A stretch of 64,000 nt of DNA from an uncultured Clostridia bacterium (GTDB lineage: Bacteria; Bacillota; Clostridia; Christensenellales; Borkfalkiaceae). The stretch covers positions 62,001 through 126,000 of the forward strand of contig CANREF010000001.1 of assembly GCA_947629575.1 (NCBI GenBank), in the 5' to 3' direction. The notes below the pieces were generated by a model. It did no database searches, was not told the DNA's origin, and worked only from the letters and a program-made list of their open reading frames with translations. This document shows, piece by piece, positions 1-64,000 of this stretch; position 1 is the first letter of the stretch, and each line of letters begins with the position of its first letter. Both the position numbers and the translations under genes were made by a program.

Positions 1-117
1 AGAACGGAATTTTTTCGAGAAAACGGAATAACCGTGGTTCGGTTTTCGAACTATGAAGTTTCCAAAAATTTTGAAAGAGTAAAGAATGCGATCCTATATT
101 ACTTAAATTTGGAATGA
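1..117 (+). CDS. C-terminal end of a DUF559 / Vsr-like endonuclease (partial, runs off the left edge)
   Basis: An open frame enters from the window edge and stops at TGA 115-117. The last 38 residues end in a helix-rich segment with VVRFSNYEVSKNFERV, which matches the closing part of DUF559 proteins (G-x-x-V-L-R-F-x-N-x-E-V followed by a helix). DUF559 proteins are small PD-(D/E)XK-fold proteins related to Vsr mismatch endonucleases; the catalytic part lies outside the window, so activity cannot be judged. The stretch is clearly more AT-rich than gyrA next to it, which fits a recently acquired gene. Family assignment rests on a short tail only. Confidence 0.55.
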   Translation, partial: RTEFFRENGITVVRFSNYEVSKNFERVKNAILYYLNLE

Positions 118-216
118 ACACCCCCTCAGTCACTTTGTGACAGCTCCCCCTCAAGGGGCAGCCGAGAAGACTTTGCCCACTCTCAAGGGGCAGCCGAGAG
201 ATCGGAATAATACACT
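118..216. repeat. Intergenic palindromic repeat block, upstream of gyrA
   Basis: Two units of the CCCCTCAGTC-hairpin-GACAGCTCCCC family sit here, including the palindrome GTCACTTTGTGAC at 128-140, followed by repeated CTCAAGGGGCAGCCGAGA. No reading frame is convincing. A separate 7-bp hairpin (201-207 with 216-222) lies just before the gyrA ribosome binding site. Confidence 0.7.
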
Positions 217-247
217 TCCGATGAACAACTTTTAAGGAATCATTATT

Positions 248-2803
248 ATGGCTAAGAGAGAGACATCACCCGAACTTACCGAAGAATTCAAAAAGACGCT
301 TGAAATGACAAAAGTCCTCGACGTGGAAGTCAATGACGAGCTCAAGCGCTCCTTCATTGCCTACGCGATGGCGGTCAATAAATCCCGCGCCATTCCCGAC
401 GTCAGAGACGGGCTCAAACCCGTGCACCGCCGTATCCTCTACGCCATGCACGAAATGGGACTGTATAACGACAAGGCATACAGAAAGTGCGCCCGTATCG
501 TCGGTGACGTCATGGGTAAATTCCACCCGCACGGCGATTCGTCGGTGTACGACGCCCTCGTCCGTCTCGCGCAGGACTTCACGATCAACTTCCCGCTCGT
601 GGACGGGCACGGGAATTTCGGCTCGGTGGACGGAGACCCGCCTGCCGCCATGCGTTATACGGAGGCGCGCCTTACCAAACTCGCCGCCGAAATGCTGCGC
701 GATCTCGACAAGGAAACGGTCGATTTCTTCCCCAACTTCGATGGCATCGAAATGGAACCCGCCGTCCTGACGGCGCGCTTCCCCAACCTTCTCGTCAACG
801 GCTCGGACGGCATTGCCGTCGGCATGGCGACGAACATCCCCCCGCACAACCTCGCCGAGGTCATCGACGGCACGATCGCCATGATCGACGATCCCGACAT
901 CACCGTCGAGGAACTCATGCAGTATATCCCTGCTCCCGACTTCCCCACAGGGGGCATCATCATGGGCAGGAGCGGTATCCGCAAGGCGTACAGAACGGGA
1001 CAGGGCAATATCGTCATCCGTTCCAAGTGCGAGATCGAGGAACACGGCACGGGCGCAAATGTCCGTTCCCGCATCGTCGTCACCGAAATTCCCTATCAGG
1101 TAAACAAAGCCCAGCTCATCATCCAGATCGCCGACATGGTGAAGGATAAGCGCATCGAGGGCATTTCGGACATCCGCGACGAGAGCGGCAGAGAGGGACT
1201 TCGCATCGTCATCGAATGCAAGAAGGACGCCAACGCACAGGTCGTTCTCAATACCCTCTTCAAACACACCAATCTGCAGATCTCGGACGGCATCATCCTT
1301 CTGGCGCTCGTCGAAAACGGCACAGAGCCCCGCTATCTCACCCTTCGCGAGATCCTGAGCTATTATCTCGCCCACCAAAAGGAAGTTATTCAACGCAGAA
1401 CGCGCTACGACCTCAATAAAACGGAGGAACGCGCCCATATCGTCGAGGGGCTTGTCATCGCGCTCGCAAATATCGACGAGGTGATCAAGATCATCAAGGA
1501 ATCGCGGGACAAGAACGACGCGGTGGAACGGCTCACGACCGCCTTTGAACTCTCCGAAAAGCAGGCGAACGCCATTCTCGAAATGCGCCTGCAACGGCTC
1601 ACCGCCCTCGAAGTGGAAAAGCTCAGGGAAGAACTCGAGGCGCTCCGTGCGACCATTGCCGATCTTCAGGACATTTTGGCGCACGAGGAGAGGGTCATGC
1701 AGATCATCCGCGACGATCTCACGGCGATCAAGGCAAAATATCCCTCCGAACGCAAGACGGAGGTCTCCGTCGACCTCGGCGACATCGAGGACGAGGACCT
1801 CATCGACGAGGAGGACGTCGTGATCTCCATGACCCACGGCGGATACATCAAGCGCTTCCCCGTGGCGGAATACCGCGCGCAGAACCGCGGCGGCGTGGGC
1901 GTGACGGGGCATCGCCCCAAGGAGGACGACTTCATCGAGCAGATGTTCGTTTGCTCCACCCATATCCCCATTTTGTTCTTCTCCAGCCGCGGCAAGGTGT
2001 ATTCCATGAAGGGCTACATGATCCCCGAGGCGAACAAGCAGGCGCGGGGAAGAGCCATTGTCAACCTCTTGCAGCTCGCGCCCGAAGAGAAGATCGCAGC
2101 CATTCTGCCCGTCTATGAGAACGGCACGGGGTATCTCGTCATGGCGACGAAGAACGGGCTCATCAAGAAGACGGCAACGAGCGAATTCGACCGCATCATG
2201 AAGAGCGGGAAGATCGCGATCAAGATCAATGAGGACGACGAGCTCATCTCGGTGCAATTCGCGGGCGGCGAGGACGAGATCATCGTGGCTTCCCGTTCGG
2301 GTAAGTGCATCCGCTTCTCCGAGGAGGACGTCCGCCCCATGGGCAGAGACACCATGGGCGTTCGCGCGATCAATCTCGGGAAGGGCGACGCGGTCGTCGA
2401 CATGCTCGTTTTGAAGGACGGGTTCGATATTTTAACGGTCTCCGAGAACGGCTACGGCAAGCGCACCGACCCCGCCGACTACAGAATGCAGTCCCGCGCG
2501 GGCAAGGGAATCAAGGCGGGCGTGTTCAATGAAAAGACGGGGCTGCTCGTCAATATGAAGCTCGTGCGCGACGATCTCGACATCATGATGGTCTCCTCGC
2601 AGGGCATCGTCATCCGTATGCACGCGGACAGCATTTCGCAGATCGGGCGGAATACGCGCGGCGTGCGGCTCATGAACTTGCGCGGCGGCACGGTCGCAAC
2701 GGTCGCCGTGACCGACCGCGACGAAGAAGCAGAGGTTGCCGCTCCCGAGGAGACGGCGGCGGACGTCCCCGTCGAAGAGGTCGATGACGGCAGCGAAGAG
2801 TAA
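248..2803 (+). CDS. gyrA: DNA gyrase subunit A
   Basis: This is the breakage-reunion subunit of DNA gyrase, which introduces negative supercoils with GyrB. It has 851 residues, the normal length. The N-terminal winged-helix and tower region carries the catalytic tyrosine in AMRYTEARL (Tyr137). The quinolone region reads [12 protein letters not shown], so the positions matching E. coli Ser83 and Asp87 (here about Ser98 and Asp102) keep susceptible-type residues. The C-terminal half is the beta-pinwheel; its GyrA box reads QNRGGVG, two changes from the canonical QRRGGKG, and the protein ends in an acidic tail. The start ATG follows TTTTAAGGAATC. gyrB is not adjacent inside the window. The GyrA rather than ParC call rests on the box and on overall resemblance to clostridial GyrA. 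Confidence 0.95.
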
Positions 2804-2834
2804 CAAAAAATGCAATACGTATAGCAAAATTCAG

Positions 2835-2878
2835 TACAAAGCCGCGCCGCCCAAACCATTGGGCGGCGCGGCTTTGTA
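2835..2878 (+). terminator. Hairpin terminator after gyrA
   Basis: A perfect 19-bp stem (2835-2853 with 2860-2878) with a 6-base loop lies 31 bases after the gyrA stop. The 3' arm ends in CTTTGTATT, so the U-tract is weak, but stem strength and position support termination. Confidence 0.75.
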
Positions 2879-2883
2879 TTCGG

Positions 2884-3262
2884 AAAACCCCTCAGTCTCG
2901 GCTGACGCCTCGCCAGCTCCCCCAATAGGAGCGCCAAGTGCCCCCTCCGTGGGAGGGGGTGGCACGAGCGAAGCGAGTGACGGGGGTGGGGCGAGTTCTG
3001 AAATTACTGCGCGGAGCAGGGTTTCCCTGCGGCAGCGCACACAATTTGCCGCACACTTACGGCTTAGTGTCCGATGAAACGAATGAGAGGATAAGTAGGA
3101 TAAGGTGATGAGAACGTTTCCTCGCACATTTCTTTTCGAACGACACCCCTTCCGTCACGCGCTCTGCGCGTGACACCCACCCCTCAAGGGGTGGGCAAGG
3201 GGGAGCGGAGCAAAGAAATGTGCGAATAAGATTAGCGGCAAGGAAAAGAAACGTGTGAACTA
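2884..3262. repeat. Composite intergenic repeat block between gyrA and the permease
   Basis: No gene is seen in this gap. It holds a CCCCTCAGTC unit (2889-2930), a GGGGGTGGCACGAGCGAAGCGAGTGACGG-type hairpin unit near 2955-2990, a segment with GCGCACACAATTTGCCGCAC (3034-3053) that recurs near 11.3, 20.2 and 21.3 kb, and an element bounded by inverted CGCACATTTCTTT / AAAGAAATGTGCG (about 3123-3228). Inside the last lies a palindromic unit with GTCACGCGC and GCGCGTGAC arms, so one family is nested in another. Confidence 0.7.
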
Positions 3263-3265
3263 TAC

Positions 3266-4558
3266 TCATACTACAATCATCAATCCTCCGAGTGCCGCGA
3301 ACAGGGTGGGGATGGCGACGGCAGCCCCGATCTTCAGAAAGTCGAGATAGCCGAATTTCACGCCGTGCGAGCTCACGATGGAGCTGAACATGATCCCCGC
3401 AAGCGCGCCGATGGGGGTGAGGAAAGCGCCGATATTTGAACCGATCACGGTCGCGAGCATTCCGCCCATTCCTCCGCCCGTTTGCAGAACGGAGGAGAAA
3501 AACACGCTCATCGGGATGTTGTTCACGATGTTTGCGGCGACAAAGGAGAGCGTGCCGTATTTCAGAACGGCGAAATCGTTCCCGAGGAATTTCCCGACTT
3601 CCGCCGTCACGTTTTTTTGCTCGAGAACGACGATGAACACGAACATGGAGAGGACGAAGGGAATGAGGGGATAGGGGGCACGCCTGAAGCATCGCCCGAG
3701 CTCAACGGGCTTCTTTTTCCGCACGAGGGAGGAGATGAGAACGAACAGGCACAGACTTCCCGCCGAGCAGAGGGAGACGAGCCACATTTCGAGCCCGATA
3801 TAGGAACTCACGGCAAGCAGTACGGTACAGATCCCGAGGTGGGCGATCCCCACCCACAGAAGAAATTTATCGGCGATCGCGTCGCGTTCCACCGTGTGCT
3901 CCACGGGCGCGGAGAGCTTTTTGCGGAAGAGCAGACAGAGTGCGAAAAATGCGACAGGGCCTGCAAACAGCGTCGGCACAATGCTGTAACGCAGATAGGT
4001 GAGGAAGTCCACGCCATAGGCGGTGGCGAGGTAGATGTTCGTGGGATTGCCGATGATGAGCGCCATGCTCCACGTATTGGCGGCGACGAATTCCGCCGCG
4101 AGATAGGGCATGGGGTCGATCTTGGCGCTCTTTGCAAAATAGCAGAGGAAGGGGGTAAAGGAGAGGATGATGACGTCGTTCGAGGTGAAGACGGTGAGCA
4201 CCGAGACCATGATGTACAGGGAGAGGAAGAGCCGCTTCTGTCCGCCGTGGGTATGGCGGAGCGCCACGCCCGCAAGATAGCGGAAAAATCCGAGTTCATC
4301 CAAAAAGACGGACAGCACCGTCATGGAGAGAAAGAGAACGAGGATCTTGACGGGGTTTACCGCCGTGTTTGAGACGAGCGCCCTTCCGAGAGCGGGAAGG
4401 TCGGCTTGACCCGAGAGCAGCAGAACGGCAGCCCCCAGCACGGTGACGATCCAATATGTAGAGAGGGTGAGCTTTCCGAGCTTCAATTTCGGAAAGAACA
4501 GCACGCTCAAAATCATGACAAGGCAGGTGACCGCGCCGATGATCACGGCAGGCAGCAT
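3266..4558 (-). CDS. ArsB/CitM-type (ion transporter superfamily) integral membrane permease
   Basis: A 430-residue polytopic membrane protein of the arsenite/citrate permease group. It has about ten hydrophobic segments and the typical inner motif TSNDVIILSFTPF, with a second half containing a related NIVNNIPMSVFF segment, as expected for two inverted halves. Such proteins move arsenite, dicarboxylates or other anions; no arsR, arsA or arsC lies nearby, so arsenite is not supported here. I chose ATG at 4558 because GAGGAAA precedes it and hydrophobicity starts at once; an in-frame upstream extension to 4681 is basic and lacks a ribosome binding site. It has its own promoter, with a palindrome in the spacer. 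Confidence 0.8.
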   Translation of the reverse strand: MLPAVIIGAVTCLVMILSVLFFPKLKLGKLTLSTYWIVTVLGAAVLLLSGQADLPALGRALVSNTAVNPVKILVLFLSMTVLSVFLDELGFFRYLAGVALRHTHGGQKRLFLSLYIMVSVLTVFTSNDVIILSFTPFLCYFAKSAKIDPMPYLAAEFVAANTWSMALIIGNPTNIYLATAYGVDFLTYLRYSIVPTLFAGPVAFFALCLLFRKKLSAPVEHTVERDAIADKFLLWVGIAHLGICTVLLAVSSYIGLEMWLVSLCSAGSLCLFVLISSLVRKKKPVELGRCFRRAPYPLIPFVLSMFVFIVVLEQKNVTAEVGKFLGNDFAVLKYGTLSFVAANIVNNIPMSVFFSSVLQTGGGMGGMLATVIGSNIGAFLTPIGALAGIMFSSIVSSHGVKFGYLDFLKIGAAVAIPTLFAALGGLMIVV

Positions 4559-4592
4559 GTAAGTTTCCTCACAAAAGAAAAATCCGCGCATG

Positions 4593-4621
4593 ATTGTAGC
4601 ACAAATCCGCGCGGATAGCAA
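4593..4621 (-). promoter_or_regulatory. Promoter with operator-like palindrome for the permease gene
   Basis: On the minus strand TTGCTA and TACAAT are separated by 17 bases. The spacer contains the perfect 12-base palindrome ATCCGCGCGGAT (4605-4616), and AAATCCGCGC occurs twice (4580-4589 and 4603-4612), on either side of the -10. That arrangement fits a repressor site, though the regulator is unknown. Confidence 0.65.
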
Positions 4622-4693
4622 GCAATTTTTATTCCCTTCCTTTGAAGGCCTGCTCTTGGAAAAGAGCGCCCTCTGCGGCACGCGGCAGAAGAA

Positions 4694-4924
4694 CTATTCC
4701 GCCTTTTTTACGGGTTTCACCTTGACGCTCCCGCAGAGCACTTCCGCATAGGAATAGGAGGTTTTGCCCAAAAAGTTCTTGTCGTTGGGGCGCACAGTGA
4801 AGAGGGCGGGATAGACGCCCGAGAGTTCGCCGCAGTATTTGAGATATTTGTTCCTGCCCAAATTGACGGTGACGTCCACCTGTGTGCGGAAGTAATCGGC
4901 GATCGTTTTTTTAATGGTTTCCAT
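4694..4924 (-). CDS. veg: Veg-family protein
   Basis: A 76-residue protein matching Veg, a small conserved Bacillota protein; in Bacillus subtilis Veg is linked to biofilm formation and is driven by a very strong promoter. The family pattern is present: a short N-terminal helix, a GRNKYLKYCGELSGVYPALFTV core, and FLGKTSYSYAEVLCGSVKV near the end, where B. subtilis has RVSYSYADILTETVEL. The usual length is about 86 residues. The start at 4924 is preferred because an in-frame upstream ATG (4945) lies inside the -10 box of the promoter. No Shine-Dalgarno sequence precedes 4924 and the predicted leader is only about 10 bases. Confidence 0.8.
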   Translation of the reverse strand: METIKKTIADYFRTQVDVTVNLGRNKYLKYCGELSGVYPALFTVRPNDKNFLGKTSYSYAEVLCGSVKVKPVKKAE

Positions 4925-4940
4925 ATCGTTATTGCGCTTT

Positions 4941-4970
4941 ATCATACCTGAATTGTAGACACGTTTGCAA
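4941..4970 (-). promoter_or_regulatory. Promoter of veg
   Basis: Minus strand TTGCAA (4965-4970) and TATGAT (4941-4946) are 18 bases apart. The expected transcription start is near 4934, about 10 bases from the ATG, so the message would be nearly leaderless. Confidence 0.7.
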
Positions 4971-4982
4971 AATTTTATACCA

Positions 4983-5425
4983 AAGCGAGAGCCCTTGGCG
5001 CTCATGTGGGGGCAGCGAGAGCCCTTGGCGCCCCTCATAGGGGAGCTGTCACCGAAGGTGACTGAGGGGTTCTCTCACAAGCTTATTTTTACGAAGACCG
5101 CCTTGGCAATTCTCCGAGGGAATCCTGTTACGTTCCAGCCCGATATAACGAATGTGAACGTAACAAGATGCTTCGGGGAGAGCTTGTGCGGACTACGTAA
5201 TTGCTTTTTCTGCTCAGCATGACGCGCCGTCACGCCTCCTTAGCACCCCTCATGGGGCAGCAAAAGTTTCCCGCGTCATTCCACTCTTCCTCCTTGCCCA
5301 CCCCTTGAGGGGTGGGTGTCACGAGCGAAGTGAGTGACGAGAGGGGTGTTATTATTACGAAGTCCGTTTTGGCAATTCTCCGAGGAGATCTTGTTACGTT
5401 TCGCCCATGGAAAATTATCGAGGCA
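4983..5425. repeat. Composite intergenic repeat block between veg and the SipL-like gene
   Basis: No gene is supported. Contents: a doubled GCGAGAGCCCTTGGCGC motif (4985-5030); GGGGAGCTGTCACCGAAGGTGACTGAGGGG-type hairpin unit at about 5040-5070; a unit with GATGCTTCGGGGAGAGC and CTCAGCATGACGC (5168-5224) that recurs at 59.6 kb; CCTTGAGGGGTGGGT plus a GTCAC/GTGAC hairpin (5303-5345); and a direct repeat containing TTGGCAATTCTCCGAG (5104-5119 and 5370-5385). Confidence 0.7.
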
Positions 5426-5443
5426 AGAGAAATCAGAAGAATA

Positions 5444-5472
5444 TCATAATCCCCCTTTCTCCCGCATATCAT
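5444..5472 (+). promoter_or_regulatory. Possible mother-cell sigma-E-type promoter
   Basis: TCATAAT (5444-5450), a 14-base spacer and CATATCAT (5465-5472) loosely match the sigma-E pattern (GHATATW, CATACAHT). It lies just upstream of the SipL-like gene, whose homolog SipL acts in the mother cell. The match is imperfect. Confidence 0.35.
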
Positions 5473-5504
5473 AGAGGGAAACCTAAAAAACGGGAGTGGA
5501 GACT

Positions 5505-6980
5505 ATGATCAATACGCAAACGGAAACCTTTCGGGGATATGGCAGGCTTGCGCGGGCAAGCGCACAGACTGCGGTGGAATGCCGCTTCGGAGGAGAGCCC
5601 GAAACGGTGCTCTCTTCTCATGCGAGCGTCGTGCTTCTGAGCGCGGAAGCGAGCAACGGAGAAGTACATTATACGGGACGGGTGCACTTTTCTCTCGTCT
5701 ATGAAGACGGGGAAAGGCATGTTTGCCGCTCCGAGAAGGGGGTGGAGTTCTCCGCAAAGGCGGAAGTCCCCGCCTGTTCCCCCGCGCTCACGGCACGGGT
5801 CGGCCTTCAGACGGAGAACATCTCCGTCCGCCGCGAAGGCGCGAGCGTATATCTGTCCGTGCTCATCGGGGCGGATATTTCCCTCTTCGGAGATAAGACC
5901 TTCGACTATCTCACGGGCGGAGATCTCATCTGCAAGCGGGAAGCCCTTCCCCTCATCACGGCGCACCTCTGTGGCGGGGCGGCGGAGGCGGACGACGAAT
6001 TTGAAACGGAGTTCATCGGAGACATCCTCCTTCACGCCGAAACGGTGAACGTCACGGGCGCGGTCTGCGAAACGGGCACGCTCGTCGCGGACGGGGAAGT
6101 CAATCTCTGCATCCTTGCGCTCAAGGGAGAGAACGAGCTCGTCTCCTTTGAACGGCTCGTGCCCTTCCGCGTGGAGATCCCCTGTGACGCCGCCGCGGCG
6201 GGCAGGAACGCCGAGGTGCGGGTGAGCGTTACGGAAGCCTCCCTCAATGCCGTTGCGGACGAGGAACGCGGGAAGTGCACGATCACCGCCGAACTCACGC
6301 TCAACGCGGAGGGCTGCGTCTATGAAGAGACGGAGCTCGACGCGGTGACGGACGCCTTTTCGGCGACCCATGCCGTGACGCTCTCGAGCGAGAGCGTCAA
6401 GACTTCGGGCGTCGGGGAATGCGTGCGGCTCACCGAACGCATTTCGGGGAAGGCCGCCCTCTCTTCCCCCGTCGATTTCTCGGATGTCTTTCAGGCGGTC
6501 ACCCTGCAGCGCGCGGAGGCAAATCTCGTCAGCGGCGAGGAAACGCGCGCCGAGGGCGTGGCAATGGCGACGCTCATCGTGCTCGGGACGGACGGAACGC
6601 ACCGCGGCGTGGAGATCAGCCTTCCCTTCTCCCTTCCCGTTGCGGCGGAGGAGGGGTGCGCCGTTTCCGTGCTCGTATGCGGGATGTCCGCACGCCAGCG
6701 GCAGGAGGGAGAGGTCGAGGCGGAGGCGACCCTCAAACTCACCCTCGTGCCGATCAAGACGGCGGACGTCACCTTCCTCACGGGAGCGGAAGAGGGCGAG
6801 CTCATCCCCATCCCCGATTGCGCCGTGAGCGTCTATATCCCTCGCGCGGGCGACGGGCTCTGGGAGCTTGCAAAGAGCTTGAAGAAGTCCCCCGAAGAAG
6901 TCGCCGAGAGCAATCCCGACATCGAGTTCCCCATCAAAAACGGACAACGGGTCATCATTTATCGCAAAAAAAGCCTCTGA
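5505..6980 (+). CDS. SipL-like spore morphogenesis protein (DUF3794 repeats plus C-terminal LysM)
   Basis: A 491-residue protein built of DUF3794-type beta-rich repeats over roughly residues 20-430, with a LysM domain in the last 45 residues (AGDGLWELAKSLKKSPEEVAESNPDI). This is the architecture of SipL, which in Clostridioides difficile binds SpoIVA at the forespore surface through its LysM domain and anchors the coat. DUF3794 is also found in SafA-like and other clostridial spore proteins, so orthology to SipL is inferred from layout. No signal peptide is seen, as expected for a mother-cell protein. ATG 5505 is chosen over the in-frame GTG 5496 because GGGAGTGGAG lies between them as the ribosome binding site. 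Confidence 0.75.
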   Translation: MINTQTETFRGYGRLARASAQTAVECRFGGEPETVLSSHASVVLLSAEASNGEVHYTGRVHFSLVYEDGERHVCRSEKGVEFSAKAEVPACSPALTARVGLQTENISVRREGASVYLSVLIGADISLFGDKTFDYLTGGDLICKREALPLITAHLCGGAAEADDEFETEFIGDILLHAETVNVTGAVCETGTLVADGEVNLCILALKGENELVSFERLVPFRVEIPCDAAAAGRNAEVRVSVTEASLNAVADEERGKCTITAELTLNAEGCVYEETELDAVTDAFSATHAVTLSSESVKTSGVGECVRLTERISGKAALSSPVDFSDVFQAVTLQRAEANLVSGEETRAEGVAMATLIVLGTDGTHRGVEISLPFSLPVAAEEGCAVSVLVCGMSARQRQEGEVEAEATLKLTLVPIKTADVTFLTGAEEGELIPIPDCAVSVYIPRAGDGLWELAKSLKKSPEEVAESNPDIEFPIKNGQRVIIYRKKSL

Positions 6981-7043
6981 TCCGCCCATCCATACCGCAT
7001 AATCTTCCTCCGTTTGCCCATACTGCAGACGGAGGAAAAAATC

Positions 7044-8423
7044 ATGAAAAAGAGAATTCTGAACCTCTCGCTCTCTGCGGTTTTCGCCGTCGCGACCCTG
7101 TTCGGCGCGGTGGCGTGCGATAAACTTCCCAAGGCGGGAGGGGAAACAGACGGAACAATAGAACCCGGAACGGTGATCACCGACGAGACAGTGCGCGGCG
7201 ATCTGCTCGGCACGCTCTCCAAGACGGAGGTCAAGGGGCTCTCCTATTCGGGAAGCGCGGGCATGAAACTCACTTCCGCCGATGAAGCGCAGGAATATCG
7301 GCTCGTGGTCGAAGGGGGCGCACGGCTTTCGGAAACGCCGCAGGCGGACGCCTTTGTCTCCTTCGCATATCCCGACGATACCGACATGGCGCACGGTTAC
7401 AGCGTTTACTTTGTGCGCGGGGACGATCTGTATGCCGCCGCGCAGGCCGCCGAAGACGACAAGGCCGACTTCGGCGCTTTCAAAAAGGCGCTGAAGTCCG
7501 AACCGATCGTGCTCGACCGCGAGGAAGCGCAGGGAATTCCCGCCCTCATCACCTCTCCCGCGGCGCTCAAACTGCTGCGGAACGTCGGCACTCTCTTCGA
7601 CGGCGTTGTCACCAAGACCGAGGGCGGCTATTCGTTGTCCTATGATATTTTTGCGGGCGCAGACACCCTGCTTGCGGGCGCGGAGGCGCTGCTGGAGGGA
7701 GTGGAAAAGGATGTGAACATGACGCTCACCGCCCTCTTTGCCCATCCCTTTGTCTCGGGAACGCTCACCAAGCTCCTCGATGGCATCACCGCAAAGGAAC
7801 TGTATGCGTTTGCGGAAAAATTTCCCGGCGAGATCGTCGCCTTCCTGCCTGAAGCGGACAACGGCTCGGCGCAGGATTATGTGAACGGGCTTCTCCGTTC
7901 GGGCGAATTTTTCGAGACCCTCTCGGGCGGAGACGAAGCGTGGGGAGATTTCCGCACGCTCGGGGAAGTGCCCGTCGGAAAACTTGTAGAGCTCATCTCG
8001 GGCGGCGAGACCGACCTTGCGTCGCTCGGGCTCAAGGACATGGTGCACACCATCCGCACGACCCTCAAACGGGAGATCGTATCCACCGTCTTGTCGCTGT
8101 TCGGCATGGAGAGCGAACCTTCCGCGGAGACGATGGAACTTGCGGTGACCCTCTCCTTTGACGAGGAAAAGCGGCTGCTCGGGTTTGCGATCGAGGCTTC
8201 GGCGGAAGCGGACTTAGACGCCGGCGAGAAACAGCCCGACGGCGGGACGACCCCCGAAGACGGTCAGGGCGACGAAGTGCAGAGCGCCGCGGCGGAAGCG
8301 GAAAAGGGTATGCACATGCGCGCCACGGTGAAACTTTCGGCGGCATGTATGAACTCCCCCGAACTTTTCGACCTGAAAGGCTGCAAATACCGCACAGACA
8401 GCGGAACGCAAACGATCGAATGA
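7044..8423 (+). CDS. Predicted lipoprotein of unknown function
   Basis: A 459-residue protein with a signal peptide and the lipobox FGAVAC (Cys about residue 24), followed by a Gly/Glu/Thr-rich linker. The rest is a mostly alpha/beta extracytoplasmic domain without a motif I recognise; an acidic low-complexity stretch lies near residue 400. GGAGGAAAAAATC precedes the ATG. It lies 63 bases behind the SipL-like gene, so co-transcription is possible. A sequence resembling a sigma-E promoter (GCATAAT 6997-7003, 15 bases, CATACTGC 7019-7026) lies upstream but would start transcription within the ribosome binding site. The hairpin directly after the stop ends the unit. Confidence 0.7.
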   Translation: MKKRILNLSLSAVFAVATLFGAVACDKLPKAGGETDGTIEPGTVITDETVRGDLLGTLSKTEVKGLSYSGSAGMKLTSADEAQEYRLVVEGGARLSETPQADAFVSFAYPDDTDMAHGYSVYFVRGDDLYAAAQAAEDDKADFGAFKKALKSEPIVLDREEAQGIPALITSPAALKLLRNVGTLFDGVVTKTEGGYSLSYDIFAGADTLLAGAEALLEGVEKDVNMTLTALFAHPFVSGTLTKLLDGITAKELYAFAEKFPGEIVAFLPEADNGSAQDYVNGLLRSGEFFETLSGGDEAWGDFRTLGEVPVGKLVELISGGETDLASLGLKDMVHTIRTTLKREIVSTVLSLFGMESEPSAETMELAVTLSFDEEKRLLGFAIEASAEADLDAGEKQPDGGTTPEDGQGDEVQSAAAEAEKGMHMRATVKLSAACMNSPELFDLKGCKYRTDSGTQTIE

Positions 8424-8425
8424 GA

Positions 8426-8454
8426 AAAGAGCCCGCCTTCACGGCGGGCTCTTT
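8426..8454 (+). terminator. Intrinsic terminator after the lipoprotein gene
   Basis: A 12-bp stem AAAGAGCCCGCC / GGCGGGCTCTTT with a 5-base loop, directly behind the stop codon. Confidence 0.8.
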
Positions 8455-8495
8455 CATGTCCTTTGGCGGGAAAGGGCGGAATTGGGGCGAAACTC

Positions 8496-8524
8496 TTGCC
8501 ATTTCCAAAAAACTGTGCTACAAT
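8496..8524 (+). promoter_or_regulatory. Promoter of ispE, predicted leaderless start
   Basis: TTGCCA (8496-8501), 17 bases, TACAAT (8519-8524). The ATG of ispE is at 8532, so the normal start point, about seven bases beyond the -10 box, falls at or next to the A of the start codon. Confidence 0.7.
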
Positions 8525-8531
8525 AGAGAGG

Positions 8532-9431
8532 ATGAACACGGTCAAACTCCGCACATTCGCCAAGCTCAATCTCACCCTCGACATTTTGGGGAAGGAGGGG
8601 GAGTATCATCTCCTCGATTCCCTCGTGACGACGGTGGATCTTTCCGACCGCATCGTCGCAAAGAAGCGCAAGGACGGGCTCATCTCGGTCACGATGCACG
8701 GCATGGGGAGCGAGAGCATCCCCCCCGAAAGGAACAACGCTTGGCGCGCGGGGGAGGCGTTCGTCTCCGCTTTTTCCACAACGGGTGCGGATATCGACGT
8801 CTACAAGGATATCCCCATCGGCGCGGGATTGGGCGGCTCTTCGGCGGACGCCGCGGGCGTTCTGAACGCCCTTTCCATGCTCTACGGGATCTCCGCGCCG
8901 CTGAAGGAGCTTGCAGACAGCCTCGGCAGCGATACGGGCTATCTTCTCCGCGGCGGCTTTGCCCGCATGCGCGGAAGGGGAGACCAGGTGGAATTTTTGG
9001 GGGACGCGCCCGACCTGCACATCCTTCTTCTGTGTCCGCCCGAGGGGGTCTCCACGGCGGAATGTTACAAAATTTGCGATACGTATACAACTTTTTCGTC
9101 CTCACCCGAGGGAGAAAGGGGGGCGGGGCGTACCGCCCGCGCGCTCGAGTGTTTTCGGACGGGGAACATAGAATGGGCGGCAAAGCTCTTGGGCAACGAC
9201 CTGTATCCCGCGGCAACAAAGCTCAACCCCGAGGTCAAAGAGGCGCTGTCCTGTTTGAAAGCGCTCTCCCCGTGGGGGGCTGGCATGACGGGTTCGGGCA
9301 GCGGCGTATTCGCCCTGTTTGAAACGAGAGAGCTCTGCGAATGGGCGAAGAGCCGCTACTGCGGAAATTGCCGCGCCTATGTGCTGAAGACGGCGGGAGC
9401 AAGACCCGAAGAGGTCGCCGCCGCGGAATAA
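8532..9431 (+). CDS. ispE: 4-diphosphocytidyl-2-C-methyl-D-erythritol kinase
   Basis: A GHMP kinase of 299 residues that phosphorylates CDP-ME in the MEP pathway of isoprenoid synthesis, in the cytoplasm. The N terminus KLRTFAKLNLTLDILGK is the IspE signature; the ATP loop reads PIGAGLGGSSADAAGVLNAL (about residues 95-114) and the third GHMP motif WGAGMTGSGSGVFALF is near residue 253. The length is normal. ATG 8532 is fixed by the conserved N terminus. AGAGAGG abuts the ATG with no spacing and the promoter places the transcript start at the ATG, so translation may be leaderless. The next gene follows after 22 bases. Confidence 0.92.
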   Translation: MNTVKLRTFAKLNLTLDILGKEGEYHLLDSLVTTVDLSDRIVAKKRKDGLISVTMHGMGSESIPPERNNAWRAGEAFVSAFSTTGADIDVYKDIPIGAGLGGSSADAAGVLNALSMLYGISAPLKELADSLGSDTGYLLRGGFARMRGRGDQVEFLGDAPDLHILLLCPPEGVSTAECYKICDTYTTFSSSPEGERGAGRTARALECFRTGNIEWAAKLLGNDLYPAATKLNPEVKEALSCLKALSPWGAGMTGSGSGVFALFETRELCEWAKSRYCGNCRAYVLKTAGARPEEVAAAE

Positions 9432-9453
9432 TAAGTTTTTAAGGAGGGATCGA

Positions 9454-10350
9454 ATGGAAGAAAGAATCGTAGACGATCCGAGAAAGATCAAGGTAAAACG
9501 CAATGCGGTCGGCGGCGTCGAGGACGCGACGGACGCGCTTGCCGCCGAAGAGGGGGAAGCCGCCGCCGAAGAGGAGCTCCTGCTCGAACTTCCCGAGGGA
9601 GTGGACGAGCTCGACGAAGATCTCATCGGCTTGGCGCCTTCCCAGCTCGAGAGGGAACTCGAGCGGCGCAAGAAGGAGGCGGCGGAGATGGCTGCGGAGC
9701 GGGACAAGCTCCTTCAGTCCGCCGACGCGCTCTATAAAAAGGGACAGTATCGGGACGCAGAACCGCTTTATGCGCAGGCGGTCGTCATAGACCCTTCTTG
9801 CGAAGAGGCGGAGCGGGCGCTCTGGCTGTGCCGCACGGAAGACCTCAAAAGCGCCAAACGGCTCTCCGATCCCGCGATCGCGGAGGAATTTTCGGCGGCG
9901 GGAGATGGGGTGCGGGCGCTCGTTCTGAATGCGCTCGGCGCAAAACTCAAAGCGGAGCGGGACGCGCTCGAACAGAAAGCCGCGCCGCTGCGCGAGCGGG
10001 TGAAAAGCGCCCAATCCGAAAGACGGACTGCGTTTATCGCCAACCGCAATTATTACCGCGTGCGGCTTCTCATTTGGGTCGCCGTTCTCTGCGTCCTTGT
10101 GATCGCCACGAGCATCTGCGGCTCGCAGATCGTCCATGTGCGGGGCAATACGCCCGCCTATCTCACCATCGCCTTCGGCGCGCTCGCCCTGCTCGACCTC
10201 ATTCCCGTCATCTTCTGCACGCGCAAATATGTCGTTGCGCAACGGTTTGTGAGCGAGAACGAGAAACTCGATTCCACCGAGGAGGGCGCGGCGCTTGCCG
10301 AAATGGAAGAAAAACTCAACGCCTACGCTCTTCTTTTGGAGCGCGAATGA
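9454..10350 (+). CDS. TPR-containing membrane protein, function unknown
   Basis: A 298-residue protein. Residues 1-60 are acidic, about 60-90 form a coiled coil rich in Glu and Arg, and about 90-125 read ALYKKGQYRDAEPLYAQAVVIDPSCEEA, a typical tetratricopeptide repeat. Two membrane segments lie near residues 205-225 (LLIWVAVLCVLVIATSI) and 232-252 (AYLTIAFGALALLDLIPVIF), with a short C-terminal coiled coil. TPRs bind partner proteins, but none is indicated. A strong AAGGAGGG precedes the ATG, 22 bases after ispE, so it probably shares the ispE transcript. No enzymatic motif is visible. Confidence 0.7.
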   Translation: MEERIVDDPRKIKVKRNAVGGVEDATDALAAEEGEAAAEEELLLELPEGVDELDEDLIGLAPSQLERELERRKKEAAEMAAERDKLLQSADALYKKGQYRDAEPLYAQAVVIDPSCEEAERALWLCRTEDLKSAKRLSDPAIAEEFSAAGDGVRALVLNALGAKLKAERDALEQKAAPLRERVKSAQSERRTAFIANRNYYRVRLLIWVAVLCVLVIATSICGSQIVHVRGNTPAYLTIAFGALALLDLIPVIFCTRKYVVAQRFVSENEKLDSTEEGAALAEMEEKLNAYALLLERE

Positions 10351-10372
10351 CAAAAATTTTTCCGCAAGGGTA

Positions 10373-10401
10373 TTTACAACTCTTGCGGTTCGTCGTATAA
10401 T
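10373..10401 (+). promoter_or_regulatory. Promoter for the APH-like kinase gene
   Basis: TTTACA (10373-10378), 17 bases, TATAAT (10396-10401), followed 28 bases later by AAGGAGG at the gene start. Confidence 0.75.
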
Positions 10402-10442
10402 AGAGGCGCGGAGAGGGCTTTTCGCAGATCAAGGAGGAAATT

Positions 10443-11183
10443 ATGGAACTCATCTACACGGGTATCGGGAAAAAGGTATATCGGGACGGCGATAAACTCA
10501 TCAAGTCTTTCGACGAAACATATTCCAAGGCGGGAATTCTGAATGAAGCGCTCAACCAAGCGCGGGTCGAAGAGACCTCTCTCAATATTCCCAAGATCCT
10601 CGAGGTGTCCGTCATCGACGGCAAGTGGTCCTTGACGTGGGAATTCATCGAGGGGGAGACCCTCGCTTCGCTCATGGAGAAGCACCCCGAAAAGACGGAG
10701 GAGTATCTCGATTTCTTCGTCGATCTGCAGATCAGAATGAGCAAGGAAAAAGTGCCGCTTTTGGGGCACTTGCGGGACAAGATGCACGCCAAAATATCTT
10801 CGAGCTCTTTTCCCGCTTCCGTGCGCTACGATCTGCATGTGAGGCTCGACGGCCTGCCCCGCCACAAGAAGCTCTGCCACGGCGATTTCCAGCCGAGCAA
10901 TATCATCATTACCAAGGACGGTACGCCCTATATCATCGACTGGGCGCACGCCACGCAGGGCAACGGCTCTGCGGACGCGGCGCGGACCTATCTTCTTTTC
11001 CACCTGCACGGACAGGCGGATCTTGCGGAACGGTATCTGAAGAAATTCTGCCTGAAGACGGATACGGCGATCCAATATGTGCAGCGGGTATTGCCCATTG
11101 TCGCGGCTTCGCAGTCGGTGAAAAACAAGCCCGAAGAAGCGGAATTCCTCGCAAAATGGGTGAATGTTTGCGATTGGCAGTGA
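10443..11183 (+). CDS. Aminoglycoside phosphotransferase / choline kinase-family small-molecule kinase
   Basis: A 246-residue protein with the kinase-like catalytic core of the APH/ChoK group: LCHGDFQPSNIII (HGDxxxxN catalytic loop, about residues 139-151) and YIIDWAHATQGNG (metal-binding IDW, about residues 159-171). The N-terminal lobe is short with a GIGKKVYRDGDKLIKSF glycine/lysine segment. Related clostridial proteins are annotated as APH, choline or fructosamine kinases, and the substrate cannot be read from sequence. It has its own promoter and AAGGAGG, and no transporter or lic genes nearby. Resistance to aminoglycosides should not be assumed. Confidence 0.75.
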   Translation: MELIYTGIGKKVYRDGDKLIKSFDETYSKAGILNEALNQARVEETSLNIPKILEVSVIDGKWSLTWEFIEGETLASLMEKHPEKTEEYLDFFVDLQIRMSKEKVPLLGHLRDKMHAKISSSSFPASVRYDLHVRLDGLPRHKKLCHGDFQPSNIIITKDGTPYIIDWAHATQGNGSADAARTYLLFHLHGQADLAERYLKKFCLKTDTAIQYVQRVLPIVAASQSVKNKPEEAEFLAKWVNVCDWQ

Positions 11184-11189
11184 AATAGT

Positions 11190-11515
11190 TTTCGCGGAAA
11201 ATCTTGCTTTGCAATCTTTTCCGCGAGGAAACCTTCCTCTATGTCTTAACTTTCTTGTCCTCTCGTTCGTTTCAAAGGACAATAAGCCGTAAGAATGCGG
11301 CAAATTGTGTGCGCTTATGGAAAAGCGTGGTTTTCCAACGCGCCATTATTTTAGAAGCACCACCCCCTTAGTCCCCCTCCTGAGGAGGGGGCATATGGCT
11401 TCTCCTCAGGAGGAGCTGTCGAGCGAAGCGAGACTGAGGTGGTGTTCTCCTCGGCGCCCCTTATAGGGGAGCTGTCACGAACAACGTGAGTGACTGAGGG
11501 GTTTTCCGAGAGCTT
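11190..11515. repeat. Intergenic repeat block before the cysteine desulfurase
   Basis: No gene is supported. It contains an AAAGGACAATAAG segment (11274-11286, recurs near 16.2 kb), GCGGCAAATTGTGTGCGC (11297-11314, recurs at 20.2 and, inverted, at 3.0 and 21.3 kb), a CACCACCCCCTTAGTCC...GACTGAGGTGGTG unit with inverted ends (about 11360-11444), and GGGGAGCTGTCAC / GTGACTGAGGGG (11468-11501). Confidence 0.7.
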
Positions 11516-11524
11516 GTACATTCT

Positions 11525-12622
11525 ATGAACGTCTATCTCGACTATGCGGCGACGACGCCGCTCAGACAATCCGTTCTCGATGAGATGCTGCCCTATCTTA
11601 CGGGCAAGTTCGGCAATCCCGATTCCCTCCATTCCTTGGGCAGGGAAGCGGCCTATGCCGTAACTTCCGCACGCGATAAGATCGCCTCGCTCCTCGGCGT
11701 AAAGCCGGGCGAGGTCTATTTTACGTCGGGCGGGACGGAAGCGGACAACTGGGCGGTGCGCAGAATGGGAACGGGCAGAGCCCTTCTCTCTCCCATCGAA
11801 CACGCCGCGGCGCTTTCCGCCCTTCCCCTGCGTGGGAACAGACGGGGAACGCTCTCGACCGTTTCCGCGGACGGAACGGTCACCCCCGAAGATCTGAGCG
11901 CGGCATTCCGCGAAGATACGGGGCTCGTCTGCGTGATGGCGGTCAACAACGAGACGGGGTGCGTCCAGCCCACGGAGGAACTCGCGGCGTTCGCCCATGC
12001 CCGCGGCGCGCTCTTTTTTGCGGACTGCGTACAGGCGGCATGTAGCCGCGATTTGAAGGAGATCCTCAGCCATGCGGACGGGATCTCCCTTTCGGCGCAC
12101 AAGATCGGAGGCCCGAAGGGAGTGGGTGCGCTCGTGGTGAAAAACGGGGTTAAGCTGAAGCCCCTCATCGTCGGCGGGGAACAGGAGCGCTCCCTCCGCG
12201 GCGGCACGCTCAATGTGGCGGGGGTCGTGGGCTTTGCCAAGGCGTTGGAACTTGCGCAGGACGAACGGGAAAAATTTTGCGCCCACACGGGGCGTCTGCG
12301 CGACCTGTTTGAAGAGAAGATCTTCTCTTCTTTGGGCGAAAACGTCAAACGGGACGGAAAAAACCGTGCGCCCAACCTCTCTCATCTCACTTTTGCGGGG
12401 GGAGGGGAGAGCTTTTTGAACTTGCTCGATCTGCACGGAGTGGCAGCGTCGGGCGGAGCGGCTTGCTCGGCTCATGCGTCCCTCCCTTCCCATGTGATGC
12501 TCGCCATGGGAAGATGCGCCGCCGAGGCAAAGCGGGGAGTGCGTTTTTCCTTCGGAAGGGAGACGACGGAGGAGGAAGTCCTCTATGCCGCCGATACGGT
12601 CTGTTCCCTATTGAGAGCATAA
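11525..12622 (+). CDS. Cysteine desulfurase (NifS/IscS-like), solitary copy
   Basis: A PLP enzyme of 365 residues that takes sulfur from cysteine. Hallmarks are YLDYAATTPL at the N terminus, TSGGTEADNWAV, the PLP lysine in SAHKIGGPKGVGAL (about residue 196) and the persulfide cysteine in ASGGAACSAHASLPSHV. It is shorter than the isc-operon desulfurase at 50.8 kb and has no scaffold gene beside it; in Clostridia such stand-alone copies often serve tRNA thiolation, but thiI is not adjacent. No good ribosome binding site precedes the ATG, which lies at the edge of a repeat block. A terminator follows. Confidence 0.88.
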   Translation: MNVYLDYAATTPLRQSVLDEMLPYLTGKFGNPDSLHSLGREAAYAVTSARDKIASLLGVKPGEVYFTSGGTEADNWAVRRMGTGRALLSPIEHAAALSALPLRGNRRGTLSTVSADGTVTPEDLSAAFREDTGLVCVMAVNNETGCVQPTEELAAFAHARGALFFADCVQAACSRDLKEILSHADGISLSAHKIGGPKGVGALVVKNGVKLKPLIVGGEQERSLRGGTLNVAGVVGFAKALELAQDEREKFCAHTGRLRDLFEEKIFSSLGENVKRDGKNRAPNLSHLTFAGGGESFLNLLDLHGVAASGGAACSAHASLPSHVMLAMGRCAAEAKRGVRFSFGRETTEEEVLYAADTVCSLLRA

Positions 12623-12625
12623 GAT

Positions 12626-12658
12626 CCCCTGCCCGCCCAAGCGCAGGGGTCTTTTTTT
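12626..12658 (+). terminator. Intrinsic terminator after the cysteine desulfurase
   Basis: A 7-bp stem CCCCTGC / GCAGGGG with a 10-base loop followed by TCTTTTTTT. Confidence 0.85.
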
Positions 12659-12748
12659 ATGCGGCGGCGAAAAAGCGGATTTTTGCACAAACAAAGAAAT
12701 TCGAGCGGATACGACACTCTTTTTTTCTTCTAAAAGCAAAAGAAACGG

Positions 12749-12756
12749 CATACATT
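12749..12756 (+). promoter_or_regulatory. Sigma-E-type -10 element (CATACATT) before spoIVFA
   Basis: CATACATT fits the sigma-E -10 consensus CATACAHT exactly and lies 30 bases before the spoIVFA start, the expected place for a sigma-E-controlled gene. The -35 side (around TTCTAAA, 12728-12734) is poor, so the call rests on the -10 and context. Confidence 0.45.
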
Positions 12757-12786
12757 ATGACACAAAGAATTTCAAGAGGTGTCATT

Positions 12787-13512
12787 ATGAATGAAGAACT
12801 CGAATATGCGGAAATGCTGGAGATCCCCGTTGAGACCGTGACCATGCGCCGTAAGGAGCGCAAAAAGCGGGAACGGGAGCCCGATCTTCAGACGCAGCTC
12901 GTGCAGGAGGTCAACGAGCGCATGGAAACGGAAGACCCCGCCTATGCGGAGAGCACCCCGATCGCGCGGGAAGAGAATTACGACCCGCGCAAGAAGCGCG
13001 CCAAGCGCATCATCCTCGGGGAGTTTATCGCCGTTTGCGCCCTCTGCGCGACCATCTTCCTCACCAACATCTTTATGTCGGACAGTGCGATCAATACCTT
13101 CGTCCGCGGGCTCTTCCATTCGGATACGGAAGTTGCCGATACGCGCGCCTATTCCGACTTCACGCTCTCTCCTCTCGTGAGCAGCGCGGTGGACGCCGAC
13201 ATCGCCGTTTCCGAGACGGGCGTGCTCTCCTTTACGACCGAGTGCAGCGTCTATTCCCCCTGCGACGGCGTACTGCATTCCGTAAATGGGACTGCAGAGA
13301 CGGGCTACACCGTGGAACTGAAACATTCCGAGCACTTTTCCACCATCATCAGCGGATTGGACGCAGTATATGCCGCCGAGGGAGAAACGGTGAAGGCGAA
13401 TCTGCCCCTCGGCTATACGGACGGCGAGGGAGAGGTGCGCGTGATGTTCTATTCGGACGGAACTTTGCTCAACTGCGTTACGGTCGGTGAAAACTCGCTT
13501 GCGTGGAGCTAA
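12787..13512 (+). CDS. spoIVFA: SpoIVFA-like membrane protein with degenerate M23 domain
   Basis: A 241-residue protein: a charged cytoplasmic N terminus of about 75 residues, one membrane segment (about 78-98, LGEFIAVCALCATIFLTNIF) and a C-terminal LytM-like fold (YSPCDGVLHSV, ISGLDAVYAAEGETVKANLPLGY). The metal ligands of M23 peptidases (HxxxD, HxH) are absent, as in SpoIVFA, which anchors and inhibits the SpoIVFB protease in the mother cell. The downstream overlapping spoIVFB makes the assignment firm. AAGAGGTG precedes ATG 12787, and an upstream CATACATT suggests sigma-E control. Confidence 0.8.
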   Translation: MNEELEYAEMLEIPVETVTMRRKERKKREREPDLQTQLVQEVNERMETEDPAYAESTPIAREENYDPRKKRAKRIILGEFIAVCALCATIFLTNIFMSDSAINTFVRGLFHSDTEVADTRAYSDFTLSPLVSSAVDADIAVSETGVLSFTTECSVYSPCDGVLHSVNGTAETGYTVELKHSEHFSTIISGLDAVYAAEGETVKANLPLGYTDGEGEVRVMFYSDGTLLNCVTVGENSLAWS

Positions 13513-14335
13513 ATTCAAGTTGTACGTCCACCCCCTCTTCTTGCTCGCGGGGGTGGCGTCTGCGTTTACGGGCCGCCTGCTCGTGCTGCTCGCCTCGGTG
13601 TTTGCCGCGCTCGAACACGAATGCGCGCACGCCTTTGTAGCAAGGCGGTTCGGGTTTTGCCTCAATAAGATCGTCCTGATGCCCTACGGAGCGGTCATCT
13701 CGGGGGACATCGGCGGGATCTCCCCCAAAGAGGAGATCGCCGTCCTGCTCGCAGGGCCTCTTGCCAACGCCTTCACCGCACTCGGCTTTACCGCCCTGTG
13801 GTGGCTGTTTCCCGAGACCTATCCCTACACCGACGTCGCGGCGTACGTCTCCCTGTCCCTCTTTCTCGTCAATCTTCTGCCCGCGTTCCCCTTGGACGGG
13901 GGAAGGCTTCTGCGCGTCTTTCTGCGCCCGTTGGGGGAAAGGCGGGCAACGCTCGTCTGCCGCGTCGTCAGTTTCGTCACGGCGGGCGGGATCATGGGCT
14001 ATTTCGTCTTTTCCTGTTTTTCGTCCCCCAACTTCGGAGCGCTCGCCTTTGCGGCGCTGCTCTTTGCGGGCAGCTTCGGCGGGGGAAGTTACGGACGGGT
14101 CGCGTTTTCTCCCAAAAATTTTTCCCGCGGCGTGGAGGAGAGGCGGATCGCCTATTCCGCCGAGCATACTGCGGGCGAGGCGATGCGGTTTTTGCGGGAG
14201 GACAAATATCTGGTGCTCGTGCTCTTTGAAAAGGGGGAGTTCGTCGGCGAGCTCACCGAGGAAGAACTTTGGCAGGTGTTACAGGAAGGCGGCTACGAAA
14301 AACAGCTCAAAGCCTGCGTCCGTTTCGACAGATAG
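13487..14335 (+). CDS. spoIVFB: SpoIVFB-like site-2 protease (M50), pro-sigma-K processing
   Basis: A 282-residue intramembrane metalloprotease. Zinc ligands are in HECAH (HExxH, about residues 44-48) and the third in NLLPAFPLDGGR (about 132). About six membrane segments are followed by a single CBS-like domain (EAMRFLREDKYLVLVLF to the end). In Bacillus the enzyme releases active sigma-K from pro-sigma-K at the forespore membrane. The frame begins with GTG at 13487, overlapping spoIVFA by 26 bases, so translation is probably coupled; a TTG a few codons on is an alternative start. RNase G follows, an order common in Clostridia. Confidence 0.88.
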   Translation: MKTRLRGAKFKLYVHPLFLLAGVASAFTGRLLVLLASVFAALEHECAHAFVARRFGFCLNKIVLMPYGAVISGDIGGISPKEEIAVLLAGPLANAFTALGFTALWWLFPETYPYTDVAAYVSLSLFLVNLLPAFPLDGGRLLRVFLRPLGERRATLVCRVVSFVTAGGIMGYFVFSCFSSPNFGALAFAALLFAGSFGGGSYGRVAFSPKNFSRGVEERRIAYSAEHTAGEAMRFLREDKYLVLVLFEKGEFVGELTEEELWQVLQEGGYEKQLKACVRFDR

Positions 14336-14353
14336 CCTTAAAAAGAGACGGTC

Positions 14354-14396
14354 TGCGCCCCCACGCCCTTTTTATCGAAAAGGGCGTGGGGGCGCA
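14354..14396 (+). terminator. Strong hairpin after spoIVFB
   Basis: A perfect 19-bp stem (14354-14372 with 14378-14396) with loop TATCG lies 18 bases after the spoIVFB stop. No T-run follows directly, so it could also be a repeat-derived hairpin. Confidence 0.6.
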
Positions 14397-14445
14397 ATGC
14401 TTTTCGCGGATTTCTCCGAAAATGTTCGCTTTTATGATTTTCCTC

Positions 14446-14474
14446 TTGCGAAAAGCATGAAAATGTGGTAGAAT
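14446..14474 (+). promoter_or_regulatory. Promoter of the RNase G gene
   Basis: TTGCGA (14446-14451), 17 bases, TAGAAT (14469-14474), 28 bases before the ATG at 14503. Confidence 0.7.
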
Positions 14475-14502
14475 AAAACACACTTGCTTTAACGGACGGT
14501 TT

Positions 14503-15993
14503 ATGAAGAAGGAATGGTTTTTCGACCGCTTCTGCGGGGAACAGATCGCGATCTACGCGGAAGACGGAAAAATTATCGAGGTGGGCGTCGAGAACGAAAA
14601 GAGCGGCGAAGTCCTCGGTAACATTTACAAGGGCAAGGTGATGAATGTAGTGGGCGGGATGCAGGCGGCGTTTATCGCCTGCGGGATGGAGAGGAACTGC
14701 TACCTCCCCCTCAACGAAGAGGACGTGCTGCTCTCCCGCTACGACGGCTCGGGGAATCCCGGCTTCGGCGCTCCCGCACTGAAGGAGGGGGACGAAATTC
14801 TCGTGCAGGTGGTAAAAACCCCGCGCGGGAGCAAGGGAGCAAAGGTCTCCTGTGCCCTTTCCTTTGTGGGGAAGACGCTCATCTACCTTCCCCGTACCGA
14901 CTTTTTGGGGATCTCCCGCAAGATCACCGAGGAGAAGACGCGCGCAGAACTTCTTGCCGAGGCGGACAAGCTCAGAAAGCGGGGCGAGGGGTTCATCGTG
15001 CGCACGGCGGCGCTCGGCGCTACCAAAAAGCAACTGAAGATCGAGGCGGAATATTTGAGACAGCTCTGCCGCGAAACGCTCGAGAACGCGCTCACCGCCC
15101 CCATCGGAACGGCGGTCTACCGCGAGTGCGAACTTCCCGTGAAGGTGATGCGGGATTCCCTCGGCGACGACTGTAAAGTGTATGTGGGAGATAGCGGGCT
15201 CTATGAAAAAGTGGTGCGGCTTGCGCGCTACCGCAGCGACGAAAAACACATTGTGCGCTATACGGGCGAGCGGAGCATGTTCAACTACTATGGGCTGGAC
15301 GAACAGATCTATGCTCTGACGAGCGCGCAGATCCCGCTCGACAACGGCTCCTATCTCGTGCTCGACCGCACCGAGGCGATGACGGTGTTCGACGTCAATA
15401 CGGGAAAATTTACGGGCGAGAGCGACCTTGAGAGCACGGTATTCCAAACGAACCTGTTCGCGGCAAAGGAGATCGCGCGGCAGGTGCGGCTGCGCAACAT
15501 CGGGGGGATCATCGCGGTGGACTTCATCGACATGACGGAGGAGGCGCACAGGACCGCGGTGGGGGAGACCTTGGAAAGGGCGCTCGCGGAGGACAGGGTG
15601 AAGAGCCGCGTTTTACCCATGAACGAGCTGGGAGTGATCCTCTTCACGCGAAAGCGGCTCACCCGCGAGCTGAGCTCCTTTTTGCTCAAGCCCTGTTCCC
15701 ATTGTACGCGGCAGGGGTACGTGCTTTCCGAAAAGTATATGGCAATGCGCATCCGCACCGCCATATTGAACTGTTTTTCGGAGGGGTACGGCACTGCGAT
15801 CATCGAACTCAACCGAGGGCTCATGAACAAGATCCTCTCCGAGGGGTATTTTTCGGCAGAACTTGCAGACGGTTGGAAAGACAAACGGGTGTATTTCATC
15901 CCCCATTCCGCCTATCCCGAGGAAAGGTTTGCCCTTCACGGAGACAATTCTCCCATCCTCTCCCTGCCCGACGGAGCGCAGATACTGTACTAA
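14503..15993 (+). CDS. rng: Ribonuclease E/G family endoribonuclease
   Basis: A 496-residue protein of RNase G size, lacking the long C-terminal scaffold of RNase E. It has the S1 domain near the N terminus (LGNIYKGKVMNVVGGMQAAFI), the catalytic magnesium site in VFDVNTGKF (about residue 298) and GGIIAVDFIDM (about 340), and the zinc-link CSHC (about 395). RNase G cuts single-stranded 5'-monophosphate RNA and in Clostridia sits beside spoIVFB as here. The start is the only sensible ATG; the ribosome binding site is weak. Some family members bind cytoplasmic filaments, which cannot be judged here. Confidence 0.92.
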   Translation: MKKEWFFDRFCGEQIAIYAEDGKIIEVGVENEKSGEVLGNIYKGKVMNVVGGMQAAFIACGMERNCYLPLNEEDVLLSRYDGSGNPGFGAPALKEGDEILVQVVKTPRGSKGAKVSCALSFVGKTLIYLPRTDFLGISRKITEEKTRAELLAEADKLRKRGEGFIVRTAALGATKKQLKIEAEYLRQLCRETLENALTAPIGTAVYRECELPVKVMRDSLGDDCKVYVGDSGLYEKVVRLARYRSDEKHIVRYTGERSMFNYYGLDEQIYALTSAQIPLDNGSYLVLDRTEAMTVFDVNTGKFTGESDLESTVFQTNLFAAKEIARQVRLRNIGGIIAVDFIDMTEEAHRTAVGETLERALAEDRVKSRVLPMNELGVILFTRKRLTRELSSFLLKPCSHCTRQGYVLSEKYMAMRIRTAILNCFSEGYGTAIIELNRGLMNKILSEGYFSAELADGWKDKRVYFIPHSAYPEERFALHGDNSPILSLPDGAQILY

Positions 15994-15996
15994 TTG

Positions 15997-16745
15997 GTTT
16001 CGCACATTTCTTTTCCCTGTGCTACGCGCCAAACGCTTTAATTGTCATTTCGCCCCGCGCACAGTTCTGATTCTCTAAGCGCGGCACGAGCCCGCAGGGC
16101 GAAGTAGCGGAGCGCGAAGCGCGAAGTCGAGAAATCTCACTACGGAAAAGAAATGTGCGAGGAAAAGGGCTTATCTGCCTTAACTTTCTTATCCTCTCGT
16201 TCGCTTCAAAGGACAATAAGGCAAAAGTAATTGCCAAATTGAGTCGCCCACGGCGGAAGTGAATTCCGCCTAAGGCAAGTAATTGGAATGGTTTCGCACA
16301 TTTCTTTGCTCCGCTCCACCCCGCCCACCGACACGTCATCCCGAGCGTAGCGAAGCGAAGTCGAGGGATCTCGTCCTATAAGCAAACCGCGGGGTGTCGC
16401 TTCGCAAAGAAATGTGCGAGGGGTTAAGCGATTTGCTCCGTAGCCGCAATCTGTCCGCCCGATAACTGCTTCGTAAAAACGAAAAGCGCGAAGTGTCGCG
16501 CAAATGCAGTCCCGCAGCGCAAAAGCGTGGTTTTGCTCGCGGAAGAGATTTAAGAAAAACCACCTCAGTCACCTACGGCGACAGCTCCTCCTTAGGAGGC
16601 GCCTTTCTTGCCCCCTCCTGAGGGGTGGAGCGGCGTCATTCTCCTCAACAGCCCTGCGGGCTGTGAGGGACGCCGCGACAGGAGCGCTGTAAAAGCGCGA
16701 CGGGGTTTTGGCGGTCCCTGCCGCCAAAACGGGTAGGGGGGTGGT
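15997..16745. repeat. Large composite repeat block (no gene for about 800 bases)
   Basis: Two elements bounded by TTTCGCACATTTCTTT and AAAGAAATGTGCGAGG (about 15997-16163 and 16292-16421) carry inner GAAGTCGAGAAATCTC or GAAGTCGAGGGATCTC units. Between them lies an AAAGGACAATAAG segment. A segment from CCGATAACTGCTTCG (16460) to about 16555 is nearly identical to 20.45-20.54 kb. At 16564-16625 there is a CACCTCAGTC / CTCCTTAGGAG unit, and at 16622-16705 a double-hairpin element described separately. No coding frame is credible. Confidence 0.7.
16622..16705 (+). repeat. Double-hairpin element, copy 1
   Basis: GGGGTGGA is followed by an outer stem GCGGCGTC (16630-16637) / GACGCCGC (16669-16676), an internal ATTCTCCT loop, an inner stem ACAGCCC (16648-16654) / GGGCTGT (16658-16664), then GACAGGAG and a second hairpin GCGCT / AGCGC (16684-16698). 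Two relatives near 43.8 and 49.8 kb keep the folds with different bases. Confidence 0.65.
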
Positions 16746-16809
16746 GTCCTTTGCGTCATTCTGTCTCTGCTGCCGCGTAACAATAACCCACTCATTGAAA
16801 GGAAACGTT

Positions 16810-17748
16810 ATGAAATATATCGAACTCACCGTACACACCACGACAGAGGCGGCGGAGATCATCTCCGACGTCATGTGGGAACATACCGACCTCGGGGTCA
16901 CCGTATGCGATTTCAACGACATCCTCGCCCTGCAGAGGGATTCCACCGTCTTTTGGGACTATATGGACGAAGCGGTGGAAACGCCGCAAAAGGACGTTCT
17001 CGTCAAATGCTTTTTCCCGCCCGAGGAGGCGGAGCAAAAAATCGCCGCCGTCATGCGGGAAATACGCACCCGTATGCAGCTTTGCGGGGGGGAGATCGAC
17101 TTCGGCACGCTCGACGAGACCAAGCGGGAGATCGACGGGGACGATTGGATCGACGTGTGGAAAAAACACTTCCGCCCCATCCATATCGGCAAGATCGTCG
17201 TCGTGCCCGAGTGGATCTCCTATTCCGAAGAGGGGGATGAAAAGACCGTCTCGCTCGATTCGAGCATGGCATTCGGCACGGGCGAACACGAGACGACGCG
17301 CATGTGCGTGGAACTTCTGCAGGAGTATCTCAAAGAGGGGGACGTCGTCCTCGACGTGGGCTGCGGAAGCGGCATTTTAGGGATCTCGGCGGCGAAGCTC
17401 GGCGCGAAACTGTGCTATCTTTCCGACCTCGACCCGATTGCCGTCAAGAGCGCGGAGCACAACGCCTTAAAGAGCGGCGTTTCGGAAAAGGTCGTTATCT
17501 CGCAGGCGAATCTGCTGGACGGGTCAAACCTCAAGGCCGACCTCATCCTTGCGAACATCACGGCGGAAGTGCTCTCCCTACTCGCCCCTTCGGCAAAGAA
17601 CGCCCTCAAAGAGGGAGGCGTCCTCATTTTGAGCGGCATTATCAAGGAACGGCTCGGGTTTGTGAAGAAGACCTATTCCGCGCTCGGGCTCACCCTTCTC
17701 AAAGAGCGAAACGAGGGCGAATGGTACGCGCTCGTCTATCGGAACTAA
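16810..17748 (+). CDS. prmA: Ribosomal protein L11 methyltransferase
   Basis: A 312-residue class I SAM methyltransferase that methylates ribosomal protein L11. The N-terminal substrate-recognition domain (residues 1-110) is followed by DSSMAFGTGEHETTRMCVELL (PrmA signature), the SAM-binding VVLDVGCGSGILGISAAKLGA (about 177-197) and LILANITAEVL (motif IV). The length is typical. ATG 16810 has GAAAGG upstream and matches the conserved N terminus KYIELTVHTTTEAAE. It is the first gene of a four-gene run, prmA-rsmE-mtaB-HIT, a standard clostridial order, and the last three junctions are tight or overlapping. Confidence 0.94.
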   Translation: MKYIELTVHTTTEAAEIISDVMWEHTDLGVTVCDFNDILALQRDSTVFWDYMDEAVETPQKDVLVKCFFPPEEAEQKIAAVMREIRTRMQLCGGEIDFGTLDETKREIDGDDWIDVWKKHFRPIHIGKIVVVPEWISYSEEGDEKTVSLDSSMAFGTGEHETTRMCVELLQEYLKEGDVVLDVGCGSGILGISAAKLGAKLCYLSDLDPIAVKSAEHNALKSGVSEKVVISQANLLDGSNLKADLILANITAEVLSLLAPSAKNALKEGGVLILSGIIKERLGFVKKTYSALGLTLLKERNEGEWYALVYRN

Positions 17749-17759
17749 CCTTAACTATC

Positions 17760-18473
17760 ATGGCACGCAACCGTTTTTTCATCGACCATATCCAAGAGGA
17801 AGCCGCGCTCACGGGCGACGAATTCCGCCATGCCAAGAATGTGCTGCGCCTCAAAGAGGGGAGCGAAGTCACCTTGCTCGACGGCAGCGGCGCGGAGTAT
17901 TCCGCCATTGTCACCAAGGTGGAGCGTGACAGAATTTTATTGCACGTCCTTCAAAAAACGGACACAGACCGCGAGCCGAAGACGGAAGTCTTCCTTCTCG
18001 TCGGCGCGCTCAAAGGAGACAAGACGGAGCTCGTGGTGCAAAAGGCGGTGGAACTTGGCGTCTCGAAGATCGGCGTGTTTTCCTCCCGCTATTGCGCCGC
18101 CTACATGAATGAGAACAAGCTGGAGCGGCTCAACCGCGTCTCCCGCGAGGCGGCAAAACAGTGTATGCGCCAAATCGCGCCGCCCGTCGTCTACTTTGAA
18201 AACTACCAAGACGCCTTAAAAAGTGCAAACGGGTATCAAAATAAGCTGTTCGCGTGCGAATTTTTGGAGCAAAGCGAAGAAGGGCTCAACGGACTGAACG
18301 GTCCATGCGCCCTCGTCGTGGGAAGCGAAGGGGGCTTTTCGGAGGAGGAATTCGCCCTCGCAAAGTCTTTGGGTTTTCGGGGGGTTTCCCTCGGCAGAAG
18401 AATATTGCGCGCGGAGACGGCGGCGATCGCCCTTCTGTCCGTCGTCATGTATGAGCTGGGAGAGTTGAAATGA
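17760..18473 (+). CDS. rsmE: 16S rRNA (uracil1498-N3)-methyltransferase
   Basis: A 237-residue SPOUT-class methyltransferase acting on U1498 of 16S rRNA. It shows the N-terminal PUA-like part (RFFIDHIQEEAALTGDEFRHAKNVLRLKEGSEV), the GALKGDKTELVVQKAVELGV segment, and the knotted SAM site ALVVGSEGGFSEEEF followed by LGRRILRAETAAIALLSV. It starts at ATG 17760, 12 bases after prmA, and its stop overlaps the mtaB start as ATGA. Confidence 0.94.
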   Translation: MARNRFFIDHIQEEAALTGDEFRHAKNVLRLKEGSEVTLLDGSGAEYSAIVTKVERDRILLHVLQKTDTDREPKTEVFLLVGALKGDKTELVVQKAVELGVSKIGVFSSRYCAAYMNENKLERLNRVSREAAKQCMRQIAPPVVYFENYQDALKSANGYQNKLFACEFLEQSEEGLNGLNGPCALVVGSEGGFSEEEFALAKSLGFRGVSLGRRILRAETAAIALLSVVMYELGELK

Positions 18474-19696
18474 AGGCGTGCGTGTTCACCCTCGGGTGCA
18501 AGATGAACGAAGTGGAGAGCGCCTCTTTGATGCGCGGGCTGGAGGAGCGCGGCTATGAGGTGACGGACGAGCTCTCGTATGCCGATCTGTATCTGCTCAA
18601 CACCTGCGCGGTCACGGCGGAAGCGGAGCGCAAATCCCGCCAAGCGGTCAACCGTATGCGGAAATTCAACCCCGCCGCTCCCGTGATCGTGCTCGGGTGC
18701 GCCTCGGAACGGGATGGGGAGGCCTTCTTCCGCAAAGAGGGGGTGCGCCTTGTCGTCGGCGCGCAGAACAAGGGCAGGGCGCTCGAATTGCTCGAAAAGG
18801 AGGGCGTTTTCCGCGAGACGGAGGGGGCTTTCTGCGAACTTCCCGCGCCCAAACAGACCAAGACGCGCGCTTTTTTGCGCATACAGGACGGCTGCAACCG
18901 ATTCTGTTCCTACTGCATCATTCCCTATCTGCGCGGCAGAACGCGTTCGCGCAGTGCGGAGAGCATACGAAAAGAGGCGACGGAGTGCGGGGCGAAGGAG
19001 ATCGTGCTCACGGGCATCGACATTTCCTCCTACCGCGACGGCGAAACGGGGCTCGGGGAGCTTCTTCTCCTGCTCAAGGACGTGCCCGCGCGCATCCGTC
19101 TCGGGTCACTGGAAGAGGGCGTCGCGGACGAAAAATTCCTTCTGCAGATGAAGGAAGCGGGAAACGTCGTGCCGCACTTCCATCTCTCTTTGCAGAGCGG
19201 TTCCACCGCCGTGCTCAGAGCCATGAACAGACGCTACACGCGCGAAGAATTCCTTACGTGCTGCAAAAAAATATACGAACATTTCCCCGACGCCGCGATC
19301 ACCACCGACATCATCGTGGGCTTTCCCGACGAGACGGAGGAGGATTTCAAAGCGTCCCTCTCCATCATCGCGGAAGCGGGCTTTGCGCGGGTGCATTGTT
19401 TCCCGTTTTCTTCCCGCCCGGGGACGGTCGCGGCAAAGAAAAAGGACCTGCCCGCAGCAGTGAAGCGGGAGCGCATGGCGCGCATCTCGGAGGAGGCAAA
19501 GCGCGCGGAAACCGCATACGTATTGCGTTTTTTGGGCACGGAGCGGGAAGTTCTGTTCGAATCGGACGGCGGGTATTCCGAAAATTATATCCGCGTCTAC
19601 GCGGAGGACGCGAAGGAGGGAATGCTCGCCCGCGTAAAATTTTCGAGACTTTATAAAGACGGCGTTTTTGCCGAAATTTCGGAGGAGATCAAATGA
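18470..19696 (+). CDS. mtaB: tRNA t6A37 methylthiotransferase
   Basis: A 408-residue radical-SAM methylthiotransferase converting t6A to ms2t6A at position 37 of tRNA. Domains in order: N-terminal UPF0004 with three Fe-S cysteines (FTLGCKMNEVES, LLNTCAVTAEAE, VLGCASERDG), radical SAM with QDGCNRFCSYCIIPYLRG (CxxxCxxC, about residue 141), and a C-terminal TRAM domain. The N-terminal CKMN and length fit MtaB rather than MiaB or RimO. It is coupled to rsmE and to the next gene by ATGA overlaps, so all are made together. Confidence 0.93.
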   Translation: MKACVFTLGCKMNEVESASLMRGLEERGYEVTDELSYADLYLLNTCAVTAEAERKSRQAVNRMRKFNPAAPVIVLGCASERDGEAFFRKEGVRLVVGAQNKGRALELLEKEGVFRETEGAFCELPAPKQTKTRAFLRIQDGCNRFCSYCIIPYLRGRTRSRSAESIRKEATECGAKEIVLTGIDISSYRDGETGLGELLLLLKDVPARIRLGSLEEGVADEKFLLQMKEAGNVVPHFHLSLQSGSTAVLRAMNRRYTREEFLTCCKKIYEHFPDAAITTDIIVGFPDETEEDFKASLSIIAEAGFARVHCFPFSSRPGTVAAKKKDLPAAVKRERMARISEEAKRAETAYVLRFLGTEREVLFESDGGYSENYIRVYAEDAKEGMLARVKFSRLYKDGVFAEISEEIK

Positions 19697-20031
19697 ACGA
19701 CTGTATTTTTTGCAAGATCATCGCGGGGGAGATCCCGTCCGCGAAGGTGTACGAAGACGATGAAGTTTTGATGTTCAAAGACATCGCGCCCATTGCGAAG
19801 ATCCACATTCTGTGCGTTCCCAAGGAGCATTTTGCCTATTTGAGCGAACTGAACGCGGCGCGCGCGGCATGGCTCGGGCGGACGCTTAAGAAGATCGGAA
19901 AAATGAAGGACGAACTCGGTTTGGGGGACGGTTACCGCCTTGTGATCAATCAAGGGGAGAATGCGGGGCAGAGCGTTCATCATCTGCACATCCACATTCT
20001 CGGCGGCGAAACTTTGCCGTGGGGGAAATAA
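19693..20031 (+). CDS. HIT-family nucleotide-binding hydrolase (HinT-like)
   Basis: A 112-residue histidine-triad protein. The N terminus DCIFCKIIAGEIPSAKVYED and the triad HHLHIHILGG (about residues 96-105) are those of HinT/PKCI-like purine nucleoside phosphoramidases. A metal-type CIFC pair is present. The ATG overlaps the mtaB stop (ATGA). The cellular substrate of such proteins is usually unclear; the conserved operon position beside tRNA and rRNA modification genes may only reflect shared expression. Confidence 0.92.
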   Translation: MNDCIFCKIIAGEIPSAKVYEDDEVLMFKDIAPIAKIHILCVPKEHFAYLSELNAARAAWLGRTLKKIGKMKDELGLGDGYRLVINQGENAGQSVHHLHIHILGGETLPWGK

Positions 20032-20032
20032 G

Positions 20033-20672
20033 AGTTTCGCACATTTCTTTTCCCTGTGCTATGCGCCAAACGCTCTAATTGTCATTTCGAGCGGAGCGCG
20101 AAGCGCGAAGTCGAGAAATCTCACAACGGAAAAGAAATGTGCGAGGGGTTAGTTTGTCTGCTCCGTAGCTGCTATCTGCCCACCCGATAACTGCTTCGTA
20201 AAAACGAAAAGCCGTAAGTGTGCGGCAAATTGTGTGCGCTGACGCAGGGAAACCCTGCTCCGCGCAGTAATTGGAAATGGTTTCGCACATTTCTTTGCTA
20301 ACTTCCACCCCGCCCACCGACACGTCATCCCGAGCGTAGCGAAGCGAAGTCGAGGGATCTCGTCCCATAAGCAAACTGCGGGATGTCGTTCGAAAAGAAA
20401 TGTGCGCGGGGTTAAGTTGTTTGCTTCGTAAGAGCATTCTGCCCGCCCGATAATCGCTTCGTAAAAACGAAAAGCGCGAGGTGTCGCGCAAATGCAGTCC
20501 CGCAGCGCAAAAGCGTGGTTTTGCTCGCGGAAGAGATTTGGGGAAGCACCCCACCCCCGTCACTCGCTTCGCTCGTGCCACCCCCTCCAATGGAGGGGGT
20601 AGGGGGGTGGGCACTTGGCGCCCCTCATAGGGGAGCTATCACCGCAGGTGACTGAGGGGTTTTCACGCGGCA
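20033..20672. repeat. Composite repeat block after the HIT gene
   Basis: Two TTTCGCACATTTCTTT...AAAGAAATGTGCG elements (about 20034-20145 and 20280-20405), each with an inner GAAGTCGAG unit; a CCGATAACTGCTTCG segment (20180) with GCGGCAAATTGTGTGCGC; a second CCGATAATCGCTTCG segment to about 20545, nearly identical to 16.46-16.55 kb; GTCACTCGC / GCTCGTGCC hairpin with CCACCCC ends (20548-20610); and GGGGAGCTATCACCGCAGGT-type hairpin (20630-20660). No gene is supported. Confidence 0.7.
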
Positions 20673-20697
20673 ATGAAAACTCGTTCACCATATCCCC

Positions 20698-20726
20698 GTA
20701 TAAAATTTCATGAAGCTGTCAAACAT
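20698..20726 (+). promoter_or_regulatory. Possible forespore (sigma-F/G-type) promoter
   Basis: GTATA (20698-20702), 15 bases, GTCAAACAT (20718-20726). It resembles the sigma-F pattern (GYWTA, GGNRANAMT) and has the same spacing as the better match before the spoIIQ-like gene. Starting there would leave a leader of about 25 bases to ATG 20758. Confidence 0.4.
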
Positions 20727-20757
20727 CCTCTCGGTTTTGGCGAGGGGGTGTTTTTTT

Positions 20758-21186
20758 ATGAAACGGTTCTTGCGTTCGTTCGGCGGGGTGCTCTTTACTG
20801 CCGTTGTGCTCGGGTGTATGGTATTGCTCTTTCTGCTCTGCCGCGCGCCCGCGTTTGAAGGGGGTGAGGGCTACACCTTCTATTTGGGAAAAAGTTCTTC
20901 CGCGCTTACCGTCCACACCGACGCGCCCGTGCGGGCGAAACTTCTTTTGGGTGACGTCAAGGGGGAAAGCACCGTCTACAGCGGAGACCGCTATGAAGAA
21001 CTCAAGGAAAAATATCGCGCAAAGCTGCTCTTTACGGAGACCGTCGGCGGGGTGACGAGCTACTATCTTCACTCGCCCTTTCTCGGAGCGGGGATCAAAC
21101 TTGGCGGAAAGACGGTCAATCTGCAGATCGCGGTGAGTGCGGAGCAAACTGCTGTGGGAACGCCTCTCATCTTCGGCGGCTTTTGA
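20758..21186 (+). CDS. Small membrane-anchored protein of unknown function, likely sporulation-associated
   Basis: A 142-residue protein with one N-terminal signal anchor (about residues 9-30, GVLFTAVVLGCMVLLFLLC) and an extracytoplasmic alpha/beta domain of about 105 residues (FYLGKSSSALTVHTDAPVRA, RYEELKEKYRAKLLFTE, VNLQIAVSAEQ). I do not recognise the family. ATG 20758 is chosen because GAGGGGGTG precedes it; an in-frame ATG at 20710 lies inside the predicted promoter. The promoter resembles that of the spoIIQ-like gene 0.9 kb downstream, so a forespore role is suggested. A shortened YwmB-like protein was considered but is not supported by a motif. Confidence 0.6.
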   Translation: MKRFLRSFGGVLFTAVVLGCMVLLFLLCRAPAFEGGEGYTFYLGKSSSALTVHTDAPVRAKLLLGDVKGESTVYSGDRYEELKEKYRAKLLFTETVGGVTSYYLHSPFLGAGIKLGGKTVNLQIAVSAEQTAVGTPLIFGGF

Positions 21187-21606
21187 TCGGGCATTCCCCC
21201 CACCACCGCCTGCGGCGGAGCCTCCCCCCGTAGGGGGTAGGCCTTTACCTGCCCCCTTTTAAGGGGGCGGGTGGCATGGCGTTAGCCATGACAGGTGGGG
21301 GTGCTTCCCAAAATCTGCGCGTTGGAAAATCACACTTTTCCATAAGCGCACACAATTTGCCGCACTCTTACGGCTTTCCGTTTTTACGGAGCAGTTATCG
21401 GGCGGGCAGATAGTGACTACGGAGCAGACCACCTAACCCCTCGCACATTTCTTTTCCATAGTGAGATTTCTCGACTTCGCGCTTTGCGCTCCGCTACTTC
21501 GCCCTGCGGGCTCGTGCCGCGCTTAGAGAATCAGAACTGTGCGCGGGGCGAAATGACAATTAAAGCGTTTGGCGTATAGCACAGGGAAAAGAAATGTGCG
21601 AAATTA
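21187..21606. repeat. Composite repeat block before the spoIIQ-like gene
   Basis: Contents: CCACCACCGCCTGCGGCGG unit (about 21198-21216), GGCGGGTGGC with hairpin ATGGC-GTTA-GCCAT and GACAGG (21268-21294), the GCGCACACAATTTGCCGCAC segment (about 21345) followed by an inverted CCGATAACTGCTCCG segment, and a reverse-orientation CTCGCACATTTCTTTTCC...AAAAGAAATGTGCG element (about 21450-21601). No gene. Confidence 0.7.
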
Positions 21607-21618
21607 AAAGCCTCTCAT

Positions 21619-21647
21619 GTATAAAACCGCAGACGGGTGGCAATCAT
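21619..21647 (+). promoter_or_regulatory. Sigma-F/G-type promoter before the spoIIQ-like gene
   Basis: GTATA (21619-21623), 15 bases, GGCAATCAT (21639-21647): the -10 matches GGNRANAMT at all positions but one. Bacillus spoIIQ is transcribed by sigma-F in the forespore, so promoter and gene identity support each other. Confidence 0.6.
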
Positions 21648-21673
21648 TACATAAAAAATTCGGAGGAGTTCCT

Positions 21674-22333
21674 ATGAAAGAAAAGGAAAATACCGTACCT
21701 ACTACTAGAAGAAAGAAGCTCATATATTCCGTTATCGTGGCGGTGTGTGCGCTGCTTCTCATCGTCGCCACCGTGCTCACCGTCTATTTCGTTGCGGGGA
21801 ACAAACATGAAGTGCTCGAAGCTCCGCCCGTCACGGACGATCCTCCCGCGGAGAACGATCCTCCCGCCGACAAAGGCGACCCCGAACCTTCCGATCCCAC
21901 CGGCGGACAGACGGCAGCCTATATCATGCCCGTGGAAGGGGCAGAGAGCACGGTCACGCACAACGCCTATTATGGGAATACGACGCTCGACAAATGGTAT
22001 TTCCACAAGGGAGTGGACTATGCGGCGGAAGAGGGCGCCGACATCCGCGCCATCGCTGACGGGGAGATCACCTGCATCGATCTTTCCGAACGTCTCGGGA
22101 ATGTCGTTACGGTCAAACATGCCGACGGCGTGGAGAGCACCTATCGCTTCATCGAGCCCGCAGAAGGGTTGAAGGAGGGCGACAGCGTGAAGCAGGGGCA
22201 GGTCATCGGGAAGGTCGCTTCCGCCTACGGCACAGAGGCGAAGGATGGCACTCATCTGCACTTTGAAATGAGCATCGAAGGGAAACGGGTCGATCCCACG
22301 AGCTATCTCGACGTCATTCTCGAAGAAAAGTAA
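21674..22333 (+). CDS. spoIIQ: SpoIIQ-like M23 metallopeptidase-domain protein
   Basis: A 219-residue protein with one N-terminal membrane segment (about 16-40), a Pro/Asp-rich linker (VTDDPPAENDPPADKGDPEPSD), and a C-terminal LytM/M23 domain. Both metal motifs are intact: FHKGVDYAA (HxxxD, about residue 118) and THLHFEM (HxH, about 197). SpoIIQ spans the forespore membrane and meets SpoIIIAH during engulfment; B. subtilis SpoIIQ lost a metal ligand, whereas clostridial forms such as that of C. difficile keep them. CGGAGGAG precedes the ATG. The promoter type supports the sporulation call over a general cell-wall hydrolase. Confidence 0.78.
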   Translation: MKEKENTVPTTRRKKLIYSVIVAVCALLLIVATVLTVYFVAGNKHEVLEAPPVTDDPPAENDPPADKGDPEPSDPTGGQTAAYIMPVEGAESTVTHNAYYGNTTLDKWYFHKGVDYAAEEGADIRAIADGEITCIDLSERLGNVVTVKHADGVESTYRFIEPAEGLKEGDSVKQGQVIGKVASAYGTEAKDGTHLHFEMSIEGKRVDPTSYLDVILEEK

Positions 22334-22341
22334 CGAACGTA

Positions 22342-22379
22342 TGCAAAAACGGGACGCCGACGGGCGTCCCGTTTTTGCA
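22342..22379 (+). terminator. Terminator after the spoIIQ-like gene
   Basis: A 17-bp stem (22342-22358 with 22363-22379) whose 3' arm contains GTTTTTGCA, starting 9 bases after the stop codon. Confidence 0.8.
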
Positions 22380-22422
22380 CGGAAAAATTTTTTCGGAAAT
22401 TGGGGAAAGTGCTCTGCGGGGG

Positions 22423-22451
22423 TTGCCTTTTGCGGAAAAAAATGGTATAAT
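22423..22451 (+). promoter_or_regulatory. Promoter for the DUF4011 helicase gene
   Basis: TTGCCT (22423-22428), 17 bases, TATAAT (22446-22451), 54 bases before the ATG. Confidence 0.75.
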
Positions 22452-22505
22452 CGTAAGACGGAAAAAACTTTCGGTCGCGCGGAGCTCTTCCGCGCAGGTG
22501 GAGTT

Positions 22506-25500
22506 ATGGCAGGCAGAACAAAGCTCAAAAACAGCATACGGGAAAAAATTTCGCTCGCAGTCGTCCCCCCGAAGTACGTGGGCTATCTCGACTGCGTTCT
22601 CCGCACGCCCATCACCTTCCGCGTCACGAACGGATGCGAGGAGGAGTTGGCGCTGAGGCTTGTTCTGCAGGACGGCAAGGGTCTTTTCATCCCCTACGAA
22701 AATCGCTTTTCCGCTCCCTTTGAAAAGACGGTGGAAGTTTCGGCGGAGGGAATCCTTTCCCCCCTCTTTCTCGCAGATCTGGAAGAGCCCACTCCCGTCA
22801 CGGCGGAAGCGATCCTCCTTTCGGAGGGCGGGGAAGTGGGCAGAGCTCAGGCGGAGATCGTCTGTCTGCCCTTCGACTATTGGGAGGGGCTCTCGGGAAA
22901 TGCCGAACGCCTCGCCTGCTTTGTCCGCCCGCGGCTCGCGGAGTGTTCCCGAACGCTCGAGGACGCGGGCAAACGGCTGAAGAAATGGAGCGAGACCGCC
23001 GAGATCTACGGCTATGCCGGCGCGGACAAAAACACCATTCGTCTCACGCTCGCCGCCCTGTTTGCAAGCGTAAAGGCGAAAGACCCCGAGCGGGAGGAGG
23101 GTGCGCTTTCCTCGCCCGTCCGCGCCTTTTCGCCCGTTTTCCCCAAAGAGAGGAAGACGACGCCGCTCGCGCTCGCCCTGCACGTTGCGGCCTGTCTCGA
23201 ACAGGCGCAGCTCGATCCCGTCATCGCCGTCGGAAAGGGGGGAGTGGGCGTCGGAACGTGGCTGTATGAAAGCTGTTTCCCCGACCCCGTGACCGACGAC
23301 TGCGAAACGGTGGAGAAATTCATCTCGGACGGGATCAACAATCTTGCCTTTTTCGACGCGGAGGACCTCTTCTCCGCCCGCAATCTCTCCTTCACCCTCT
23401 CGGGAAAGCACTTTGCCGAAAAGCTGAAGGAGGGCTACTTTGAATATTTCATCGACATCCGCCGCTGCCGTATCGCGGGGATGCCCGTGCTTCCGCTCAA
23501 GGAAAAGGGATTGCACGGCGCAGAACTCGTGGGCGAGGCGGAGATGTCTTTCGACAGCGCGCCCGCACCTCTGCCCGCACTTCATAAACCCGAGGCGGAA
23601 AAGCAGACGCGCAACAAGATCTGGGAGCGCAGATTGCTCGATCTGTCCGCGCGGAACACGTTGCTCGTCTTCGCGGGGAAGAATGCGCTGCATCTGCGCG
23701 CGGGAGACCCCGACGCCCTTTTGCGGGGACTTCTCGACGGGGAGGAATACAAGCTCTCCGACGCTCCCACGCAGCCCCTCTTCGGGGTAAAGATGAGTTC
23801 CGCACAAAGAGAGCTCTGCGAGCTCGAACGCAAAAGCGGGCTCGTCCGCGCCTATGCGCAGGGAGAGGAGCTTTCCGAGACCGCCCGCCTTCTGCAGCGC
23901 AAGAACAGGGAGGCGGATGAGGAATCGGGCGCAAAACTTCTCTATCTTGCGTTCGGATTTTTGCGTTACGTCTCCAAGGAAGACGGCGCTCCCCGCTATG
24001 CGCCTCTCGTCCTTCTGCCCGTCGATCTCGTGCGGGCAAAGGGGAACGAAGATTTCTCTCTCCGTGCCGCAGAGCGCGAATATTTTGTCAACGCTACTCT
24101 TCTCGAACTTCTCAAGCAGGAATTCAACATCGATATCCTTGGGCTGGGCGGAGACGTCTCCGCACTGAAGGCGACGGAGATCTGCGCCATGGTGCTTGCC
24201 GAGGTCGCGGGCATGAAGGGCTGGACGGTGATCAACGAAGTCTACCTCGCCGCATTCTCCTTCCGCCGCTATCTCATGTGGCGGGATCTGCACGCCCATT
24301 TCGACGATCTGAAGTCCAACGCGCTCTTCAAAGCGCTCCTCAAAGGACGTGCGGAGCGCGCCCCCCTGCCCGCCTTCAAGGAGGAAGACGAGGGAGACCC
24401 TGCTGGAACGCTCACCCCGCTCCCCGCAGACAGTTCCCAATATGCCGCTATCGCGCTCTCCCGAACGGGAGCGAGCTTTGTTCTGCACGGCCCTCCCGGA
24501 ACGGGAAAGAGCCAGACGATCACCAATATCATCGCCAACGCCCTCGAGGACGGGAAGCGGGTGCTCTTCATCGCCGAAAAGAAGGCGGCGCTCGACGTCG
24601 TAAAGAAACGGCTCGACGCGATCGGCATCGGGGAGTTCTGCCTCGAGCTGCATTCCGACAAGGCGGACAAGAACAGTTGCGTCAAGCGCTTGGAGGATAC
24701 CGCCGCCCTTGCGGGAGGGGAACACACGGGAGATTTCAACCGCTGTGCGGAGGAGATCGGCTCGCTTCGGGGAGAACTTCTGCGCCCCATGCGCGCTCTG
24801 CACAAGAAGCGCCGTCTCGGCATTTCCGTCTATCAGGCGATCTTGCTCTACCTCAAAAACAAGGACGCTCCCGACGTCATGGACATCGAAAGCGGATTTT
24901 ACGATACCCTCAGCGAGCGCAAGCTCGCCGACTGCAAGATGCGCATCCTCTCGGCTGCGGCAGCCGCCAAGGAATGCGGCGGCGTATTCCGCTCTCCCTT
25001 CGAGAACGTCAACCTCACCGAGTATTCCTCCGACCTTCGCGATAAACTCTACTGCGCTTCGGAAGTTCTGCTCGCGGAGATCAGACACCTGCGCGCTTTC
25101 TTGGGGTTGTTCCTCGAATTTTATCGTCAAAAGATCTCGACGCTTACGCCGAAAAAGCTCGAAAATTTATGTACGGTCATAAAAAATCTGAACAGCGGGC
25201 TCTATTCCGCCTATTTTTCGGGCGTGACGGAGGAGCAATTCACCGCCTTCTTCAACGCCAACCGCAGGCTGGATGAACTGCTCGTGTTCTATAACCGCCA
25301 TTTCCGCGTATTCGTAGAACCCGACCAATGCGGGGAGATACGCCGCGCCCTCGAAAACGGGGACATCCGCACTTCCAAGGCGGCGGTCTCTGCTGCGAAA
25401 AAGCTGTCCCGTGCCGCCCTTCATCCCTTGACGGGGGAGGATACGGCAAAATTTTTGCAGGTCGTCGTGGATATCTGTTCCTGCATGGAACAGATCTCGG

Positions 25501-28085
25501 CAGTCCCCTTGGCGGCGAATTTCCTCGACCGTAGCGGACGGGTCGTCTTCCGCCGCAGGGCGGAATATCTCACGCCGCTGTACCGTCTGCACGATCTGTG
25601 CAGGGAGACCTTCCTCGATTTCCGTCCCGACGCCTTCAACGGGATGTGTATCCGCGCGCAGAGCGGCTACACCGCGCCCGTACTCGAGGGCTTTTTGCGG
25701 GCGGCGGAGGCGTTTTCGCAGGCGCGCACCGAATTTCTCGCCGTCACGAACGCCAAGAGGGAACGCTTTGCGCAGGAGGACGTTCTCGACGACTATTCCG
25801 CCAAGGCGAGCGCCCTCATCGACAACATCGACCTGCTCGCGAATTGGTGTATGTATCGCAAAACGGGCGAACGGCTCAAGGAATTGGGCTGCAGTTTTGT
25901 GACGGACGCCCTCGAGAGCGGCAAGCTCACGGGGGAGAACGTGCTCGCGGGCTTTGAAAAGAACGTCTATAAAAACTTCCTCGAGATCAATCTTCCCTCC
26001 GACCCCGAACTTTCGCGGCTCACGGCGGGCACGCTCGAGGACACGGTGGAAAAATTCCGCGCCGCCACGGAGGAATTCACCCGTCTCACGCGGGAGAAGA
26101 TCAGGCTCGACCTCATCTCCCGCCTTCCCGAACCGGACGGGGAGGGAAGCCTCGCGGTGGAGACGGCCGCCCTGAAAAGGCTCTCCAAGAGCAATTTGCG
26201 GGGAATGGGGCTGAGGGGGCTGTTCGCGGAGATCCCCGAACTTTTGGGTCGGCTCGCGCCCTGTCTGCTCATGAGCCCCTCCACAGCGGCGCAATATCTG
26301 CAGCCGCAGGCAGATCTATACGATCTCGTCATCTTCGACGAGGCGTCCCAAATGACCACGGCGGAGGCGGTGGGGTGCATCGCCCGCGCCAAGTCTGCCA
26401 TCGTCGTCGGCGATCCCCGCCAGCTCCCCCCGACTTCCTTCTTCCGCGCCGATCATGTGGATGAAGACAATCTCGAAAACGAAGATCTCGAGAGCATTCT
26501 CGACGACTGTCTTGCCCTCGGAATGCCCGAACGTCATCTCCTCTGGCACTACAGGAGCAAACACGAGAGCCTCATTGCCTTTTCCAACGGCATGTATTAC
26601 GACAACATGCTCTGCACCTTCCCTTCGCCCGATTCCCTCAAGAGCCGCGTCAGGCTCGTGCAGGTGGAGGGGAGCTACGACCGCGGCTTTACCAAGCGGA
26701 ACAAGAGGGAGGCGGAGGCGCTCGTGGGCGAGGTCGTCCGCCGTCTCAAAGACCCCGTCTTGTCCCGTTCGAGCATCGGGGTCGTCACCTTCTCGGGTGC
26801 GCAGCAGAGCTTCGTGGAAAGGCTGCTCTCGCAGGAATTGGCAAAGCAGAAGCTCGAGAGCGTCGCCTATGACCGCGACGAACCTCTGTTCGTCAAGAAT
26901 CTGGAGAACGTGCAGGGGGACGAGAGGGACGTCGTTCTGTTCTCGGTGTGTTACGGACCCGACCCGTCGGGGCGGATCTCCCTCAATTTCGGCCCTCTCA
27001 ATCAGGCGGGCGGTTGGCGGCGGCTGAACGTCGCCGTCTCCCGCGCAAGGGAGGAGATGATCGTCTTTTCCACGATGACCGCGGGCATGATCGACCTTTC
27101 CAAGACCTCTTCCAAGGGCGTTGCGGGGCTCAAGGCCTTCCTCGATTACGCGGAACGGGGCAAACTTCCCGTCCGCTCGGGCGCGGTCAAGGAGGGCGTG
27201 GGCATCGGCAGGTATCTTGCCGCCGAACTCAAGGGCTACGGCTACGATTGCCGCGTGGACGTCGGCGCTTCCGACTTCAAGATCGACGTTGCCGTTGTCG
27301 ATCCCGCCGACCCGCAGGAATTCCTGCTCGCGATCCTCTTCGACGGCACGGACAAATTTTCGGTCAAAGACAGGAACGTATTGCAGATACAGACCCTCAA
27401 ACGGGCGAATTGGAACGTTGCGCGCGTCAACTGCGTCAATTATTACAACAATCCGAAGCGGGAAGTCAAGCGGATCAAGGATATGCTCGACAAGCTCACG
27501 GGCGCAGAGAAGAAGAGCGGCGCTTCCCTCGCGCGGTATGCACGGGTCTATCGCGCCGTCAAGACGGAGGGCGCGGAGATCTCCGCCTTCGTCACCTGCG
27601 GGGAGAACGACGGGGCGATCGCGGCGCGGCTCAAGGAGATCGTTGCCGCCGAAGAGCCCATTTCCCGCAATTTCCTGAAGACCCGCTGTCTCGCTACCTT
27701 CGGCATCCTCAAGTCGGGAGCGCGCGTACTCGCAAAGCTCGATTTCCTCATCGACGGCTGTAAATTCCGCATGGAACGGGTAGGCGGGACGGAGTACTTC
27801 TACAAGAACGACCGCGCGCTGCGGATCGGGCGCTTCCGCACCGACGAGAGCGGACTGCGCAGGGCGGCGGAAGACTTCACCCCCTTCGAGACGGTCTCCC
27901 TCATCAAGGCGCTCCTCGAGGAGCGCGTGAGCGTCTATCTCGACGAACTCGGTCTGCTCGTCTGCAGTCTTTATAAAGTGCGCCCGAGCGAGCGGTTCAA
28001 CGGCTTTATCCGCGAATGCGTCGCATTCGGGGAGCAGAAGGGAATTCTCGTGCGCTCCGTTTCCGACCGCATTTCGCTTGCATAA
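22506..28085 (+). CDS. Giant DUF4011 - SF1 helicase - Vsr-like - DUF3320 protein
   Basis: An 1859-residue cytoplasmic protein, the largest in the window. Order: an N-terminal beta-rich region (1-350), DUF4011 (RRLLDLSARNTLLVFAGKNA, about 365), a superfamily 1 helicase with Walker A GPPGTGKSQTI (about 661) and Walker B VIFDEASQMTTAEA (about 1275), a long helical insert between them, helicase motif V/VI segments (NVQGDERDVVLFS, RRLNVAVSRAREEM), a Vsr/MTES_1575-like domain (about 1560-1660) and DUF3320 (about 1700-1850). Proteins of this layout occur in defence islands and the DUF4011-helicase-Vsr type has been linked to phage resistance. The nuclease motif is altered: where relatives have IECDG this one has ILFDG. 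GGTGGAG precedes the ATG. comEC follows after 12 bases. Confidence 0.85.
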   Translation: MAGRTKLKNSIREKISLAVVPPKYVGYLDCVLRTPITFRVTNGCEEELALRLVLQDGKGLFIPYENRFSAPFEKTVEVSAEGILSPLFLADLEEPTPVTAEAILLSEGGEVGRAQAEIVCLPFDYWEGLSGNAERLACFVRPRLAECSRTLEDAGKRLKKWSETAEIYGYAGADKNTIRLTLAALFASVKAKDPEREEGALSSPVRAFSPVFPKERKTTPLALALHVAACLEQAQLDPVIAVGKGGVGVGTWLYESCFPDPVTDDCETVEKFISDGINNLAFFDAEDLFSARNLSFTLSGKHFAEKLKEGYFEYFIDIRRCRIAGMPVLPLKEKGLHGAELVGEAEMSFDSAPAPLPALHKPEAEKQTRNKIWERRLLDLSARNTLLVFAGKNALHLRAGDPDALLRGLLDGEEYKLSDAPTQPLFGVKMSSAQRELCELERKSGLVRAYAQGEELSETARLLQRKNREADEESGAKLLYLAFGFLRYVSKEDGAPRYAPLVLLPVDLVRAKGNEDFSLRAAEREYFVNATLLELLKQEFNIDILGLGGDVSALKATEICAMVLAEVAGMKGWTVINEVYLAAFSFRRYLMWRDLHAHFDDLKSNALFKALLKGRAERAPLPAFKEEDEGDPAGTLTPLPADSSQYAAIALSRTGASFVLHGPPGTGKSQTITNIIANALEDGKRVLFIAEKKAALDVVKKRLDAIGIGEFCLELHSDKADKNSCVKRLEDTAALAGGEHTGDFNRCAEEIGSLRGELLRPMRALHKKRRLGISVYQAILLYLKNKDAPDVMDIESGFYDTLSERKLADCKMRILSAAAAAKECGGVFRSPFENVNLTEYSSDLRDKLYCASEVLLAEIRHLRAFLGLFLEFYRQKISTLTPKKLENLCTVIKNLNSGLYSAYFSGVTEEQFTAFFNANRRLDELLVFYNRHFRVFVEPDQCGEIRRALENGDIRTSKAAVSAAKKLSRAALHPLTGEDTAKFLQVVVDICSCMEQISAVPLAANFLDRSGRVVFRRRAEYLTPLYRLHDLCRETFLDFRPDAFNGMCIRAQSGYTAPVLEGFLRAAEAFSQARTEFLAVTNAKRERFAQEDVLDDYSAKASALIDNIDLLANWCMYRKTGERLKELGCSFVTDALESGKLTGENVLAGFEKNVYKNFLEINLPSDPELSRLTAGTLEDTVEKFRAATEEFTRLTREKIRLDLISRLPEPDGEGSLAVETAALKRLSKSNLRGMGLRGLFAEIPELLGRLAPCLLMSPSTAAQYLQPQADLYDLVIFDEASQMTTAEAVGCIARAKSAIVVGDPRQLPPTSFFRADHVDEDNLENEDLESILDDCLALGMPERHLLWHYRSKHESLIAFSNGMYYDNMLCTFPSPDSLKSRVRLVQVEGSYDRGFTKRNKREAEALVGEVVRRLKDPVLSRSSIGVVTFSGAQQSFVERLLSQELAKQKLESVAYDRDEPLFVKNLENVQGDERDVVLFSVCYGPDPSGRISLNFGPLNQAGGWRRLNVAVSRAREEMIVFSTMTAGMIDLSKTSSKGVAGLKAFLDYAERGKLPVRSGAVKEGVGIGRYLAAELKGYGYDCRVDVGASDFKIDVAVVDPADPQEFLLAILFDGTDKFSVKDRNVLQIQTLKRANWNVARVNCVNYYNNPKREVKRIKDMLDKLTGAEKKSGASLARYARVYRAVKTEGAEISAFVTCGENDGAIAARLKEIVAAEEPISRNFLKTRCLATFGILKSGARVLAKLDFLIDGCKFRMERVGGTEYFYKNDRALRIGRFRTDESGLRRAAEDFTPFETVSLIKALLEERVSVYLDELGLLVCSLYKVRPSERFNGFIRECVAFGEQKGILVRSVSDRISLA

Positions 28086-28097
28086 CGAGGAAATGAA

Positions 28098-30050
28098 ATG
28101 GACGGCGAAAGAAGAAAAACGCGCGTCAATTTTCGCATCCTGCTCTTTTGCGCGTTGGGGATCGCCTTCGGCATCTTTCTCTATGGGAAGATCCGCTTCG
28201 GCGGGCTGCTCCCCTCCGATTTTCTCTTTCCCGCCCTCTTTGCGGGCTTTGCCCTCATTCCCTTCTCATGGAAGCGGCTCTGCGCCGTTTTGCTTACCGT
28301 TCTCTGTTTTGCGGGCTTCGGCGTCCTCTCCATTCATCTCTACACCGAGCGGTTCGACGCCACGTTGCCCGCGGGGGAATACCGCCTGTCGGGGACGGTC
28401 GTCTCCGTCTCCCGCCACCGCGGCTATTCGGTCATCGTGCTCGACGATTTGGCGGCGGACGGCGGGGAGATCGGCGGGAAGTGCACCATTCTCCTTCCGG
28501 ACACCTCTCTCCGCCCCGCGGATATCATCCTTTTCGACGCGGAACTCGAGGGCGTCGATCCCGACAAGATCTCCTTTGACGGATATACGCAGAATTTATT
28601 CTCCAAGGACATCCGCTATAAGGGGACGGGCGGCGGGATCGAACTCATAAGGCGGTCGAAAGATCCCTTCCTTCGGCTGAACGGCGCTCTCTTCGACTGC
28701 CTCCATTCCCACCTCGAGACGGACGAGGCGGACGTCGCGTATGCGCTGCTCACGGGCAATTCGGGCGGCATGGACGAAGACTTGGGAGACGTTGCGCGGC
28801 GGGGCGGGATCGCCCACATCTTTGCGGTGAGCGGACTGCATATCGGAATTCTCTACGGCGCGGTGTATGCCGTCTGCGGTTTTCTCAAGAAATATCGCTT
28901 TCTCCCCGCGCTCGGCATCGCCCTCTTATACGCGGGCGTATGCGGATTTACCGTATCCGCACTGCGCGCCGTGCTCATGTGCGGGGCTATCGGCACCGTG
29001 CGCGCCTTGGGCAGGAAGCATGACTTTTTGAACGCGATCTCCCTTGCGGCGATCCCCATTCTGCTGTTTCTCCCCGGGCAATGGTATTCGGCGGGAATGA
29101 AGCTCTCCTTCGGAGCATGTCTCGGGCTCGCCCTCTTCGGGGGCGATCTCACCCGATTGTTCACCCGTATGCGAATTCCGCGTATCCTGCGCGAATACCT
29201 TGCGGCAAATCTTGCCGTGCAGCTCTTCACCTTTCCCATTCTGATGGAAGCCTTCGGGTTTGTTTCGGTTTGGGGAACGCTCTGCAATTTCTTTCTCATC
29301 CCCCTCCTTCCCGTGCTCTTTTTGGGAACGCTCGCGTTTTCTCTTTTGTCCCTCGTCATCCCGCCCGCGGCGGGGATCTTCATGCTCTTTCCCGAAGGGA
29401 TGTTTTCCGCCTTCGTCTATCTCATTTCCCTCACCGATCTCTCCCTCGTTCTCTCGGGATTTGCGCTCGGGACGGGCGGAACGCTCTATCTTATCGGGAC
29501 GGTCGCCCTCTCTTCCCGCTTCCGTCTCCATCCAAAGTCCCGCGGCATTGCCGCCTCGGCGCTTGCAGTGCTCTTCGTCCTCATCGTTACATTCGGGAAC
29601 GTCGTCGTTTCTGGAGCACGTATCGACGTATTTTCTCTCGACGGGGAATCGCTCGCCCTCGTGCGGACGGGCGGGGAGAGCGTGCTCGTCATCGACGGCG
29701 ACGTCGATGTGAGAGACTGCGAGGACTTCCTGCGCCGCACCTTTGGCGGCAGGTTGGACGCCGTAGTCGTGCTCTCCGAGGAAGAGCTTGCGGGGATCAA
29801 CGTGGCATGTTTTCTCAATACGGATACCGTTCGCCACCGCGACGAGATCGAGACGGGGCTTCAAAACACCGAAGTCCGCTTCGGCGAGATCTTCTCGGTC
29901 GGCGCTCTCTCCTTCCGCTATGAGAACAGGGAAAAGCTCACCCTTCTCTTCGACGGGCGGACGGTGGAATTCGACTTCGGGCATCCGCCCGCACTGGGAG
30001 CCGATCTGTTTATCGGCGGCGCGGACGGGAAATACCGCTATTATCTGTGA
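28098..30050 (+). CDS. comEC: ComEC/Rec2-family DNA uptake channel protein
   Basis: A 650-residue polytopic membrane protein. The N terminus has two or three membrane segments and a DUF4131-type soluble part (residues 90-190); the Competence core begins near residue 235 with GIAHIFAVSGLHIGILYG, the family signature, and has about eight further membrane segments. The C terminus (about 515-650) aligns in place with the metallo-beta-lactamase domain but lacks an HxHxDH motif, so it is probably non-catalytic. ComEC carries single-stranded DNA across the membrane in transformation; no other com gene is in the window. GAGGAAATGAA precedes the ATG. holA follows, a common clostridial order. Confidence 0.87.
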   Translation: MDGERRKTRVNFRILLFCALGIAFGIFLYGKIRFGGLLPSDFLFPALFAGFALIPFSWKRLCAVLLTVLCFAGFGVLSIHLYTERFDATLPAGEYRLSGTVVSVSRHRGYSVIVLDDLAADGGEIGGKCTILLPDTSLRPADIILFDAELEGVDPDKISFDGYTQNLFSKDIRYKGTGGGIELIRRSKDPFLRLNGALFDCLHSHLETDEADVAYALLTGNSGGMDEDLGDVARRGGIAHIFAVSGLHIGILYGAVYAVCGFLKKYRFLPALGIALLYAGVCGFTVSALRAVLMCGAIGTVRALGRKHDFLNAISLAAIPILLFLPGQWYSAGMKLSFGACLGLALFGGDLTRLFTRMRIPRILREYLAANLAVQLFTFPILMEAFGFVSVWGTLCNFFLIPLLPVLFLGTLAFSLLSLVIPPAAGIFMLFPEGMFSAFVYLISLTDLSLVLSGFALGTGGTLYLIGTVALSSRFRLHPKSRGIAASALAVLFVLIVTFGNVVVSGARIDVFSLDGESLALVRTGGESVLVIDGDVDVRDCEDFLRRTFGGRLDAVVVLSEEELAGINVACFLNTDTVRHRDEIETGLQNTEVRFGEIFSVGALSFRYENREKLTLLFDGRTVEFDFGHPPALGADLFIGGADGKYRYYL

Positions 30051-30058
30051 GGCCGCTC

Positions 30059-31030
30059 ATGAAATTTACCGAACTTGCAAAGCAACTGAAGGAGAGCGTC
30101 GCGCCCTTCTACCTCGTCGAGGGGGAGGAGGGCTATTTCCGCGACCATGCCGTAAGGAGCATCCGTTCGGCGTGCAACATCTCGCAGCCCCTGTTCAACG
30201 ACGTCCGCCTCGAAGGGGAGGATGTGAAGGGGACTTCTCTTGCGAGCAAGCTCTATGCCCTCCCTCTCTTCGATGAAAAACGGCTCGTGCGGGTGTACGA
30301 TTTCTATCCCACCGAGCGCGAATGGGAAAACGATCTCAAACCGTATGCGGAATCGCCCTGTCCCACGACGGTGCTCGTCATTGTCAACGCCGGGAAGAAG
30401 GGCGGAGTGGACCTCAGGCGCAAGAAGGGGGTCGTCTATGTGGACTGTTCGCGGGAAGACAGGGAAATGCTCTCCCGCTGGCTCTTCAATCTCATGCGGA
30501 AGGAGGGCTTGAATGCGGATACGGAGAGCGTGGAGCGCATGGTGGACTACTGCGGACAGGACGCGGCGAGGCTGAAACAGGAGACGGACAAACTGAAATT
30601 CCTCCTCGGCGAGGGGGGGAAGGTCACTCCCGCCGTCGTGGAGGAGAATGTCGCCAAAGACGTCGAATACAAGCTGTACGAGCTCACGCAGGCGGCGTCG
30701 GGGCGCAACTTTACGCGCTTTTCGGAGATACTCGACGACCTTCTCGTGAAGGGCTTCGACGAGAACGCCGTGCTCTCCTCCCTCGTCTCCCATTTCAAAA
30801 GTCTCACGGAGATCTCCCGCATGAAGGGCTCGGACGAAGAGATCGGCAAGGTCATCGGGATGCATCCCTACGGCGTAAAGCGGAGCAGGGAGACGGTGAG
30901 GCGGATGGGCGCGGAACGGGCGGAGGAACTCTATCAAAGTCTCTATCGTTTGCTCGCGGGAATGCGCGGGGGGCTCTACCTCAAAACGGGGGCGCTGAAT
31001 GCGGCGATCGCGAAAATCTTCTTCGGATAG
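30059..31030 (+). CDS. holA: DNA polymerase III subunit delta
   Basis: A 323-residue clamp-loader delta subunit, which opens the sliding clamp. Features are the N-terminal AAA-like fold with FYLVEGEEGYFRDHAVRSI, the middle DRKMLSRW-like region (SREDREMLSRWLFNLMRK), KQETDKLKFLLGEGGKVTPAVVEENV, and the C-terminal collar domain (GVKRSRETVRRM, LYQSLYRLLAGMRGGLYLKTGALNAAIAKIFFG). ATG 30059 is preferred; a GTG at 30047 overlapping the comEC stop is possible. It ends 55 bases before the next promoter region. Confidence 0.92.
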   Translation: MKFTELAKQLKESVAPFYLVEGEEGYFRDHAVRSIRSACNISQPLFNDVRLEGEDVKGTSLASKLYALPLFDEKRLVRVYDFYPTEREWENDLKPYAESPCPTTVLVIVNAGKKGGVDLRRKKGVVYVDCSREDREMLSRWLFNLMRKEGLNADTESVERMVDYCGQDAARLKQETDKLKFLLGEGGKVTPAVVEENVAKDVEYKLYELTQAASGRNFTRFSEILDDLLVKGFDENAVLSSLVSHFKSLTEISRMKGSDEEIGKVIGMHPYGVKRSRETVRRMGAERAEELYQSLYRLLAGMRGGLYLKTGALNAAIAKIFFG

Positions 31031-31060
31031 AGAAAAATGCGCCAAACCGCCCAAAATACT

Positions 31061-31089
31061 TTGCATTTTTTCTTCCGAGCGGATATAAT
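31061..31089 (+). promoter_or_regulatory. Promoter of the cdaA operon
   Basis: TTGCAT (31061-31066), 17 bases, TATAAT (31084-31089). A possible weak hairpin (GAAAAATGC with GCATTTTTTC, 31032-31072) overlaps the -35 and may terminate the comEC-holA transcript. Confidence 0.8.
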
Positions 31090-31124
31090 AAAGGGGAAAT
31101 TGCCGCAAGCGCAAGGAGATCAAC

Positions 31125-31940
31125 ATGTGGCAGAACATTAAAGACGTCTTTCTTCATTTCGGCGAGAACTGGCTCGCCTATTTCGCAGAGGGGATACTCT
31201 TGTTCCTTCTCATCTACTTTGTGTTCCGCATCCTCAAAGAGAACAATGCGAAACAGCTCATCATCGTATATGTCGTGCTCGTGCTGGCAACGGGCGCTAT
31301 CTGCCTCTGTGCGAAGGAGCTCGACCATACCTTCTTCTTGGTGGCGTTTTTGATCATCAACCTCTTCTTCCTGCTTTTGTTCAGTCAGGAGATCAAGCGC
31401 TCTATCTGGACGGGCAAGCGGGGAGGGGAGACCAAGAACGAGACGACCTCCCGTTCCGCCGTCACGGCGCGCGCCGAGGAATACATCTCTTCCATCGTCC
31501 GCGCCGTCCAAAACCTCTCCAAGAACAATACGGGCGCGCTCATCGTGCTCTCCAACGGAAACCTTCCCAAGGACATCATGGACAGCGGCGTGAAACTCGG
31601 CGCCTGCATCTCCAACCAGCTCATCGAGGGGATCTTCATCAACAAAGCGCCCCTTCACGACGGCGCTATGATCATCTACGGCGACAAGATACAGGCCGCG
31701 GGCTGTTTCCTTCCCCTCACCCAAAGGGATTTCCCCAAGGACTACGGCACCCGCCACCGCGCGGGGATCGGCGTCACCGAGGTCGCGGACGTCTCCACTA
31801 TCATCGTCTCGGAGGAGACGGGCATCGTCTCTATCGCGAAACGAGGGGACATCACCCGCTATGCGGATTCCGAACTTTTGAAGAAATTCCTGCGCGAATA
31901 CTACTGGAAAGAATATAACAGGGAGGAAAAGAAGGCATGA
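31125..31940 (+). CDS. cdaA: Diadenylate cyclase CdaA (c-di-AMP synthase)
   Basis: A 271-residue membrane enzyme that makes c-di-AMP from two ATP. Three N-terminal membrane segments (about residues 15-36, 43-62, 67-87) are followed by a coiled coil and the DAC domain. The active-site motifs are intact: APLHDGAMIIYG (DGA, about 183) and GTRHRAGIGVTE (RHR, about 209), then SEETGIVSIAKRG. The length equals B. subtilis CdaA (about 273). In most Bacillota the next genes are cdaR and glmM; here the stop overlaps a 35-codon frame (ATGA) that resembles only the CdaR anchor. AAGGAG precedes the ATG. Confidence 0.95.
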   Translation: MWQNIKDVFLHFGENWLAYFAEGILLFLLIYFVFRILKENNAKQLIIVYVVLVLATGAICLCAKELDHTFFLVAFLIINLFFLLLFSQEIKRSIWTGKRGGETKNETTSRSAVTARAEEYISSIVRAVQNLSKNNTGALIVLSNGNLPKDIMDSGVKLGACISNQLIEGIFINKAPLHDGAMIIYGDKIQAAGCFLPLTQRDFPKDYGTRHRAGIGVTEVADVSTIIVSEETGIVSIAKRGDITRYADSELLKKFLREYYWKEYNREEKKA

Positions 31941-32044
31941 AATTCACCGAGATCCTGAAGAAGATATTCACCAAAAACATTCCTCTCAAACTCGCGGCGG
32001 CGGCGCTTGCGGCGGTCGCGGTCGTGCTCATCAACGCATTATGA
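31937..32044 (+). CDS. 35-residue micropeptide: CdaR (YbbR) membrane anchor without the extracytoplasmic domains
   Basis: The frame starts at ATG 31937, sharing ATGA with the cdaA stop, and ends at TGA 32044, sharing ATGA with the next gene. The product is a basic head (FTEILKKIFTKN) and one membrane helix (IPLKLAAAALAAVAVVLI). The order N-x-x-(x)-L/V-K-L/I then a hydrophobic run copies the start of CdaR, where B. subtilis has NNRWAVKIIALLFALLLYVAV. CdaR normally continues with several YbbR domains outside the cell and regulates CdaA. Those domains are wholly missing. Double overlap coupling argues that the frame is translated; whether it is a working regulator or a degraded remnant is unknown. 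Confidence 0.7.
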   Translation: MKFTEILKKIFTKNIPLKLAAAALAAVAVVLINAL

Positions 32045-32898
32045 AGAGCTGTTTGAGAATTCCGCGGCTCTTTTTGCCCGAAGAGGGCTTTGAAACTTGG
32101 TGCGCCGTTCCCGAAAAAGAGGGTTCGGAGGGCGCTGCGGGCTGTCTGTTCCGCGGGGGAAGCGCCGACGCGGAACTGCTCGCAAAACTGCGGGAGAACA
32201 TGTTTTCCGCCCTTACGGAGGGAACGATAAGCAGGCTTTACAGGGGGATGGTGCTCGTCAAGCGCACGTATGCCCTCGGCGTGAGGAAGGGACTGCTTGC
32301 GGCATGCGATCTCGAGGAATATGCCCCGCAGGGCAGCAAGACCGCCATGATCCGCGCAACGTCGGAGACAGATCCCGCTCTCGTTCAGGAGCTTGCGAAG
32401 GTGCGCGCCGCGTCGCCGCTCGAGATCCCGCATTCCGTCTTGTGCTATCGCGACAAGAAGGCAAAGATCTTGCGCGCGCTCGAAGAGGAAGAATTGGAAA
32501 AGCTGTACGATTTTTCGCCTCGGGCAGAGGAACGGCTCGAGGGTTTTTTCATTCCCGATTATATTTCCGCAGAGGTCATAGAGGACCTCTGCCGCTATGC
32601 CGACCCTTGTTTCGGCGTACTGGACGGAGATCACGCTCTCGCTGCGGCAAAGCTGCGCTGGGAGGAGCTGAAGAAGGAGATCTCCGAACGGGAAGCGCTC
32701 AATCACCCCGCACGGTTTTTTCTTGCGGAGTTCGTGGACCTCTTCGACCCCGCCGTCTCGGTGGAAAGGGAAGGCTGTCTCATGAAAAAGGAAGAACTGC
32801 TCTCCCTTTGGAAGACGGGAAAGCGGTTGCCCGCACATTCGCTGCGCCTTACGGCGCCCCGCTTCCCGATGGAGGCGAGGGAGATCTCCTATGATTAA
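32041..32898 (+). CDS. DUF1015-family protein, shortened
   Basis: A 285-residue relative of clostridial DUF1015 proteins (usually a little over 400 residues; ParB/SerK-like fold). Recognisable parts are the N terminus LRIPRLFLPEEGFETWCAV, the RTYALGVRKGLLAACDLEEY segment, MIRATSETD, SPLEIPHSVLCYRD, and LDGDHALAAAKLRWEELKKE followed by HPARFFLAEFVDLFDPAV. Relatives read GDGNHSLATAKA at the last site, so the Gly and Asn positions are changed, and about 120 residues after the HPARY region are missing. SerK from archaea is a free-serine kinase; bacterial DUF1015 genes often lie near serine genes. The start overlaps the micropeptide stop and its end overlaps the aspartokinase start by 8 bases. Confidence 0.8.
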   Translation: MKSCLRIPRLFLPEEGFETWCAVPEKEGSEGAAGCLFRGGSADAELLAKLRENMFSALTEGTISRLYRGMVLVKRTYALGVRKGLLAACDLEEYAPQGSKTAMIRATSETDPALVQELAKVRAASPLEIPHSVLCYRDKKAKILRALEEEELEKLYDFSPRAEERLEGFFIPDYISAEVIEDLCRYADPCFGVLDGDHALAAAKLRWEELKKEISEREALNHPARFFLAEFVDLFDPAVSVEREGCLMKKEELLSLWKTGKRLPAHSLRLTAPRFPMEAREISYD

Positions 32899-34207
32899 AG
32901 TATGTAAATTCGGCGGAACGTCGCTTGCGGACGGCACGACTATGCGCCGCGTCGCGGAAATCCTTTCCGCCGATCCCACACGGCGCTATGTCGTCGTATC
33001 CGCCCCGGGAAAACGGTACGGCGGAGATGTGAAGATCACCGATCTTCTGTATGAATGCCACCGCTCGGTGGAGAAGTGTGGCAAGGCGGGAGAAGCGTTT
33101 GAAAAGGTCAAGGAAAGATTCCGCGGCATCGCCTTCGAGCTCGGGCTTACCTTCGACGTAGAGGCGCTGCTCGCGCGCACAGAGGAGGAGATCGAACATG
33201 AGAGGAGCGAGGAGTTCACGGCTTCCCGCGGAGAATATCTCATGGGGCGCTTCATGGCGGCGTTTTTGGAGCTTCCCTTTGTGGACGCCTGCGATATCGT
33301 CCGCTTTTCCTCGGGCGGAAAACTCGACGACGGGAAGAGTTTTGCGCTCACCGCGGCGGCGCTGAAGGGAAAGAAGGGGGCGGTCGTTCCCGGCTTTTAC
33401 GGCGCGGACCGCACAGGCAGGATACACACCTTCACCCGCGGAGGCAGCGATGTCTCGGGCGCGATCGTCGCCCGCGCCGTCGGCGCCGATCTGTACGAAA
33501 ATTGGACGGACGTCAGCGGTTTTCTTGCCTGCGATCCCCGTATCGTGGACGATCCCGCCCACATCCGCTCCCTCTCCTATAAGGAACTGCGCGAGCTCTC
33601 CTACATGGGCGCGAACGTTCTGCACAGCGAATCGATCTTTCCCGTGCGGGAGGCGGATATCCCCATCCGTATCAAGAATACCTTCCGCCCCGAAGAGGCG
33701 GGCACGGATATTCTGCCCATGTCCCGCTACCGCTACGACGGGCGCATCGTCACGGGCATCGCGGGAAAGAAGAACTTTGCCGTCGTATATGTGGAAAAAT
33801 CGCTCATGAACAGCGAGATCGGCTTCGCCCGCCGCATCCTCTCCGTTCTCGAGCGCTATCATGTGAGCTTCGAGCACATGCCCTCTGGGATCGATACCAT
33901 TTCCTTTGTCATCGACGAAGAACAGCTCAAGGGCGGAACGCTTGAAAAGATCACCGAGGACATCAAGGCGGCAGTGCGGCCCGACCAACTGCGGGTGTTC
34001 GACGACATCGCGCTCATCGCCGTCGTGGGGCACGGCATGAGCAGGAACGTGGGCACTTCGGCGCGGCTGTTCGACGCCATCGCCCGCGCGGGCGTCAACG
34101 TCAGGATGATCGATCAGGGCTCTTCCGAACTCAATATCATCGTCGGCGTGGACAATGAAAATTACGAACGTACCGTCCGCGCCGTATACGAAGAATTCTT
34201 CCGTTGA
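32891..34207 (+). CDS. lysC: Aspartate kinase
   Basis: A 438-residue aspartokinase, which phosphorylates aspartate at the head of lysine, methionine, threonine and diaminopimelate synthesis. The N-terminal KVCKFGGTSLADGTTMRRVAEI signature, FTRGGSDVSGAIVARAV and DLYENWTDVSGFLACDPRI are the kinase motifs; two ACT domains follow (about residues 300-438, including DTISFVIDEEQL and VVGHGMSRNVGTSARLFDAI). Homoserine dehydrogenase is not adjacent. Its place at the end of the cdaA operon is unusual, and links c-di-AMP with the precursor of peptidoglycan diaminopimelate; glmM, the usual third gene, is absent. Confidence 0.94.
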   Translation: MIKVCKFGGTSLADGTTMRRVAEILSADPTRRYVVVSAPGKRYGGDVKITDLLYECHRSVEKCGKAGEAFEKVKERFRGIAFELGLTFDVEALLARTEEEIEHERSEEFTASRGEYLMGRFMAAFLELPFVDACDIVRFSSGGKLDDGKSFALTAAALKGKKGAVVPGFYGADRTGRIHTFTRGGSDVSGAIVARAVGADLYENWTDVSGFLACDPRIVDDPAHIRSLSYKELRELSYMGANVLHSESIFPVREADIPIRIKNTFRPEEAGTDILPMSRYRYDGRIVTGIAGKKNFAVVYVEKSLMNSEIGFARRILSVLERYHVSFEHMPSGIDTISFVIDEEQLKGGTLEKITEDIKAAVRPDQLRVFDDIALIAVVGHGMSRNVGTSARLFDAIARAGVNVRMIDQGSSELNIIVGVDNENYERTVRAVYEEFFR

Positions 34208-34211
34208 TCTT

Positions 34212-34235
34212 CCCGCCGTCAAGGCGGGCTTTTTG
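34212..34235 (+). terminator. Terminator of the cdaA-lysC operon
   Basis: A 6-bp stem CCCGCC / GGCGGG with loop GTCAA, followed by CTTTTTG. Confidence 0.85.
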
Positions 34236-34356
34236 TTTGTTTTATTAAATTATTGAAAGCAATGTTCTTTTACGTGCTCATTTGAGCGTCATCGTGTTTG
34301 TTTGTGCGTATATTATGGCTACGCGAGTGTCGTTTTGTCAAAAAAACGCGCAAGCA

Positions 34357-34385
34357 TTGACGGAATTTTCAAAATGTGATAGAAT
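34357..34385 (+). promoter_or_regulatory. Promoter of the ABC transporter operon
   Basis: TTGACG (34357-34362), 17 bases, TAGAAT (34380-34385), about 97 bases before the first start codon. The region 34236-34480 otherwise shows no gene; a 42-codon frame from 34315 runs through the promoter and is not believed. Confidence 0.7.
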
Positions 34386-34481
34386 CATAATCAGCTTTAT
34401 TTTGGAATGCGAAGGGGCGCCCCTTCGGTTGCGGCTTGCATAAGCAATCCGCAAAAACTCTTCATTGTCATTGGGGGACGG

Positions 34482-36569
34482 ATGAGGTCAATTTCAAAGA
34501 AAGGGAAATTTTTTCTCGCCGGAGCGATCTTTCTTGCTCTGGTCTTTATTGCTGCTGTCGTGATGTTTATCGTCTCCTGCGTCAAGGCGGAACAGACCTC
34601 GGAGCTGGGATACGATATCAACCAAGAAAACGTTCTGCGCATTTCCGTGGACGAGGAGGGAAACCGCATCGCGGGCACGCAGGAGGGCAAGCTCTTTGCG
34701 TTCAACGAGGACGGGGAGCTTCTCTGGGATGTGGGGCAGGTCGATTCCACGCAGGTCTTCGACATCAAAGTAAAGGACGGCATGGTCTATGCCGCCTATG
34801 CGAGCGGGAAGATCTATTCCTTCTCGGAGGCGGACGCCCTCGCGTTCTACGGGCGGGCAAACGAGCCCGCGCCCGCAGCGGAGGATGGCGAGCCCGAACA
34901 GGCGGAGACGGAGAGTTTTTCGCAGTTTTGCACCGTCTATTCGGCGGGAAAGGCAAATCTCTCCACCAATGCGAAATCGTACAATACGGAGATCCTCCTC
35001 GGCGACGGGGAGTTTTGGTTCCGCGCTCCCTTTAACGACGGTTCCAACCGCTATTATTTATACCGTTTCACGGTCGGAAGCGGGGAATACGAGCAGATCT
35101 GCCGCAGTCCGAGCTCGAACAGCATTTCGGGCATGGCGCTTTGCGGCGGAACGTTTTACTATTCCCGCGCAAACGGCGTCTTTTGCGGCGAAAAGCAGCT
35201 CTACTCTTGGGAGGGCGAGATCGTCGCGCTGTCCGCGTCTTCCGAAGAACTCTCCATTCTCACCAAGGACGGACAGCTCATCGCGCTCGATCCGCAGAGC
35301 GGAGCGGAGCTTTACCGCGGCGCGGTCGGCGTGGAAGGGGACGCCTTCTTCTCGACGGGAGAGAATTTCCTCGTCAAGGTCAAAAACGGCGGGGTGGCGT
35401 TCATCGGTTCGGCGGAGCGGAACATCATCCTCTCCCTCAGCGCGAGCAACGATTCCGATTTCATCCTCTGGAACGATGACTGCTTTGCCCTGCGGGACAG
35501 AGGGGATATCGAGCATCCGTCCGTCATCTTTTATACGTTCTCGGTGGCGCGGAGCGTTGCGCTCTTCGGAACGCTGCGGTGGGTCTTCCTCGGCGTCTCG
35601 TTGGCGGCGGTCATCGGATTGGTGATCTGCGCCTTCTCCGTACAGGATACGGGAAGACGCAAACTCGCCGCTCAGACGAAGTCCTTTGCCAAGGACGTAT
35701 GGAAGAATAAGAGCATCTATATCGCGCTCGTCATTCCCTTCGTTCTGCTCATCATTTTCTATTACATCCCCATCGTGCTCGGATTTTCCATTTCGTTTAT
35801 GGACTACGTGCCGGGCGTGAGGTCGGTCTTCGAGGGCTTCCGATATTACGGGGCGGTTTTCCGCAGCGCAGTCTTTTGGGAGAGCACGGGGCACATGGTG
35901 ATCCTGCTCATTGCCGACCTGCTCAAGGCGCTCATCCCTCCGTTCATCATCGCCGAACTCATTTTTGCGGTGAAGCTCAAACGTTTCTCGCTATGGGTGC
36001 GCATCCTGCTCTTCCTGCCCGGGATCTTGCCGGGCGTTGCGACCACCCTCGTGTGGCAGGAGGGCATCTTCGGAAGCGATCTGGGAAGCGGATTGAACGC
36101 GATCATCCATGCGATCGTGCCGAGTTTCGTCGCCAAGAATTGGCTGTTCGACAACGTGCCCCTTGCGCTCTTTTCCATCATCTGTTTCGGCTTCCCATGG
36201 GTGGGGGCGTATCTCATCTTTTACGGCGCTCTCGGGGGGATCAACACTTCGGTGTTCGAGGCGGCGAAGCTCGACGGCTGTTCGTGGATCCGCCGCGTCA
36301 TCCGCATCGATATCCCCATGATCCTCTCCCAGTTCAAATACGTGCTCATCACTTCCTTCATCGCTTCGGTGCAGAACTACGGCACTCTATATATCGTGTA
36401 TAACGGTCAGTCGGACACCGCTCTGTTAAAGACGCCCGCGCTGCTCATGTACGACCGCATCAGCGGCGCCCAATACGGCGCGGCGAGCGTAATGGGGGTG
36501 TTCCTCTTCCTCATCCTTGCCGCGGCAACGTTCTTCAATTTCCGCTCTCAGAAAGAGCAGCTTGACTGA
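34482..36569 (+). CDS. MalF-type sugar ABC permease fused to an N-terminal extracytoplasmic propeller-like domain
   Basis: A 695-residue protein, over twice the length of ordinary permeases (about 290-330). A first membrane segment (about 10-32) is followed by about 325 extracytoplasmic residues with repeating blade-like units (RISVDEEGNRIAGTQEGKLFAFNEDGELLWDV, DIKVKDGMVYAAYASGKIYSF, LTKDGQLIALDPQSGAELYR), as in PQQ-type or WD beta-propellers. An extra membrane segment (about 361-385) leads into a complete permease (about 410-695) with the EAA loop EAAKLDGCSWIRRVIRIDIP near residue 592. Permeases of this class pair with a MalG-type partner, present just downstream. GGGGGAC precedes ATG 34482. 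No ATPase gene lies in the cluster. Confidence 0.85.
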   Translation: MRSISKKGKFFLAGAIFLALVFIAAVVMFIVSCVKAEQTSELGYDINQENVLRISVDEEGNRIAGTQEGKLFAFNEDGELLWDVGQVDSTQVFDIKVKDGMVYAAYASGKIYSFSEADALAFYGRANEPAPAAEDGEPEQAETESFSQFCTVYSAGKANLSTNAKSYNTEILLGDGEFWFRAPFNDGSNRYYLYRFTVGSGEYEQICRSPSSNSISGMALCGGTFYYSRANGVFCGEKQLYSWEGEIVALSASSEELSILTKDGQLIALDPQSGAELYRGAVGVEGDAFFSTGENFLVKVKNGGVAFIGSAERNIILSLSASNDSDFILWNDDCFALRDRGDIEHPSVIFYTFSVARSVALFGTLRWVFLGVSLAAVIGLVICAFSVQDTGRRKLAAQTKSFAKDVWKNKSIYIALVIPFVLLIIFYYIPIVLGFSISFMDYVPGVRSVFEGFRYYGAVFRSAVFWESTGHMVILLIADLLKALIPPFIIAELIFAVKLKRFSLWVRILLFLPGILPGVATTLVWQEGIFGSDLGSGLNAIIHAIVPSFVAKNWLFDNVPLALFSIICFGFPWVGAYLIFYGALGGINTSVFEAAKLDGCSWIRRVIRIDIPMILSQFKYVLITSFIASVQNYGTLYIVYNGQSDTALLKTPALLMYDRISGAQYGAASVMGVFLFLILAAATFFNFRSQKEQLD

Positions 36570-36580
36570 GGAGGCGCAAC

Positions 36581-37537
36581 ATGGATCGTGAAAATAATTT
36601 AGATCAGACATTATGCGAATCGCTCATGGAGAGCGAACCTCTTCGGGTACAGGAACCGCCGAGAAAGATCCGCCGCCATCGCCGTGGGTTGGAGGGGATC
36701 CCCGTGCAGACGGTCCTCGTCATCCTGCTCGTACTCCTGCTCTTCCTCACGCTCGTGCCGCTCTTCATCACCTTTATCATGTCCATCAAGACGGAGGTGG
36801 ATATCTCGGCAAATTCCCTCTGGAGTTTCCCCAAGAGCGGATTGAACATCAAGAACAATTACAGTAAGGCGTTTACGGTGCTCTCCTCGCCGCTGTTTTA
36901 CACCCTGCTCATGGACGTCGGCGTCACGGTCGTCGTCATGCTTGGAAGCTGCTACGTCGCCTTTCTCTTCCAGTGGTATCGCTTCAGGGGGAACAAGCTC
37001 CTGTTCGCGCTCTTCATCCTGCCCATGCTCGTGCCCAATGTCGTGCTGCTCACGCCCACCTATCTCGTGGTATGCAACTTGGGGCTTGCGGGAAGGGGAA
37101 GCACGGTGCTCGGCAATTACTTCGGTATCATCTTGCCCTATCTTGCGGGCAACCAGATCGCCTCGGTGTTCATGCTCCGCGTGTTCATGCGGCAACATCC
37201 CAAATCGCTCTACGAGGCGGCGCAGATCGACGGCGCGAACAAATGGAATCTCTTTGTGCACGTCTGCCTGCCCCTTGCCTATCCCATCATGATGGTGCAG
37301 GGCATCGGGATCTTCGCGGCGATCTATAACGATTTCCTTTGGCCCGCCCTCGTATTCATCGAGCACCGCTCGGACGGTACGATCATGTCCATACTCAAGG
37401 AGAAGGCGTTCAATGCGGGCGGACAGGGCGCACGGTATGCAATGTATCTCGTTTCGGGTATCCCGCTCATCATTTCGACGGCGATCAGCATCAAGTTCTT
37501 CGTCTCGGGCGACTATGCGAGCGGCTTGAAGATGTAA
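36581..37537 (+). CDS. MalG-type sugar ABC transporter permease
   Basis: A 318-residue permease with an N-terminal cytoplasmic head of about 45 residues and six membrane segments. The EAA motif YEAAQIDGANKWNLFVHVCLP (about residue 214) marks the site that meets the ATPase. It begins 11 bases after the fused permease, with GAGGAGGCGCAAC before the ATG, so the two form the membrane channel. The ATPase is presumably a shared one elsewhere, as with MsmK in other Bacillota. Confidence 0.92.
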   Translation: MDRENNLDQTLCESLMESEPLRVQEPPRKIRRHRRGLEGIPVQTVLVILLVLLLFLTLVPLFITFIMSIKTEVDISANSLWSFPKSGLNIKNNYSKAFTVLSSPLFYTLLMDVGVTVVVMLGSCYVAFLFQWYRFRGNKLLFALFILPMLVPNVVLLTPTYLVVCNLGLAGRGSTVLGNYFGIILPYLAGNQIASVFMLRVFMRQHPKSLYEAAQIDGANKWNLFVHVCLPLAYPIMMVQGIGIFAAIYNDFLWPALVFIEHRSDGTIMSILKEKAFNAGGQGARYAMYLVSGIPLIISTAISIKFFVSGDYASGLKM

Positions 37538-37577
37538 CTGTAAAATCAAAACATTTTTGGAAAATGGAGGAAAATGT

Positions 37578-39407
37578 ATGAAAAAAAGATGGATTATCGG
37601 CATAATGTCCCTGCTCATGTGCGGAGCGTTCCTGCTTCCCGCCTGCACCGAGCCCGTTAAGGGCAATCAGGGCGGCGGCAACGGCTCGGAGACCCAAACC
37701 CCCGGCGGTGAAACTCCCGGCGGCGAGACCCCCGGCGGAATTCCGAGCGGCACGCGCGAGACGATCACGATGTATACTGCGGTGAATATCATCGAGCAGC
37801 ATTCGCTCGAAGCGGTCGCCGCAAATTACGAGAACGAGCAGCAAAAGAGGGGGAACAGGATCTCCGTTGCGATCGAGAACGTCACCGACCCCGACGCCTA
37901 CAACATGAACATGAAGAACATGGCGGGCAACGGGGTGAAAAATCCCACCATCATCTCCATCGCCACCGTGCCCGAATACCACGGGACGGATAAGATCGTG
38001 GACCTTTCGGGCTATCTCGAAGAACCCAACGAATACAGCCCCGATTACGACACGTGGGCGGATTCGCTCGAACCCGACGCTTACCGCACCGTGCGTGCAG
38101 GCTCTTCTACGACTATCCCCGGCATCAGCTATTCCTCCAACTACACCTGCGTCTTTTACGACAAGGCGGCGATGAAGGAGGTCATGGGGAGCGATCCCCT
38201 CGTGGACGACGAGACGGGTACGATCGACATCGACGATCCCGCGTTCAACTGGGAATGGCTCATGAACGCCCTTCAAACGGCGTCGCAGCATCCCGATTTC
38301 CCTCATCCCCTCGGGCTCGCGCGGGACGCGCAGGCCTGCGGGCAGGACAGCTTCAATCTCTTCACCTCCTTCCTGAATATGTATCTCGACCAGTATTTCC
38401 GCGATTTCATCGAGACCGTCCACTCCGAGGAGGGGGATTACAGCTACATCCCCGCCTTCGACGAAGATTGGGCCTATGACGAGACCGATCAGTCCATCGA
38501 TCTGCCTTCGCGGTACACCTACAACTTCAACAAGGTCGTCGATTACTTCTTCAATCAGGGCGAAGAGTACGGGCCTCAGTCCGCACGCTTCAAGGAATGT
38601 ATGGAAAATCTCTACGATCTTCTGCAGTACAGCGGAGAGAAAGAGAGCTATGCGGATATGTTCCAGAACTTCAACCGCTGCACCCTCACCTATGAACACA
38701 TCGGCGGCAGCTATTCCGATCTGAAGCTCTTCTATGTGGAGACGCTCGGGTATGTGAGAACATACCGCGACGGATTCAACGACAAGGGGCAAACGGGCTA
38801 TCCGAGCGCAGAGCAGATCGATTCCCGTCTCGGCTGGTTCCTGATGCCCGCGATGAAGTCCGACCTTCCCGGCGTCGCGAAGGATGTGCGCGCATGGGGC
38901 GGCCCTCTCGAAAACTACGGCGTGCTCTCCACAGGTTCGGCGACGAAGGACGCCATCGCAGTCGACTTCTTGAAATATCTCGTCTCCCCCTTGGGACAGC
39001 AGAGGATCTGCCAGCAGTACATGGAAGAGAACTACGCGCCTCAGGTGATGCACCAGCTCGTCAAGGGCATCACGATCCCCGAAGAGATCGACTTCACGCA
39101 GGTCGCTTCGGCGGTCCATGGCGACGGCGGTTCCAACCCCTATCTCAACTTCGGCGCGGGCAACGGCCTTTCCATCTGCAATATAGACGGCACGATGGAT
39201 AAGGTCTCCACCTCCGTTGCGAATGTGCTCTCGGGCTATCTCACGGGCGGCGACCGTAACTGGACGAAGGGCGTTGACCTTCTCAATGTTTACAAGAGCG
39301 GATTCAAGGACTATGCGGACCACTATTCCCTCATCTTTACCGATCCCGCAAATGTCTCTGCGGCAACGGGCGGATTGAAGAATTCCCCCTATAACACCAC
39401 CGCATAA
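37578..39407 (+). CDS. Extracellular solute-binding lipoprotein of the ABC transporter
   Basis: A 609-residue lipoprotein. The signal peptide ends in the lipobox LLPAC (Cys about residue 22), then comes a Gly/Pro linker with repeated GGETPGGETPGG, then a type 1 family binding-protein fold (TMYTAVNIIEQHSLEAVAANYENEQQKRG at the start, DFLKYLVSPLGQQRICQQYM near the end). It is longer than usual sugar-binding proteins (about 430), closer to the LipO/YtcQ group that binds oligosaccharides or complex glycans. ATGGAGGAAAATGT precedes ATG 37578. It follows the permeases by 40 bases and is the third gene of the operon. Confidence 0.88.
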   Translation: MKKRWIIGIMSLLMCGAFLLPACTEPVKGNQGGGNGSETQTPGGETPGGETPGGIPSGTRETITMYTAVNIIEQHSLEAVAANYENEQQKRGNRISVAIENVTDPDAYNMNMKNMAGNGVKNPTIISIATVPEYHGTDKIVDLSGYLEEPNEYSPDYDTWADSLEPDAYRTVRAGSSTTIPGISYSSNYTCVFYDKAAMKEVMGSDPLVDDETGTIDIDDPAFNWEWLMNALQTASQHPDFPHPLGLARDAQACGQDSFNLFTSFLNMYLDQYFRDFIETVHSEEGDYSYIPAFDEDWAYDETDQSIDLPSRYTYNFNKVVDYFFNQGEEYGPQSARFKECMENLYDLLQYSGEKESYADMFQNFNRCTLTYEHIGGSYSDLKLFYVETLGYVRTYRDGFNDKGQTGYPSAEQIDSRLGWFLMPAMKSDLPGVAKDVRAWGGPLENYGVLSTGSATKDAIAVDFLKYLVSPLGQQRICQQYMEENYAPQVMHQLVKGITIPEEIDFTQVASAVHGDGGSNPYLNFGAGNGLSICNIDGTMDKVSTSVANVLSGYLTGGDRNWTKGVDLLNVYKSGFKDYADHYSLIFTDPANVSAATGGLKNSPYNTTA

Positions 39408-39416
39408 GGAGGCGTC

Positions 39417-41324
39417 ATGAAAAAATTACTCTGCGTCCTCTTGAGTATCCTCTGTGTGTTCTCCTTTGCCGCCTGCGCGGAGCAGGGGACGAAGGGCGAA
39501 ACGCACGGCGGCGGGCAAGAAACACAGGTCACGGGCGCGCTCTCGCAGGACGACGTAAAGACGGGCTTTCTGCGCACGGCGGGGCAGGACGATTTCGGGC
39601 GCGCCTTCACCGAGACGGAAAGTTACAACAGCAACTATGTCGGCATCTTCTATTTCCTGTGGCTCGGGCAGGCTTCGAGCGCCGTCACGGTGGAGAAGTG
39701 GAACGCCGCGGGAAAAGCGGAATACACTCTGAGCGGGGAAAAAGACCCCGAGACGGGCGAAAGCGTTCCCGACATGCCCCAATTCACATGGTGGGGAGAG
39801 CCGATGTACGGCTACTACCGCGTGCAGGACGAGTGGGTCGTGCGCAAACACATCGAACTCTTCATCAATGCGGGGTTGGACTTCCTGTGCTTCGATACGA
39901 CGAACAACGACTACTACCGCACGGCGGCGCAGACGGTGCTCGATCTTTTGCTCGAATACAGCAATCTCGGCTACGACGTGCCCAAGGCGATGTTCATGAC
40001 CAACCACGATTCCCCGGGCATGATCAAGAGCATCTATAACGCCTTCTACAAGGACGACTATTACGACGACATCTGGTTCACGGGCGGCGGCGATAAGCCG
40101 TGGATCCTCGGCAGTTCCCGTTGCGATGACGCCGATATCATGGACCGCTTCTACTTCAAGCGTTCGCAGTGGCCGAACGCGGGCATCGTGCAAGAGGGCT
40201 TCCCGTGGATGGATTGGGGATATCCTCAGACGAGATACACCGACGCAGAGCACGATCTCACTATCGTGAATGTCTCCGTTTCCCAACATTTGGGAATTCG
40301 TCAGGGCGTCAACTTCTCCCTCTCGGGGCTGTGCTCTCCCTCCGTATTTCCCACCCTGCGCACCGAACTGCAGCAACAGCTCGGGGGCGCTTCCATGGCG
40401 GACCGCTATTACAACGCCAACTGGGGCAGGGGATATTCGCAGGAGACGGGCAAGAACGATCAGGCCGACATCATCAAGAACGTCAATTTCGAGGAACAGT
40501 GGAAGTTCCCGCTCGAGAACGATGACGTCAATCTGGTATTCGTCACGGGCTGGAACGAGTGGATCGCCCAGCGCCAGCCCGAAGACCCCGTGCTCGGCTC
40601 GGACTACGGCTACTATGTAGACACCTACAACATGGAGTTCTCCCGCGACCTTGAAATGATGGCGGGCGGATATCTCGACAACGCCTATCTCGCCCTCGTG
40701 CGCAACGTGCGCGCCTATAAGGGCGTGGGCGCGAAACAGATCGAAAGTCCGAAGACCTCCGCTGCCGATCTCACCAAGCTCGAGAATTGGGCGGACAAGA
40801 CCGCCTATGCCGATCTGGTCGGGGAGACGCTCCCGCGCGACAGTGCGGGCGCAGGGCTCAATACCCGCTATACGAACGACACGGGCAGGAACGACATCCG
40901 CGAGGTGCGCGTGGCGACGACGGACGACAGCGTTTGCTTCCTCGTCTCCACCGTGGAAAATATCACGGAGCGCGTGCAGGACGATACCCGCTGGATGAAC
41001 CTGTGGGTGGGCGTCAACGGCGCGCAGGGCGGTTGGAACGGCTTGCAGTATGTCGTCAACCGTTCGTCCGCAAACGGCAGGGCTTCCGTCGATAGGATCG
41101 AAAACGGGAACTTCACCAACATCGGCGAGTGCAATATCGTCGTTTCGGGCAGATACATGTTCGTGGAGATCCCCAAGTCCCTTCTCGGCATCGGCAGCGA
41201 TAAATTCGGTCTGCAATTCAAGGCGACGGACAATCTGCAGAAGGACTTTGATATCACCGACCTCTACACCAACGGCGACTGCGCTCCCATCGGCAGAGTC
41301 AACTACAGCTATTATTCGAAATAA
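39417..41324 (+). CDS. GH99/WbsX-like glycan-active lipoprotein with C-terminal CBM9/DOMON-like domain (paralog 1)
   Basis: A 635-residue lipoprotein (lipobox FSFAAC). Residues about 60-450 look like the TIM barrel of the GH71/GH99/WbsX group: YVGIFYFLWLG at the start, EPMYGYYRVQDEWVVRKHIELFINAGLDFLCFDTT, and FVTGWNEWIAQ, the WNEW motif common in these proteins. The last 170 residues (NDIREVRVATTDDSVCFLVSTVENI, WMNLWVGVN, CAPIGRVNYSYY) resemble a beta-sandwich carbohydrate-binding domain. It starts 9 bases after the binding protein with AAGGAGG, so it is in the transporter operon and likely acts on glycans at the cell surface before uptake. The exact family and activity are not established. 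Confidence 0.65.
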   Translation: MKKLLCVLLSILCVFSFAACAEQGTKGETHGGGQETQVTGALSQDDVKTGFLRTAGQDDFGRAFTETESYNSNYVGIFYFLWLGQASSAVTVEKWNAAGKAEYTLSGEKDPETGESVPDMPQFTWWGEPMYGYYRVQDEWVVRKHIELFINAGLDFLCFDTTNNDYYRTAAQTVLDLLLEYSNLGYDVPKAMFMTNHDSPGMIKSIYNAFYKDDYYDDIWFTGGGDKPWILGSSRCDDADIMDRFYFKRSQWPNAGIVQEGFPWMDWGYPQTRYTDAEHDLTIVNVSVSQHLGIRQGVNFSLSGLCSPSVFPTLRTELQQQLGGASMADRYYNANWGRGYSQETGKNDQADIIKNVNFEEQWKFPLENDDVNLVFVTGWNEWIAQRQPEDPVLGSDYGYYVDTYNMEFSRDLEMMAGGYLDNAYLALVRNVRAYKGVGAKQIESPKTSAADLTKLENWADKTAYADLVGETLPRDSAGAGLNTRYTNDTGRNDIREVRVATTDDSVCFLVSTVENITERVQDDTRWMNLWVGVNGAQGGWNGLQYVVNRSSANGRASVDRIENGNFTNIGECNIVVSGRYMFVEIPKSLLGIGSDKFGLQFKATDNLQKDFDITDLYTNGDCAPIGRVNYSYYSK

Positions 41325-41333
41325 GGAGTGTGC

Positions 41334-43487
41334 ATGTCTTTACGGAAAACATTGCCGTCGATCATCATGAGCTGTCTGCTTCTGTTCTCGGCGTCCGCCT
41401 GTACCATATCGGGAAATCAGGCTATGGAAGGACCGGGTGAAAATCAAGGCGGTACACCGAATGTACCCGATGCTCCCGACAAGCCCGACAAGCCCGACGT
41501 CCCCGATGTGTCGGGGGAGAGTTACGAATACGGCGAACTTTGGGCAGACTCTTACGATGGCAATTACACGCGGGAATTGCTCGATATGGGCTTGCAGGAA
41601 TTTACTTACAGCCAACTTTCGGGCGAAGACTCCTACGGCCGTAAGCGCACCCCCAACAGCGGCAACCGTGAGGGCAAGTACGTAGGCATCTTCTATTTCC
41701 TTTGGCAGAACGAGGGAAACGGGCTGTACGATATCTCCAAACTGCTCGAAGAATACGGACCGTACGATATCGATCACAACCCGCTCTGGATCCTCGAGAA
41801 CCAACCCGGGTATGACAAGACGATCTCCCCGATGAATGCCTTCCACTACTTTGAAGAGCCCCTCTACGGCTACTATGCCTCGACAGACAAGTGGGTGGTG
41901 ATGAAGCACCTCGAGCTCCTCACCTATGCGGGGATAGACTTCCTGTATTTGGACTTCACCAACGCCAATTCGGGCGACCCCAAAAAACAGCCCGCGAACA
42001 TCTACCCCGAGGCGACCTACGTCCTTCTCGACAGCATCCTCGAATTGCAGCAAAAGGGGATCGCGTGTCCCAGGATCGTACCCGTTGTGTGCAATCCGAT
42101 GACGGGGGGCGATCAACGGCGGGCGAACGTCGTGCAGTGGGTGTATGCGAATTACTACGCAAAGGACAACTTCAAGTACAAGAGCTGCTGGTTTACGGCG
42201 GACGGGAAACTGAACCCCTCGGGGAAGCCCCTTCTCGTCACCTATATCGAAGATCAAGGCAAATTCCGCAGCCTGTTCACCGACCCGAACGGGTACGACG
42301 CATTTTGGCTGAGACAGGTCGTGTGGCCCACGCAGGTCACGAGCAATTCCTATAAAAACGGCTTCCCGTGGATGGATTACGCCCTCCCGCAGGAAAACTA
42401 CGACGGTTTCATGAACGTCTCCGTCGCCCAACACACGGGCGGGAGCTGGTCGTCCATGGCGTTTCTTGCGCAGGCGGAGAAGAACACGGGCTACCGTTAC
42501 CGCGGCAGGGGAGCTGTCGGGAACGAGAAATACGCCTATGAGACGGACAGCGTTGATCTTGCGATACTGGGGCTCAACTTCGCCGAGCAATGGAAGAATG
42601 CGCTCGAGGCGACGGGTGAGCGCGAACCGTCCGTCATTACGGTCACGGGCTGGAACGAGTGGACCGCGCAGAAACTCTCCGTCGGGAACGTTCACGCCGA
42701 TTTCGTGGACACCTTCTCCATTGCATTCTCCCGCGACGCGGAGATGATGCGCGACAAGGGGGGGTATTCGGACACGTTCTATCTCCTGCTCGCGTCGAAC
42801 ACGGCGCAGTTCAAGGCAAAGAAGGCGTCGTCGCGCAATTCGGACGCCGCCATGTGGAAGCGCTGCACCCTGCAGATCGAGGACCTTTCGGCATGGGACA
42901 AAGTGCAGGCGAAATATCTCGACCTCGCAGGAAACACCCTCATGCGCAAAAAGGACAGTGTGGGACACGTCTATCACTATACGGACGATTCCGCCCGCAA
43001 CGACATCGACTATCTGCAGATCGCGAACGACAGCGAAAACCTCTACGTGCTCGTGCGCACGCGGGAGGACATCACTCCCTATACCGAGGACGACGCTTGC
43101 TGGATGAACCTCTACCTCGCAACGGGGAAGAGGGGCTGGCAGGGATACGATTACGTTATCAACCGCGCGCCCGACGGCAAGACGACGAGCATCGAGCGGC
43201 TCACCACCGACGGCGAGGGCAAGATCGTCTCCACGGCGCTCAAGGCGCGCGCGGACTACTATGTAGAGGGGAACGCCATTGTTTACCGCATTCCGCTCGC
43301 CGCTTTGGAGATCGATTCGGGCAGTGAGATCGGGATCAAGGCGTGCGATAACATCTTCGGCGTGAAGCGCACGGAGAGCAACGACGGAGTGGGCGTATAC
43401 GCCTTCGGCGATATCGAGGCATTCTACTGCGGCGGCGACTGCGCCCCCGTCGGCCGCCTCAATTACACCTACCGTATGGCGTATTGA
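41334..43487 (+). CDS. GH99/WbsX-like glycan-active lipoprotein with C-terminal CBM9/DOMON-like domain (paralog 2)
   Basis: A 717-residue lipoprotein (lipobox FSASAC), paralog of the preceding gene: both have the YVGIFYFLW start, the EPLYGYYASTDKWVVMKHLELLTYAGIDFLYLDFT stretch, a TGWNEWTAQ motif and a C-terminal domain ending CAPVGRLNYTYR. A Pro/Asp linker (PDKPDKPDVPDV) follows the lipidated cysteine. The barrel is longer than in paralog 1. AAGGAG at 41323-41328 sets ATG 41334. Side-by-side copies suggest duplication and possibly different linkage preference. This is the last gene before the repeat block at 43.5 kb. Confidence 0.65.
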   Translation: MSLRKTLPSIIMSCLLLFSASACTISGNQAMEGPGENQGGTPNVPDAPDKPDKPDVPDVSGESYEYGELWADSYDGNYTRELLDMGLQEFTYSQLSGEDSYGRKRTPNSGNREGKYVGIFYFLWQNEGNGLYDISKLLEEYGPYDIDHNPLWILENQPGYDKTISPMNAFHYFEEPLYGYYASTDKWVVMKHLELLTYAGIDFLYLDFTNANSGDPKKQPANIYPEATYVLLDSILELQQKGIACPRIVPVVCNPMTGGDQRRANVVQWVYANYYAKDNFKYKSCWFTADGKLNPSGKPLLVTYIEDQGKFRSLFTDPNGYDAFWLRQVVWPTQVTSNSYKNGFPWMDYALPQENYDGFMNVSVAQHTGGSWSSMAFLAQAEKNTGYRYRGRGAVGNEKYAYETDSVDLAILGLNFAEQWKNALEATGEREPSVITVTGWNEWTAQKLSVGNVHADFVDTFSIAFSRDAEMMRDKGGYSDTFYLLLASNTAQFKAKKASSRNSDAAMWKRCTLQIEDLSAWDKVQAKYLDLAGNTLMRKKDSVGHVYHYTDDSARNDIDYLQIANDSENLYVLVRTREDITPYTEDDACWMNLYLATGKRGWQGYDYVINRAPDGKTTSIERLTTDGEGKIVSTALKARADYYVEGNAIVYRIPLAALEIDSGSEIGIKACDNIFGVKRTESNDGVGVYAFGDIEAFYCGGDCAPVGRLNYTYRMAY

Positions 43488-43488
43488 G

Positions 43489-43915
43489 GACCCTCGGCGC
43501 CTCCTAAGGAGGAGCTGTCACGAAGTGACTGAGGTGGTGTTCTTCACGTCACCCTGAGCGAAGTCGAATGGGTGACGTCATGTTTCGACTACGCTCAACA
43601 TGACGTTTTGCCACTCTTCCCTTGAAAGGGGCAGCAAGAGGCTTCTCGGCGCCTCCTTAGGAGGAGCTGGCGAAGTGACTGAGGTGGTGAAAAATCTTAA
43701 AGCAAAGGACACCACCCCCCTTCCCCCCTCCTGAGGAGGGGGCAAAGGCCTACCCCCTATGGGGTGGAACAGCGCATTCTGCCAACGATTGATAATCGTT
43801 GGCGCGCTGTGACAGGAGTGAGCGCGCCAGAGGCGCGAACGGTGACCGAACGCGGGATTCCACCCGCGTGAGACAGCTCCGCCGTAGGCGGTGGTGGGGG
43901 GGAACTCTCCCTCGT
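43489..43915. repeat. Repeat block before the giant surface protein
   Basis: Two GGCGCCTCCTAAGGAGGAGC / GACTGAGGTGGTG units (about 43494-43538 and 43650-43688) flank a GTCACCCTGAGCGAAGTCGA and CGACTACGCTCAACATGACG inverted pair (43548-43605). A CACCACCCCCCTT...CTGAGGAGGGGGC unit follows, then the double-hairpin element (43761-43848) and GCCGTAGGCGGTGGTGGGG (43891-43910). No gene. Confidence 0.7.
43761..43848 (+). repeat. Double-hairpin element, copy 2
   Basis: GGGGTGGA, outer stem ACAGCGC (43769-43775) / GCGCTGT (43804-43810), ATTCTG internal loop, inner stem CCAACGATT (43782-43790) / AATCGTTGG (43794-43802), then GACAGGAG and a second hairpin CGCGCC-AGA-GGCGCG (43823-43837), then GAACGGTGACCG. 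An inverted relative lies at 49.7-49.8 kb. Confidence 0.7.
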
Positions 43916-43955
43916 GAACAATAAAAAATCGTAAATAAAGAAAGGAGGAATCTTT

Positions 43956-46900
43956 ATGAAATTATTTAAGAAATGGAAATTGGCAGTGGCATCTGCGCTT
44001 GCCGTGTGCTGTTTGGGCACGGCGGCGGTAGGTGTCGCACTCACCACGGCAACCCCCGTTGCCGCGGCAGACACGTACTGGGACGGCATGGGCGGAGAAG
44101 TGATCGGTGACGTCACAGTTGCACATGCGGCGGTCGCCGTGCGCAACAATGTGGACATCACCAAGCTCCCCAACAAGACGGGCGTGTTCTACATGTATTA
44201 TTCCGATTCCGCGGAATGGAGCGGGTTCTCCTTCCGCAACGGCAATGACGGAATTGGGTATGCATGGAATTTGAGCGGCGGCGCCACCGAGACAGATTTC
44301 CCTTGGCACGCAGTCGCGTTTGAGAAGATCAACCAACACATGATTCTCCACGATTCCCGCATTTCCAACGGTCATGGGGGCACGCACGGCGGGATCAGCG
44401 GCGTGGAGGGAGAGAACTTTCTCGACGGCATGGTGCCCGTTGAAGTGCACATTGGCGAAGGAACTGCCGCAAACGATCCTTCTTACATCAAGATCGGCGG
44501 CGTAGAACTTTTGCATGAGAATACGACGATCTCCGTCACGCAGGCGCAGACCCGTTCCGATACGGGCGCTGTCAAGGAGCTCGTCGCCTCGATGTTCCCC
44601 AAGGGCTGCTATGTGACCGTAAACTACAATATCGGCAATGCGAGCTCCCACACTTTTGCGCTCTCCAATGTCGGCAGCGTCGTCGGGCTCAACGCTTCCA
44701 TGGATATGACGGCGGCACAGCAAGTGGAGCGTTTTTCCAAAGATCTCACATTGGATCTCTCCGCTCCCGACGCATTCAAGGACGGCTATACCGTAACGGC
44801 TTCCGTCAACGGACACGCCCTTGACAGCGGCGCCGTCACCGTCACCAAGACGAACGACAACAGCGCGTCTGTGCGCATCTCGAAGGAAACGCTCAACGGC
44901 CTTCAGAAAGATTGGCTGGCGACGACCTCTTACTTCTCTTTCAACGTGAAGAACGGCGGAACGGACTACGGTAGCGCAGTCGTGGCGACAAAGATCTCGT
45001 TCGAAGCTCCCGCTGAGTTTACCGAAACGAGAAAGACCCTCACCGAAAAAGAGGAGTTCTCCTTTGACTTCACCTACAACGGCAGCGTGAATCCCGTGAA
45101 CGACGCCACCCTCTCCTACCGTTTCGCTTCCAACGCCGCCGTTGCTCTGGAAAAGGGAACTGACTTCACGGTCACGAAGAAGGACGCGGAGGAGCACGCA
45201 TACACCCTCACGATCACGAAAGCGGGCGCGGAAAAGATCTTTAGCGGTCACGTCTCCGTCACCCTGCTCGCACAGGTCGGCCTCGGAGATCCCATTTCTC
45301 TGTCGGTGCTGCTCGAGGGCGGACATACGAACGAATGGCACATCCGCTACCGCGAAGGCGTCGACTATGTGGACGGAACTTTGGAGCAGAATGAGTACTA
45401 TTCCTCTGCGACGATCAATATCCTCAAGCCCGCGATCAACGCTTCGCGCGTCGTCTATGAAGATCCCGTTCCCGTCGATAAGCCCATCGTCATCGAGTAT
45501 AGCAACCTTCCCGCACAGGTGGAGTGGATGCTCATCTCTATCATGAAGGATCTTGCCGTCTCCGAATATTTCGACGAAAACACGTCCTATGAGGCGGGCA
45601 ATACCTTCCCGTTCATCATGTTCGGCGGTGGCAGACATGACATGCAGGGCTTCAATAACGCCTTCCAGAGAGCGGGCAAGCCCGAGGGCAATACCGTGGG
45701 CTTCAGAGAAGTCACGGACAACAAGAACAACATCGTTGAAATTTACTTCGGCAAGACGCTCGACGAAGGTTACATCAAGGTCAACGGCTATGAAATGATG
45801 GTCAAGCCGGGAAGAACGCAGGACGCTTTCCCGAACGGAACGGCATATGTCGGCTTCTTCCTCAACAACAAGCAGACGTTCGACTTCACGATCAACACCC
45901 ACCTCAACGCCGTTGCGATCACCGCGCCGCAGGCGAACGAAGAATACGCAATGGATATCGGCAAGGCGGATGACTTTGCTGTCGAGCTCATGAACACGAG
46001 CGGCAACCTCACGCTGAAGGACGGGGATACCACGATCGACAAGAGTATGTATACCTTTAAGGCGGGCGAGAACGACACGGGCACGCTCACGATCAAGGCG
46101 GATTACTTCAAGACAAGACCGTTCACCGTCCGCGGACAGATCCTCATCTGGGATGAGACGAAGAAAACGGGCACGGGCTTCTATATGGACTTCACGAACA
46201 GCGCCATGGAATCCGCGCACGTCGAATATCTCAATTATGGCGAACTCAAGGACGTCACTTTCGATCTCGGCATCACGGGGATCAATTACGTCCTCATGAG
46301 CGGCGAGGCGATGCCCTCCGAGATGTATGAACTGAAGGACGGCAAGTTCACTGTAAAGGTGGCTGCACTCAAGAATGAGAAGGGACTTCAGGAGTTCATC
46401 GTCGGCGGCTTGGACGGCAAGATCTATCCCTGCTACGTCTACGTCAACGAATGGCAAAACGGCGTTGCGACAGAGGGCGAGGGCTCTTTGAGCGGCGACG
46501 AGGCAAGCGGTTTCACCCTCACGGGCAAGGTTTCGTTCGCTCATATGAAGTCCTACGATTTGAGCGGCGGCGTCACCTTTGGCGTTGAATTCGCCACCGT
46601 CGACGGCTACAACGAAAACAACCTCAACCTCAATCCCCACACCGTGCTCGTCATCAAGTTCTACGATCCCGGCAAGGGCTACACCGTCCAGCTTACCCTA
46701 TATCCCAACTTCTCCGACGATAAGATCTCGACGGGCAACGAGGCCCTCTATCTCCGTTACGAGACCTTGAGAGAGGACGGCAGCGCGATCAGAACGAGAA
46801 GGATCGGCGTCATGGCGAAAACGGCAAGCGGAAACCACAACCTCACCCTCACCACGACGGACAGCGGCGATCTGGAGATCACCTATGCGGGCTATGCCTA

Positions 46901-47267
46901 CAAACTGACGAAGTCCGATCTCGACGGCTTCAACGCCACGAACTGCGTGCTCACCGTGGACGCAACAGGCTCCACCGCGGGAAGCGTCGTGAAGGTCGCC
47001 ATTCAAGAGGGCGTCCATGAGGACGATATGTACACGGGCGAGACCACTCCCGGCGGCACGACGCCCGGCGGCGACAATCCCGGCGGGAACACGCCCGGCG
47101 GAACGACCCCCGGCGGCGACAATCCCGGCGGAACGACCCCCGGCGGAAATGAAGAGACCGAACAGGGCGGCTGCGGCGGCGTCGTCGCTGGAAGCGGCTT
47201 CATCTTCCTTGCGGTGCTCGCGCTTGGCGCAGTGCTCATGACCGTTCTTTACAGAAAGAAGGATTAA
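43956..47267 (+). CDS. Giant secreted surface protein with Gly-Gly-Pro-Thr stalk and C-terminal GCGG-membrane-RKKD anchor
   Basis: An 1103-residue exported protein. A signal peptide (about 1-38, cleavage near PVAAADTYW) is followed by beta-rich regions that look like laminin-G or concanavalin-type modules (about 40-260, 470-690 and 830-1020) and Ig-like stretches between. Near residue 1027 a stalk of TPGG/NPGG units begins, then GGCGGVVAGSGF, a hydrophobic helix and YRKKD. There is no LPXTG; the Cys-Gly-Gly before the helix recalls tripartite C-terminal sorting signals of other phyla. AAAGGAGG precedes the ATG. Context suggests binding of glycans, but no catalytic motif is visible. Confidence 0.7.
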   Translation: MKLFKKWKLAVASALAVCCLGTAAVGVALTTATPVAAADTYWDGMGGEVIGDVTVAHAAVAVRNNVDITKLPNKTGVFYMYYSDSAEWSGFSFRNGNDGIGYAWNLSGGATETDFPWHAVAFEKINQHMILHDSRISNGHGGTHGGISGVEGENFLDGMVPVEVHIGEGTAANDPSYIKIGGVELLHENTTISVTQAQTRSDTGAVKELVASMFPKGCYVTVNYNIGNASSHTFALSNVGSVVGLNASMDMTAAQQVERFSKDLTLDLSAPDAFKDGYTVTASVNGHALDSGAVTVTKTNDNSASVRISKETLNGLQKDWLATTSYFSFNVKNGGTDYGSAVVATKISFEAPAEFTETRKTLTEKEEFSFDFTYNGSVNPVNDATLSYRFASNAAVALEKGTDFTVTKKDAEEHAYTLTITKAGAEKIFSGHVSVTLLAQVGLGDPISLSVLLEGGHTNEWHIRYREGVDYVDGTLEQNEYYSSATINILKPAINASRVVYEDPVPVDKPIVIEYSNLPAQVEWMLISIMKDLAVSEYFDENTSYEAGNTFPFIMFGGGRHDMQGFNNAFQRAGKPEGNTVGFREVTDNKNNIVEIYFGKTLDEGYIKVNGYEMMVKPGRTQDAFPNGTAYVGFFLNNKQTFDFTINTHLNAVAITAPQANEEYAMDIGKADDFAVELMNTSGNLTLKDGDTTIDKSMYTFKAGENDTGTLTIKADYFKTRPFTVRGQILIWDETKKTGTGFYMDFTNSAMESAHVEYLNYGELKDVTFDLGITGINYVLMSGEAMPSEMYELKDGKFTVKVAALKNEKGLQEFIVGGLDGKIYPCYVYVNEWQNGVATEGEGSLSGDEASGFTLTGKVSFAHMKSYDLSGGVTFGVEFATVDGYNENNLNLNPHTVLVIKFYDPGKGYTVQLTLYPNFSDDKISTGNEALYLRYETLREDGSAIRTRRIGVMAKTASGNHNLTLTTTDSGDLEITYAGYAYKLTKSDLDGFNATNCVLTVDATGSTAGSVVKVAIQEGVHEDDMYTGETTPGGTTPGGDNPGGNTPGGTTPGGDNPGGTTPGGNEETEQGGCGGVVAGSGFIFLAVLALGAVLMTVLYRKKD

Positions 47268-47284
47268 ACGGTTGACCTGAAAAC

Positions 47285-47312
47285 AAAGGATCCACCTACG
47301 GGTGGGTCCTTT
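47285..47312 (+). terminator. Hairpin between the surface protein and the next lipoprotein
   Basis: A 12-bp stem AAAGGATCCACC / GGTGGGTCCTTT (one G-T pair) with loop TACG. T-residues are within the stem only, so it may act as a partial terminator or a stabiliser. Confidence 0.55.
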
Positions 47313-47349
47313 GCCGAAGGTGCGGGATTTCCCGCAAAAAAGGAGAATT

Positions 47350-49086
47350 ATGAAGATCAAACAACTTTTCAAAACAGCGGCGCTTCTCCTCTGCGGCGTT
47401 CTTGTGTTCGCCGCAGGCTGTTCCGAAGGCTCGCATAACACGGGTACGGGAAATCCCAATGGGGGCGGTCAGACCGAGATCCCCGGCGGGGAGACCCCCG
47501 GCGGAGACGATCCCGGCGGCGGCACGGAAGAACCTCCCGCCGATCCGCCGCGCTACGACTTCACCCTCTTCAAACAGGCACTCGAGCTCACAGTGGGGCA
47601 AACCGAGTTCATCGATGCGGAGGAGGACGTCGTGTGGACGAGCGACAACGAAAAGGTCGCAACCGTCACGCAGAGCGGCGTCATCAGGGGAGCGGGCGTC
47701 GGCAAGACCTATGTCCGCGCCACCCGCGGCGAGGAGCAGAGCACGGTCACGGTGTACGTCGTCGAAAAGAAAAAGAGCTTTGAAGACAACATTCTCATTT
47801 CCGTGTTCTGGCCGCCCACAGCGGAATACATGAACGGCGGAGTGGGGGATGAGCGCTGGGACGAGCAGTTCAAACTCCTCGCCGACGCGCACGTGGACTA
47901 TTTGTGCAACGTCACGGGCAGAGACCGCCAGCAGAACATCGACCCCGCCCTCGTGGGGGAAAATTCCAAGGCGACCAACCTCAAAATGGCGGAGTTCGCC
48001 TATAAGTACGGAATGCGCGTCTCCGTCGCCGACGAGCGGTTCAATTCGTTCCCGAATATGAACGGCGCAGACGTGTATAATATCGTCTCCGAGTATCGCA
48101 ACGTTCCCGGCGTGGGGGGATATTACATCAAGGACGAACCCGCCGACGCGCTCCCTTACCTTGAAATTTACGAGGAGATGAAGCAGGCAGACCCGAACGG
48201 TTACGCCCACCTCAATTTCCTGCCCGTCACATGGTATTATGCGGCTGCGGGCGGCGGACTTCCCTATGAGGAAGCATTGGTGCGCTACCGCGAAGTCATC
48301 GGCGACTGGCTGCAGGCAAACGAGGATTCGGGCTTCAAGCAGGACTATGCGATGTTCGACCTCTATCCCTTCTCGCCCGATTATGAACTCGACCGCGCCA
48401 CCTTCTTCACCAATCTCAATCTCATGCGGGAGGTGGGGCTCGAAAAGGACGTCAAGACGGCGATGTACCTGCAATCGTGCAGGGGCATTTTGCAGTCGAC
48501 GGGCGCTGTGGGATACTGCCGCCCCAGACCCGAGCAGATCCGCTACGAGGCGATGGTCGCGCTCGCGTTCGGGTATAAGCAGCTCTCCTACTTCACATGG
48601 TTTCAGCCCACCAACCGCAACGGCGAATGGTTCGAAGATTCCATAATTTTGGAAGACGGTACGCCCAATCCCGAGACGTATGACGAGATCGCCCTTCTCA
48701 ACTACGAGATCCACAATCTCGGCAAGACGCTCATCCGCCTCGACGCTTCCGAGGTCTACATGAACGGCGAACAGTTCGGCGGCGTGAGCGCGGTGAGAGG
48801 GGACTTCCCCTTTATCCCCGCGGATAACACGGAGTATACCGTCTCTCTCATGAAGGACAAGACGACGGGCAGGAACTATATGATGTTCGTGAATAACGAC
48901 TTCAATTCCCCCGTAGACATCACGGGAAGTCTTCAGAGCGGGATCACGGAGCTCGACTACGTGCGCAATTCGGACGGCGAGCTCGAGGCGTATCGCGGTT
49001 TCTCGGACGGCAGGGTCACGATCCATCTCGAAGCAGGCAACGGCATTTTGCTCGCTCTTCCCGAGGGAATGAACTTTGTAAAATGA
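47350..49086 (+). CDS. Lipoprotein with Ig-like (Big_2) domain and a glycosidase-like barrel
   Basis: A 578-residue lipoprotein (lipobox VFAAGC) with a GETPGGDDPGGGTEEPP linker. Residues about 68-140 form a Big_2-type Ig domain (VWTSDNEKVATVTQSGVIRGAGVGKTYVRATRG). The rest resembles a TIM-barrel hydrolase of the GH-A kind: YYIKDEPADALPYLEIYEEM (acidic KDEP), YKQLSYFTWFQPT, and a C-terminal beta domain (YMMFVNNDFNSPVDITG). I cannot assign a family. AAGGAG precedes ATG 47350. It follows the surface protein on the same strand and likely belongs to the same surface glycan system. Confidence 0.65.
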   Translation: MKIKQLFKTAALLLCGVLVFAAGCSEGSHNTGTGNPNGGGQTEIPGGETPGGDDPGGGTEEPPADPPRYDFTLFKQALELTVGQTEFIDAEEDVVWTSDNEKVATVTQSGVIRGAGVGKTYVRATRGEEQSTVTVYVVEKKKSFEDNILISVFWPPTAEYMNGGVGDERWDEQFKLLADAHVDYLCNVTGRDRQQNIDPALVGENSKATNLKMAEFAYKYGMRVSVADERFNSFPNMNGADVYNIVSEYRNVPGVGGYYIKDEPADALPYLEIYEEMKQADPNGYAHLNFLPVTWYYAAAGGGLPYEEALVRYREVIGDWLQANEDSGFKQDYAMFDLYPFSPDYELDRATFFTNLNLMREVGLEKDVKTAMYLQSCRGILQSTGAVGYCRPRPEQIRYEAMVALAFGYKQLSYFTWFQPTNRNGEWFEDSIILEDGTPNPETYDEIALLNYEIHNLGKTLIRLDASEVYMNGEQFGGVSAVRGDFPFIPADNTEYTVSLMKDKTTGRNYMMFVNNDFNSPVDITGSLQSGITELDYVRNSDGELEAYRGFSDGRVTIHLEAGNGILLALPEGMNFVK

Positions 49087-49172
49087 CGATCGCAAAAGAA
49101 AAAGAACTCCGCGTAAAGCGCACTTCCCATAGGGAACAAAACAAAATTTTTGAATTGTGCTTTCAAGCGATG

Positions 49173-49210
49173 GCAAAAACTCTCGGATAAATTCGTCCGA
49201 GAGTTTTTGC
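49173..49210 (+). terminator. Intrinsic terminator after the barrel lipoprotein
   Basis: A perfect 15-bp stem (49173-49187 with 49196-49210), loop of 8, with AAAAA and TTTTT on the two arms, so it can work in both directions. Confidence 0.8.
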
Positions 49211-49472
49211 TACCACCGGGTTTGCCGCGGAGTTGCGGTCTCTGAAAGAGAAATTTGCACAAGTCACTTTTGACGAGACGATCGGCGCCTATCTTTTCAC
49301 CGAAACAGATGAAACACACGGAATATTTGCGGACGTAACATTTGCTTTGAAATTCAAAAACGGAAAGTTGTGCGCTATTGGAGGGGCGGAAGAAGTGCAT
49401 GTTTTCTATTTGGTTTACGGATACGGCGAAGCGACTATCACGCCGCCCACAGACTTTGTAGAGGCCAAGTGA
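49191..49472 (+). pseudogene. Remnant of a protein-coding gene (C-terminal fragment)
   Basis: An open frame of about 93 codons runs from the stop at 49188 to TAG-free end 49470-49472 and lacks a start codon with a ribosome binding site; a TTG at 49233 is the only near option. The product (DETIGAYLFTETDETHGIFADV, VFYLVYGYGEATITPPTDF) looks like the end of a beta-rich protein and is more AT-rich than its surroundings. Its head overlaps the 3' arm of the terminator. A decayed gene is likelier than a functional small protein. Confidence 0.4.
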
Positions 49473-49474
49473 AG

Positions 49475-49860
49475 AGCGCCTCGCCTCCTTGCCCACCCCT
49501 TGAGGGGTGGGTGTCACGCGCAAAGCGCGTGACGGAAGGGGTGTAGCGCAATCGGGCAGACACCCCCTCAGTCTCGGCTAACGCCTCGCCAGGTCTCACG
49601 CGGGTAGAACGCCGCCTAACTTCGTCCTGCGGGCTCGTGCCGCCCAATGAACCATGACAGTAGAAAAGCGGGGCGGTCACCGTTCGCGCCTCTGGTGCGC
49701 TACTTCGTCGCTGGCGCTCCTCGTGCCGCCTAAGGAATCATACAGTAGAAAGGCGGGACACTCATGTCGCAACGTGCCAACGGTTATCAACCGTTGGCAG
49801 AATGCGTTGCTCCACCCTCAACGGGCAGCCAAGGACACCACCCCCTTATCCCTTTCCTAA
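49475..49860. repeat. Repeat block between the surface-glycan genes and the isc operon
   Basis: Contents: CCTTGAGGGGTGGGT with hairpin GTCACGCGC-AAA-GCGCGTGAC (about 49499-49535); CCCCTCAGTCTCGGCTAACGCC unit (49563); a reverse copy of the GGTGACC / GCGCCTCTGG region and the double-hairpin element (49669-49819); CACCACCCCCTTATCCC (49837-49853). Two AGTAGAAA-GGCGG pieces (49661 and 49744) add a short direct repeat. No gene. Confidence 0.65.
49769..49819 (-). repeat. Double-hairpin element, copy 3 (inverted)
   Basis: On the minus strand GAGGGTGGA is followed by outer stem GCAACG / CGTTGC, ATTCTG internal loop, inner stem CCAACGGTT / AACCGTTGG with loop GAT, then GACATGAG. Compared with copy 2 the inner stem differs by a paired A-T to G-C exchange. 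Confidence 0.65.
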
Positions 49861-49890
49861 GGAGGGGGGCTGAAAAACAAGGTAAAGGAA

Positions 49891-49922
49891 GCGCCGCCGA
49901 CCGCATTTGCGGTCGGCGGCGC
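49891..49922 (-). terminator. Terminator of the isc operon
   Basis: A 15-bp stem GCGCCGCCGACCGCA (49891-49905) with its complement (49908-49922). On the minus strand it lies 23 bases after the iscR stop; TTCCTTTACC follows. Confidence 0.65.
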
Positions 49923-49944
49923 TTATTCATTTTGCAAGCAAGGT

Positions 49945-50346
49945 TTATTCGTGCGAACAGAGATCTGCCAGCGTGTACTTTTTGAGCAGTTCTTCCATTG
50001 CCTCGTCGAGCGCCTTCCACATGGGGAGCGTGGGACAGATCTGCGCGCGCGGGCAGCCGTTTTTTTCGGTACATTCCGCCGCCGCGAGCGAAGTCTCGGT
50101 CACGCGCAAAACGTCCGCCGCGGTGCAGTCTTTGGGCGAACGGGCGAGCATATACCCGCCGTTTTTGCCGCGCACGCTCTCTACGAGCCCCGCCTTCGCA
50201 AGTTCTGTCATGATCTGCTCCGAAAACTTGTGCGGGATGTCCTCCTCCTCGGCAAGTTCTTTGAGCGGAACGGGCGCATTCCCTCCCCGCGCGGCGAGCG
50301 CGATCATCACGCGGAGGGCGTACCTGCCCTTTGCGGAGACGATCAT
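49945..50346 (-). CDS. iscR: IscR-like Rrf2-family regulator
   Basis: A 133-residue winged-helix regulator of Fe-S cluster biogenesis. The helix-turn-helix spans VSAKGRYALRVMIALAARGG to PHKFSEQIMTELAKAGLVESVRGKNGGYMLAR, and the cluster-binding cysteines are in ECTEKNGCPRAQIC, with the C-x5-C-x5-C spacing of E. coli IscR. It is the third gene of the minus-strand operon iscS-iscU-iscR, its start overlapping the iscU stop. In many bacteria iscR comes first, so the order here differs. It probably controls its own operon through the dyad at the promoter. Confidence 0.88.
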   Translation of the reverse strand: MIVSAKGRYALRVMIALAARGGNAPVPLKELAEEEDIPHKFSEQIMTELAKAGLVESVRGKNGGYMLARSPKDCTAADVLRVTETSLAAAECTEKNGCPRAQICPTLPMWKALDEAMEELLKKYTLADLCSHE

Positions 50347-50780
50347 TCGGGTCTGTCCTCGCAGTGCGCGCACGACGTCTCGCGGAACAGGCTCTCGTCG
50401 TAGGCGATGTGATTCTTCTTGTAATAGTCGAGAATGGCGGCCTTTATTGCCTCTTCCGCCAGCACGGAGCAGTGCATCTTATAGGCGGGAAGTCCGTCGA
50501 GCGCCTCTGCTACCGCCTTATTGGTGAGCGTGAGCGCGTCGGAGAGGGGCTTTCCCTTGATGAGTTCCGTCGCCATGGAGCTCGAGGCGATCGCGCTTCC
50601 GCACCCGAACGTCTCGAACTTCACGTCCGAAATGATCCCGTCGTCGATCTTCAGATAGATCTTCATGATGTCGCCGCACTTGGCGTTGCCCACTTCGCCC
50701 ACGCCGTCCGCATTTTCGATGACCCCCACGTTCCGCGGATGCTTGAAATGATCCATTACCTTTTCGCTGTATAAAGACAT
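50343..50780 (-). CDS. iscU: Fe-S cluster assembly scaffold IscU/NifU-like
   Basis: A 145-residue scaffold on which [2Fe-2S] and [4Fe-4S] clusters are built. The three ligand cysteines are present: GNAKCGDIM (about residue 35, with the following Asp), FGCGSAIASSSMATELIKG (about 60) and YKMHCSVLAEEAI (about 103). A longer C-terminal tail with CAHC extends past ordinary NifU-N proteins. ATG 50780 matches the conserved MSLYSEKVMDHFKHPRNVG start. It lies 19 bases behind iscS and overlaps iscR. Confidence 0.94.
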   Translation of the reverse strand: MSLYSEKVMDHFKHPRNVGVIENADGVGEVGNAKCGDIMKIYLKIDDGIISDVKFETFGCGSAIASSSMATELIKGKPLSDALTLTNKAVAEALDGLPAYKMHCSVLAEEAIKAAILDYYKKNHIAYDESLFRETSCAHCEDRPE

Positions 50781-50799
50781 TACCGTATTCTCCTTTCGA

Positions 50800-51987
50800 T
50801 CATAAAATAAATTGCCGTCTGCCCTCGTTGAGATCCCGCCAAACGGGGGACATGCCCCGCAGATAGGCAACGACCTGTGGGATCTTTTCGGACATGTATG
50901 CGACGTCTTCCTCGGTGTTTTCCTCGTTCAGGGTGAGCCGCAGAGAACCGTGCGCCACATCGTGCACTCTTCCGATCGCGAGCAGCACATGGGAAGGGTC
51001 GAGCGAGCCCGAAGTGCACGCCGAACCCGACGAAGCGCATATCCCCTCGTCATCCAAAAGGAGCAGAAGAGACTCCCCTTCGATCCCCTCAAAGCAGAAA
51101 CTCACATTCCCGCACAGCCGCCGTTTTCTGTCGCCGTTGAGGGCGCAGTGGGGGATGCGGGAGAGATTTTCGATGAGCGTATCGCGCAGAGCGGACACTT
51201 TTTTCATATAGGCGGGAAGATCGCGCGTCGCCTCTTCGAGCGCCGCGGTCATGGCGGCAACGGCGGGAAGGTCCTCCGTTCCCGCGCGCTTTCCGCGCTC
51301 CTGCGCGCCGCCCTCGATGAGCGATTCGAGCGGCATTCCCCGCCGCACATAGAGTGCGCCCACGCCGCGCGGTCCGCCGAACTTGTGCGCCGAGAGGGCG
51401 AGATAATCGCAGTTGAGCGCCTTCACGTTCACGGGCATATGTCCCACCGCCTGCACGGCGTCCGTATGGAAGGGGACTTTTCTCTCGCGGCAGATCTTCC
51501 CGATCTCCTCCACGGGCTGGATCGTTCCGATCTCGTTGTTCGCAAGCATCACCGAGACGAGGCAGGTGTTTTCGTCGATCTCTTTTTCCGCGTCCTCCGC
51601 CTTCACGATCCCCTCCTCTCCAACGGGAAGGAGGACGACTTCAAACCCCTCCTTTTGCAGCTTTTTGAGGGTGTGCAGTACGGCATGATGCTCGATCGCC
51701 GTGGAGACGATCTTTTTCTTTCCCTTCTTCGCGCCGAAGTGCGCCGCGCTCAGAATGGCCTGATTGTCCCCCTCGCTTCCGCCCGAGGTGAAGTAGATCT
51801 CGTTTGCCTCCGCGCCCAAAATGCGCGCCACGCTCTCGCGGCAGCGGGTGAGTTCTTCCTTGGCGCGCTGGCCCGCCGTGTGCAGCGAGGAGGGATTGCC
51901 GAAAAATTCTTCGCACGTTTTCAGATACCTTTCGCGCGCAACGGGTCTCAATTTGGTCGTTGCGGCATTGTCGGCATAAACAAACAT
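50800..51987 (-). CDS. iscS: Cysteine desulfurase IscS/NifS
   Basis: A 395-residue PLP enzyme that feeds sulfur to IscU. Motifs: VYADNAATTKL at the start, TSGGSEGDNQAI, EHHAVLHTL, the PLP lysine in SAHKFGGPRGVGAL (about 201) and the mobile cysteine in CASSGSACTSGSLDPSHVL (about 329). The start at 51987 has AAAGGAG upstream; longer in-frame starts are excluded because they would lie within the promoter. First gene of the isc operon. Confidence 0.95.
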   Translation of the reverse strand: MFVYADNAATTKLRPVARERYLKTCEEFFGNPSSLHTAGQRAKEELTRCRESVARILGAEANEIYFTSGGSEGDNQAILSAAHFGAKKGKKKIVSTAIEHHAVLHTLKKLQKEGFEVVLLPVGEEGIVKAEDAEKEIDENTCLVSVMLANNEIGTIQPVEEIGKICRERKVPFHTDAVQAVGHMPVNVKALNCDYLALSAHKFGGPRGVGALYVRRGMPLESLIEGGAQERGKRAGTEDLPAVAAMTAALEEATRDLPAYMKKVSALRDTLIENLSRIPHCALNGDRKRRLCGNVSFCFEGIEGESLLLLLDDEGICASSGSACTSGSLDPSHVLLAIGRVHDVAHGSLRLTLNEENTEEDVAYMSEKIPQVVAYLRGMSPVWRDLNEGRRQFIL

Positions 51988-51999
51988 TGCTTGCTCCTT

Positions 52000-52050
52000 T
52001 AATCCTACCATTTTCATAGGGATTATATCACTGCGAGGTGCGTGTGTCAA
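52000..52050 (-). promoter_or_regulatory. Promoter and possible IscR operator of the isc operon
   Basis: Minus strand TTGACA (52045-52050), 17 bases, TATAAT (52022-52027). An imperfect dyad with arms TAATCC and GGATTA (52000-52005 and 52020-52025) covers the -10 and the transcription start, a natural place for repression by IscR. Confidence 0.75.
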
Positions 52051-52121
52051 GCATTTCCCCAAGAAAATTTGCGCACTCGTTTTGCCTTTTATGACCGAAA
52101 TGGAAAAATCTACAAAATCAA

Positions 52122-52150
52122 TTGACTATTGCAGCCAAAAAAGCTATAAT
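52122..52150 (+). promoter_or_regulatory. Promoter of the Wzz-like gene
   Basis: TTGACT (52122-52127), 17 bases, TATAAT (52145-52150), 28 bases before ATG 52179 with GGGAGG between. Confidence 0.8.
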
Positions 52151-52178
52151 GAACGTAACTGCAGAAGGGAGGCGCAAC

Positions 52179-53498
52179 ATGGCGGAAGAGGGGCTCAGCT
52201 TCGGAGATATTTTTATGGCGATACGCAAAAAGCTCAAACTCGTGCTTTTGGCTACCCTTTTGCTCGCCGTTCTCTTTTGCATCACCGTGGAGTTTTTATA
52301 CAACCCGTATGCAAGCACCTATCAATTAGGCTTTGAACTCTCCTACCCCGGCAGCGACGCCCAGAAATATCCCGACGGTTCGCCGTTCTACTATCGCGAC
52401 ATCATCTCCCTTGAGACAATGCAGAAGGCGATCGGCGAAGACGGGCGCATGGGGGGGGTCGATATCGGGAAGATGTCCGAGGAGGATGACATCACGATCA
52501 CCGCCGTGACGAAAGAGGTCAACGGGGCGGAAGTGGAGACCAATCATTATATCCTCTCGGTGAAGAGTTCCTATTTCTCCAACCGCGAGCTCGCAACTGC
52601 GTTTCTCTATGCCATCGCCCGCTATCCCCGCAAGAGCGTCATCGACAAGGTGGAAAATATCCATTTCGAATTGGACAAGGCGACCTTTTCCAAAGCGCCT
52701 TTCAGGGACAGGATCGACCTGCTTTCAAGCCAACGTGAGCGCATTCTCGCGCAATATGACGAATGGATCGAACTCTACCGCGGAAGCTATTCGGTGTCGG
52801 GCACTACCCTTGTGAACTATCGCGCAGAGGCGGAGATCGCCTTCAGCCCCACCCTTCGGGATTCCCTTATAGAGGAATTGGAGACCAACGGCTATGTGCC
52901 TGTGGAATATCTTCCCGCGCGCAGAGCGGCGCTCGAGGCGGAAAAGGCGGAGAACGAAAAGAAGATCGCCGCCCTGCGGGAAGTGCTTACAGCGGGGGGA
53001 TCGTCTGCCGTTCTGACCGCCGCGACCTATGCTGCGGCAGAGGCCCTCGACTTTTCCGAGACGCTTGCTTCGCTCATCGTGCGCAACGTGCAGATCGACA
53101 GCCAGCTTTCTGTCCTTACGGAAGAAAACATCCTCGATTTCGAGGAAAGGTTAGACGCCGCATATCGGGAGATGAACGGGGAGAACGGAGAAGGCGGGAT
53201 CGCCGCCTCCGTGAGCGCCGTCGGCAAGGGGCTGTACGACGATGTGCGCGTCACTTTCGACTCTTCGCGGGTCGTGCGCGAAGGCGGGCTCGGTTGGGCG
53301 CTCAACATCGTCTGCGGCGTTTTGTTCGGCTTCATCGTCTCCTGTGTCATCGCCTGCATCGTGGTACTTCCGAAGCGCAAGAGAGCGGAACAGCCCGCAG
53401 CGCAGGAGGAACAGCCGCAGGGCGCGCAAGATACGGAGAGTGCGCAGAACGCGGAAGACGGCGGAGGGACGGACGCGGATACAGAAGACCGATCGTAA
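52179..53498 (+). CDS. Wzz/YveK-like polysaccharide co-polymerase-type membrane protein
   Basis: A 439-residue protein with membrane segments near the N terminus (about 21-42, LKLVLLATLLLAVLFCITVEFL) and near the C terminus (about 375-398, LNIVCGVLFGFIVSCVIACIVVL), and a large extracytoplasmic part between with coiled-coil stretches. This is the layout of chain-length regulators of surface polysaccharide export. The C-terminal tail is rich in Gln, Glu and Ala and carries no Walker kinase. No wzx, wzy, tyrosine kinase or glycosyltransferase lies nearby, so the polysaccharide is unknown. Promoter, GGGAGG and terminator mark a single-gene unit. Confidence 0.7.
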   Translation: MAEEGLSFGDIFMAIRKKLKLVLLATLLLAVLFCITVEFLYNPYASTYQLGFELSYPGSDAQKYPDGSPFYYRDIISLETMQKAIGEDGRMGGVDIGKMSEEDDITITAVTKEVNGAEVETNHYILSVKSSYFSNRELATAFLYAIARYPRKSVIDKVENIHFELDKATFSKAPFRDRIDLLSSQRERILAQYDEWIELYRGSYSVSGTTLVNYRAEAEIAFSPTLRDSLIEELETNGYVPVEYLPARRAALEAEKAENEKKIAALREVLTAGGSSAVLTAATYAAAEALDFSETLASLIVRNVQIDSQLSVLTEENILDFEERLDAAYREMNGENGEGGIAASVSAVGKGLYDDVRVTFDSSRVVREGGLGWALNIVCGVLFGFIVSCVIACIVVLPKRKRAEQPAAQEEQPQGAQDTESAQNAEDGGGTDADTEDRS

Positions 53499-53505
53499 AT
53501 GACAG

Positions 53506-53528
53506 CCGCGGCAAATGCCGCGGTTTTT
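53506..53528 (+). terminator. Terminator after the Wzz-like gene
   Basis: An 8-bp stem CCGCGGCA / TGCCGCGG, loop AA, followed by TTTTTA. It begins 7 bases after the stop. Confidence 0.85.
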
Positions 53529-53538
53529 ATTGAAACAG

Positions 53539-54096
53539 ATGAAATACGAATTCGCCGCGCTGCGTTTTACCGCGGATAAAAATCTTTCGGACAGGCTCTA
53601 TTGGTATCTCTCCCTCATTCCGTTGCAGGAGGGAGAAAAGGTGCTCGCGCCCGTTGGGGTGCACGACCGCCTTCAGTGCGCCCAAGTGGAACGCGTTGTT
53701 TGGGCGGAGGAGGCGGAAGCGCCCTATGACCTTTCGCTCATCAAACAGGTGACGGCAAAGTACGGTGCAAGAAAGCTCGTCATCGGCGGCGAACCCTTTC
53801 TCGAATTCGGCGGCCTCAAGTACGACGACAGGCACTTTACCCCGTTTGGGCGGCTGCTCCTCGCGGAGTTTCCTCCCGCGAATATGATGGAGATTTGCAC
53901 ATACGGGGTGACAAAATTGCTCGAAATGGGGGACGGAGAGGAACTTTGGGAGGAGATCGCCCGCAGCTTGGGCGGCGTGCTCCTCATCGGGGAAGAGGGC
54001 AAGAAGACTTTTGCGCGGTTGATCGCCCTCTGCCGCGGCGAGGAGTGCGGGATCCCGGAAGCGCTCGCCGAACAGTTAAAGGAGAAATTGCTTTGA
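53539..54096 (+). CDS. Hypothetical protein with PriA-like N-terminal beta module
   Basis: A 185-residue soluble protein. The first 55 residues (RFTADKNLSDRLYWYLSLIPLQEGEKVLAPVGVHDRLQCAQVERVV) follow the pattern of the PriA 3'-DNA-binding module (L-x-D-x-x-x-Y, then G-x-x-V-x-x-P-x-G, then A-x-V-x-x-V). The remaining 130 residues (AKYGARKLVIGGEPFLEF, GVLLIGEEGKKTFARLIALCRG) match nothing I know. The ATG follows the preceding terminator by 10 bases with no good ribosome binding site. Its stop overlaps the TTG start of the asparaginase gene, so the two are coupled. Confidence 0.55.
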   Translation: MKYEFAALRFTADKNLSDRLYWYLSLIPLQEGEKVLAPVGVHDRLQCAQVERVVWAEEAEAPYDLSLIKQVTAKYGARKLVIGGEPFLEFGGLKYDDRHFTPFGRLLLAEFPPANMMEICTYGVTKLLEMGDGEELWEEIARSLGGVLLIGEEGKKTFARLIALCRGEECGIPEALAEQLKEKLL

Positions 54097-55082
54097 AACA
54101 TATCCTCATGATCGCAACGGGGGGCACGATCGCCTCCAAGAACAGCGGGGCGGGGCTCGCGCCCGCGCTCACGGCAAAGGAACTGCTCGCGAGCGTTCCC
54201 GAGATCGGTCAGCTTTGCCGCGTGACGGAGATCCAGCCCTTCAATCTCGACAGTACGAACGTCTTCTACGCGCACTGGCTGGAGATCGCCCGCCTTGTGG
54301 AAGAAAATTACGATACGTATGACGGTTTTTTGATCACGCACGGCACGGACACCATGGCATACACGGCGGCCGCGCTCTCCTATCTCATACAGGAAAGCCC
54401 CAAACCCATCGTGCTCACGGGCTCGCAAAAGTCGGTATTTTTGCGGGATACGGACGCCCGCGCGAATTTGCTCGACGCCTTTTCCTACTGCGTGGACGAC
54501 GGCGCACACGGCGTGAAACTTGTCTTCGACGGGCAGGTCATTTTGGGCACGCGCGCCAAAAAGACGCACACGCGCAGCTATAATGCCTTCACAAGCGTGG
54601 ATTTTCCGCCCGTTGCGGTCATGCGGGACGGCAAGCCGTTTTACTATCTCACGGAAGAGCGTCCCAACGCCCCGCGGTTTTACCATGCGCTCGACCCCGA
54701 TATCTTTGTATTGAAGATGTTCCCCGGGATGAAGGCGGAGATCCTCGGCTTCCTCGCCACCCACTGCGACGGGCTCATCTTAGAGACATTCGGCTCGGGC
54801 GGGCTTCCCGAATACGGGCAGGACGCCTTTTTCAGGCAGGTGAAGGAGTTCACAAAGCAGGGCAAGACGGTCGTCGTCACAACGCAGGTGGAACGGGAGG
54901 GGAGCGCGCTCGAAAGCTACGAGGTGGGGCGGCGGCTCAAGGAGCTCGAAAACGTGCTCGAGGCGCGCAGTATGACCGTCGAGGCGACGGTCGCCAAGCT
55001 CATGTGGATCCTCGCGCAGACCAAAGACCCCGCCCGCATTCGCGCCCTGTTCAACACGCCGATCGAGAAGGACATCTTCTGA
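54093..55082 (+). CDS. ansA: Type I-like L-asparaginase
   Basis: A 329-residue enzyme converting asparagine to aspartate and ammonia. The nucleophile threonine lies in MIATGGTIASKNSG (about residue 13) and the second catalytic motif is LITHGTDTMAYTAAAL (about 80). No signal peptide is present, so it is cytoplasmic, like AnsA. The start is TTG at 54093, fixed by AAAGGAG eight bases upstream and by the conserved KHILMIATGGT start; no ATG is better placed. It overlaps the upstream stop by 4 bases. Confidence 0.9.
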   Translation: MKHILMIATGGTIASKNSGAGLAPALTAKELLASVPEIGQLCRVTEIQPFNLDSTNVFYAHWLEIARLVEENYDTYDGFLITHGTDTMAYTAAALSYLIQESPKPIVLTGSQKSVFLRDTDARANLLDAFSYCVDDGAHGVKLVFDGQVILGTRAKKTHTRSYNAFTSVDFPPVAVMRDGKPFYYLTEERPNAPRFYHALDPDIFVLKMFPGMKAEILGFLATHCDGLILETFGSGGLPEYGQDAFFRQVKEFTKQGKTVVVTTQVEREGSALESYEVGRRLKELENVLEARSMTVEATVAKLMWILAQTKDPARIRALFNTPIEKDIF

Positions 55083-55122
55083 CCCATTCCGCCTCCCTTC
55101 GAAGACGTAAAAGAAAGACAAT

Positions 55123-55157
55123 AAAAAAGCCCGCCACGCGCTTTGCGCGTGGCGGGC
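55123..55157 (-). terminator. Terminator of the zinc-ribbon membrane gene pair
   Basis: On the minus strand a 13-bp stem (55157-55145 with 55141-55129) with a 3-base loop is followed by TTTTTTAT. It lies 12 bases after the stop at 55170. Confidence 0.85.
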
Positions 55158-55169
55158 ATATTCGTTTTG

Positions 55170-56570
55170 TCAATTTTTCCGTGCGAGCGCCTTTTGTACG
55201 ATCGCCGCGGCAAGGTTGAGCGCGGCAAATACGCAGACGACAATGGCAGTCGCAAATTTTGTATCGATCACCGCGTCGGCCGTTCCTAACTCGTTGAGAA
55301 TCACGTTAGCCGTGGTATTGATCGAGAGGATGGAGAACGTCGTATAGACAACGCAGCACGCAAAGAGGACGATCGCCACGGGCAGCGTACTCACGCGCTT
55401 CTCGGCGGAGCTTGCAAGCCGCGCAAAGTTCAGGCAGGCGAGCACGATCACGGCAATGGTGAAGATCGCCGCAATGTAACTGTAAGCCGCCGCCGCGTCC
55501 GCCGCACCGTCGTACGGGAGAGTGATGAACATCCTTGCGAGAACTTCCAAAATGACCGGGAATCCAAACGCCGCTTCGACGGATGTGCCGTTAGAGGAAT
55601 ACAGGAATCCCACCGCGCCGTAGCCCGCAACGGCCAAAACCACAATGAGCAGAACCATTCCCGCCGCGAGGGGAATGAGTTCGCATAGCCCTTGCTTGCC
55701 GATGAGTTCCTTGCCCCGCGTTGCGATGAGGCAGCCGAACCAAATGCCGAGGAAGATCGCAGAGAGCGTGATGCCCGCTGTCGTTGCGGCATCCGCCCCG
55801 AGCGCGGCGTCGATCTGAACCGTTTGCGTTGTAATGAATACCGTCGCGGACACTTGCTTGTCATAGAGCGCGCGCAACGTGAGCGTCCCAGCGATAAAGA
55901 AAAAGACTGCGAGGCAGGCGAACAAGCCCGCGCCCTTGTCCGATTTATGGAGCATGTACCGCACATAGCGCGCTACGGCGATCGCGGAGAACACAACGAC
56001 GGTGACGAGCGTGGCGACAGAGACGACCGTCCCGATCGCAGCCTCCATGTAGAGCGAAGACTTCGCGAACGTGGAGACTTCTTCATTTGCGGCGATCGCA
56101 GCCTGCAATGCGGCGTCTACGTCTTTATAGGCCTTGCTGAAGTAGTACCATATATTGACCGAACTCTGATTGCCTAAAGACACTTGCGCCCCGGTAACTT
56201 CGAAGCCGATGAAGAAGGTAAAGAGCAGGGAAAAGAACACTGCCGCCATCGAACAGGCGCCGCCGATGATGAAGAGCAGTTTTCTCCAATCGAACGCCCT
56301 TTTTTCACGGGAAGCCTTTTGTTCGCTCTCTGCGGCGATCTCCGCCGCCGTTCCGCACTTGGGGCAGAAATTCCCCTCAAACACCGTGCCGCAGTTGCGG
56401 CAGACGGCCTTCCCGTCCAGCCTTGCTCCGCAGGCGGTACAGTAGATCTCCCCTTCCGCGAAGGGCTTTCCGCACTTGGGACAGATATCCTTTCTCACAT
56501 ACTTTGCGCCGCAGAAGGGACAAAACGCGGCGTCATCGGGGATCTCGGCTTGACAGTTCTGACAGATCAT
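55170..56570 (-). CDS. Multi-zinc-ribbon membrane protein (intact paralog)
   Basis: A 466-residue protein. The first 78 residues hold four zinc ribbons as CxxC pairs (CQNCQAEI, CPFCGAKY, CPKCGKPF, CTACGARL, CRNCGTVF, CPKCGTAA). About nine membrane segments follow from residue 95, with no transport or catalytic motif I know. It is a full-length paralog of the split gene directly upstream: both have the ribbon head, a first hydrophobic helix after W-[RK]-K-[LI]-L, and the same spacing of helices. Probably co-transcribed with it. The role is unknown; zinc-ribbon heads often contact nucleic acid or protein partners. Confidence 0.7.
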   Translation of the reverse strand: MICQNCQAEIPDDAAFCPFCGAKYVRKDICPKCGKPFAEGEIYCTACGARLDGKAVCRNCGTVFEGNFCPKCGTAAEIAAESEQKASREKRAFDWRKLLFIIGGACSMAAVFFSLLFTFFIGFEVTGAQVSLGNQSSVNIWYYFSKAYKDVDAALQAAIAANEEVSTFAKSSLYMEAAIGTVVSVATLVTVVVFSAIAVARYVRYMLHKSDKGAGLFACLAVFFFIAGTLTLRALYDKQVSATVFITTQTVQIDAALGADAATTAGITLSAIFLGIWFGCLIATRGKELIGKQGLCELIPLAAGMVLLIVVLAVAGYGAVGFLYSSNGTSVEAAFGFPVILEVLARMFITLPYDGAADAAAAYSYIAAIFTIAVIVLACLNFARLASSAEKRVSTLPVAIVLFACCVVYTTFSILSINTTANVILNELGTADAVIDTKFATAIVVCVFAALNLAAAIVQKALARKN

Positions 56571-56592
56571 AAGTTATCTCCTTTAGAATATT

Positions 56593-56621
56593 TTCGCCCG
56601 CGGCAGTTTGCCGCGGGCGAA
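56593..56621 (-). terminator. Intergenic hairpin between the zinc-ribbon paralogs
   Basis: A 13-bp stem TTCGCCCGCGGCA / TGCCGCGGGCGAA with a 3-base loop, 8 bases after the stop of the upstream gene. It has no U-tract, so it may only weaken transcription into the next gene. Confidence 0.45.
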
Positions 56622-56628
56622 AGAATAT

Positions 56629-58069
56629 TTATTTCGACATGGAATTTTGCAGAACGTTCTGCGTAATTGCACGCGCGAGATTGAAAACTGCAAGCACGGC
56701 GATGCCGATGAGCGTGCCGTAGCCCGCACTGAAACCTTCTGCGTCAAGGTCGATTTCAAAATAGGTCGCGGAACGCTTGATGGCAAAGATCCCGACGACG
56801 GCGAGCACTACCGCAAGAATGACAATGCCGATCGAGCGCCCGAGCGAGAGCGTCGTGTCCTTTTCGAAGGAGCGGGTACGGGAGACGATCTCTTTCGCCA
56901 CCATGAGCACGAGCACGCCGAGGAGCACGAATGCCGCAAGGTTGAGCAGTAAGTCGATCCAAAGGTTTAGCTGTGAAACGTCGGGATTTGCGGAATTTCC
57001 AAACCAATAGAAGCCGATGGATTGGAGTACATTTCCAAAACTATAAGACATAGATATAGATGTCCCGAAGAACGAGCCGGAATAGCTCGCGCCCGCTCCT
57101 GCCGCAAGAGCGAGGAGAACGATGAGCAGGATCATCCCGACGCCCGAACAGATGAGTTCCACAAGGGTACGCTTTTTGAGCAGCGCTTTGGCGCGGGGAG
57201 CAGCGGTGAGCAAGAGATAGCAGCCCACGCAGATGCCGCCGAGCACAAGCCCCGCAACGGTCGCGCCGTTGAGCGTTACAGCCATGGTTTCACCGTCGGC
57301 GCTTTCCGAATAGAGCTCCAGTGCTTGCAATGCGACGACGCCCGCCACATAGGCGAAATAAGTGCCGCACGCGAGTTTGCCGATGCCCTTTTCGGACTTT
57401 CCGCGGGCATAGGCGACATAGTGGGTCGTCGTCTTGATCGCAAGTACAAGCACGGTGATGATGGTCGCCGCGGCAATGATAGCGCCAAGTCCCACGCGCA
57501 GATACGCGGTGAGATAGGTCATGAACGGGATGGATACCAAACCGCCAACGGACATTGCAGAAAACGAATCCGCGGTGTCCTTAAAGCCCTGGAAGAAATA
57601 ATAGAAGATGTTTTGGCTTTGCGACGTATCAGGGACGCTCACAAAGCCGATGAGCAGGGTGAAGATGAGGGAAAGTCCTGCCGCAGCCATGCCGAGCGCG
57701 CCCGCAACGATGAGCAGGATCTTCTTCCACGCAGCGGGTTTTTGGGGTTCTTCGGCACTTTCGGTCGTTTCAGATGCAGGCTCGGCTACGGGGGGGGGTA
57801 GCACTATTGGCCACATTCACGGCCGAAGGAGTTTCTTGGCTTGCGGAAGCGCCGCATTCGGGGCAGAAATGCCCTTCATAGAGCGCGCCGCACGCTCCGC
57901 AGACCTTCTTCCCGTCCATGCGTGCGCCGCAGAAGATACAAAACATTGCATTCTCTTCGTTCATTGCGCCGCATTCGGGACAAGGGGTCTTCCCGTCCAG
58001 CCGCTTTCCGCACGAAGGGCAGAACATCGCGCCGTCGGGAATCAGTGAGTTGCAGAATTTACAAATCAT
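56629..58069 (-). pseudogene. Multi-zinc-ribbon membrane protein split by a frameshift at a nine-C tract
   Basis: The zinc-ribbon head (ATG 58069, AAGGAGA upstream) reads CKFCNSLI, CPSCGKRL, CPECGAMN, CIFCGARM, CGACGALY, CPECGASA and then leaves frame to a stop near 57770. The membrane part continues in another frame from about 57810 to 56629 with about nine helices. The break lies exactly at nine consecutive C on the minus strand (57790-57798): removing one gives ...NSATPPVAEPASETTE and a single frame of about 480 codons. It could be a phase-variable switch, a recent mutation, or a sequencing error. The intact paralog lies directly downstream. It has its own promoter. Confidence 0.75.
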
Positions 58070-58113
58070 GGTCTCTCCTTTGTCCATCCGCTCTTCGGGA
58101 TGATGACAAAACT

Positions 58114-58142
58114 ATTATAAAGTTTTACGGGGGGATTGTCAA
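58114..58142 (-). promoter_or_regulatory. Promoter of the zinc-ribbon gene pair
   Basis: Minus strand TTGACA (58137-58142), 17 bases, TATAAT (58114-58119). Divergent from the dinB promoter 32 bases away. Confidence 0.8.
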
Positions 58143-58173
58143 TCCATTCTCGACAAAAAAGTCTAAAAAAATC

Positions 58174-58202
58174 TTGACAAATACAAACGTTTGTTTTACA
58201 AT
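58174..58202 (+). promoter_or_regulatory. Promoter of dinB with palindromic operator candidate, predicted leaderless
   Basis: TTGACA (58174-58179), 17 bases, TACAAT (58197-58202). The spacer holds the perfect palindrome ACAAACGTTTGT (58183-58194). The start codon is at 58209, so the transcript would begin at or next to the ATG. Confidence 0.75.
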
Positions 58203-58208
58203 AGAAGT

Positions 58209-59432
58209 ATGAAAGACAGGGCGATCTTACACAGCGATGCGAATGCTTTTTATGCTTCGGTGGAGACGGTATTGAACCCTTCGCTCAAGGGAAGGGCGGT
58301 GGCGGTGTGCGGGGCGGCGGAGAACCGCCACGGCATCGTGCTCGCAAAATCCGAACTCGCCAAGCGGGCGGGGGTCAAAACGGGTATGGCGAATTGGCAG
58401 GCAAAGCGTCTGTGCCCGGAGCTCGTCATCATCCCGCCGCATCATGATGTGTATGCGAAATTTTCAAGACGTATGCACGAAATTTATGCACGCTATACCG
58501 ACAGGGTAGAACCTTACGGGCTCGACGAATGCTGGTTGGACGTCTCCGATCATCCGAAACCCGCCCGCGTCATTGCGGAGGAACTGCGTGCGGCGGCGAA
58601 GGGGGAGATCGGCATCACGGTGAGCGTGGGGATCTCCTTCAACAAGGTATTTGCAAAGCTCGGCTCGGATATGAAAAAACCGGACGCGGTGACGGAGATC
58701 TTGCGGGACGGATTCAAGGATACGGTTTGGAAACTTCCCTGCTCCGATCTGCTCTACTGCGGGCGCTCCACGACCGAAAAACTCAAGACGCTCGGCATTT
58801 TTACGATCGGCGAACTTGCCGCCCATCCCCTCGAAAAGATCGTGTCCGTCCTTGGGAAAAACGGCGAAACGCTCTGGAAATATGCGAACGGGCTCGACGA
58901 TTCCCCCGTTGCGAAGATCGGCGAAGGGGAACAGGCGAAATCGGTGGGGCACGGGATCACCTGCGTGGCGGACCTCGAAAACATGGAGGAGGCGGGCGTC
59001 GTACTCTTGGCGCTCACGCAGGACATCGGGCAGAAGTTGAGAGCGCTCGGCCTGCAGGCGCGGGGAGTACAGGTCACCGTGCGGGACAACGATCTCGAAT
59101 TCCATTCGTGGCAGCAGCTTCTCGCCGTGCCGACGCAGTGCGCGGGCGACCTTGCAAAGGCGGGGACGGAACTGCTCAAAATGCGATACGGGTGGGAAAA
59201 ACCGATACGTGCGCTCACACTGAGCGCGATCCACCTCGAGGATGCGGGCGAGCCCTGCCAGCTTTCCCTCTTCGGCGGCGGGGAAGGGAAACTGCGGAAA
59301 GTGGAGGGCGCGGTGGATAAGATCCGTCAAAAGTTCGGGGAAGATTCCATCAAACCCGCGGCGCTTCTCGGCGATAACAAACTTCCCGAGCCCACCCCTC
59401 GGCCCGCTTCCCCGCCCTCGTCGACGACGTAG
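58209..59432 (+). CDS. dinB: Y-family DNA polymerase (DinB / Pol IV-like)
   Basis: A 407-residue translesion polymerase. The first catalytic motif is HSDANAFYASVE (about residue 8) and the second is YGLDECWLDVSD (about residue 103), giving the acidic triad. The thumb, HhH and little-finger domains follow; SLFGG near residue 355 in QLSLFGGGEGK resembles the clamp-binding QLSLF motif, so it is likely recruited by the sliding clamp. The tail is Pro/Ser-rich. ATG 58209 fits the conserved N terminus MKDRAILHSDANAF; no Shine-Dalgarno is seen and the promoter lies immediately upstream. Confidence 0.92.
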   Translation: MKDRAILHSDANAFYASVETVLNPSLKGRAVAVCGAAENRHGIVLAKSELAKRAGVKTGMANWQAKRLCPELVIIPPHHDVYAKFSRRMHEIYARYTDRVEPYGLDECWLDVSDHPKPARVIAEELRAAAKGEIGITVSVGISFNKVFAKLGSDMKKPDAVTEILRDGFKDTVWKLPCSDLLYCGRSTTEKLKTLGIFTIGELAAHPLEKIVSVLGKNGETLWKYANGLDDSPVAKIGEGEQAKSVGHGITCVADLENMEEAGVVLLALTQDIGQKLRALGLQARGVQVTVRDNDLEFHSWQQLLAVPTQCAGDLAKAGTELLKMRYGWEKPIRALTLSAIHLEDAGEPCQLSLFGGGEGKLRKVEGAVDKIRQKFGEDSIKPAALLGDNKLPEPTPRPASPPSSTT

Positions 59433-59598
59433 CGGCCGCCCCCGCGTCATCCTAAGACGAAGCCCCCCCGCATCATTCGGTCGCCCCCGCGTCATGTTGA
59501 GCGAAGCGAAACATCCCGAAGTACGCAGTCCCGCGTCATCCTGAGGCTGTTTGTTCCATGAAAACCGAGATTTTTCCTCGAAGGATCTCGCGGGGACA
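59433..59598. repeat. GTCATCCTGAG-type repeats between dinB and the LRR gene
   Basis: Four short CGCGTCAT units (59454, 59488, 59533 and the related CGCATCATTC at 59469), the last two followed by GTTGAGCGAAGCGAAACATC and CCTGAGGCTG. A related unit (ATGCTTCGGGGAGAGC, GCATGACGC, 59601-59659) continues into the end of the LRR reading frame and matches 5168-5224. No separate gene. Confidence 0.65.
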
Positions 59599-60876
59599 TC
59601 AGATGCTTCGGGGAGAGCATTGTGGGACTGCGTAATTGCTTTTCACCTCAGCATGACGCACAACCAAACTTCCTTGCCCGCCCCCACCAAATGGGGTAGC
59701 CGAGGAAGACGACGTCGCGGCGATGTAGCCCGCCGCTTTTTCGGTATTTCCCGTCGCCGAGAAGTACGCAACGAGGATATGGTCCGTTTCTGCCGTATCT
59801 GAGCATTTCACGGTGATCTCTTGATCGCCCGATCTCCAAGGCACTTCTTTCCCGTTCGTGCCCGTGACCGCCCTCTGCCACGCCTCGGAAGTCCCCTCGT
59901 AAATTATGGTGGCGATCGCACTGTCCGCAAAGGCGTATTTTTCAATGACGGTGACGGATGCGGGAACGGTGAGCACGGTGAGGGTCGCCCTGCGGAACGC
60001 CGCCACGCCTATTTTTGTAACCGTTTCGGGGATGACGCTCTTGTTGCTTCCGCGGATGAGCGTGTTTGTTTCAAGGTCTATAAGGCAGTTTCCCGCGCCC
60101 GAATAGCGGGCATTCCCCGCCGCGACGGTGATCGCATTGAGTGCGCCGCAGTTGTTGAATACGTCGTTTCCGAGCGCTTCGAAGCCCGCGGGCAAGTAGA
60201 TGGATTTGAGCGCGCTGTTCCCCGAAAAAGCGTTGTTTCCGATCGATTTCAAATTGCTGTTCTCGCCGATCTTCACTTCCTCAAGCGTTTGACGGTTGTG
60301 GAAAGCGTTCAGGCCTATGCGCTCCACGCTGTCGGGAATGGTCACCGAATAAATATCGGAAGCGTGCCGCGAATAGGCAAACGCGCTTTCTCCGATTTCG
60401 ACGACGGGAAGCCCGTTATGTTCGGCGGGGATAACGATATTCACCGACTGCCCGCTATCTCCCGTGACGATATAACCTTCTTTCGCCGCATTTTGTTCAA
60501 ACGTGAGCGTATCCGAAGGCGCAGGCGTTTGTTCCTTTGCCGTCCAATGCGCGTAGAGCGTGAGATCTTCGTTTACGCGGTCGGTGGAAAAGTTCCACCT
60601 TGCGGCGTTTTCGTCTGCCGAACGGAACCAACCGTGAAAGTCAAAATTATCCCGCGTGGGAGAAGTAGGCGCAGCGACGGGATTCCCCGCGGGAACGCGC
60701 TTGCTTTCGATTACGCTTCCTCCTTGGCTGTCGAACGTCACGGTGTAATATGTATCGTCGTCAAGATCGCGATTGCCATCGATCGTTTTGCCGCCGCCCG
60801 TTTCCCCGCAAGCGGAGAGAGCAAAGGAAAAGCACAGCAAAATAGCCGTCAAAATAAAGGCAAACTTTTTCTTCAT
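59599..60876 (-). CDS. Lipoprotein: InlB-type repeat, BspA-like LRRs and a broken flavodoxin tail
   Basis: A 425-residue reading frame. Lipobox LSAC (Cys about 23); a Listeria-Bacteroides (InlB B) repeat at about 45-115 (TVTFDSQGGSVIESKRVPAG, FDFHGWF, LTLYAHW); BspA-type leucine-rich repeats at about 125-345 (LPVVEIGESAFAY, SVTIPDSVERIGLNAFHN, LKSIGNNAFSGNSALKSIYLP). From about residue 368, HILVAYFSATGNTEKAAGYIAA is the FMN-binding start of a flavodoxin nearly identical to that of the lipoprotein at 61.8-62.4 kb; then the frame is lost through a deletion and runs through repeat DNA to the stop. The ribbon of LRRs likely binds host or surface ligands. GGAGGATC precedes the ATG, which overlaps the upstream gene. 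Confidence 0.75.
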   Translation of the reverse strand: MKKKFAFILTAILLCFSFALSACGETGGGKTIDGNRDLDDDTYYTVTFDSQGGSVIESKRVPAGNPVAAPTSPTRDNFDFHGWFRSADENAARWNFSTDRVNEDLTLYAHWTAKEQTPAPSDTLTFEQNAAKEGYIVTGDSGQSVNIVIPAEHNGLPVVEIGESAFAYSRHASDIYSVTIPDSVERIGLNAFHNRQTLEEVKIGENSNLKSIGNNAFSGNSALKSIYLPAGFEALGNDVFNNCGALNAITVAAGNARYSGAGNCLIDLETNTLIRGSNKSVIPETVTKIGVAAFRRATLTVLTVPASVTVIEKYAFADSAIATIIYEGTSEAWQRAVTGTNGKEVPWRSGDQEITVKCSDTAETDHILVAYFSATGNTEKAAGYIAATSSSSATPFGGGGQGSLVVRHAEVKSNYAVPQCSPRSI

Positions 60877-61835
60877 GGTCTGATCCTCCGGGGATCTATC
60901 CCAAGACAGTTTCTTTCGTTTTTTCCGTAAACCTTGCGGAGAAGCCGCTCATAACGCGGGTTTTCGTCCAAATGCTTTTTCTTTGCGAGAACGACTCTCG
61001 CGGGAGAGTGCGGGAAGTCGCTCCCGTACACGATCTTATCCTCGCCCGCGACAGAGAGGAGCATATCGAGCGCGACGGGTTCGGGGTCTCCCGCGATGTC
61101 AAAATACAGGTTTTGAAACTCTCTTTGCACGTCCACCGCTTCCATCATGCCCATTGAGGCAAGAATGGCCGAAACGCCCGTAAATCTCTGCAACATATAG
61201 GGAAGAAAAGATCCCGTGTGCGGAACGACGAAGCGGATATTAGGAAAGCGCGTCATGACCTTATGTGCGATCATATTGAGGACGGCGCGCGTCGTGTCGG
61301 TCGGGTACTCATAGATCGCGGCGACCGTTCCCGTAATGGGCGTTTTCGGATATTCTTGCGCTCTCTGCGGATGAATGATGACAAGGGCATTGTCCTTGTT
61401 CAATTCTGCCATAAAGTCGTCGAGCGAGGGATCGCCCAAATAGACGCCGCCCGCGTGCGTCGTAAGTTTTACGCCGACCGCGCCGAGCTTTTCTTTTGTC
61501 ACGCGGTATTCCTCGATCGCCGCGTCCGCGAAGGGCAGAGGGACGGAAGCGACGAAAGAGAATTCGTCGGGATATTTCCCGCAAACTTCCGCAATAGAAG
61601 CATTGACTTCCCTGTGGATCTTTGCCGAAAGCCGTTCATCGTCTCCCAACAAGTGCGGCGTGGGCGAGGAAAGGATACTCCGCTCGATCCCCGCTTCCCG
61701 CATAAATTCGAGGTGCGCCTGCTCGCTCCAATCGGGAAGGGGAAACCCGTCGGCGGCAAGGGGGTCGATATTCAAAGATCTCAAGCCCCATTTATATTCT
61801 GGGGTTATGATATGTGCATGAAAATCTATCGCCAT
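60873..61835 (-). CDS. Amidohydrolase family 2 (metal-dependent TIM-barrel hydrolase/decarboxylase)
   Basis: A 320-residue enzyme of the amidohydrolase-2 (ACMSD-like) group. It has DFHAHIITPEY at the N terminus (HxH metal ligands), IIHPQRAQE (about residue 151), VVPHTGSFLPY (about 211) and YGSDFPHSP (catalytic Asp, about 271). Substrates in this family range from carboxylated aromatics to lactones. The start at 61835 has GAGGCG upstream and lies 11 bases after the exported flavodoxin gene; the ATGA overlap with the LRR lipoprotein couples the two. A role in aromatic or quinone metabolism beside the CMD-cupin gene is possible but inferred. Confidence 0.85.
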   Translation of the reverse strand: MAIDFHAHIITPEYKWGLRSLNIDPLAADGFPLPDWSEQAHLEFMREAGIERSILSSPTPHLLGDDERLSAKIHREVNASIAEVCGKYPDEFSFVASVPLPFADAAIEEYRVTKEKLGAVGVKLTTHAGGVYLGDPSLDDFMAELNKDNALVIIHPQRAQEYPKTPITGTVAAIYEYPTDTTRAVLNMIAHKVMTRFPNIRFVVPHTGSFLPYMLQRFTGVSAILASMGMMEAVDVQREFQNLYFDIAGDPEPVALDMLLSVAGEDKIVYGSDFPHSPARVVLAKKKHLDENPRYERLLRKVYGKNERNCLGIDPRRIRP

Positions 61836-61846
61836 AGTGCGCCTCG

Positions 61847-62425
61847 TCAGCCCCTTAAGCCGCCGATCCAGCTCTCCACATCCTTCTGCGAAGGGGAGGA
61901 AGAAAACCGCTTGCCGTTGAGCCAATTTGCGCCGCTTGTAAGGGGGTGCAAATGGGTCGCACTGTCGCCGATCCCGCTCGAACCCGACGTGCAGAAGGGA
62001 ACGATCGTCTTCCCCGAGAAGTCGTAATTTTCGAGGAACGTATAGATGATTTTGGGTGCTTCCCCCCACCAAATGGGGTAGCCGAGGAAAACGACGTCGT
62101 AGTTTTCCATTCCCTCAACGCTCCCCGAAATTTCGGGACGGGCGTTGGGGTCGCGCTGCTCTCTCGTCGCGCGGGTGGTGCTGTCGCTGTAATTCAGATC
62201 GGCGTCGGTGTAGGGGATTTCGGGCACGATCTCATAGAGCGTTCCGCCCGTAGCCGCGGCAATGTAGCCCGCCGCTTTTTCGGTATTTCCCGTCGCCGAA
62301 AAGTACGCGACGAGGATTTTCGACGGATCGGCGTTTTCAAGCCTTCCTCTGTCGTCCCCTTCGCCGCAGGCCGAGAGGGGAAAGAACAGCAGACACAATG
62401 ACAGAATGGTCAAAAACTTCTTCAT
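61847..62425 (-). CDS. Exported flavodoxin-like lipoprotein (Flavodoxin_4 type)
   Basis: A 192-residue lipoprotein: signal peptide and lipobox FPLSAC (Cys about 20), a short linker, then a complete flavodoxin fold with the phosphate loop YFSATGNTEKAAGYIA (about 39-54), YEIVPEIPYTDADLNY, DVVFLGYPIWWGEAPKIIYTFLENYDF and TIVPFCTSGSSGIGDSATHL. Its export places a flavin redox protein outside the membrane. The same operon has an intracellular iron-sulfur flavoprotein and, downstream, an LRR lipoprotein carrying a damaged copy of this domain. Partner unknown. Confidence 0.88.
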   Translation of the reverse strand: MKKFLTILSLCLLFFPLSACGEGDDRGRLENADPSKILVAYFSATGNTEKAAGYIAAATGGTLYEIVPEIPYTDADLNYSDSTTRATREQRDPNARPEISGSVEGMENYDVVFLGYPIWWGEAPKIIYTFLENYDFSGKTIVPFCTSGSSGIGDSATHLHPLTSGANWLNGKRFSSSPSQKDVESWIGGLRG

Positions 62426-62442
62426 TTTGCGCTCCGTTTGAT

Positions 62443-62982
62443 TTATACAGATCTCCCCATTTCGTATGCCTCGCCCAGTTTCGGGTTTCCTTCTATGTCG
62501 CCGACGTCGTTCACGCCGCCGCAGAAGACATGACCAAAAAGGGCCGCCTTTTCATAACACACCACCCAGCCGTCGAAGTTCGCGAGCGTTCTCTGTTCGG
62601 CTTCTTCGCCGTCTTCCGCTGCCGCAAAGAGCAGATAGATCTGACGGAATTTATAGTCCGAAGAATACAGAGGGTTGCACCTGTCGAGCAGGGTTTTGAG
62701 CTGCCCGCTTATCCCATAGTAGTAAACGGGCGTTGCGAATACCAATACGTCCGCATGGAGCATTTTTTCGCGGATACTGTCGGCGTCATCGGAAATGACG
62801 CACCGTTTCGTCTTTTGGCATACAAGACACCCGCGGCAAAAACCGATCGTTTTGTCGTGCAGGGAAAGGAACTCCACTTCGTTTCCCGCCTCTTTTGCAC
62901 CCTTATAAAATTCCTCGGCAAGCCTCGCCGAATTGCCCTTTGTTCTGTAACTTGACGATACGATCAAAACTTTTTTGTTCAT
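62443..62982 (-). CDS. Iron-sulfur flavoprotein / NADPH-dependent FMN reductase family
   Basis: A 179-residue flavodoxin-fold protein without signal peptide. FMN-binding start VLIVSSSYRTKGNSARLAEEF; then CRGCLVCQKTKRC, a C-x2-C-x2-C-x5-C cluster that fits the [4Fe-4S] motif of archaeal and clostridial iron-sulfur flavoproteins (Isf); ATPVYYYGISGQLKTLLDRC closes the FMN site. Isf proteins carry electrons between ferredoxin and oxygen-stress or other acceptors. AAGGAG precedes the ATG, and the next gene follows after 17 bases. Confidence 0.85.
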   Translation of the reverse strand: MNKKVLIVSSSYRTKGNSARLAEEFYKGAKEAGNEVEFLSLHDKTIGFCRGCLVCQKTKRCVISDDADSIREKMLHADVLVFATPVYYYGISGQLKTLLDRCNPLYSSDYKFRQIYLLFAAAEDGEEAEQRTLANFDGWVVCYEKAALFGHVFCGGVNDVGDIEGNPKLGEAYEMGRSV

Positions 62983-62991
62983 AAGGTCTCC

Positions 62992-63282
62992 TTAAACTTC
63001 CGTAAATTTTTGCACCCGCATTCTGAGGCGATACTTCTCGCGGAGGGCGGCGATCTCCTTCATCATCGGGCTTTTATGGTGGGAATTGAGGGCTTCCTCG
63101 TCTTCCCAAGCGTCTATGAGGAGAACGGCCTCTGGATCGTCCATGGGGAAGAAATACTCGTAGCGCAGGTTTCCCTTTTCGGCGCGAACTCTATCCACAA
63201 GCCCGCTCGCTCTCATTTCTTCGGCAAATTTTCTCGCGCTCCCGTCCGCGCCCGTATAGAGGATATTGACCGTAAATGCCAT
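62992..63282 (-). CDS. Antibiotic biosynthesis monooxygenase (ABM)-fold protein
   Basis: A 96-residue dimeric alpha-beta barrel protein. The pattern NILYTGADGSARKFAEEMRAS, GNLRYEYFFPMDDPEAVLLIDAWEDEEALNSHHKSPMM is characteristic of the ABM/YgiN group, which includes quinol monooxygenases. The His-His pair before the KSP segment is typical. It lies between the CMD-cupin and the iron-sulfur flavoprotein genes, consistent with a quinone or redox role. No strong ribosome binding site is seen. Confidence 0.88.
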   Translation of the reverse strand: MAFTVNILYTGADGSARKFAEEMRASGLVDRVRAEKGNLRYEYFFPMDDPEAVLLIDAWEDEEALNSHHKSPMMKEIAALREKYRLRMRVQKFTEV

Positions 63283-63295
63283 ACCGTGTTCCGTT

Positions 63296-64000
63296 TTACG
63301 ACAATTTGCCGTATTCTTCTTCGCTCACGGGCTCTAACCATTCGTTGGAACTGTTTTCGCCCGGAACTTCTATCGCAAGGTGGGAAAACCAGCTGTCCTT
63401 ACTTGCGCCGTGCCAGTGCTTCACGCCCGCGGGAATGTTGATGCAGTCGCCCGGTTTCATTTCGACGGCTTCCTTGCCCCACTCTTGATACCAACCTCTG
63501 CCCGCCACGCAGATGAGGATCTGTCCGCCTCCCTTTTCCGCATGGTGGATGTGCCAATTATTTCGGCAGGAAGGCTCGAACGTGACGTTGAAAATGCCGA
63601 CCTGTTCTTTGGAGACGGGGGCAAGGTAGCTCCTTCCGCTGAAGTATTGCTTGAAACCGTCGTTGGGCGCGCCGATGGGGAACACCATCTCGCTCGCGTG
63701 CGCCGCCATCGCGGTGTAAGCCGTTTCGTCCGCCCAAACTTCCTTTGCCATGTTGAACACCGCCCACGCCTTGGGCCAGCCCGCGTAAAAGCCGACGTGC
63801 GTGATCGCGGCGGCGATCTCCTTCTTCGTGACGCCCGCTTTCTTGGCGTTCTCGAGGTGATATTTGAGCGAACTGTCTGTAATTCCCGAAGCCATGAGCG
63901 CGACGACGGTGATCATGCACCGCGTCTTGTGGTCGATGTCCCGATTGTTCCAATTCTCGCCGAAGAGGATATCGTCGTTATAGTGCGCGAAGTCGGGGGC
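63296..64000 (-). CDS. Carboxymuconolactone decarboxylase - cupin fusion protein (partial, runs off the right edge)
   Basis: The frame is open to the window end, so the true start lies outside; the internal Met at 63916 is not the start. Visible residues 1-100 are a CMD/AhpD-like helical domain (LFGENWNNRDIDHKTRCMITVVALMASG, AGVTKKEIAAAITHVGFYAGWPKAW), without the CxxC of AhpD. Residues about 125-234 are a cupin (NNWHIHHAEKGGGQILICVAGRGWYQEWG, GDCINIPAGVKHWHGASKDSWFSHLAIE) with His metal ligands. CMD-cupin fusions are common in gut Bacillota beside flavodoxins and reductases, as here. The molecular function is not established. Confidence 0.88.
   Translation of the reverse strand, partial: APDFAHYNDDILFGENWNNRDIDHKTRCMITVVALMASGITDSSLKYHLENAKKAGVTKKEIAAAITHVGFYAGWPKAWAVFNMAKEVWADETAYTAMAAHASEMVFPIGAPNDGFKQYFSGRSYLAPVSKEQVGIFNVTFEPSCRNNWHIHHAEKGGGQILICVAGRGWYQEWGKEAVEMKPGDCINIPAGVKHWHGASKDSWFSHLAIEVPGENSSNEWLEPVSEEEYGKLS

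Follow-up and report, generated by a model that had tools for sequence, protein, structure and literature searches.

A core DUF4011-helicase giant with two erased catalytic sites in a genus of Clostridia

What does a giant protein of a kind known from defence genes do once the motif of its nuclease has changed? The question is raised by a single gene in the window, by which we mean the whole 64,000-nucleotide stretch of clostridial DNA analysed here. A sequence-only reading had described the product as a DUF4011-helicase-Vsr-DUF3320 giant in which ILFDG takes the place of the usual IECDG, and had weighed a single-gene phage defence, the processing of incoming DNA, and action without cutting DNA. 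We consider in turn the gene and its relatives, its distribution and inheritance, the state of its catalytic sites, and the roles that these leave to it.

The gene, its domains and its relatives

The giant occupies an open frame on the forward strand that spans 22341-28085, with its start at the ATG at 22506 (Table 1). An SD-like AGGTGGAG stands just 5' of this ATG, and the sigma-70-like promoter upstream is of a kind expected 0.1 times per region in shuffled sequence. The hairpin that follows the M23 peptidase gene is stable (MFE -35.4 kcal/mol, z -7.5, with 22340-22395 folded), and a terminator pattern scan reported none there. With the promoter-like site, the SD-like sequence and the hairpin all in place, the predicted start is well supported. 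No RNA families or tRNAs were found in a search of the 64-kb window.

Table 1. Features of the giant gene and its surroundings (window positions; residue numbers are those of the giant)
Feature	Position	Strand	Basis or remark
Strong hairpin, terminator-like by position, between M23 peptidase gene (upstream) and giant	22342..22379	.	Folding
Sigma-70-like promoter TTGCCT-17-TATAAT, TG ahead of -10	22423..22451	+	10/12 consensus matches
Giant DUF4011-SF1 helicase-MTES_1575-wHTH protein	22506..28085	+	1859 aa; one open frame
Ig-like beta-sandwich, residues 15-120	22548..22865	+	Model block pLDDT 87-95; weak beta-sandwich matches
Transglutaminase-like domain, residues 165-345, Cys/His missing (220 = P, 246 = G)	22998..23540	+	Alignment with ProA-/Hhe-type proteins
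DUF4011, residues 376-536	23631..24113	+	Pfam, 107.2 bits
SF1 helicase start, Walker A GPPGTGKSQ (K668)	24429..24620	+	Pfam AAA_11
SF1 helicase later motifs FDEASQ, GDPRQLPPT, WHYRS, VQGDERD, NVAVSRAR	26226..27125	+	Pfam AAA_12 (1339-1522)
MTES_1575 (Vsr-like) nuclease domain, residues 1572-1660	27219..27485	+	Pfam PF18741, 56.1 bits, above gathering cut-off of 38.2
D1594 of KIDVAV (residues 1592-1597), retained	27285..27287	+	D in 96/98 genus genomes
ILFDG, residues 1610-1614; (I/V)ECDG in Hhe-type proteins	27333..27347	+	Alignments
Tandem winged helices (DUF3320 region), residues 1690-1859	27573..28082	+	C-terminal model; winged-helix fold matches
comEC, metallo-beta-lactamase domain not detected	28098..30050	+	650 aa; Competence domain; context only
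holA (DNA polymerase III delta)	30047..31030	+	DNA_pol3_delta_C, 35.4 bits; context only

That the layout is one known from defence-related genes is borne out by profile searches, in which the giant matches the PADLOC profiles PDC-S37 (E 1e-279) and Hhe (E 1e-135) and scores 1376.6 bits with NCBIfam ProA (NF058533). This last score lies under the curated threshold of 1500 bits, which makes the giant a relative of ProA and not a member; none of the 103 genus genomes reaches that threshold (best 1443.3). With NCBIfam Hhe (NF042953) the giant scores 662.9 bits, below a curated cut-off of 2000. No publication describing ProA (NF058533) came up in a literature search.

The helicase is of the SF1 Upf1-like type, with Walker A and B and motifs III-VI. 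At residues 1700-1741 DUF3320 (PF11784) scores 16.2 bits, below its gathering cut-off of 25, and a winged-helix fold is predicted there. In the C-terminal model (mean pLDDT 73) the tandem winged helices are confident and the nuclease part is weak (block pLDDT 32-77), and the best fold-search rows are winged helices, not Vsr. The weakly modelled nuclease part matches 3hrl, a putative endonuclease-like protein (Z 7.3, rmsd 4.0, 85 aligned), a match that may reflect only a common arrangement; a search with the N-terminal model returned only low-TM beta-sandwich matches. RAP domains, which have an REase-like fold and occur in RNA-binding proteins, are a precedent for such a fold binding RNA. A profile of the ex-nuclease domain has a RAP-domain protein as its best PDB match (E 0.011), a weak match in another context for which we claim no membership, and which hints weakly that the ex-nuclease fold may serve to bind nucleic acid.

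Among described systems, ProA (PADLOC PDC-S37) resembles the giant in domain order, in length and in having an intact helicase, and Hhe (PADLOC PDLC02194) in its DUF4011-SF1 helicase-Vsr-like-DUF3320 layout. Related HEPN-transglutaminase-SF1-Vsr-wHTH giants (MTES_1575) were described in 2013 (PMC3710099); they share transglutaminase-like, SF1 helicase, Vsr-like and winged-helix domains with the giant, which differs from them in its missing catalytic residues and in that no HEPN family is among its Pfam matches at E 1 or better.

Distribution, inheritance and neighbourhood

The genus of the window is probably Candidatus Gallimonas (Clostridia), and the same gene is found in a Candidatus Gallimonas merdigallinarum record. 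A ProA-family match was found in 102 of the 103 genus genomes, and in all 60 good ones (completeness of 90% or more, contamination of 5% or less), the sole genome without a match, G136, being 83% complete; no internal stops occur in the main genus matches listed. Cas1 is found in 12 and HsdR in 21 of the same 103 genomes. On these counts the gene is core in the genus, not accessory. Outside it the picture is different: ProA is sporadic in the phylum, with 7 of 398 genomes of an even sample above its cut-off, and of 396 genomes of the order 105 give a match at E 1e-60 or better. Among the sampled genomes of the window's own family the gene is present in genera g311, g313, g314 and g315, and missing from g312 (3/3) and g316 (1/1), so that it is not indispensable in those two.

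Comparison with rpoB (frames picked by a short motif and phmmer) points to mainly vertical inheritance. Over 25 genomes the distances of the two genes are weakly correlated (Mantel r 0.43, p 0.009) and 75% of quartets agree, and without four fast-evolving copies the agreement rises to r 0.82 (n 21, p 0.0001; 84% of quartets). Within the genus only, the corresponding values are r 0.09 (n 21, p 0.30) and, without the same four, r 0.55 (n 17, p 0.0012). Descent with rate variation would explain these figures best, with transfer of single copies as the alternative. The single-gene phage defence that the sequence-only reading held plausible finds no support in the form of an ordinary accessory gene, as the giant is core and mainly vertical in genomes where Cas1 and HsdR have a patchy distribution.

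Two copies from elsewhere deserve mention. A giant in another family (L175, G849:C18, family f19) shares 64% identity with that of the window and so is as near to it as members of the genus are, through either transfer or assembly contamination; and a contig labelled bacteriophage (L173, MT836269.1), which may be bacterial DNA, carries a ProA-type gene nearly identical to one that lies beside rpsA in B. finegoldii (L167).

The neighbours of the giant in the window are housekeeping genes (rng, rsmE, mtaB, HIT, M23, comEC, holA, cdaA and aspartate kinase), and its placement with comEC and holA is as the sequence-only reading had it, the start of comEC lying 12 bases downstream. Among 58 assessable loci of 60 in the genus, comEC is directly downstream in 25, trkH is downstream in 24, comEC is in opposite orientation in 6, and 3 have other arrangements; with at least three contexts, the giant or its neighbours must have moved. 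In family and order loci (L184-L199, 1.5-kb flanks scanned), comEC is directly downstream in 7 of 16. As for other competence functions, a search for a T2SSE/ComGA-type ATPase found none in the genome and was positive in 14 of 14 control genomes; a dprA-like gene is present below its family cut-off, and there is a weak ComEA-like match.

Catalytic sites, motor and selection

The loss of the acidic residue of IECDG is confirmed, and so is the retention of the Asp of KIDVAV. At sites 1611/1613/1624/1627 Hhe-type proteins carry E/D/D/R in 21 of 21 rows, a pattern from which the giant departs with L/D/N/Q. It has company in this: in the ProA branch, as well as in the lineage of the window, a hydrophobic residue stands in for the Glu, D1613 stays and the Arg is mostly Gln. 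Site 1611 is M, I or L in seven of eight ProA-type rows, and the exception, L117, which retains Glu, groups among Hhe-type rows in the tree; five of the six proteins above the NCBI ProA cut-off that cover the site are already without Glu. Order rows are hydrophobic there in 41 of 41 (one genome, G786, being counted twice in the order table of residue counts and once in the tree counts), and L, I or V is found in 91 of the 98 genus genomes, out of 103, that cover the site. The other seven are all among the fast-evolving copies, a set of 12 genomes that we delimited by an identity of about 50% or below with the protein of the window, and their alignment at 1611 is ambiguous because rows read VLTD or ILTE there; automatic alignment of the 12 gives D in four, a gap in two and E in one.

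We placed the change on a tree of 51 rows (53 were chosen, and two dropped for too few filled columns), built from the DUF4011 and helicase columns only, with the nuclease columns excluded. The wide alignment left out L119, a copy of the window gene, as well as L118, L133 and L134-L141, which are truncated or too distant. Loss of the Glu is one change on this tree, where a branch of SH-aLRT 100 separates the 31 rows without it from the rest. As a single change on a nuclease-free tree, the altered motif is an old, single event common to the branch, and a private or sequencing change in the window is ruled out. Nor is an acidic residue supplied nearby to replace E1611, a check that the sequence-only reading had proposed, for D1594, D1613 and D1622 are also present in relatives that contain the Glu. 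To our knowledge, E. coli Vsr has no Glu at the aligned place.

A second site is altered in the N-terminal half, in a domain assigned as transglutaminase-like on the grounds of the alignment, of PMC3710099 and of one weak Transglut_core Pfam match in a homologue (14.8 bits). Both the Cys and the His are kept in 8 of 8 ProA-type rows, unlike in the giant, and Hhe-type rows likewise have them where the domain is covered (Cys in 6 of 6 such rows). In the giant P220 and G246 stand in their places. The Cys is found in none of 93 genus genomes and none of 43 order rows (one genome counted twice), the position varying among many residues; His is present at 246 in 10 of the 93, none of them with Cys at 220. 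The apparent loss of this Cys and His, and the extent of the nuclease substitution over the whole branch, go beyond what had been noticed from the window itself.

The helicase, by its conserved residues, is an intact motor throughout the genus. Nine of its residues (the K and S of Walker A, the D and E of DEAS, and residues of motifs III to VI) are invariant in 97-99 of the 97-99 genus genomes covering them, fast-evolving copies included, with K668 in 98 of 98.

Selection on the ex-nuclease domain is comparably strong. Mean pairwise identity among 76 slow full-length sequences of the genus is 74% in the nuclease segment, which ranks second to helicase 1B-2A (81%) and stands above the wHTH (61%) and DUF4011 (58%) segments. 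Nine close pairs give a pooled dN/dS of 0.060 (nuclease), 0.054 (motor) and 0.13 (wHTH region), every domain lying within 0.05-0.13. With a constraint close to that on the motor, the nuclease domain is not in decay, and to judge from these values it is kept for something.

Three further observations concern the same domains. The ex-nuclease domain ends in a strongly conserved genus motif, NCVNYYNNPKREVKRIK (27429-27479, residues 1642-1658), at the position of which Hhe- and ProA-type proteins have a different sequence, of the RIW..DW type. In G042, G005, G045 and G048, with end branches of 0.8-1.2, and in about eight more genus genomes the core giant evolves much faster, and these lineages have lost nuclease-loop residues while their helicase residues are invariant. 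Some genus genomes carry beside the core copy a second, Hhe-type giant (L070 and L071, in G041:C42 and G044:C106), with intact IECDG and YHSS and without the N-terminal transglutaminase region.

Possible roles of the giant

With about even confidence, we propose that the giant arose in the ProA line of defence giants, was recruited as a fixed gene, and works as an ATP-driven nucleic-acid translocase of the SF1 (Upf1/IGHMBP2-like) type. It would bind DNA or RNA through its winged helices and its ex-nuclease fold, move along the nucleic acid by ATP hydrolysis, and displace or remodel obstacles without cutting them, the conserved ex-nuclease serving as a binding or regulatory module. Both the non-cleaving mode of work and the recruitment away from classical defence are what we infer from sequence comparison. 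Of the options in the sequence-only reading, action without cutting DNA appears to fit best, with the Glu gone and no acid replacing it, though a nuclease with an unusual site can work and D1594, D1613, D1622 and R1623 are still conserved. As to the fixed role, the maintenance of genome or RNA seems probable, and likelier than a resident, non-cleaving block to phages, to which we would still give a considerable chance.

The strongest alternative is that the giant, though a fixed part of the genome, continues to act against phages and halts their DNA without cutting it, through translocation, stripping or signalling. Family membership (PADLOC PDC-S37/Hhe, NCBIfam ProA) argues for it, and loss of the Glu does not by itself mean loss of defence, because ProA-type proteins, most of those above the cut-off included, are already without it and are named anti-phage by NCBI. 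In Pseudomonas aeruginosa, moreover, PMC10250203 describes a defence hotspot that is flanked by a core DUF4011 gene in all isolates examined. We nevertheless think this alternative unlikely, if plausible, in view of the near-universal presence, slow evolution and housekeeping surroundings of the giant, features that set it apart from the Cas1 and HsdR of these genomes, and of the loss of a transglutaminase-like site that ProA keeps.

Clearly less probable is that the Vsr-like domain still cuts, by means of D1594, D1613 and other residues. The domain is under strong purifying selection, and D1594, D1613 and D1622 are conserved in 96, 97 and 91 of 98 genus genomes. Yet the loss of Glu was accompanied by the change of Arg to Gln, no new acid lies nearby, and the loop that bears YH in Hhe-type proteins is three residues shorter in the giant and has F there.

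Decay of a defence gene, suggested by the lost catalytic residues of two domains and by the faster copies of about 12 genomes, is very improbable and is refuted for most of the genus by intact frames among the genus matches listed, by motor residues invariant even in the fast copies, and by the low pooled dN/dS in every domain. Just as improbable, and rejected here, is the role in incoming DNA that the sequence-only reading had allowed, in which the giant would process DNA entering through ComEC: despite their adjacency in the window and in many genus loci, that adjacency is unconserved (trkH takes the place of comEC about as often, and comEC is divergent in six loci), the genome has no T2SSE-type ATPase, and its ComEC gave no metallo-beta-lactamase match in a domain search.

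To return to recruitment as a fixed translocase, we can tentatively sketch how it may have come about. A defence giant may have been disarmed in two steps, losing the nuclease Glu a single time, where the ProA branch begins, and the transglutaminase-like Cys and His in Clostridial lineages; its motor and nuclease-fold binding module would then have joined the machinery that permanently maintains the genome in a large gut genus, with the ex-nuclease as a dedicated reader of nucleic acid.

Catalogues list DUF4011 giants as defence systems that bear a nuclease. If the whole branch, including proteins above the ProA cut-off, is without the nuclease Glu, then cutting cannot be assumed as their mechanism, and simple point mutants can probe it. 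The genus itself offers some hundred natural instances in which a defence-type protein appears to have been made permanent, with two catalytic sites erased and the motor kept, and may thus be a useful case for the recruitment of immune genes to other work.

Follow-up and report, generated by a model that had tools for sequence, protein, structure and literature searches.

A predicted beta-propeller on the outer face of a MalF-type sugar permease in uncultured Clostridia

Results and Discussion

The locus

The window, a 64,000-nucleotide stretch of DNA from an uncultured Clostridia bacterium, carries a gene cassette that starts with a single open reading frame for an unusually built sugar permease. 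All features listed here lie on the forward strand; residue numbers refer to the fusion protein.

34357-34385, sigma-70-like promoter, TTGACG-17 bp-TAGAAT (consensus match only, two mismatches)
34482-36569, propeller-permease fusion, 695 aa, one ORF
34527-34583, TM1, residues 16-34, N-terminus inside (hydropathy, charge counts)
34608-35537, predicted extracytoplasmic beta-propeller, about residues 43-352 (profiles, AlphaFold model, structure matches)
35583-35639, TM2, residues ~368-386 (hydropathy, charge counts)
35712-36554, MalF/CUT1-type permease core, about residues 411-691 (NCBIfam, hhalign to MalF), with the EAA loop VFEAAKLDG at about residues 591-599
36581-37537, MalG-type permease partner, 318 aa
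37578-39407, long solute-binding lipoprotein of CUT1 type, 609 aa from the ATG at 37578
39417-41324, GH99-like lipoprotein, 635 aa
41328-43487, second GH99-like lipoprotein, 719 aa, 30% identity with the first
43956-47267, large exported protein with a C-terminal TM anchor, 1103 aa

The promoter-like site lies just downstream of a terminator-like hairpin of the preceding gene, and a GGGGG run resembling a ribosome-binding site stands ahead of the ATG at 34482. No ATPase gene was found between 34407 and 47267. The ATPase of the importer is probably encoded elsewhere; an ABC ATPase-like ORF is present in another part of the genome (L024:5362-6696).

Topology and permease core

The fusion protein consists of TM1, a stretch of about 310-330 mostly hydrophilic residues, TM2, a cytoplasmic linker of about 25 residues and a complete CUT1 permease. 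Summed over the 16 members of the family described below, K+R counts are 59 + 54 on the expected inner flanks versus 23 + 28 on the outer ones; by the positive-inside rule, the long region is therefore placed on the outer face. Residues 403-693 match the NCBIfam models MalF, GlcT and UgpA with E-values of 2e-5 to 7e-9, all under the curated cut-offs, and the family profile aligns with E. coli MalF over 236 columns (hhalign E = 1.9e-13). A motif E-[AS]-[AS]-x-LDG, akin to the EAA loop, occurs in 15 of the 16 members, with none listed for L114. The outer location, the extra membrane anchor and the MalF-type core that a first-pass annotation of this DNA had proposed are thus all borne out. The propeller is anchored by two membrane helices ahead of the six-helix core, and the protein as a whole is best read as the MalF-type component of an oligosaccharide importer of the CUT1 class, its transport role being predicted from sequence.

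Fold of the outer region

The same annotation had noted blade-like motifs in the outer region, and these proved real. For the window protein, the match to PQQ_2/BamB has an E-value of 7.7e-6 and falls a little under the Pfam gathering score, and PQQ_2 is matched by 9 of 12 family members, with the window member again below that score. When the 12-member profile was compared with the PDB, nearly all matches were propellers and few had other folds; the best (7e-17) were designed PQQ-type propellers, and BamB was also among them.

We modelled the propeller domain alone with AlphaFold, using an alignment of two sequences (the window protein and L014). The model (pLDDT 74, pTM 0.75) contains six four-stranded blades and a low-confidence seventh. 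As the last blade (model residues 283-323, about 40 residues) has a pLDDT below 50, the blade number is best given as six clear and seven likely. Comparing the propeller profile with itself revealed no internal repeat at a significant level (best P = 0.016), so the blades were called from the model and from external profiles. A Foldseek search with the model returned Tako8, Ika8, BamB, WD40 proteins and AztD (6n01), and VIA-align superimposed it on WD-type propellers with Z of about 20 and 3.4 A over about 263 residues. The fold prediction that had been proposed for the N-terminal part hence yields a propeller, with Z up to 20. Taken together, the family profile and the two-sequence model identify the outer region as a beta-propeller. 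Its presence agrees with the earlier annotation, while the span needs a minor correction: residues 33-360 had been given, and about 43-352 is nearer.

Within the propeller, about 30 residues (about 124-150) form a low-complexity insert that is without counterpart in most relatives. A single-sequence AlphaFold model of the whole protein reached a pLDDT of 42 and was set aside.

Distribution and origin of the fusion

We collected 16 fused proteins of 651-708 aa from 11 genomes or MAGs, which span the families f1, f18, f29 and f32 plus one uncultured Clostridia MAG. Within the family, four further genomes proved to carry the fused frame (a low prevalence, 5 of 201 genomes), a search of genome contigs added a 55% identical copy in the uncultured Clostridia MAG, and an order-wide scan contributed five more genomes, one of them holding two copies. 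Four additional copies were recovered when the permease core was used as query in nine of these genomes. There, core matches of at least 42% identity all lie in fused frames of at least 666 codons, and those of at most 35% identity all lie in frames without this propeller. Beyond the order, scans of 391 class and 348 phylum genomes gave no other clear case, the profile scans returning only weak one-blade matches in two genomes; such scans miss the most divergent copies, with L115 detected at E = 6e-6 only and L116 absent from the list. Searched viral contigs contained no relative.

In a tree built from the core only, the 16 propeller permeases form one side of a branch with support 100/99, against 26 propeller-less permeases, and we conclude that the fusion originated once in this sample. 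The single origin was followed by duplication and probably by transfer. Genome G043 holds at least three different cassettes (L016, L113, L116) from three branches of the tree, and for two of these cassettes the nearest copies lie in other genera or families; this outside kinship suggests horizontal spread of whole cassettes.

The genome of the window is a fragmented draft of 38 contigs, which would suit an assembly or gene-calling error that joined two genes. The same unbroken order recurs at 16 loci in 11 genomes, with lengths of 651-708 aa and within a single clade. The search in other genomes that had been advised as a check thus gave 15 further loci, and recurrence together with the core-only clade refutes an artefactual fusion, the probability of which we regard as negligible.

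Two CUT1-type permeases of 486 and 497 aa (L021:7416-8876 and L082:850-2343) carry about 200 extra N-terminal residues and cluster with each other in the core tree. In L021 the extra part apparently comprises several more TM helices and no propeller.

Composition of the cassette

The MalG-type gene and the binding protein gene are constant features of the 12 cassettes compared. Of these, 11 also have a GH99-like gene; BLAST detected none in L038. A second permease and a long binding lipoprotein occur in every cassette with enough sequence, the lipoprotein in 15 of 15 loci, as the first-pass annotation had anticipated for long binding lipoproteins. The binding proteins of propeller cassettes measure 543-620 aa, versus about 390-450 aa for their nearest solved relatives. 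Those found by profile next to propeller-less permeases in the genome of the window have 458 and 525 aa, and a third such frame has 563 codons with an uncertain start. Long binding proteins accompany the propeller, yet the neighbour of the sister-clade permease is also fairly long.

Similarity to GH99 is low among the GH99-like lipoproteins (E = 0.0033 for the window protein, 7.7e-6 in the best case, and 0.015 for endo-alpha-mannosidase structures). GH99 enzymes carry the motif WNEWxE. The GH99-like lipoproteins instead have an invariant TGWNEW-x-A (12 of 12), so one of the two catalytic carboxylates may be missing. At L023:2358-6398, two lipoproteins that end like the GH99-like pair (GDCAPLGRLNYAY) adjoin a propeller-less permease, which indicates that such lipoproteins are not confined to propeller cassettes. 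The 1103-aa exported protein ends in GCGGVVAG...TM...RKKD; relatives of it adjoin other cassette copies, with very uneven similarity.

Comparison with known systems

The MalF-P2 domain of E. coli contacts MalE (PMC3150292). E. coli MalF and the fusion protein share a homologous core, the EAA loop, two TM helices before the six-helix core and a large extracytoplasmic domain on the MalF side. They differ in that P2 is inserted after TM3, the first helix of the six-helix core, whereas the large insert described here sits between TM1 and TM2 and only about 10 residues (442-452) occupy the position of P2. The contrast with the MalF loop drawn by the first-pass annotation therefore holds for position, by alignment, and for fold, as MalF-P2 is not known to be a propeller.

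Large extracytoplasmic inserts in CUT1 permeases are already known. In MalG1 and MalG2 of the Thermotogales, about 500 hydrophilic residues without similarity to known proteins lie between TM1 and TM2 (PMC2246101). As in our case, the first two TM helices of a CUT1 permease are separated by a large insert, although there it is longer and on the MalG side. The fused propeller itself appears to be new; in the part of the literature that was searched, we found no description of a propeller-bearing sugar permease.

Two propeller proteins are of interest for comparison. AztD of the AztABCD zinc importers, a match to the propeller fold (6n01), acts outside the cytoplasm and cooperates with an ABC importer's binding protein, to which it hands zinc directly (PMC6689063). 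It is not fused to a permease, acts as a metal chaperone and serves a different class of ABC importer. Among curated profiles BamB (YfgL) comes closest, and it also ranks among the top structural matches, yet it is a lipoprotein of Gram-negative outer-membrane assembly and has no known link to sugar uptake.

Evolutionary rate and co-divergence

In the closest pair (L033/L034), the propeller shows dN = 0.048 and dS = 0.556, which points to purifying selection. In three other pairs its identity is 31-47%, versus 78-84% for the core; by these values the propeller evolves much faster than the core. Per-column conservation in the propeller falls mostly on beta-turn glycines, which also dominate the values computed for each loop class and leave these uninformative. 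Co-divergence was computed over 13 related loci with core divergence removed. For the propeller and the binding protein, the two divergences then show a correlation of r = 0.63 (0 of 2000 permutations), compared with 0.31 for the propeller and the GH99-like protein and 0.33 for the propeller and MalG. MalG and the binding protein, treated in the same way, give 0.60. Contact between MalG and the binding protein is known in E. coli. The co-divergence fits, and favours without proving, a contact between propeller and binding protein; it could instead stem from saturation or from exposed proteins all diverging quickly.

Possible functions of the propeller

Our structural interpretation is well supported, the functional one less so. 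Of the options named in the first-pass annotation (capture, docking and sensing), co-divergence favours docking. We propose, at about an even chance of being right, that the propeller serves as a tethered docking platform for the large solute-binding lipoprotein. It would bind this lipoprotein, and perhaps the GH99-like lipoproteins also, and would keep the bound solute-binding lipoprotein above the translocation gate. The job of MalF-P2 in E. coli would then be done here from another position and with another fold. Docking is preferred because of the co-divergence, the MalF-P2/MalE contact and the AztD precedent, and the context is supportive, namely the propeller fold and its outer location, a 16-member core clade with a conserved second permease, binding protein and GH99-like lipoproteins, purifying selection on the propeller, and the NHL/Yip1 genes that adjoin CUT1 genes at 6 of 6 loci elsewhere in the phylum. 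Against it stand the similar value for MalG and the binding protein, the concentration of conserved columns at beta-turn glycines and the fact that most CUT1 importers function without such a domain. A more tentative extension, which we consider rather unlikely, is that the fast-evolving propeller picks out its cognate binding protein: several parallel importers of one cell would each accept only their own large lipoprotein, and importers of this kind would represent an undescribed CUT1 subfamily.

The main rival to docking is direct glycan capture, in which the propeller itself would bind long oligosaccharides and deliver them either to the gate or to the binding protein. The fast divergence seen between closely related pairs would suit ligand specificity, AztD likewise passes its cargo to an ABC binding protein, and surface lipoproteins of GH99-like type suggest that long glycans are handled. 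However, the family shows no conserved ligand site, its per-column conservation falling mostly on beta-turn glycines, and a dedicated long binding protein is invariably encoded nearby; we consider this reading unlikely. Less probable still is a sensory role, in which the propeller would detect substrate or the loading of the binding protein, relay this across the membrane and gate the transporter. TM2 runs directly into the core, and a two-component sensor with an extracytoplasmic propeller gave a very weak profile match (3ott, E = 0.027), but the fusion protein has no fused signalling domain and the intracellular linker is short. A role in assembly or tethering, in which the propeller would cluster the permease, the GH99-like lipoproteins and the wall-spanning protein without contacting the binding protein, seems to us equally improbable. 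Such a role would agree with the GH99-like lipoproteins and large anchored proteins that accompany most cassettes and with the place of BamB in a membrane assembly machine; on the other hand, the propeller tracks the GH99-like protein less closely than the binding protein, and cassette L038 lacks a GH99-like gene detectable by BLAST.

If the docking platform is real, unrelated folds at different loops have taken on the task of MalF-P2 more than once, and the cassettes provide a naturally occurring set in which to test how an ABC importer picks its partner from many binding proteins. A testable hypothesis would also follow for the counterpart described below, which is encoded by separate genes across the phylum, namely that an extracytoplasmic propeller serves CUT1 importers.

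A separate-gene counterpart

At six loci of the phylum, each with a Yip1 protein of 700-740 aa, an NHL propeller, mostly together with TPR, stands ahead of the Yip1 domain (6 of 6 examined), and all six genes adjoin CUT1-like permease genes.

L117:6550-13412, NHL/Yip1 locus
L118:6977-13972, NHL/Yip1 locus
L119:4850-14954, NHL/Yip1 locus
L120:4293-12475, NHL/Yip1 locus
L121:6779-13126, NHL/Yip1 locus
L122:6817-15202, NHL/Yip1 locus

These proteins resemble the fusion in that a membrane-anchored propeller is encoded with CUT1 permeases, and differ in being a separate gene with a different membrane domain. The literature searched gave no assigned function for them. The NHL propeller and the fusion propeller match over one blade only (hhalign probability 7.6), and common descent of the two propeller families is therefore not supported. 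DUF5696 proteins (three tested) or similar long exported proteins are further neighbours of the NHL/Yip1 genes. The loci hold pairs of CUT1-like permeases and often a binding protein too, and some genomes contain 10-16 Yip1 matches.
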